Shown here: positions 1 to 22,915 of the stretch, one piece after another
Layout of the letters: each line of letters starts with the position of its first letter
Position numbering within the stretch: the stretch's first letter is position 1
Source of the DNA: a virus
Strand: one strand, 5' to 3'
IMG/VR virus record: IMGVR_UViG_3300020433_000051
Location: 1 to 22,915 of that record
DNA: 22,915 bases
Translations under genes and position numbers: made by a program
Notes under the pieces: model-generated
What the model saw: only the letters and a program-made list of their open reading frames with translations
What the model was told of the DNA's origin: nothing
Database searches by the model: none

Positions 1-66
1 CCACAGCTCAGTTTTTAGTTAATTTTTCGACAATTTTCCACGGCAAAACCAGCCAGGAGCCAAAAA
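1..66 (+). promoter_or_regulatory. Leader upstream of the small terminase gene
   Basis: This short AT-rich stretch precedes the first gene. It ends in a good Shine-Dalgarno core, AGGAG at 55-59, seven bases before the ATG at 67. No convincing -35/-10 promoter pair is visible. Because the window begins here, any promoter or cohesive-end site would be cut off. In phages with P27/HK97-type terminases the cos site often lies just upstream of this gene, which is a known pattern and not something seen here. Confidence 0.4.
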
Positions 67-489
67 ATGGGTGCTAGAGGACGCAAACCTGCTGCTGAGC
101 TTGCGATCGCAAGCCAAAACGTAGAAAAAATGGACCAAAGACCAGAGCCGCCTGGTGAATTAACGCCAGAGCAGGTCCAAATCTGGCATCAGACAGTCAA
201 TTCCCTGCAGGCTGACTGGTTTCGAGGCGAAACGCTCGCTCTGCTGACCCAATATTGCCGACATGTGGTTGAAGCAAGGTATCTTGGCGAATTTATCGAG
301 CAAATGCGGGGCAACGGTGAGACTTTTGATCTTCGCGAGTATGCTGCGATGCTCAGAGCGCGCAAAGGCGAGACTGATGCGATTGCCACTCTCGCCACAA
401 AGTTAAGAATCACGCCCCAGAGCACGACTTCCCACGCCGCCGTAAAACGTGGCGGTGCGAAATCAAGGCCCTGGGACTCCGCTGGGTGA
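67..489 (+). CDS. terS: Terminase small subunit, P27 family
   Basis: This 140-residue protein should be the DNA-recognition subunit that selects phage DNA and hands it to the large terminase. It opens with MGARGRKP, the basic start typical of P27-type small terminases. A Pro-rich linker follows (about residues 26-37, RPEPPGELTPEQ), then the conserved 'W' helix (QIWHQTVNSL) and a mostly helical body ending in a Ser/Arg-rich tail. Length and position directly before the large terminase fit the family. The ATG at 67 has AGGAG seven bases upstream. The end overlaps the next gene by four bases (GTGA), indicating translational coupling. A 16-base perfect palindrome lies near the start of the gene. 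The family call rests on recognised sequence character, not on a database search. Confidence 0.88.
   Translation: MGARGRKPAAELAIASQNVEKMDQRPEPPGELTPEQVQIWHQTVNSLQADWFRGETLALLTQYCRHVVEARYLGEFIEQMRGNGETFDLREYAAMLRARKGETDAIATLATKLRITPQSTTSHAAVKRGGAKSRPWDSAG
99..114. repeat. 16-bp perfect palindrome inside terS
   Basis: GCTTGCGATCGCAAGC reads identically on both strands. It sits 32 bases after the terS start codon and encodes ordinary residues (LAIAS region). Phage packaging start sites (pac) often lie in or near the small-terminase gene, so it could be a protein-binding site; this is inference. It has no T-tract and no loop, so it is not a terminator. Confidence 0.45.
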
Positions 490-2057
490 GCTGGTCTGAT
501 AAGCCGCTGGCAAAGCCGTGGAATAGTTACAACATCCGATATCTGCGTAATTGTGCCTGGATCGAGCAGCACTGCTTCGTGCCCAGCGGCAAGGACGTCG
601 GACAACCTATCCGCCTGCGGTGGTTTCAGCGTTTATTTTTCCGGGCAATCTTCTCAGACGTTGATCCCTGCAGGCGGGTCATTTTCAGCGTCGGACGGAA
701 AAACGCGAAAACGGCGACCTCCGCGCTCACCGTTGTGCTCAGTATTGCGGGCCCCGAGGCGAGGGATCGGATAAACGCCGAATATTATTCGACAGCCCAG
801 GCTAGAGACCAGGCGGCGATTGTATTTAACCTGGCCGCGAAGATCATCCGTATGAGCCCTGGTCTCTCCGAGTACATCAATATACGGCAATCGGTCAAAG
901 AATTAGTCAACGAAGAGCTGGGAATCACATACAAGGCTCTTTCTGCTGACGCGCCTACTGCATACGGTTTGTCACCCGCCCTGGCTATCCACGACGAGCT
1001 GGGGCAGGTCAGAGGGCCAAAATCCGAGCTTTATGAGGCTGTCGAGACCGCTACGGCGGCTCATGATAAGCCTTTAAGCATTGTTATCTCGACGCAAGCG
1101 CCAAATGACAGCGATTTGCTCTCAATTTTGATTGATGACGCAAAAAAGCAGAAAGATGCGCGCACAAAGCTGATTTTGTTTGCGGCGCCAGAAAATATTG
1201 ACCCATTCTCTGAAAATGCGGTCCGCCAGGCTAATCCTGCCCTGGGCGACTTCCAAAATGCGGAAGAAGTCATGGGAATGGCTAACGACGCACGAAGAAT
1301 GCCGGCTCGAGAGGCAGAATACAGGAATTTAGTGCTCAACCAGCGGGTCGAAGCGTACAACCCGTTTGTGGGTAAACAAATATGGGTGCAAAGTGCGGAT
1401 CATGGCGTTTTTGTCGGTCAATGCTATGGAGGTCTGGATTTATCGGAGACAAATGACCTTACCTGCTTAATTTTGGTTTTTCCCAGGGACAACACTTACT
1501 CGGTTAAATCTTTTTTCTGGCTTCCCGAGGTCGGGCTGTCCGAGCGCTCCAGGAAAGATCGCGTTCCCTACGATCTGTGGGCAAAAGAAGGATTTTTGCT
1601 TACCACTCCTGGAAAAAGCATCGAATATGAGTTTGTCAGCCGTTTTATTGCAAATCTGTTCAATGAGTACGACATACGCAAAATTGCGTTTGACAGATAC
1701 AACATGAGGCACTTGCGCCCCTGGTTAGTGAAGTCCGGACTATCCCAGGCACACATTGACGACCGTTTTGTCGAGTTCGGGCAGGGATTTGTCTCGATGA
1801 GTCCAGCGCTGCGGGTGCTCGAGTCACTGCTGCTAAATGCCAAGCTGGCGCATGGAAACCATCCGGTGCTTACTATGTGTGCTGGTAATTCTGTCGTAAA
1901 AACAAATGAAGCCGGCGATCGAAAACTTGATAAGGCCAAATCTCGAGGCCGTATTGACGGTATGGTCTCTCTAGCGATGGCATGCAGCCTGGCGAGCGAA
2001 GAAGCCAACAAATCCAGGGTTTTCCCCATTGACCTGGAGCAAATAGCCGTTGATTAA
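486..2057 (+). CDS. terL: Terminase large subunit
   Basis: This is the ATP-driven packaging motor and DNA-cutting enzyme, 523 residues long. The N-terminal ATPase shows a Walker A variant GRKNAKT (residues 70-76), a Walker B strand ending LAIHDE (166-171) and the coupling motif ISTQ (201-204). The C-terminal RuvC-like nuclease shows three likely metal-binding acids: D318 in GGLDLS, D403 in IAFDRYN and D491 in RIDGMVSLAMA. The set is therefore complete and the enzyme looks functional. The Walker A form (RKNxKT) is that of the HK97-like/Terminase_1 group, which fits its P27 partner. The start is a GTG overlapping the terS stop (GTGA). No other in-frame start fits the spacing better. The end overlaps the next gene by eight bases. 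Confidence 0.95.
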   Translation: MSWSDKPLAKPWNSYNIRYLRNCAWIEQHCFVPSGKDVGQPIRLRWFQRLFFRAIFSDVDPCRRVIFSVGRKNAKTATSALTVVLSIAGPEARDRINAEYYSTAQARDQAAIVFNLAAKIIRMSPGLSEYINIRQSVKELVNEELGITYKALSADAPTAYGLSPALAIHDELGQVRGPKSELYEAVETATAAHDKPLSIVISTQAPNDSDLLSILIDDAKKQKDARTKLILFAAPENIDPFSENAVRQANPALGDFQNAEEVMGMANDARRMPAREAEYRNLVLNQRVEAYNPFVGKQIWVQSADHGVFVGQCYGGLDLSETNDLTCLILVFPRDNTYSVKSFFWLPEVGLSERSRKDRVPYDLWAKEGFLLTTPGKSIEYEFVSRFIANLFNEYDIRKIAFDRYNMRHLRPWLVKSGLSQAHIDDRFVEFGQGFVSMSPALRVLESLLLNAKLAHGNHPVLTMCAGNSVVKTNEAGDRKLDKAKSRGRIDGMVSLAMACSLASEEANKSRVFPIDLEQIAVD

Positions 2058-2550
2058 GAAGATTGCGGGCATGTATGCCCTTAAAGATGGTTCGATGTCC
2101 TTTGTATGGCTCGAGCTAGACACGAACACGGATACCGTAAGAGTGTACGACTCCTGTGTCTTTAAAACAGAGGTGCCTGCAATAATCGCAGAGGGAGTGC
2201 GCGCTCGAGGTAGATGGGTGCCGATTGGCTGGAATAACCAGGAGATGATGCAGTGCTTACTGGATAGAGGCTGCAAAATGTTACCTGATGCGACGAGTGA
2301 TACGGACGAATACGCCGAGGTCATCAGCCGCGAGATCTGGGAGCGCATGCGTTCACAGCGGTTTAAGGTCGATCGAAAACTTACGGCCTGGTTTGAAGAA
2401 GCCAGTACCCTGGAGCGAAGCGACAACAAAATTCCCAGGGACTCACACCCGCTAATCGCGGCGACCAGGATGGCAATCGCAAATCTGGAAAACGCCAAAT
2501 CAAAACGACGATATCGTCACAAACCACAACCACAGGCAGCAATTATATGA
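2050..2550 (+). CDS. Terminase-nuclease-like protein, probably catalytically degenerate
   Basis: This 166-residue protein follows a complete large terminase, yet its layout resembles the C-terminal nuclease half of another terminase class (T7-like). The matching parts are a beta-hairpin start (FVWLELDTNTDTVRVYD, 18-34), a strand with WVPIGWN (56-62) where that class has WPHD, RFKV (104-107), WFEE (114-117), NKIPRDS (126-132) and AATR (137-140) where it has DATR. The three catalytic acids appear replaced (about Y9, N62-N63 and A137), so it is probably not a nuclease. The TTG at 2050 has GGAG at 2036-2039 and overlaps the terL stop; ATG 2071 is the alternative start. The end overlaps the next gene (ATGA). 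A role as terminase accessory or DNA-binding subunit is inference; the homology needs profile confirmation. Confidence 0.72.
   Translation: MIKKIAGMYALKDGSMSFVWLELDTNTDTVRVYDSCVFKTEVPAIIAEGVRARGRWVPIGWNNQEMMQCLLDRGCKMLPDATSDTDEYAEVISREIWERMRSQRFKVDRKLTAWFEEASTLERSDNKIPRDSHPLIAATRMAIANLENAKSKRRYRHKPQPQAAII
2507..2518. repeat. 12-bp palindrome, copy 1 of 2
   Basis: GACGATATCGTC is a perfect palindrome. The same 12 bases, within a shared 14-mer CGACGATATCGTCA, recur at 5839-5850. Both copies encode Arg-Arg-Tyr-Arg with identical codons but in unrelated proteins. It may be a protein-binding site or a coincidence. Confidence 0.4.
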
Positions 2551-2756
2551 TATTAGCGCTTAGTAAACGTGTCCAGGAGCTTGAGGAGCGTCTGGATAGA
2601 CTTGAGAAACAAGAGGCTGAGAGTCTTGCACACACAGACCAGGTCAGCAAGAAATCGGAAAACAACCGAATCGATCAAGTGCTCGATGGGGTGATACGCA
2701 ATGGTCAAGCCGCGAAAAGGCAAGGCAAAAGTAAAAATCGTCAAATCGACGGGTAA
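2547..2756 (+). CDS. Small coiled-coil protein, unknown function
   Basis: This 69-residue protein is not recognised. Residues 1-26 show a heptad pattern with Leu and Val at the a/d positions (LALSKRVQELEERLDRLEKQ), predicting a short parallel coiled coil. The rest is polar and becomes basic at the end. The start codon overlaps the previous stop (ATGA), which strongly supports the start and coupled expression. Its last 56 bases overlap the next gene in another frame, an unusually long overlap for this phage. It may oligomerise and act with the terminase or basic-protein genes around it, but only position suggests this. Confidence 0.65.
   Translation: MILALSKRVQELEERLDRLEKQEAESLAHTDQVSKKSENNRIDQVLDGVIRNGQAAKRQGKSKNRQIDG
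2688..2695 (+). promoter_or_regulatory. Ribosome binding site deciding the start at 2701
   Basis: GGGGTGAT closely matches the extended Shine-Dalgarno sequence GGAGGTGAT and lies five bases before ATG 2701. It sits inside the coding sequence of the preceding gene and is the main reason to accept the 56-base overlap between the two genes. Confidence 0.6.
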
Positions 2757-2955
2757 GCGAGTCAGTTACGGCCAGGCTGGTCGCGCAAAGGACGGTGGCC
2801 CCCGAGTCCGCCCTGGATCTGCCAAAGGCGACTCATATTGTGCTCGCAGTCTGGGGCAAATGAAAAAACATCCAAAAGCGGCGCGTAATCCTAACAGCCC
2901 GCTTCGTTTGTCGCGCAAGCGCTGGAAATGCAAAGGAGCCAAGAGTGCCCGTTAA
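2701..2955 (+). CDS. Small basic protein (DUF6321-like), marine phage type
   Basis: This 84-residue protein has 27 Lys/Arg against only two acidic residues. The core runs from VKSTGKRVSYGQAG through DGGPRVRPG and GDSYCARSLG to SRKRWKC. This string resembles a short protein type I recall from cyanophage and pelagiphage genomes and associate with DUF6321. Two cysteines (in SYCARS and RWKCKG) about 30 residues apart could take part in metal or nucleic-acid binding, but no full zinc-finger pattern is visible. It is the first of five consecutive short basic genes between terminase and portal. ATG 2701 is backed by the strong ribosome binding site at 2688-2695. Function is unknown; DNA binding or compaction is inference from charge. 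Confidence 0.78.
   Translation: MVKPRKGKAKVKIVKSTGKRVSYGQAGRAKDGGPRVRPGSAKGDSYCARSLGQMKKHPKAARNPNSPLRLSRKRWKCKGAKSAR
2932..2938 (+). promoter_or_regulatory. Ribosome binding site for the GTG start at 2945
   Basis: AAAGGAG lies six bases before GTG 2945 and supports this non-ATG start, which overlaps the preceding gene by 11 bases. Confidence 0.65.
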
Positions 2956-3154
2956 GAAAAAAGCAAAGAAAAAGTCGAAGACAAAGTCTCGCGTCAATGA
3001 GGCTGGAAACTACACTAAGCCCACTATGCGTAAGAATCTTTTTAACAAAATTAAGGCAGGATCACGCGGGGGCAGACCTGGACAATGGAGTGCTAGGAAG
3101 GCTCAATTGCTTGCTGCAGAATATCGTAAGAAAGGCGGAGGCTACACAAGCTGA
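2945..3154 (+). CDS. Small basic protein with SRVNEAGNYTKP motif
   Basis: This 69-residue protein has 21 Lys/Arg and two Glu. It begins with a Lys-rich run (residues 4-14), followed by SRVNEAGNYTKPTMRK (15-30), IKAGSRGGRPGQWSARKAQ (36-54) and a short C-terminal helix ending in KKGGGYTS. I recognise this pattern as a recurrent small protein of marine viruses, related in style to the DUF5872 group, without known function. The start is GTG with AAAGGAG six bases upstream. Its stop overlaps the next ATG by one base (TGATG). The Lys-rich head and GRPGQW turn suggest nucleic-acid contact; this is inference. Confidence 0.78.
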   Translation: MPVKKKAKKKSKTKSRVNEAGNYTKPTMRKNLFNKIKAGSRGGRPGQWSARKAQLLAAEYRKKGGGYTS

Positions 3155-3336
3155 TGGGAATGGGAGTCAAGCACTACCGAAAAGATGGCACAGAGTTTAA
3201 GGGTAGATATCACAAGATGCCTGATGGAAGTCTGCACTCGGGGGCGACGCACAGTAAATCCAGCAAGCCCTTGTTCCATTTTGGAGATCTCACGAAAAAA
3301 GCGAAAGAGAAAGCAAAATCCTCCTGGGGCAAGTGA
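3154..3336 (+). CDS. Small basic protein, HYRKDGTEFKG type
   Basis: This 60-residue protein is unusually His-rich: VKHYRKDGTEFKGRYHKMPDG, then LHSGATHSKSSKPLFHF, and a Lys-rich tail (KKAKEKAKSSWGK). The repeated 'DG...G' hairpins (KDGTEFKG, PDGSLHSG) suggest a small beta-hairpin fold. Similar short proteins occur beside the SRVNEAGNY and DUF5872-type genes in marine phages, as far as I recall. The start overlaps the preceding stop (TGATG), with GGAGG at 3137-3141; ATG 3160 is an alternative start two codons downstream. The stop overlaps the next start in the same way. No function can be assigned. Confidence 0.72.
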   Translation: MGMGVKHYRKDGTEFKGRYHKMPDGSLHSGATHSKSSKPLFHFGDLTKKAKEKAKSSWGK

Positions 3337-3581
3337 TGGCATTAAAAAAATCTCAGAGATCTTTAAAAAATTGGTCGAAGCAAAAATGGCGCACCAAGTC
3401 GGGTAAGCCCAGCCTCAAAACGGGCGAAAGATATCTTCCCGAAAAAGCTATCAAGGCGATGTCGTCGGAGGAGTATGCGGCGACAACCAGGAAAAAACGC
3501 AAGGATACAAAAGCCGGTAAACAATTTTCTAAGCAACCAAAAAAAACCGCTAAAAAAACTAGGCGGTATAGGAGTTCCTAA
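3336..3581 (+). CDS. DUF5872-like small basic protein
   Basis: This 81-residue protein contains the string I associate with DUF5872: SLKNWSKQKWRTKSGKPS (9-26), GERYLPEKAIKAMSSEEYAATT (30-51), KKRKDTKAGKQFSKQPKK. About 28 of its residues are Lys or Arg, against five acidic. Relatives occur in cyanophages and in large algal viruses, usually as virion-associated or hypothetical proteins. ATG 3336 overlaps the previous stop (TGATG); the GTG one codon earlier (3333) is possible but less likely. It ends by overlapping the next small gene by one base. It is the largest of the charge-matched basic set, so a shared role with its neighbours is plausible. Confidence 0.82.
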   Translation: MALKKSQRSLKNWSKQKWRTKSGKPSLKTGERYLPEKAIKAMSSEEYAATTRKKRKDTKAGKQFSKQPKKTAKKTRRYRSS

Positions 3582-3679
3582 TGCCAGGTAACAAATACAA
3601 CATGCCCCGAAACAAGCCAGCTACGCGCTCAGCTCCAAAAAGAAATGGCAAGAAAGCCAAGAAAAAACCAACGAGATAA
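3581..3679 (+). CDS. 32-residue basic micro-protein
   Basis: A short open frame starts at the ATG overlapping the DUF5872-like stop (TAATG), with TAGGAG ending eight bases upstream. Its product (MPGNKYNMPRNKPATR... ending KKAKKKPTR) has eight Lys and four Arg in 32 residues and no acidic residue. The ribosome binding site, exact stop/start overlap and shared composition with the four preceding genes argue that it is real despite its size. It ends six bases before the portal start. Function is unknown; it resembles a nucleic-acid-binding tail without a folded domain. Confidence 0.62.
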   Translation: MPGNKYNMPRNKPATRSAPKRNGKKAKKKPTR

Positions 3680-3685
3680 TTATCG

Positions 3686-5791
3686 ATGGCATTAAGCGAT
3701 CGCGAGATCATTAGCATTGTCGACGGTGAATTTGAGGATGCGATGGGCGCGCCTAACGGCGATATATCGAAAGAGCGCGCCCTGGCATACGATTTCTACA
3801 ATTCCCGACCACTCGGTAACGAGATTGCAGGCAAAAGCCAGGTTGTGACCAGCGACGTCGCAGAGGTGGTCGACGGCATTATGCCGAGCCTAATGAGAAT
3901 GTTTGCGACGGATGAAAATCTTGTAAGTTTTGATCCGGTCAACCAGGAAGACGAGCGTTTGGCTCAGCAGGAAACTGATTACACGACATATCTATTCTTT
4001 CGCAAAAACAAAGATGCATTCATGACGCTGCACAACTGGTTTTTCGATGCTCTTTTGCAAAAAAATGGATACGTCAAAGCATATTTCGACAACTCAGAAA
4101 TAATAACGGAAGAAACTTATAAGGGTCTTACAGAGGATGAAGCCCTGGCGCTGCTCAGCGATGAGGAGCTTGAGCCCATTGAGCGAGATGAAAGAACGAC
4201 AGAAACGGTTATTAACAACCAACTGGTGCGCGTCACGCTGCACGATATTAGATTCAAGAGGACCAGCACAAGCGGGCGGATCCGCGTCGAGAACGTGCCC
4301 CCTGAAGAATTTAGAATTAGCTCGGATGCGACAAAGGTAGACCCCGACGAGGCGAGGATGGTTGGGCATGAGCGTCTAGTTTCTCGATCAGATCTTATCG
4401 CAATGGGGTTTGACGCCGACATCGTCATGAATCTGCCCGCAAAAGGCTACGAGCATGACTCGGAGGAAAAGATTGCTAGGCGGGGCCTGGATGATCAACG
4501 AGAAGGATATTCTGACCCGTCGCAAGTGGAAGTCGAGGTCAGGGAGGCCTATGTCAAACTGGACGTCAACCAGGACGGTAAATCAGAGCTGCGTCAAATA
4601 TTTATCAGCAACGGCCAGCTTTTGAGCAACGAGCCGGCGGATCGGCAACCATTCCACGCACTTTGCTCAAAGCCTTTGCCACACAAGCATTTTGGCACTT
4701 GCCCTGCAGAGATGGTGATGGATATCCAGGAAGTCACCACAACTTTGACTAGGCAGATCCTCGACAATTTGTATCAAACAAACAACCCAGGACATGCAGT
4801 GTACGAACAGGCGATCGGAGAGACCACTCTCGACGACCTGATGACTACAGAGGTCGGTCGTATTGCTATATTTGATCGTCCCATAGGCGAGAGCTACGCG
4901 CCTATGACGGTGCCTTTCACAGCGGGTCAGTCCTTCCCGATGCTGAATCGCTATGAGCAAGTCAAGCAGGACAGGACAGGCGTAACCTCTGCCAGCGATA
5001 TGCTTGATCCAGAGGCTCTGAAAAAAGTGCAGCAATCAGTAATGACGCAGAGCATGGATATTGCGAACGGCAAGATTGAGATGATTGCGCGTATCTTTGC
5101 CGAATCAGGCATCAAATCTCTTTTCCTGCACATGCATGAGCTTATCCGCAAGCATGTCGACAAGGTCGAGGTCGCAAAACTTAGGGGAGAGTGGGTGGAG
5201 GTGGACCCATCTTCTTGGCGCGACAGGCTCGATGTGAGCGTTAATATCGGAATAGGCATGGGCAGTCGACAAAGCAATCTTATGCACTTGACGGCGATCC
5301 AGGGGCTCCAGGCGCAGCTCGCAGCTACCGATGGTTTGAACATGACCGTCACGCCAAAAAATATTTACAACACCGCCGCAGAAATTGTGCGGAATGCTAA
5401 CCTAAAGGATCCGACCAAATACTTCACCGATCCTGGAGACCAGCTTGCACCGCCGCCTAATCAAGAGATGATTGCGGTACAGCAACAACAAAATCAAATC
5501 GCCCAGGCGCAGCTTAACCTGGCGCAAGAAAAGCAAGCGATAGATCGCACTCGGGTCGAGGTCAGGGCGCAGCAGGAACAAATGCGGATGATGCTCGAAC
5601 ACCAGCGCGAGATTACCCGACTGCAGCAATCTAAAGAGCGTGACGACGATCAGACCAAGATTGCTATAGAAAAACTGCACCAAGAATTGATAAAGATGGA
5701 ACTAGACTTTAAAACAGATATTGCGCCGGCTGATTTTACCTACAACCCACTGACCGGAGAATTGACAGATCGTGAGCAACCGGAGACTTAG
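3686..5791 (+). CDS. Portal protein, P22-like/podovirus type
   Basis: This 701-residue protein should form the dodecameric ring at one capsid vertex through which DNA is packaged and ejected. It has the expected start for this class: ERALAYDFYNSRPLGNE (about 28-44), then GKSQVVTSDVAEVVDGIMPSL (about 49-69), which I recognise from portals of marine podoviruses. The middle holds the stem and clip region (IGESYAPMTVPF, SASDMLDPEALKK). Residues about 590-670 are Gln/Glu/Lys-rich with long helices, matching the extended C-terminal barrel of P22-like portals. Length fits that class and exceeds the 400-500 residues common in long-tailed phages. ATG 3686 has only a weak ribosome binding site. The last 20 bases overlap the next gene. 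Confidence 0.92.
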   Translation: MALSDREIISIVDGEFEDAMGAPNGDISKERALAYDFYNSRPLGNEIAGKSQVVTSDVAEVVDGIMPSLMRMFATDENLVSFDPVNQEDERLAQQETDYTTYLFFRKNKDAFMTLHNWFFDALLQKNGYVKAYFDNSEIITEETYKGLTEDEALALLSDEELEPIERDERTTETVINNQLVRVTLHDIRFKRTSTSGRIRVENVPPEEFRISSDATKVDPDEARMVGHERLVSRSDLIAMGFDADIVMNLPAKGYEHDSEEKIARRGLDDQREGYSDPSQVEVEVREAYVKLDVNQDGKSELRQIFISNGQLLSNEPADRQPFHALCSKPLPHKHFGTCPAEMVMDIQEVTTTLTRQILDNLYQTNNPGHAVYEQAIGETTLDDLMTTEVGRIAIFDRPIGESYAPMTVPFTAGQSFPMLNRYEQVKQDRTGVTSASDMLDPEALKKVQQSVMTQSMDIANGKIEMIARIFAESGIKSLFLHMHELIRKHVDKVEVAKLRGEWVEVDPSSWRDRLDVSVNIGIGMGSRQSNLMHLTAIQGLQAQLAATDGLNMTVTPKNIYNTAAEIVRNANLKDPTKYFTDPGDQLAPPPNQEMIAVQQQQNQIAQAQLNLAQEKQAIDRTRVEVRAQQEQMRMMLEHQREITRLQQSKERDDDQTKIAIEKLHQELIKMELDFKTDIAPADFTYNPLTGELTDREQPET

Positions 5792-7193
5792 TCGCGCAAG
5801 ATCGATTCAAAAGGAAAATCTAAAAACACAACTAGACCGACGATATCGTCAGGTACGCGAGTTTTTCCAGGCGGTAACAGCGAATATGTCACCATTGGAA
5901 AAGGCTGCCATTGCCTCAACTCCGGTTCCACTTCTGGGAGATGCTCTGGGACTAACCGCAGATATGGAGATGTATTTCACTGATCCAGATTCGCGCAACT
6001 TTTTTAATATTGCTATGACCGGCGCATCCTTGCTTCCGTTTGTCCCTCCTCGGTCAGTCCAGGGACCAATGAAAGCGGTCCAAGAGTCAGTCCAAAATTT
6101 CAGAGGTCAGCGGCGGATGAATCCTAATCTGGATCAGTCCACTGCAGCGAGAATGGCTCGAGCGGCTGAGCAGGGATTTAAGGGTCCGTATTATCACGGA
6201 GCCCAAAGAATGGATCGGGTGCTAGAAACAGGTCAGCTAGATCCAGCCCGAGCTACAAGCGGCCCTATGCCTTATTTCACAGACAATCCTGATTTAGCTT
6301 CGAGCTATGCAAAGGGAAAGCCAGACACAAGCCTGGCGCTAGACGATTACTCACAAGCGTTTGAAGTAGATGCAAGTGACCTGGGACTTAATCGCACTGG
6401 CCGTATTACAGTCGAGCAAGCCTACTATTCGCTCCCTACGGCAAAGAAGGCGGAAATCTTAGAGAAAGCCAAGCGGATCGGATACGCAGACATAGACCAG
6501 GCTACTGGTAAGCTGACATTGCATCCAGAGGGCGTGAAAGGGCTTCCAAGTTCGGAAGAGCACTTTGATTACATTATGAGAACGTCAGCCAGGGGCAACC
6601 CACTAGCGGCGCTACGAGAAATCTGGCTGGACTCAGGCAATTTGTATGGCGAAGAAGAGCTAATGGAAAATGTCTATAAGCTGACTGGATTTGACGCCCC
6701 AATTAGTCAAATAAGTGCGCCCTGGACAGAAGCCTCTGCGGTGCTACCGTCCATGATCCGAATGGAAAGACCTTTAAATACTGCTGATTCTCAAGCAGTA
6801 AGTGCCCTGATACCTAAGCTGCAGAAAGCCTTTTCGGATCCTAAGTTTAACCAACGAGCACCAGACGCTCTTGGCGCAGATCAGTTTGATAAAAGAGTGA
6901 GGTTTACACCAAAAGAATGGGTAGACCAATTAGCTAAAGACGTCGAAGCTGGCGAAAACTCTTTCGTATGGACTTCTATACCGGATGAGGTTACTACAGA
7001 GCTGAAAAAGATGGATTACGACGGAATCATTGATCGCAGCGGCAAGATGGGAGCTGGCGGTGAACACGATGTAATAATTCCATTTGAGCCTAACCAGGTA
7101 CGGTCAATAAATGCAGAATTTGACCCAGAAAAAATAGACAGCGCTGACCTTTTATCAGGGCTTCTCACTACGCGAACCGCAGATATAGCTTAA
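5772..7193 (+). CDS. Probable ADP-ribosyltransferase, virion-associated candidate
   Basis: This 473-residue protein carries split hallmarks of an ADP-ribosyltransferase fold like those in phage polyvalent proteins. They are YYHGAQ (140-145) for the NAD-binding Y-H-G strand, PYFTDNPDLASSYAKG (167-182) for the 'yFTdnpdlA.sYA' segment, and YDGII (416-420) followed by E431 and PNQVRSI (440-446), where the family has its catalytic Glu and 'PnQIKS' end. The N-terminus is basic, then moderately hydrophobic (about 45-93, PVPLLGDALGLTADMEMY and LLPFVPP), a segment seen before such domains. Start is GTG 5772 with GGAG at 5756-5759, inside the portal end. A post-portal position recalls MuF-toxin genes of other phages. 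Ejection into the host, like T4 Alt, is inference. It is not needed for a standard capsid. Confidence 0.72.
   Translation: MSNRRLSRARSIQKENLKTQLDRRYRQVREFFQAVTANMSPLEKAAIASTPVPLLGDALGLTADMEMYFTDPDSRNFFNIAMTGASLLPFVPPRSVQGPMKAVQESVQNFRGQRRMNPNLDQSTAARMARAAEQGFKGPYYHGAQRMDRVLETGQLDPARATSGPMPYFTDNPDLASSYAKGKPDTSLALDDYSQAFEVDASDLGLNRTGRITVEQAYYSLPTAKKAEILEKAKRIGYADIDQATGKLTLHPEGVKGLPSSEEHFDYIMRTSARGNPLAALREIWLDSGNLYGEEELMENVYKLTGFDAPISQISAPWTEASAVLPSMIRMERPLNTADSQAVSALIPKLQKAFSDPKFNQRAPDALGADQFDKRVRFTPKEWVDQLAKDVEAGENSFVWTSIPDEVTTELKKMDYDGIIDRSGKMGAGGEHDVIIPFEPNQVRSINAEFDPEKIDSADLLSGLLTTRTADIA
5839..5850. repeat. 12-bp palindrome, copy 2 of 2
   Basis: GACGATATCGTC, identical to 2507-2518, lies near the start of the ADP-ribosyltransferase gene. 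As in the first copy it encodes Arg-Arg-Tyr-Arg with the same codons. Confidence 0.4.
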
Positions 7194-7227
7194 AGTAAAA
7201 GCATTTCTTCAAACCAAAGGAACGCAG

Positions 7228-7482
7228 ATGGCCGATAAAACACAAGCGCAGATTGAGCTGGGGCAAAAAGCAAAAAACCTTCTTGACAACGAGCTGCTAA
7301 ATAAATGGTGGCAGCAAGCAGAAAAAAATCTTTTTGAGCAATTTAAGAAAGTAAGCATCACCGACAGAGATGCTTTACTGGAGCTGAAGGCCCTGGTTGA
7401 TGCTCAGCAGTCAATGAAAAATGATTTCACGCGCTACGTCGCAATGGGCAACGCAGCAAAAGCAAAGGTGCAAAATAAATGA
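7228..7482 (+). CDS. Small helical protein before the scaffold gene
   Basis: This 84-residue protein is not recognised by name. It is predicted almost wholly helical and contains LLDNELLNKWWQQAEKNLFEQFKK, then DALLELKALVDAQQSMKNDFTRYV. Small helical proteins of this size often sit between portal and scaffold in podoviruses, but their role is unknown. A 34-base gap separates it from the preceding gene and holds AAAGGA about seven bases before the ATG. The end overlaps the scaffold start (ATGA). It could be a head-assembly cofactor; only position supports that. Confidence 0.8.
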   Translation: MADKTQAQIELGQKAKNLLDNELLNKWWQQAEKNLFEQFKKVSITDRDALLELKALVDAQQSMKNDFTRYVAMGNAAKAKVQNK

Positions 7483-8582
7483 GTGAAGAAGTTACCTCAA
7501 CACCAGAGGAAAACAAGCCAAGTCTAAGCCTTCTCGCAAAAGAGGCGTTTGGGTCCAACTATTACGGCGAAGTCCAGGAAAAAGCTCCTGATCCTGCGCC
7601 AGAGCCCAGTGCGGAGCCTGAACAAGAGGCCCAAGCGCAACTGGAGCTTGAAGAAGCACCGCCACAGGAAATCGAAGAGCCTAATAAAGAAGAGGTCCAG
7701 GCTCCACAACCCGAGCAACAGCAGGAAGAGACACCCATTTCTTCTTTGCAAGAGCTGATCGACCACGCCAGTTATGATCCAGAATGGTTCAATAGCTTGC
7801 AGGTCGATGTGAAAGTCGACGGTGAATCGTCGAAAGCAAAACTTAGCGACATTGTGAAGTCCTACCAGATTACCAGTGCTGCTGAGAAGCGTCTTAACGA
7901 CGCAAAAGAGAAAGCCAAAACGCAATATCAAGCATTGGCTGACAAACAGCAGGAGCTAGACGCTACAGTCTCAATTGCTGCTGCAGTGCTCGAACGACAA
8001 AAAGAGCGAATTACCGAAGAGGAAAAAACCATTGATTGGTCTAGCCTTCGGACCCAGGATCCTGCTGAGTGGTCGGCGAAACAACAAGAGTTCGCCAATC
8101 GCAAAGCGGCGGTCGATCGCGAAATTATGTCGGTACATCAAGCGCTGCAACAGAAGCAGCAAAAAGACTTGCAAGAAGCAGAGCAAACCAGAGCTGCGCA
8201 ATTGCAAGCCGAAGCGCAAAATCTGCTGGAGAAGCTGCCTGAGTGGTCCGACCAGGAGGTTGCAGAGAGAGAGAAGGGTGAGGTAAGCGATTACCTGGTC
8301 TCACTTTCCTTTACTCCCGAAGAGGTCGCCAGGGCATCTGATCATAGATTGGTCATTATGGCTCGCAAAGCAATGCTTTACGACAAAATGCAAAGTAAAG
8401 CTGAGCCAGCCAAAAAGAAATTGGTGACGATACCCAAGACATTAAAGCCTGGGGTCTCGAAACCCGTTGATCCTAACCAAGCAAAGCTGACAGAGGCAAA
8501 GAAAATTTTGTCCAAAAATCCAAACGGTCGTAATGCCGAGGATGCAGCGCTTGCTATCTTGAAATTGCGAAGAGGTAAGTAA
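7479..8582 (+). CDS. Scaffolding protein
   Basis: This 367-residue, acidic, helical protein directly precedes the capsid gene, as expected for the scaffold that shapes the empty procapsid and then leaves. Residues about 30-85 are Pro/Glu/Gln-rich and disordered. A small folded part follows (SLQELIDHASYDPEWFNSL, VDVKVDGESSKAKLSDIVKSYQ), then long coiled-coil helices (about 135-255). The C-terminal 60 residues are Lys-rich, matching the helix-turn-helix capsid-binding end of P22-type scaffolds. No protease domain or catalytic triad is visible here or nearby, so removal by exit seems more likely than digestion. The start overlaps the previous stop (ATGA). Confidence 0.85.
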   Translation: MSEEVTSTPEENKPSLSLLAKEAFGSNYYGEVQEKAPDPAPEPSAEPEQEAQAQLELEEAPPQEIEEPNKEEVQAPQPEQQQEETPISSLQELIDHASYDPEWFNSLQVDVKVDGESSKAKLSDIVKSYQITSAAEKRLNDAKEKAKTQYQALADKQQELDATVSIAAAVLERQKERITEEEKTIDWSSLRTQDPAEWSAKQQEFANRKAAVDREIMSVHQALQQKQQKDLQEAEQTRAAQLQAEAQNLLEKLPEWSDQEVAEREKGEVSDYLVSLSFTPEEVARASDHRLVIMARKAMLYDKMQSKAEPAKKKLVTIPKTLKPGVSKPVDPNQAKLTEAKKILSKNPNGRNAEDAALAILKLRRGK

Positions 8583-8584
8583 AA

Positions 8585-9532
8585 ATGGCACAGCCAAGTA
8601 ATACACACGCAACAAACGACATGAATGAGATGCGGGAAGATTTGTCTGACATTATTTATGACGTCAGCCCTGTCGATGTACCCTTTCTCAGCTCCGCCCG
8701 ATCCATGACGGCAACATCAACAAAGCACGAGTTTCTCACAGACTCACTCGCCGCAGCAGCGTCAAACGCTGTGATCGAGGGTGATGATGCGACTACTGAT
8801 GCGTCGGCCTCTACTACCAGGCTGTTCAACCATACTCAGATATCCGACAAGGTTGCTCGAGTCACTGGTACCGCTCGAGCTGTTGACGCCGCTGGATACG
8901 GCGACGCGATGGACTATCAAATGATGAAGCGAGCTAAAGAGCTAAAGCGCGATATCGAAAAGTCTATCCTGGACAACAAAGCCTTTAATGCCGGTGATGA
9001 CAGCACCGCCCGACAGTGTGCGGGTGTCCCTGCTTACATTATCACCAACATCGATGAGGCATCTGACGCAACGACCGCCAACGGCACAGGTTCCAACGCG
9101 CACACTGATGGAACCGCCAGGGCGTTTACTGAAGATCAACTCAAGACAGTGCTCCGCAAGTGCTTTGACGAGGGCGGCACACCCGATGTGTTGATGATCG
9201 GTGCTTTTAATAGACAGGTGGCGTCGTCATTCTCTCAGGGCAGGACCAACATGCAGATGGCAGAGGACGAGACACTCCATGCTAGCTTCTCTGTGTACAG
9301 CTCTGATTACGGCGATCTGCGTATTATTCCCAATCGGTTCATGGAAGCCAGGACAGCACTTGTCCTAGACCTGGACAACTGGGGCGTCGCATTTCTCCCT
9401 GGCCGAAACATGGTCACTACTGAACTCGCTAAGACTGGCGACACGGATAGAATGCAAATTTTAGCCGAGTACACAGTCCATGCTGGGCAGGAGAAATCAA
9501 GTGGTGCAATCTACGATTTAACCACTAGCTAA
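8585..9532 (+). CDS. Major capsid protein, SU10/DUF5309 type
   Basis: This 315-residue protein should build the icosahedral shell with an HK97 fold. It has the sequence layout of SU10-type capsid proteins (formerly DUF5309): EDLSDIIYDVSPVDVPFLS (18-36), HEFLTDSLAAAASNAVIEGDD (48-68), NHTQISDKVARVTGTARAVD (82-101), AKELKRDIEKSIL (116-128), then RIIPNRFMEARTALVLDLDNW and LAKTGDTDRMQILAEYT near the end. The order and spacing match the family along its length. There is no long N-terminal delta domain, consistent with a separate scaffold. AGAGG at 8571-8575 lies nine bases before the ATG. A strong terminator follows within 20 bases, consistent with high, separately tuned expression. Confidence 0.94.
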   Translation: MAQPSNTHATNDMNEMREDLSDIIYDVSPVDVPFLSSARSMTATSTKHEFLTDSLAAAASNAVIEGDDATTDASASTTRLFNHTQISDKVARVTGTARAVDAAGYGDAMDYQMMKRAKELKRDIEKSILDNKAFNAGDDSTARQCAGVPAYIITNIDEASDATTANGTGSNAHTDGTARAFTEDQLKTVLRKCFDEGGTPDVLMIGAFNRQVASSFSQGRTNMQMAEDETLHASFSVYSSDYGDLRIIPNRFMEARTALVLDLDNWGVAFLPGRNMVTTELAKTGDTDRMQILAEYTVHAGQEKSSGAIYDLTTS

Positions 9533-9548
9533 CCCTTGAGACTTTAAT

Positions 9549-9570
9549 GGGGCCTTCGGGCCCCTTTTTT
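9549..9570 (+). terminator. Intrinsic terminator after the capsid gene
   Basis: GGGGCC (9549-9554) pairs with GGCCCC (9559-9564) around a stable TTCG tetraloop and is followed by six T. This is a textbook rho-independent terminator. It lies 17 bases after the capsid stop and just before the next ribosome binding site, so it probably lowers read-through into the tail genes. It is the only clear terminator in the window. Confidence 0.92.
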
Positions 9571-9576
9571 GGGAGA
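9571..9576 (+). promoter_or_regulatory. Ribosome binding site for ATG 9583
   Basis: GGGAGA lies six bases before ATG 9583. It shows that the start is 9583 and not the upstream in-frame ATG at 9547, which would place the terminator hairpin inside the gene. Confidence 0.75.
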
Positions 9577-9582
9577 AATGAA

Positions 9583-9948
9583 ATGGCATACCCATATGTA
9601 CCCCCCGTCCAAAACAGATTTGTGACGGTTAAATTGGCGGACGTAAGCACAGCGGGACAAGTGTTTGTTGCGCCTGGGTTTAACGGTCGCATCCGTAAAA
9701 TTACAACGGCGCTTGGCGCAGCTATATCTACGGCTGATGCTGGACTAACCGCAAAGATCGGCGGCGTGGCAGTGACAGGCGGAACTATCACGATCGCTCA
9801 ATCAGGCAGTGCAGCAGGCGATTTAGATTTCTGTCTGCCGACCGGAGCAAACAATTTTACCGATGCGCAAACCATTGAAATCGAAACTGACGGCGCCAGC
9901 AGCACAACCGCTGAAGTCGTGATAACTATGGAACTGGAGCCGGCATAA
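9583..9948 (+). CDS. Probable capsid decoration protein
   Basis: This 121-residue, beta-rich protein directly follows the capsid gene and terminator. It shows alternating strands: NRFVTVKLADVSTAGQVFVAP, GRIRKITTALGAAI, LTAKIGGVAVTGGTITIAQ, and a final strand AEVVITMELEPA. There is no signal peptide or membrane segment. Size, composition and position match small head-decoration or head-fibre proteins of podoviruses; no single motif proves it. The start at 9583 is chosen because GGGAGA lies just upstream and the longer form would begin within the terminator stem. The stop overlaps the next gene by one base (TAATG). Confidence 0.72.
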   Translation: MAYPYVPPVQNRFVTVKLADVSTAGQVFVAPGFNGRIRKITTALGAAISTADAGLTAKIGGVAVTGGTITIAQSGSAAGDLDFCLPTGANNFTDAQTIEIETDGASSTTAEVVITMELEPA

Positions 9949-10274
9949 TGATTTCAAGAGAGATATCCTCCTTTGTGGCGACGGACGCGGACAACAACGC
10001 CACTTCTACCGCTACGAGAGCAGCTCCATCAGAGGGGCTGAGCCACTTTATAACAAGTGTTTCGGGCGGATACTCTGGCGCTGCGGCTGGCAAAACTTTG
10101 ATATTGAAGGAAGGCAGCACTGAAGTCGGTCGATGGTATGTACACGACTCATTTAATTTAAGTTTTTCGAGTCCGATCAAGCTATCGCCTGGAACGGTCG
10201 CAAACCTGGAGCTGGAGGCATCCGGATCTGGAGGTGTGACGGGTGCAGTCACTATGACGGGGTACACGGTGTGA
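9948..10274 (+). CDS. Small beta-rich structural protein
   Basis: This 108-residue protein resembles its upstream neighbour in size and style: strands such as LSHFITSVSGGYS, KTLILKEGSTEVGRWYVHDSFNLSFSSPIKLSPGTVANLELEASG and a final GAVTMTGYTV. This suggests a small beta-sandwich, as in decoration proteins. I do not recognise a named family. The ATG overlaps the previous stop (TAATG), and its own stop overlaps the following GTG (GTGA), so the pair is coupled with the head-completion genes. A second decoration protein or a duplicate diverged from the first are both possible. Confidence 0.66.
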   Translation: MISREISSFVATDADNNATSTATRAAPSEGLSHFITSVSGGYSGAAAGKTLILKEGSTEVGRWYVHDSFNLSFSSPIKLSPGTVANLELEASGSGGVTGAVTMTGYTV

Positions 10275-10624
10275 AGTTAATTGATGCCGAGAAAGCCCAG
10301 GGGATCGTTACGAAAACCTGGGCACACACCAATGCGGATGGTAAGCCTGCGATCACCACACAGACTATCCAGGACGCCGAGCCTAGTATGCGACGCGCAA
10401 AAAAATTAGCGCAGAACAACACTAGCAAGGACTTCAGATTCGCTGCTGACATACCCGCTAACATTGTCAATGACGTTACCTACCAGGCGGCTAAGCTCTG
10501 GGGGGTGCGTCCGAAGGTTGCGTTCGAGGAGATCTTGGCGGCTAAGACTGACAGAAGCAAGAGTATCTGGCAGACACTGCTCAAAGGTCGTGAGTACAGA
10601 AAATTTCAAGCAGGGAATTATTGA
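10271..10624 (+). CDS. Head-completion-type protein, unknown family
   Basis: This 117-residue protein lies between the decoration-type proteins and the adaptor. The first half is basic and charged (MRRAKKLAQNNTSKDFRF); the second half has a helix-rich section (IPANIVNDVTYQAAKLWG, VAFEEILAAKTDRSKSIWQTLL) and ends in KGREYRKFQAGNY. The position is where podoviruses carry small head-tail joining or neck proteins; no sequence signature confirms that. Start is GTG overlapping the previous stop (GTGA). Its stop overlaps the next start (TGATG). Confidence 0.66.
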   Translation: MKLIDAEKAQGIVTKTWAHTNADGKPAITTQTIQDAEPSMRRAKKLAQNNTSKDFRFAADIPANIVNDVTYQAAKLWGVRPKVAFEEILAAKTDRSKSIWQTLLKGREYRKFQAGNY

Positions 10625-11232
10625 TGGCGCTTGATACCTACGATGCATTGAAAGCTGCTATCGCTGATCATCTTGATCGCGATGACTTGACGAGCGCTAT
10701 ACCGGATTTCATCCGATTGGCTGAGTCTCGACACCGTAGAGATTTTCGCATCAGAGAGATGATCACTAGGGAAACACTTACAGTCAATGCACGACAGATA
10801 GCTTTGCCCACTGGGTGCCTGCAGCCAATTGGACTCAGGCTAATGACTAATCCTGTCACAGTGCTAAGACCTGTTTCGTATGATCGCATGGCAGCTCTTT
10901 ATGAGCAGACCTCTGGCAAACCCAAGCACTACACTATCAGCAATGACATTGAATTTGACCATGTGCCAGATCAAACGTATTCGGCTGAGATTTTGTTTTA
11001 CAAGCAAGAGACAGCGCTAAGTGACACTAACGCTACTAACAACATACTTGATAAAGTGCCCGACGCTTACTTGTATGGTGCTCTGGCAGCAAGTGCTCCA
11101 TTCCTAATGGACGACCCGCGCATAGTCACTTTTAATGCGTTCTACCAGGACGCGCTACAGCAAGCCAATCGAGTTTCTAAAACAAGAGTGCCTGGTCCAA
11201 TGGTTTCTAAACCTGTCGGGTCCACTCCATGA
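10624..11232 (+). CDS. Head-tail adaptor protein, SU10/P22 gp4-like
   Basis: This 202-residue protein should sit under the portal and join it to the tail nozzle. It starts with a helix pair typical of adaptors (TYDALKAAIADHLDRDDLTSAIPDFIRLAESRHRRDFRIREM), followed by a beta section (RETLTVNARQIALPTGCLQPIGLRL) and the SGKPKHYTISNDIEFDHVPD hairpin. It continues with LFYKQETALSDTNATNNILDKVPDAYLYGALAASAPFL, a layout I recognise from SU10-type adaptors. The start is ATG 10624, overlapping the prior stop (TGATG); the TTG one codon earlier is less likely. AGGGAA lies about nine bases upstream. The end overlaps the nozzle gene (ATGA). Confidence 0.85.
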   Translation: MALDTYDALKAAIADHLDRDDLTSAIPDFIRLAESRHRRDFRIREMITRETLTVNARQIALPTGCLQPIGLRLMTNPVTVLRPVSYDRMAALYEQTSGKPKHYTISNDIEFDHVPDQTYSAEILFYKQETALSDTNATNNILDKVPDAYLYGALAASAPFLMDDPRIVTFNAFYQDALQQANRVSKTRVPGPMVSKPVGSTP

Positions 11233-12713
11233 TTATTCCTTTTGTCGACTGGCAACCTGATGCAGTGGACTTTGGCGCCCAGGGCAGCGCTATCATAACA
11301 AACGCGGTGCCGGCAGAACGCAGCTTCCAGCCCTTCCCGAGCTTTGCGCAGTTCAGCAATGCGATCGACAGTAGGCCCAGGGGCGGTATCGAAGCCTTCG
11401 ACAGAGATGATGTTTCGCATTTGTATGTGGGAAACGAAACTAAGCTCTTTGAGCTAGACAGCTCCAACTTCACATTCACAGACCGTACAAACACCGGAGG
11501 CGCATACAGCACAGGTGCAGGCCAGGTTTGGAATTTTGTCAGATTTAAAAACAAAATCCTGGCTACTAATTTCAGTAACAACATACAACAGAAAGACATG
11601 GCGACGTCCGTTGCCAATTTTACAGACCTAACCAGCGACTTCCGCGCAAAAAATATTACTGTGATTGGCGACTTTGTTGTTTGTAGCAATACTTTCGACA
11701 GTAGCGACGGAAACGTACCAAACAGGGTGCGGTGGTCTGGCATCAGCAATGAGACTCAATGGACCGTCAGCTCTTCAACACTTAGTGATTTTCGGGATCT
11801 GACAACTGGCGGTCCGATACGAGCAATCACTGGTGGAGAAGTCGGCATTATTGTGAGTGAGCGCTCTATATTTCGTATGACCTTTGTGGGCGCGCCTGTT
11901 GTATTCCAAATCGACGAGATACTGCCTGATATTGGCACAGTAAGTGGCGGATCAGTGACGGCCCTGGGTGACAATGTTTATCTTATTTCTGACCAGGGCT
12001 TTCTTGAGATAACGGCAAACGGTACCGGCGTTAACCCTATTGGGGCTGGAAGAGTCGATCAGTGGTTCCGAGCGAACTTTGATGACAATTTCCCTGATCG
12101 TGTTTTTAGCTTACCGGACCCGACAAACAACAGAATTATTTGGGCGTTCCCTGGTCCCTCAAACGAAGGCGGTCGACCAAATAAAATTGTGATTTACGAC
12201 AAAACTTTTAATAAGTGGGCGCTGGTCGAAGATGATGTTGAAATGATACTGCGGGCAAAAGGCTTTAGCGTAACGCTGGAGAACTTGCCCTCTCTGGGAT
12301 TTACAAATTTAGACACGATACCAATGTCATTTGACTCAGGCATATTTACGGCGAACGGTCAGATTGCAGCTTTCGACAAAAACTTAAAACTCGGTTTCTT
12401 TGCTGGCGATAGCAAATCAGCGACCCTGGAGACAGGAGAGATCGCACTTAACGCTGGATCAAAAACTGGATTAAGTGCATTCCGCCCGCTGGTCGTTGGC
12501 GGTTCTGTAACTGCCCAGGTCGGACACCGAAGTAAACTAGCAGACGAAGTTACCTTCACGGATACTCTGAGTCCAACAAGCTCTGGAAGGATAACGAAGA
12601 GAGTGAACGACTGCTATCACAGATTTCGCATCACCTGCAGCGGTTTGTGGGAGGACGCGATTGGGGTTGAGGTTGACAGGGTAGACGCGCAATCTCGAGG
12701 GCGTCGTGCCTGA
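11229..12713 (+). CDS. Tail nozzle / packaged-DNA stabilization protein
   Basis: This 494-residue protein matches the P22 gp10-like or SU10 nozzle type, a beta-propeller that closes the tail channel and keeps DNA inside. Characteristic segments are DFGAQGSAIITNAVPAE (14-30), SFQPFPSF, the repeated W/F-containing blades (YVGNETKLFELD, GQVWNFVRFKNKILATN), RVRWSGISNETQW (about 167-179) and GEVGIIVSERSIFRMTFVGAP (about 204-224). The C-terminus carries extra beta strands likely to contact fibres. The start overlaps the adaptor stop (ATGA). The neighbours, adaptor before and tail-tip proteins after, fit the role. Its presence with no tape-measure gene argues for a short-tailed particle. Confidence 0.85.
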   Translation: MIIPFVDWQPDAVDFGAQGSAIITNAVPAERSFQPFPSFAQFSNAIDSRPRGGIEAFDRDDVSHLYVGNETKLFELDSSNFTFTDRTNTGGAYSTGAGQVWNFVRFKNKILATNFSNNIQQKDMATSVANFTDLTSDFRAKNITVIGDFVVCSNTFDSSDGNVPNRVRWSGISNETQWTVSSSTLSDFRDLTTGGPIRAITGGEVGIIVSERSIFRMTFVGAPVVFQIDEILPDIGTVSGGSVTALGDNVYLISDQGFLEITANGTGVNPIGAGRVDQWFRANFDDNFPDRVFSLPDPTNNRIIWAFPGPSNEGGRPNKIVIYDKTFNKWALVEDDVEMILRAKGFSVTLENLPSLGFTNLDTIPMSFDSGIFTANGQIAAFDKNLKLGFFAGDSKSATLETGEIALNAGSKTGLSAFRPLVVGGSVTAQVGHRSKLADEVTFTDTLSPTSSGRITKRVNDCYHRFRITCSGLWEDAIGVEVDRVDAQSRGRRA

Positions 12714-12990
12714 TTTAAAGCAACGGGGTGATGCGCCCCTGCAGATGAATAATGCGTCAGATCACCGCCGTCGGATAGCAATGCGAGCTAACGTGGGTCT
12801 GCCCACTGACGGCACAAAGGCTATGACTCAGCCTTTGATTCTTGCGGCGTATACGGTCGCGACGCTGCCGGCTGCAAACGAATGGTTGTATGGGCTAATT
12901 TATGTAACAAATGAAACTGGCGGGGCAATACCAGCCTTTAGCGACGGCACCAACTGGCGCCGGTTTACCGATCGAGCAATAGTGAGCTAG
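12706..12990 (+). CDS. Small tail-tip-type protein
   Basis: This 94-residue protein ends in a recurring phage motif (about 48-94): AYTVATLPAANEW, GLIYVTNETGGAIPAFSDG and NWRRFTDRAIVS. Many phages carry this string in small proteins or at the C-terminus of fibre proteins near the tail, where it probably forms a small trimerising or capping beta fold. The N-terminal half is short and polar (MPDLKQRGDAPLQMNNASDHRR). Start is GTG 12706, overlapping the nozzle stop by eight bases, with GAGGG at 12697-12701. The exact role is unknown; tail attachment is inferred from position and motif. Confidence 0.75.
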   Translation: MPDLKQRGDAPLQMNNASDHRRRIAMRANVGLPTDGTKAMTQPLILAAYTVATLPAANEWLYGLIYVTNETGGAIPAFSDGTNWRRFTDRAIVS

Positions 12991-12998
12991 AGGAAAAT

Positions 12999-14585
12999 AT
13001 GGCGACACAAGCAGAGTTACAGGCGCTGCAGGACTTAGTGAACAATGTCCTGGTGGATGGCGTCACAAATGCCGAGGCGCAGCGTGTCCTCGAGTCTGCA
13101 AATAATATTGGGGTGACACCGCAACGATTGGCGCTTCTTAGTGGTTTACCTGAAACTGAGGTGCGCGCAGCAATTGACCAATTTAGTCCAAACAATCCGC
13201 TGCTAAACTATGACGTCGGTTTCACCAATCCAATAACCACTCCAAGTGCGCCGGCTGCAAACACTGCGACAACAGCAGCGACCACTCCAGCAGCGACAGC
13301 CCCAGCGGCAAATGCCCCAGACATTTCCTTTACTGGCGATCAAGTGCTCACGGCGCAGGCGATGGGCCAGAATCTATTCAACAACAATCCTGGCGCTTTA
13401 GGCTTCAATGATTTGAATCCTATTATTACTGGTAGTGATAATGTCACGCAGACAGCAATACCAGAATTTTTGAAGCCCATTCTCGCCGACGCCGCTAATG
13501 TGCAGCAAGGCGCCCTGCAGTCCTATCTCACTCTTTTGTCACAAGACAACGCCCTTCTTTCGCCGTTCAATCAAAACCAGAACGCCGCCCTGGCAATGCA
13601 AGCCGACCTGGCGCGCAACGATCCAAATAATTTTTTGGGCACTACGCAAAACGTCTTGCAGGAAGCTGCCCTGGGGGAAGAAGTTAATCCGCTGTTTAAT
13701 CGTGGGCGGACTTTGCTTGAGTCTCAGGACATACTCGGCGATCTGCGCAACATGGGCCGGTCCAATCCCTTAGAGATCGTGCGAGGCGAGATGGACAGCC
13801 TTGCTGGGATAGCTCGGGGAGATAACAACATATCTGGTGTGGGCAGAAGTGCTCTCGAGCGGACAGCTCAAGGCGACTTTTTGTATGGCGGCGAAGGATT
13901 TAACGCTGCCCTGGACGCCGCAACCCGAGCTGCAATGCCAGGAATAAATTCTAGGTTTGCTCTGGGAGGCGGCTCGGGAGCTGTTGATGGCGGTTTAGCT
14001 CAGACAGCAAGAACACAAGCGGTCGCGGATGCTTTTGCGCGTCAATACGGCCAGGAGCGGGCTAATCAATTAGCAGCAGGCAACCAGCTTCTAAGCGATC
14101 AAAATAGAAGGACCAGTCAACAGATCGCAGCGGGCGGACAATTAGGTACCCTCGCCCTTGGGAATACTGCGCAAATGCAGAATGCTCTGAACACCGCACT
14201 TAGAGGCAGTCAGAATGCAGGCACAGCACTTGCCAATGCAGCGAACCAGGAAAGAGCAAGACAATTGAACGCTGCGCTAAGACTGCCCCAGGTTGGATTG
14301 TTGAACTCACAGATTCTTGGATCGGTTGGTGACAGACAGCAGGCCCAGGAAACTGCTCGCCGGCAAGCAAACGCCCAGGCAATGCAAAACTTGCTTACCG
14401 GCAGCTTTGGCGCGATTAATCCTAATTCGCTGTTTGGAAACATACAGTCCGTTACGACAAACCAAAATCGAGGATTATCAGGTTTAGGCGGAGCACTGGC
14501 AGGCGCCCAGCTTGGCACTATGGTTCCAGGTCTTGGCCCTGGAGTCGGCGCTCTCGCCGGCGGATTGTTGGGAGCATTTGGATGA
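12999..14585 (+). CDS. Internal virion / ejection protein candidate 1, glycine-zipper end
   Basis: This 528-residue protein is rich in Ala, Asn, Gln and Gly. A helical head (1-60) is followed by an Ala/Thr/Pro linker (about 82-108) and long amphipathic Gln/Ala helices. The C-terminus (about 494-528) is a glycine zipper, LGGALAGAQLGTMVPGLGPG followed by VGALAGGLLGAFG, a pattern able to insert into membranes as helical bundles. Proteins of this style and position act as internal or ejected virion proteins in P22- and T7-like phages. No enzymatic motif is visible. AGAGGA precedes ATG 12999. It overlaps the next gene (ATGA), and these genes with the following one form a three-gene set. Confidence 0.72.
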   Translation: MATQAELQALQDLVNNVLVDGVTNAEAQRVLESANNIGVTPQRLALLSGLPETEVRAAIDQFSPNNPLLNYDVGFTNPITTPSAPAANTATTAATTPAATAPAANAPDISFTGDQVLTAQAMGQNLFNNNPGALGFNDLNPIITGSDNVTQTAIPEFLKPILADAANVQQGALQSYLTLLSQDNALLSPFNQNQNAALAMQADLARNDPNNFLGTTQNVLQEAALGEEVNPLFNRGRTLLESQDILGDLRNMGRSNPLEIVRGEMDSLAGIARGDNNISGVGRSALERTAQGDFLYGGEGFNAALDAATRAAMPGINSRFALGGGSGAVDGGLAQTARTQAVADAFARQYGQERANQLAAGNQLLSDQNRRTSQQIAAGGQLGTLALGNTAQMQNALNTALRGSQNAGTALANAANQERARQLNAALRLPQVGLLNSQILGSVGDRQQAQETARRQANAQAMQNLLTGSFGAINPNSLFGNIQSVTTNQNRGLSGLGGALAGAQLGTMVPGLGPGVGALAGGLLGAFG

Positions 14586-15748
14586 TAGAACAATTTCGTG
14601 GATTACTCGAAGCAATAGGTAACAGAGCAAATCAGGTCGGAGAAGCCTTACCGCAATTGCAGGCAAGTCCTGCTTTTAACCTGGGAGTGGGTTTGCTGGC
14701 TGCAGGGGGTCGTCGCCCTGGGCAGCGAGTATCTTTCGGACAGGGGCTTTTGGAGGCACAAGATTATGCGTCCAAAAAGCAGGCAGACTTCCAAACGCTC
14801 GAGGCAAACAGGATGGCGCTTGAACAAGCGACTAAGCAGCGCCAGGCTCAACAAGGATTATTAGATCTCATGAATGCCTCTAATATACCGCCCTCGATCC
14901 GCAGACCTGGACTTCTTCAGCAGCAGCAGAGACAGATGATGCCACTCTTAGCCGCAGCAGATCCGCAAGGATTCACCCAGGCCATGACCTCAAGTTTGTT
15001 AGCTCCGCCGACTGAGCTGCCCAGTGATGTAAGGACTATGCAGTTCCTTGCAGAAAATCCAGAGATGATGTCAACCTACCGGCAGATGCAGGGTAACAAT
15101 GATCAACTATCTCAAATAATAGATCTTATGCAAATTCGCGCGATGAATCAGGAATTTGATACTGCTGAAGACGAATTGGATAGATTGCGCACAGAGGAAG
15201 ACCAGACGGCCAGAAACCTATTGTTAGGTGGTGTAAAAGTCTTGGATAGCGAGGTCAAATTCGCTGATGTGGGAGGTAGCCACGGTCCTTCTATTGCAGG
15301 TTTAACAAACCTCAATTTTGCAGGAATGATAGAGGGAGTGTCGCCAGGTACAGTCCCTGGCGCAAAAGCTAGAGGTGAGGCGCAAGGGGAGCTGGAGAAA
15401 AATTTGGCGGACTTTAGAAATATTGCCGCGCCACAGGGCTCAACGAATTTCGCGCTACAGCAGAGCGCAGAGGCTCAAGCAACGATGAATCAGCTACCGG
15501 CTGTCAATGTTGGTGTAGTTAAGCAAAGGCTAGAAAATGTCTTGTTTTCTTATCAGGCGCTGACGGACGAAGAATTTACCAAAAGGTTTGGTATTACCAG
15601 GAGTAAAATTAGAGAAGCGATAGAGAACGCTGAAAATAAATTTGCAGCTCAAAACTTAGGGATAACGGAGCAGCCGCCGGCTGTAAATGTTGGCGCTGGA
15701 CAAGTAGGCAGGGTCATTTCTGATGACGAGTTAAGGGATTTTGAGTGA
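14582..15748 (+). CDS. Internal virion / ejection protein candidate 2
   Basis: This 388-residue protein is mainly helical and Gln-rich (AQQGLLDLMN, RRPGLLQQQQRQMMPLL), with a Gly/Ala stretch near the start (FNLGVGLLAAGGRRPGQRVSFG, 33-54). There is no membrane segment or catalytic motif. PAVNVG occurs twice, at residues 306-311 and 366-371, exactly 60 codons apart, with 17 of 19 bases alike; this may be a small internal duplication. The start overlaps the preceding stop (ATGA) and has GGGAG at 14570-14574. Position between two other ejection-like proteins suggests the same role. Confidence 0.68.
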   Translation: MIEQFRGLLEAIGNRANQVGEALPQLQASPAFNLGVGLLAAGGRRPGQRVSFGQGLLEAQDYASKKQADFQTLEANRMALEQATKQRQAQQGLLDLMNASNIPPSIRRPGLLQQQQRQMMPLLAAADPQGFTQAMTSSLLAPPTELPSDVRTMQFLAENPEMMSTYRQMQGNNDQLSQIIDLMQIRAMNQEFDTAEDELDRLRTEEDQTARNLLLGGVKVLDSEVKFADVGGSHGPSIAGLTNLNFAGMIEGVSPGTVPGAKARGEAQGELEKNLADFRNIAAPQGSTNFALQQSAEAQATMNQLPAVNVGVVKQRLENVLFSYQALTDEEFTKRFGITRSKIREAIENAENKFAAQNLGITEQPPAVNVGAGQVGRVISDDELRDFE

Positions 15749-15757
15749 GGGGCACAA

Positions 15758-17152
15758 ATGGCTGCAGAAGGTGACATAAAAACCCACAAGATTACCGGCG
15801 AAAAAATTATTTTTACTGGCAATCAGTGGAGAGCAATCCCTGAGAGCGCAGGCGGTACGTTTGTGCGATCTGCTGCGACACAAGCAATCGACAATTTATC
15901 AAACATTCCTTCCGCCCTGGGCAATTTTGCTATACAAGAATTTGACCGTTTTACAAATCCTGTTCAAGAAGCGGTTAATTTAGGCGCTTCCGCCCTGGGC
16001 ATGAATAAACCCTTTAACACTGAAATGTATGCTGGCAACACGGGGCAAGGTTTAATTGATATGCCAAAGATTAACCTGCGTGTAGACCCCAAAGCAGATG
16101 AGCCCGCTGCAAACCTTCCGCAGATTCCTATGGCTAACTTAGGTGATGAAGCAATCGCGGCTGCTGCGATGGTTAATGATCGGATACCCTTCGCGCCCTC
16201 GGGTAACATACCGCAGAGTTTCCAGGAGACAGTCGCCAGGCAAGCATACACAAGAGAAAGGCAGGCAGAACAAAATCCACTATCAGCGCTTGCTGGTCAA
16301 ATTACTGGAGATGCAGCCTCCCTGGTTGCAGCAAGAAGTCCCATTGCCCGCCATCGAGGACAAGCTGCGATTATACAACGCGCCAATATAAACAGAGCAA
16401 TTAATCAAAAAGCACAAGCAGGTTTTGCGGGTGCAGAAGACATTGCGGGGGCGGTCACAAATCCCGCTAATCGAAATCTTCGTCGAGCAATCACTGACAG
16501 TCTTAAAAATTTTGGCGCAGCAAGATATGGCGCGACAAGGGGCAAAAGAGTGATTGAGGCGGGTGCAGAAGGCTATCTTTTGGGCCTAATGAACGATCAG
16601 GATCCTATGGAATTAGCAGCCTTTGGCGCTGGTCTGCAAGGTGCTGGATCAATAGCTTTGAGTCTGCTTACCTTACCGCTAGGACCAACATTTAAATCTG
16701 CTGGTCTGCGAGTCGTTGGAGGTGCTGTAGCGTTTGCTGGAATTACGCAATTGTTAGATATGTTTGGAATTGGTGAAAATCGGTCATTTTTGCAGGATGT
16801 GCAGGGCGGGTTTGAAAAAATCGCATTGACTATGGCCGCTGCCGTACCATTTGCCCTGATGGGGACTGGAAGAATTACCAAGCCAGAGAAAATTTCTGCA
16901 GCTATTCCAGGAATAATGGATTCTATCAGTTCTTTCCAACGTGGCGCCGCCATGTCTGCTTTTGGTGAATACTTTGATGACAGTCAGACTAAGGAAGTTA
17001 TGGATAAGTACATGACTGATCCGTATTACTTTGGACCAACAGCCGCGAGGCAGATTGATAGAGCCCTAAGAAATGAAAGTGTCAGCCTTACGACTACCAT
17101 CGAGCGACTACGCCAAAACCAAAATTTTATAGATAAGTTAGAGGCACTATGA
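15758..17152 (+). CDS. Internal virion / ejection protein candidate 3, hydrophobic segments
   Basis: This 464-residue protein begins with a small beta motif (KTHKITGEKIIFTGNQWRAI, 8-27) like a capping or docking domain. Long helical and Ala-rich parts follow. Three hydrophobic stretches lie near the C-terminus: about 286-312 (AAFGAGLQGAGSIALSLLTL), 317-335 (LRVVGGAVAFAGITQLLDM) and 355-370 (IALTMAAAVPFALMGT). Such segments suit a protein that enters or spans the host membrane during DNA delivery. The set of three consecutive large genes here parallels the three ejection proteins of P22 and T7, but sequence relation to those is not shown. GAGGGG lies upstream of ATG 15758. It overlaps the fibre gene (ATGA). 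Confidence 0.68.
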   Translation: MAAEGDIKTHKITGEKIIFTGNQWRAIPESAGGTFVRSAATQAIDNLSNIPSALGNFAIQEFDRFTNPVQEAVNLGASALGMNKPFNTEMYAGNTGQGLIDMPKINLRVDPKADEPAANLPQIPMANLGDEAIAAAAMVNDRIPFAPSGNIPQSFQETVARQAYTRERQAEQNPLSALAGQITGDAASLVAARSPIARHRGQAAIIQRANINRAINQKAQAGFAGAEDIAGAVTNPANRNLRRAITDSLKNFGAARYGATRGKRVIEAGAEGYLLGLMNDQDPMELAAFGAGLQGAGSIALSLLTLPLGPTFKSAGLRVVGGAVAFAGITQLLDMFGIGENRSFLQDVQGGFEKIALTMAAAVPFALMGTGRITKPEKISAAIPGIMDSISSFQRGAAMSAFGEYFDDSQTKEVMDKYMTDPYYFGPTAARQIDRALRNESVSLTTTIERLRQNQNFIDKLEAL

Positions 17153-20100
17153 GCAATATAAGTCAGCACTCAACAACGGCGTCCAGTAACAATTCGGCAG
17201 CTCCGAATGGCGCGCCCGAGGGCATGTCGCCTAGTGGCGTCAATGATGTCATTCGCGAAAATATGGCGGCTGGCGCTCGAGTTTACCAGGACCAAAAAGG
17301 TGCCCTGGTAACTTCAGGAAGTGCAACCGCATACACTTTAACAACTAATAACACCCACGCGCAGCTCGGCGATATAGGGCTCACAGTGTGTCGCATTCAC
17401 ACCGCAAACACCGGCTCAGCGACATTGGCAGTCGACAGTCTGACAGCAAAACCCATGAAAATGGAAGGAGCTGCACTGGCCGCTGGTGATTTGCCTGCTG
17501 ATGTGATGATCGCGTTTGTATACAACTCGACGTCCGATTGCTTCGATGTGTTAAGTGTTGCGAAAGTAATAGTAAATTACAGCGCCAGCTCTTCGACGGT
17601 TCCCAGCGCTTCCGATCTTGTCCAGGGCGAATTATTTCTCAACACAGCCGACAAAAGACTTTTTAGTAAAACCTCGAGCGCCGTCATTGAGGTCGGTATA
17701 TCGCCAACATCTTTGACAACAGGCACGTTAGACGTTTCTGGCGCTGCCAACTTTACCAGTTCACTTACAGCGAACTCTTCTCTAAGTAGTAGCAATGCCG
17801 TCATTACAGGCGGTACTGTGAATGGTGTCGTGATCGGCGGTTCTAGTGCGCAGGCGATCACCGGCACGTTAATTACTGCTACGACTAATTTCTCTGGATC
17901 CCTGGTCGGAAATGTAACTGGCAACCTTACAGGCAACGTCACGGGCAATGTGACAGGTGATTTGACTGGAAACGTCACTGCCAGCAGCGGGTCCAGCACT
18001 TTCAACGACATGACCATCAACGGGACTTTGTCTTTTAGTTCGACAGAACTCACAGGTCTTGCCACGCCAACTGCATCAAGCTCTGCGGCAACTAAAGGCT
18101 ACGTTGATACTGAAATAACAAATCTGGTCGGCGGTGCTCCTGGCGCGCTCGATACGCTAAACGAATTAGCCGCAGCTCTTAATGACGATGCAGCATTCAA
18201 CACCACGGTAACAAATTCAATTGCAGAAAAACTGCCATTAGCGGGCGGCACAATGAGTGGCGCGATCGCAATGGGGACCAATAAGATTACTGGGCTAGAT
18301 AGCGGCACGGCCACGGGTGATGCAGTAAACAAAGGACAGCTCGATGCGAAACTAAATCTGTCAGGCGGCACCATGACTGGCAATATTGTTTTGGGGTCGA
18401 ATTCCATTACCTCGACAGCAACGCCATCTTCCGCCGATGAGCTGACCAGGAAAGGATATGTTGACGGTATCCTGGGCAGTTCGACTGCTGCAGCTACATC
18501 CGCTGCCGCTGCTGCTACAAGCGCATCGAATGCGGCGACCAGTGAGACAAATGCGGCATCCAGCGCCACTTCGGCGGCTGCAAGCGCGACCTCTGCAGCG
18601 GCATCGTATGATTCTTTTGACGATAGATACCTGGGCGCCAAGTCATCCCCGCCCAGTGTGGATAATGATGGCGATGCATTAGTTACTGGCGCTCTGTATT
18701 TCGACACGACCGCAAATGAAATGCGCGTGTATAACGGCTCATCATTTGTCGCTGCAGGAAGTGCAATCAACGGCACAAGCTCGCGGCAAACCTATACGGC
18801 AACAGCCGGTCAGACTACGTTTGCTATTACTTACGACGTCGGTTTTGTTGATGTTTACCTAAACGGTGTCAAGCTGCTAGCGTCAACCGACTTCACGGCA
18901 ACGTCAGGAACTAATGTTGTTTTAGCCAGCGGCGCGGCGGCTGGTGACATTGTAGATATGGTCGCATTTGGCGCTTTTAGTGTTGCAAATGTTTATACGC
19001 AAGCAGCGTCGGATGCTAGATACACTCAAATATCAAATAACCTTTCCGATCTCAACAATGCTGGCACAGCTAGGACAAATCTCGGTCTTGGCACAATCGC
19101 GACTGCGGCGACTTCTGATTACGCTGCAACTTCAAACAATTTAAGCGATCTAGCGAGTGCGTCAACAGCCAGGACAAACTTAGGTCTTGCCATAGGGTCA
19201 AACGTGCAAGCGTATGACTCAAATCTGACTTCGTTTCTTACTGCTCTGGATCTCCCAACATCTGACGGAAGCAATGGTCAGGCAATCGTAACAAACGGTT
19301 CTGGTACACTCAGTTTTGCGGATACGAGTGGTAAAGTCTTTGGTACTCCAACTAATACAACGCCAGCACAAGGAGCGACTGCCGTTGCGCTAAGACCAAC
19401 TCTTACAGCAAGCGCTTTTATTAATTTAGATGGTCTTACGATGGCAGCGGCGCAGTGGCAAATATCTACGGCGTCTGATTTTAGTTCTACTGTTGTAAGC
19501 AGTGGTGATGTAGCGGGAACATCTACGTCTTTCACAGTTAGCTCATCTGATGTTCTCGCAGCAGAAACTGTGCATTACTGGCGAGTGCGCTACAAAGATT
19601 CTGCGGGTAATTATTCTGATTACAGCACAGGTACATCGTTTACCACTGGTGTAGCGGCGGGACAACAGGCTTACACATCGGCAGGAACATACAGTTGGAC
19701 TGCACCAGCAGGTGTAAGTTCTGTTTGCGTAGTAGTAGTCGGTGCAGGTGGATCAGGTAGGAAAGACCACGATTCTTGCGGCGGTGGCGGTGGCGCTTTG
19801 GCTTATAAAAATAATATTTCAGTGACTCCTGGTTCTAGTTATACAGTCGTCGTTGGATCACCAGGAGCCAGCATAACATCTGTAGGGAACGGCCAAGATG
19901 GTGGCAATAGTTATTTTATAAACACAAGCACTTGTTATGCGCAGGGTGGGCGTAAAGGAACGCAAAACTCAACCGCTGCTACAAGTGGCAAAGTGGGTGA
20001 TGGAGGCGGAGAAGGCGGCGGAAGCTCAGATAACAGAGGTGGCGCGTGTGGTGCAGCAGGTTACAGCGGAAATGGCGGTAACAGTGCATATAGCAACACA

Positions 20101-20469
20101 CAACCAGGTGCTGCGCCTAGCGGTGGTGGCGGGAGTGCAGCATACAACTTTGACCAGCAAGGATCACATGGAGGTGGTGGTGTAGGAATATTAGGTGAAG
20201 GTACATCTGGAGCTGCGCCTGGGACAAATACTAATGATGGTAATGGTAGAGGCGGTAGCGGTGGTGCTGATGGTGGATTTGCAACAAGCGGTGGCGGATA
20301 TTTTAATGCAGGGACAAAAGGTGATGGCGGGGATTATGGCGGCGGTGGCGGCAGAGGAACCACTGTCAGTAGTTATCAGACAAACAGTGGCGCAGGAGGA
20401 AAAGGTGCGGTTAGGATAATTTGGGGTAATGGCAGATCATTCCCCTCAACAAATACGGCAGATGTGTAA
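17149..20469 (+). CDS. Tail fibre protein with Fn3-like and glycine-rich adhesin end
   Basis: This 1106-residue modular protein should bind the host surface. The N-terminal 1-145 contains PNGAPEGMSPSGVNDVIREN (19-38), a virion-attachment domain known in phage fibres. Then come GN[VL]TG repeats (254-277), two LAGGTMSGAI-type fibre repeats (about 363-440), an Ala/Ser/Thr coiled stretch (446-486) and a short ALYFDTTANEMRVYNGSSF motif (about 515-533). FAITYDVGFVDVYLNG (about 559-574) and two NNLSDL...TARTNLGL units (from 630 and 663) follow. An Fn3-like domain (about 729-840) precedes a Gly-rich receptor-binding end (about 841-1106) beginning TYSWTAPAGV. The start overlaps the previous stop (ATGA), with AGAGG four bases before it. 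The stop overlaps the chaperone gene (TAATG). Codon style changes in the Gly-rich end. Confidence 0.88.
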   Translation: MSNISQHSTTASSNNSAAPNGAPEGMSPSGVNDVIRENMAAGARVYQDQKGALVTSGSATAYTLTTNNTHAQLGDIGLTVCRIHTANTGSATLAVDSLTAKPMKMEGAALAAGDLPADVMIAFVYNSTSDCFDVLSVAKVIVNYSASSSTVPSASDLVQGELFLNTADKRLFSKTSSAVIEVGISPTSLTTGTLDVSGAANFTSSLTANSSLSSSNAVITGGTVNGVVIGGSSAQAITGTLITATTNFSGSLVGNVTGNLTGNVTGNVTGDLTGNVTASSGSSTFNDMTINGTLSFSSTELTGLATPTASSSAATKGYVDTEITNLVGGAPGALDTLNELAAALNDDAAFNTTVTNSIAEKLPLAGGTMSGAIAMGTNKITGLDSGTATGDAVNKGQLDAKLNLSGGTMTGNIVLGSNSITSTATPSSADELTRKGYVDGILGSSTAAATSAAAAATSASNAATSETNAASSATSAAASATSAAASYDSFDDRYLGAKSSPPSVDNDGDALVTGALYFDTTANEMRVYNGSSFVAAGSAINGTSSRQTYTATAGQTTFAITYDVGFVDVYLNGVKLLASTDFTATSGTNVVLASGAAAGDIVDMVAFGAFSVANVYTQAASDARYTQISNNLSDLNNAGTARTNLGLGTIATAATSDYAATSNNLSDLASASTARTNLGLAIGSNVQAYDSNLTSFLTALDLPTSDGSNGQAIVTNGSGTLSFADTSGKVFGTPTNTTPAQGATAVALRPTLTASAFINLDGLTMAAAQWQISTASDFSSTVVSSGDVAGTSTSFTVSSSDVLAAETVHYWRVRYKDSAGNYSDYSTGTSFTTGVAAGQQAYTSAGTYSWTAPAGVSSVCVVVVGAGGSGRKDHDSCGGGGGALAYKNNISVTPGSSYTVVVGSPGASITSVGNGQDGGNSYFINTSTCYAQGGRKGTQNSTAATSGKVGDGGGEGGGSSDNRGGACGAAGYSGNGGNSAYSNTQPGAAPSGGGGSAAYNFDQQGSHGGGGVGILGEGTSGAAPGTNTNDGNGRGGSGGADGGFATSGGGYFNAGTKGDGGDYGGGGGRGTTVSSYQTNSGAGGKGAVRIIWGNGRSFPSTNTADV
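17908..17979 (+). repeat. Six 12-base units encoding GN[VL]T
   Basis: Six in-frame units encode GNVT, GNLT, GNVT, GNVT, GDLT and GNVT. The amino acids are conserved while third codon positions vary, so the repeat is old and maintained at protein level. This pattern probably forms a beta-helical or triple-stranded shaft section of the fibre. Confidence 0.8.
18484..18606 (+). repeat. Ala/Ser/Thr-rich coiled region of the fibre
   Basis: About 40 codons are almost all Ala, Ser, Thr or Asn, with Ala recurring every two to four residues (ATSAAAAATSASNAATSETN and onwards). Such stretches form trimeric coiled coils in phage fibres. GC-rich synonymous codons dominate here. Confidence 0.65.
19036..19188 (+). 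repeat. Two 54-base NNLSDL...TARTNLGL units
   Basis: Unit one (19036-19089) and unit two (19135-19188) encode 18-residue versions of a common phage fibre repeat, separated by 45 bases. Codons differ clearly between the units, so this is not a recent duplication. Confidence 0.75.
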
Positions 20470-20942
20470 TGTATCTTGTAAAAATAGAAGATGGCGCAGC
20501 AGTAACTTATCCAATTCCTGAGCAGAATGTGCGAGATTGTGAACCCATGTTTCACGGGCAAATGATAACTCCAGAGCTGGCGGGGCAGTATGGCTACGGC
20601 ATCTATGAGGCAGGCGTTAAGCCAAATGAACAAAAATACAAAAGAATAGAGCCTGGAGAAATAACGCAGCGTGAAGACCTGATATGGGTACAGCAATGGG
20701 TGACACGCGATGCAACTGACGAGGAAAAGGCAGAGGAAGATGCCTGGATGTCAGGCGAAATGCGCGCACAAAGAGACACTCGATTGAGATGGGATGTGGA
20801 CTCCATGAATCCAATTAGGTGGGCGACACTTACCACTGAGCAACAGACTGCAATGACCAACTACCGTCAGCAGCTACTTGATGTCCCATTACAAGAGGGA
20901 TTCCCGTGGGAAATCGCGTGGCCCGAAAAGCCAGAGGTATAA
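20469..20942 (+). CDS. Tail fibre assembly-type chaperone
   Basis: This 157-residue acidic protein follows the fibre gene, the usual place for a fibre-assembly chaperone. Its second half has the familiar pattern AQRDTRLRWDVDSMNP (about 98-113), RWATLTTEQQTAMTNYRQQLLDVPLQ (about 117-142) and EGFPWEIAWPEKP (about 143-155). This matches the 'R...L...D...W..LT.EQ...YRQ.L.DiP.Q.GFP....WP' signature of phage tail-assembly proteins (DUF4376/XkdW/TAC-like). No obvious ribosome binding site precedes the ATG, which overlaps the fibre stop (TAATG), so translation is probably coupled. Confidence 0.82.
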   Translation: MYLVKIEDGAAVTYPIPEQNVRDCEPMFHGQMITPELAGQYGYGIYEAGVKPNEQKYKRIEPGEITQREDLIWVQQWVTRDATDEEKAEEDAWMSGEMRAQRDTRLRWDVDSMNPIRWATLTTEQQTAMTNYRQQLLDVPLQEGFPWEIAWPEKPEV

Positions 20943-20943
20943 G

Positions 20944-21165
20944 ATGAGCAGAGCAAGAGATATTAGTGATAGTGGGTCTGTTATAAATATATTAGACGGA
21001 GCTTCGCCTGGCACAATCGTAAACTCAAAAGCAGTGGCGTATGGTTCATCAGGTGAGGTCAACGCAACAACTTTACAGTTAAGTGGCGTCGATTTACAAA
21101 CACAATTGGACGCTAAGGCGTCTACAGGAAAAGCCATTGCAATGGCTATAGTCTTCGGAGGCTAA
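20944..21165 (+). CDS. Small RARD-type structural protein
   Basis: This 73-residue protein starts MSRARDISDSGSV, a beginning I recognise from many marine phage fibre and structural proteins. It ends with a hydrophobic strand (GKAIAMAIVFGG). The middle (VNATTLQLSGVDLQTQLDAK) resembles a short tail-fibre joint motif. The start is ATG 20944, one base after the previous stop, with GAGGT just upstream; a longer in-frame form from 20878 would overlap the chaperone gene and is less likely. Its function is unknown; tail or fibre attachment is likely. Confidence 0.7.
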   Translation: MSRARDISDSGSVINILDGASPGTIVNSKAVAYGSSGEVNATTLQLSGVDLQTQLDAKASTGKAIAMAIVFGG

Positions 21166-21168
21166 AAA

Positions 21169-21522
21169 ATGGCTGCACCAAATATAGTAAATGTTGCCAC
21201 GATTACAGGTAAACTCGCTGTCCAAGCAATAGGCACATCACCGACAGCAATCGTCAGCAATTCTTCGTCAAGCAATAAGGTATTCAAAGTAAATGCTCTT
21301 TATATCAGCAACGTGGATGGGACAGCTTCTGCAACTGTAAACGTTGACGTTTTTAGATCATCTACGGCATATCACTTGGCAAAGACTGTTCTAATACCAG
21401 CAGACTCTTCACTCGATGTGCTGACAAAATCGATCTATTTGGAAGAGGGTGACTCACTCAGACTGACAGCAAGTGCTGCCTCGGACTTAGAAGGTGTGTG
21501 TTCGTATGAGGAAATTAGCTGA
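21169..21522 (+). CDS. Small beta-rich structural protein, YEEIS type
   Basis: This 117-residue protein runs from MAAPNIVNVATITGK to DLEGVCSYEEIS. It matches a common marine phage structural protein with the middle pattern KVFKVNALYISNVDGTASATVNVDVF (about 42-67) and IYLEEGDSLRLTASAASDLE. It is beta-rich and without membrane segments. Relatives in cyanophages and pelagiphages usually lie near tail-fibre or baseplate genes, but their role is unclear. GGAGG is eight bases before the ATG. The stop overlaps the next gene by one base (TGATG). Confidence 0.78.
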   Translation: MAAPNIVNVATITGKLAVQAIGTSPTAIVSNSSSSNKVFKVNALYISNVDGTASATVNVDVFRSSTAYHLAKTVLIPADSSLDVLTKSIYLEEGDSLRLTASAASDLEGVCSYEEIS

Positions 21523-22915
21523 TGACCGCTGATGTTACTTTAACAGTCACAGTCGCTGGCGGTAAATTTCTAATCGATGGTGTTTCGCAAGCGACCGTTG
21601 ATGTTTCGAGATGTATTACTTATAGGTTTGATCAAAGCGACTCCTCAAACAGCGGCCATCCTTTGCGTCTTTCGCTTACTTCAAATGGCACTCATGCTGG
21701 TGGCTCAGAGTATACTGAAAGAGTAACAATCAGTGGCACACCAGGCTCTTCTGGGGCATATACAGAAATTGAAATATCTGCAAAGCGAGACATTTACTAT
21801 TACTGTTCAAACCACAGCAATATGGGAGGTGTAGTCAGGTTCAATTTTCAAAATATACTAAATTATCCCAGAAAGTTTTTGTCGAATAATGAAATAAGAA
21901 ATTTATTGAGGACAAATGACTACGGCAGTCTTTTGCCACTATCCGCAATAAATGTAGCAAGCACTAACGAGATCACTACAGCAACGGTCACATATACTGC
22001 GAGCGCAACTGCGACTTCTTATGGCGTATATTATTCTACTTCTCCTGGTGTAACTACTTCTGACACACTAATTTCAGGTGGCTCATCCTCAACGTCACTT
22101 ACTGGGTTGAGTGCAAACACAACTTACTACGTCCGTGTTGCGATGATAAATAGTAATGGCACTACCTTAACTGAGGCTGACATATCATTTACGACTTATC
22201 CTGCCGGCACGACCATACTTAACGCGGGTACTACCACAACATACACTTCTTCCATGAACAATTATGCGGTCGTTGCATTACCTGTTGGTAAAAGCGTAGA
22301 AATCCACGTTTCAGGCGGTGGTGGCGGTGGCGGTGGACACTGGAATCACAGCGGCGTAGCAGGAGCGCAAGGCGGCAAAGCGGCTCTTAGCTTCACAAGC
22401 AACGGCGAAATCTTAAAATATACTGTTGGAGGAGGTGGCACAGCTAGTGGTGGTAATTCAAGTAACGCATACCAACAAGCTGGTGGTGGCGGTGGAGCCA
22501 GCGCAGTTCTTTTAAACTCTAACAATTCAGTGATTATTGCCGCTGGTGGTGGGGGTGGAGCATCGAGTGCCTGGAATAATCCGCCTACGACTCCTGGCGC
22601 GGGTGGAGTGGTGGCTTCAGGAAACAACACAGCCGATGGTGGTGTGCCAAGCCCAAACCGTAATAATCAAACTTCAGCGGCTACTGACGGAGTCGCAGGA
22701 TCAAACAGCGATAACAGCAACATAAGCGGAAACAATACAGAGGGTGGTTACGGTGTAGGCCAGAACAGTGATAACCCAAACAATTACGGTGATGGCAGCG
22801 TGTCAGGATACGGACAAGGAGGTGGAACCTACGGTTCTTACTATGGCACTGGTGGCGGCGGCGGTGGCGGCTATAAAGGCGGTGCTGGCGGGGTCTATTG
22901 GCAGTCTGGTGGGGG
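21522..22915 (+). CDS. Adhesin with cupredoxin-like, Fn3-like and glycine-rich parts (cut at window end)
   Basis: The frame opens at ATG 21522 and stays open for 464 codons to the window end, so the true C-terminus is missing. Residues about 5-107 form a beta domain with SNSGHPLRLS and YYYCSNHSNMGG. H46, C95, H98 and M101 match the order of type-1 copper ligands in plastocyanin-like folds, with one fewer spacing on the Met side. An Fn3-like domain follows (about 138-226, TSYGVYYST to NTTYYVRVAMINSNG). From about residue 228 it is Gly-rich, with GGG runs and Asn/Ser blocks, like the fibre's C-terminal adhesin part. GAGGA lies 10 bases before the start, which overlaps the prior stop (TGATG). 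It is probably a second receptor-binding protein. Actual copper binding is untested. Confidence 0.8.
   Translation, partial: MTADVTLTVTVAGGKFLIDGVSQATVDVSRCITYRFDQSDSSNSGHPLRLSLTSNGTHAGGSEYTERVTISGTPGSSGAYTEIEISAKRDIYYYCSNHSNMGGVVRFNFQNILNYPRKFLSNNEIRNLLRTNDYGSLLPLSAINVASTNEITTATVTYTASATATSYGVYYSTSPGVTTSDTLISGGSSSTSLTGLSANTTYYVRVAMINSNGTTLTEADISFTTYPAGTTILNAGTTTTYTSSMNNYAVVALPVGKSVEIHVSGGGGGGGGHWNHSGVAGAQGGKAALSFTSNGEILKYTVGGGGTASGGNSSNAYQQAGGGGGASAVLLNSNNSVIIAAGGGGGASSAWNNPPTTPGAGGVVASGNNTADGGVPSPNRNNQTSAATDGVAGSNSDNSNISGNNTEGGYGVGQNSDNPNNYGDGSVSGYGQGGGTYGSYYGTGGGGGGGYKGGAGGVYWQSGG

Follow-up and report, generated by a model that had tools for sequence, protein, structure and literature searches.

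A stand-alone, degenerate TerL nuclease domain accompanies HK97-type terminases at SU10-type portals and may adapt one to the other

Why would a phage that encodes a complete large terminase subunit (TerL) carry, immediately downstream, a separate protein that resembles the nuclease domain of another terminase class and appears to have lost its catalytic acids? The question is raised by the window, by which we mean the whole 22,915-nucleotide stretch analysed here (IMG/VR record IMGVR_UViG_3300020433_000051), in which this stand-alone protein (SA) is encoded between terL and a portal gene (Table 1). The window combines an HK97-type TerL with an SU10-type portal, with an isolated domain of the TerL that belongs to this portal class in between. 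The SA reading frame and terL share 8 nt at the terL stop codon (2055-2057), and the TTG start of SA (2050) is preceded 10 nt upstream by GGAG. Between SA and the portal gene lie five tiny overlapping ORFs of 60-84 aa (2547-3581), mostly Lys/Arg-rich, at least two of which have counterparts in a related locus, L001. The gene after the portal (5772-7193) gives a weak match to ART-PolyVal (ADP-ribosyltransferase in polyvalent proteins; E 5.9e-6, below the cutoff), and its downstream part is strongly divergent among L001, L002, and L003. The window gave no match to any Rfam family, pRNA among them.

Table 1. Positions of SA, selected residues of SA and TerL, and neighbouring genes in the window
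Feature	Position	Strand	Basis
Small terminase subunit (TerS)	67..489	+	phrog_12559 terminase small subunit, E 9.5e-29
Complete HK97-type TerL, 523 aa, ATPase and intact nuclease domain (D318, D403, D491)	486..2057	+	PF03354 4.4e-14, PF20441 1.7e-25, phrog_9 7.6e-111
Motif VFPIDLEQIAVD in the TerL C-terminal tail (residues 512-523), found specifically in SA-paired TerLs	2019..2054	+	
GGAG, putative ribosome-binding-like site for the SA gene, within the terL 3' end	2036..2039	+	Sequence; position 10 nt ahead of the TTG start
SA ORF, 166 aa, TTG start	2050..2550	+	tblastn, profile, Foldseek and alignment matches to TerL nuclease
Y9 of SA, substitutes the beta-1 catalytic Asp (GIDxG)	2074..2076	+	Alignments
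N62-N63 of SA, where the middle Asp (PHD) would stand, in a shortened loop	2233..2238	+	Alignments
H133-P134 of SA, substitute the Asp-Asp pair starting the last helix; Pro invariant	2446..2451	+	Alignment
Basic C-terminal arm of SA, conserved hydrophobic [AS][IM][IVL]-COOH end	2497..2547	+	Alignments; model pLDDT 62
SU10-type portal protein, 701 aa	3686..5791	+	PF23899 SU10_portal, E 2.5e-184

Searched singly, the window SA protein matched no meaningful family in Pfam or PHROGs; hits to Herpes_gE, Imm63, and the like were set aside as chance. By tblastn against phages, however, full-length TerLs of SU10/7-11/phiEco32-type phages were found to be homologous to SA via their C-terminal nuclease domain (E down to 2e-11, 22-33% identity). 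An earlier note, written from the sequence alone, had ascribed to SA the C-terminal layout of a different terminase class on account of RFKV, WFEE, DNKIPRDS, AATR, and WVPIGWN; all of these were found, and the homology is confirmed. A profile of the SA family matched the P22 TerL nuclease (4DKW, E 1.2e-7), and PHROGs called terminase large subunit for 5 of 28 SA members (best 3e-5). Foldseek with an AF2 model of SA (28 sequences, pLDDT 90.4) also returned 4DKW (E 7.8e-10, TM 0.81), and comparison of the model with that structure (VIA) gave a Z score of 19.7 and 2.4 Å over 155 residues at 18% identity. The nuclease domain of P22 gp2, which unlike SA is active and sits inside a full TerL, is thus the closest solved structure; it headed the structural ranking, followed by SPP1 (Z 15.9), D6E, T4 (Z 15.5), G20c, T7, and HK97. 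The HK97 TerL (6Z6D) belongs to the same family as the window TerL (PF03354/PF20441), and its nuclease domain shares the SA fold (Z 14.0). The structure search suggested in the earlier note therefore yielded a RuvC-like TerL nuclease match with missing acids, and, judged by the model, SA is an RNase H-like fold of the TerL nuclease type.

SA is a nuclease domain only: its 166 aa include no N-terminal Walker ATPase domain, and the ATPase resides in the separate upstream TerL. Because the closest non-SA sequences are the C-terminal domains of full-length TerLs in SU10/7-11-type phages, we take a TerL of that type to be the probable source. These TerLs resemble SA not only in sequence but also in their place upstream of an SU10-type portal: in each record opened (7-11, Bas94, and StenR_269) the portal gene follows terL immediately. 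SA differs from them by its missing ATPase domain, lost acids, shortened active-site loop, and new C-terminal arm. Other origins were considered and rejected. SA is not a duplicate of the upstream HK97-type TerL, since it derives from the other TerL class, nor is it the nuclease half of a split TerL, since the upstream TerL keeps a complete PF20441 domain with invariant D318, D403, and D491. Locus L227, a relative with an intact nuclease that was considered as an intermediate, encodes a full TerL. Stand-alone Foldseek matches in other phages, for example Caulobacter phage Sansa, were set aside; the SA profile finds no relative in Sansa, whose annotated TerL (476 aa) adjoins the portal.

Iterated scans for the SA family retrieved 64 loci, corresponding to 50 distinct proteins after removal of duplicates, with identities to the window SA ranging from 89% down to 29% and a few members still more diverged. 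None of the 50 has Asp at the beta-1 site, which is occupied by His (39 members), Tyr (4), Glu (2), Arg (1), Ala (1), or Gln (1), with 2 gaps. Ahead of the last helix, the Asp pair has become [HFYSA]P, the Pro being present in 50/50. The middle (PHD) Asp is deleted or substituted in a shortened loop, a site at which the alignment is ambiguous and where the window SA has W61-N62-N63. Live relatives keep D, D, and DD at the three sites, with the exception of StenR_269, which varies at the PHD site and at the pair's second D. In the full-length TerL of that phage (L009, terL at 2442-4016), the customary middle Asp of the PHD site is missing and the DD of the last helix reads EDDH, which may be a further variant of the active site. 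The earlier note had placed the replaced catalytic aspartates of SA at Y9, N62-N63, and A137. The loss itself and the first two positions stand, but the third is better assigned to H133-P134: A137 corresponds to a neighbouring, less conserved Asp of DDxxDATR, 3-4 residues off. The three acids of the upstream TerL, described there as intact, are invariant in 36 aligned TerLs. With the fold match and the loss of acids in 50 homologues, the idea that an inactive TerL-nuclease fold has been retained beside an intact TerL is well borne out.

Two readings bear directly on this loss. The first takes SA to be a non-functional fossil, the decaying C-terminal remnant of a replaced TerL gene, and draws on the resemblance of SA to the 3' end of a replaced SU10-type terL and on its location at that gene's pre-portal place. 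Selection already contradicts it: the window SA and that of L001 differ with pN 0.094 and pS 0.73, indicating purifying selection, and the SA genes of L106 and L108 show synonymous differences only. Moreover, the 50 distinct members have full-length open frames, invariant residues including the new Pro, and a conserved basic C-terminal arm of the family's own, ending [AS][IM][IVL]. We consider the fossil scarcely credible. As 50 distinct homologues share the losses and pN is far below pS, the loss of acids is more than chance, and on this comparative evidence SA is a maintained pseudo-enzyme, not a fossil. The second reading, that SA is still a nuclease whose catalytic residues have relocated (e.g., to the conserved His9, Asp13, Asp34, Glu41, and Glu48), is very improbable. 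The prevalence of His at position 9 (39/50) and the good conservation of several acids would suit it, but the two unambiguously alignable positions lack Asp in every member, Asp34 is present in live relatives too, and the TerL has an intact nuclease of its own.

The earlier note would take conservation of the TerL-SA pair as support for a joint role, and the pair is indeed kept across related viruses. Seventy HK97-type TerL loci extend 2.5 kb or more downstream; 22 of them have both SA and an SU10-type portal, 48 have neither, and none is mixed, although these counts are non-independent and phylogeny gives only a handful of independent events. SA was seen only where an HK97-type TerL with intact acids meets an SU10-type portal; for the five SA-free TerLs checked, to which the Pfam confirmation is confined, the next gene encodes a PF04860 HK97-type portal. 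A more distant group of SU10-type portals comes with TerLs of its own, and no SA was detected there; these portals adjoin other full-length TerL candidates, several of them scoring Terminase_6N or Terminase_3. The TerL of L029 lies close to or within the SA TerL group, yet the portal there is HK97-type, and both SA and the tail motif described below are missing. In a first TerL tree, L029 and L030, both SA-free, fell inside the SA group; a larger tree was less resolved, and L029 still adjoined SA TerLs.

Beyond these loci, SA was absent from GTDB genome contigs in pattern-limited scans, and none was found in plasmids or in the isolates of the searched collections; the family is known from uncultivated phages. 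The isolated-phage matches listed were all below 60% identity and almost all annotated as TerLs, and those opened were full-length. We found no stand-alone or split dead TerL nuclease in the open-access literature.

SA-paired TerLs also share a distinctive C-terminal end. A VFPVDLExI-like motif in their last ~15 residues was present in 24/24 TerLs with SA and 0/64 without, by a loose pattern chosen after viewing the first 24 sequences. A tail HMM trained on those 24 separated 18 later-found SA TerLs from 74 SA-free TerLs with a held-out AUC of 0.995, with one clear failure: L217 scored 2.8 bits, less than the best negatives (5.7). AF2 modelled the tail of the window TerL with low confidence (pLDDT 55), as expected for an exposed, flexible peptide. 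TerL and SA are adjacent in 50 loci and separated by a gap of 100-3300 bp in 26 (duplicate loci included), so the motif is not explained by the overlapping SA ribosome-binding site. At L199, SA lies 3.3 kb downstream of TerL without adjoining it.

The SA-paired TerLs do not form one clade (AU p 8e-5), and in some the ATPase half seems to have been exchanged. The TerL of L208 has an ATPase half ~64% identical to SA-free TerLs, whereas its nuclease half is 76% identical to the SA TerL of L108, with nearly the same tail. In L188 and L197 the ATPase half is ~50% identical to the SA-free L233 and L235; the nuclease half is ~37% identical to SA TerLs, only marginally above some SA-free TerLs, and the tail is present. 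Both halves of the L217 TerL belong to an SA-free lineage, and its tail is weak. The SA-free relatives of these TerLs are without SA, a detectable SU10-type portal, and the tail. It therefore seems that the nuclease half and the tail, which are expected to lie on the portal side, generally remain with SA when ATPase halves are swapped; part of this linkage could alternatively reflect neutral hitch-hiking of neighbouring DNA in recombinants. Distance-matrix (mirror-tree) comparison gave SA partial correlations of 0.46 with portal and 0.37 with TerL, a difference that is not significant. Separately, L102 and L125 have near-identical portals but different SA and TerL alleles, implying recombination between the SA and portal genes, and the TerL of L019 (469-3198) carries a large LAGLIDADG (intein-like) insertion in its ATPase region.

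We propose, as a reading with a slight balance of probability in its favour, that SA is a third, trans-acting terminase subunit, a dead nuclease adaptor that bridges the HK97-type TerL to a foreign SU10-type portal. Left over or recruited from an SU10/7-11-type TerL, SA would dock on the SU10-type portal in the way its ancestral TerL did through the nuclease domain, and would hold the unrelated HK97-type TerL by its C-terminal tail or by the face of its nuclease. The HK97-type motor would then run on the foreign portal through SA, and cutting would be left to TerL's own nuclease. In the simplest reading, SA would be the module by which the replaced TerL docked on the portal, now devoid of catalysis and tied to the new TerL via the tail. 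In HK97, nuclease domains have been fitted directly below the portal clip (PMC10359639), and the TerL C-terminal domain or arm has been implicated in portal docking (PMC5727402, PMC7672431). Directly supported are the homology, the fold, the acid loss, the purifying selection, the strict association in gene content, and the linkage of SA to the TerL tail and nuclease half. From gene context we infer that SA is part of the packaging motor, and we likewise infer its binding to TerL tail and portal, its stoichiometry and necessity, and the direction of the evolutionary replacement.

Some observations weigh against the adaptor: the L217 tail is weak, the L188 nuclease half is only marginally closer to SA TerLs, L102 and L125 combine near-identical portals with different SAs, the distance-matrix comparison favours neither portal nor TerL, and the gene-content association comes from few independent events. 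SA also coincides completely with the SU10-type portal, which leaves room for direct contact between tail and portal. If the tail itself docks there, SA would have a separate role in the head: chaperoning assembly, acting as a decoy for the ancestral TerL-binding surfaces, or serving as a minor virion protein. The full confounding of SA, tail motif, and portal type in the gene-content data suits this account, but the SU10-type phages' own TerLs that we inspected have different tails, so the portal family shows no evident preference for the motif, and we rate it as quite unlikely.

The closest precedent for SA is the vestigial-nuclease C-terminal domain (CTD) of phi29 gp16, which is part of the ATPase itself. 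Like SA, this CTD has a TerL nuclease-like fold without catalytic residues, and its beta-1 Asp is replaced by Tyr as in the window SA. It works inside the packaging motor (PMC7672431), as gene context suggests SA may do. The two differ in that the phi29 domain is a covalent part of the packaging ATPase, while SA is a separate ORF with 50 homologues, and in that phi29 has no other nuclease, while SA adjoins a TerL that keeps its own. Since the phi29 domain still binds DNA (PMC7672431), SA might instead be a DNA-gripping or regulatory subunit, one that keeps the nucleic-acid-binding face, joins the motor, and holds DNA, sets processivity, or times cutting by TerL. The basic C-terminal arm and the many conserved Arg/Lys residues of the family fit such a role, which nevertheless leaves unexplained the restriction of SA to SU10-type portals and its absence from close TerL relatives without them; we regard it as unlikely, if less so than direct docking of the tail. 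Since SA tracks the combination of HK97-type TerL and SU10-type portal together with the special TerL tail, the comparative evidence makes an interface role more likely than a purely DNA-gripping one, a judgement we make with moderate confidence. For the adaptor role an analogue may be sought in the phi29 pRNA, on which the connection of motor to procapsid mainly depends (PMC7672431). The proposed job is analogous, that of an extra component bridging TerL ring and portal, but pRNA is an RNA, unrelated to SA, and the phi29 TerL is without an active nuclease.

The field has yet to settle how TerL recognizes its portal and what makes mixed pairings of motors and portals from different phage lineages rare; low-resolution studies have even differed over the TerL domain that faces the portal (PMC7617512). 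The loci described here are a natural instance of a one-class TerL that comes with an extra dead nuclease domain of another class whenever it is paired with the latter's portal. In such loci the portal-docking role of the TerL nuclease fold would be separable from its cutting role, and hence testable, with SA as a candidate third terminase component and the TerL tail as a candidate linear motif. More broadly, we see an even chance that the pseudo-nuclease is an interchangeable motor-portal coupling, which reads a short TerL tail and a portal of another lineage and may let terminases swap between portal classes.
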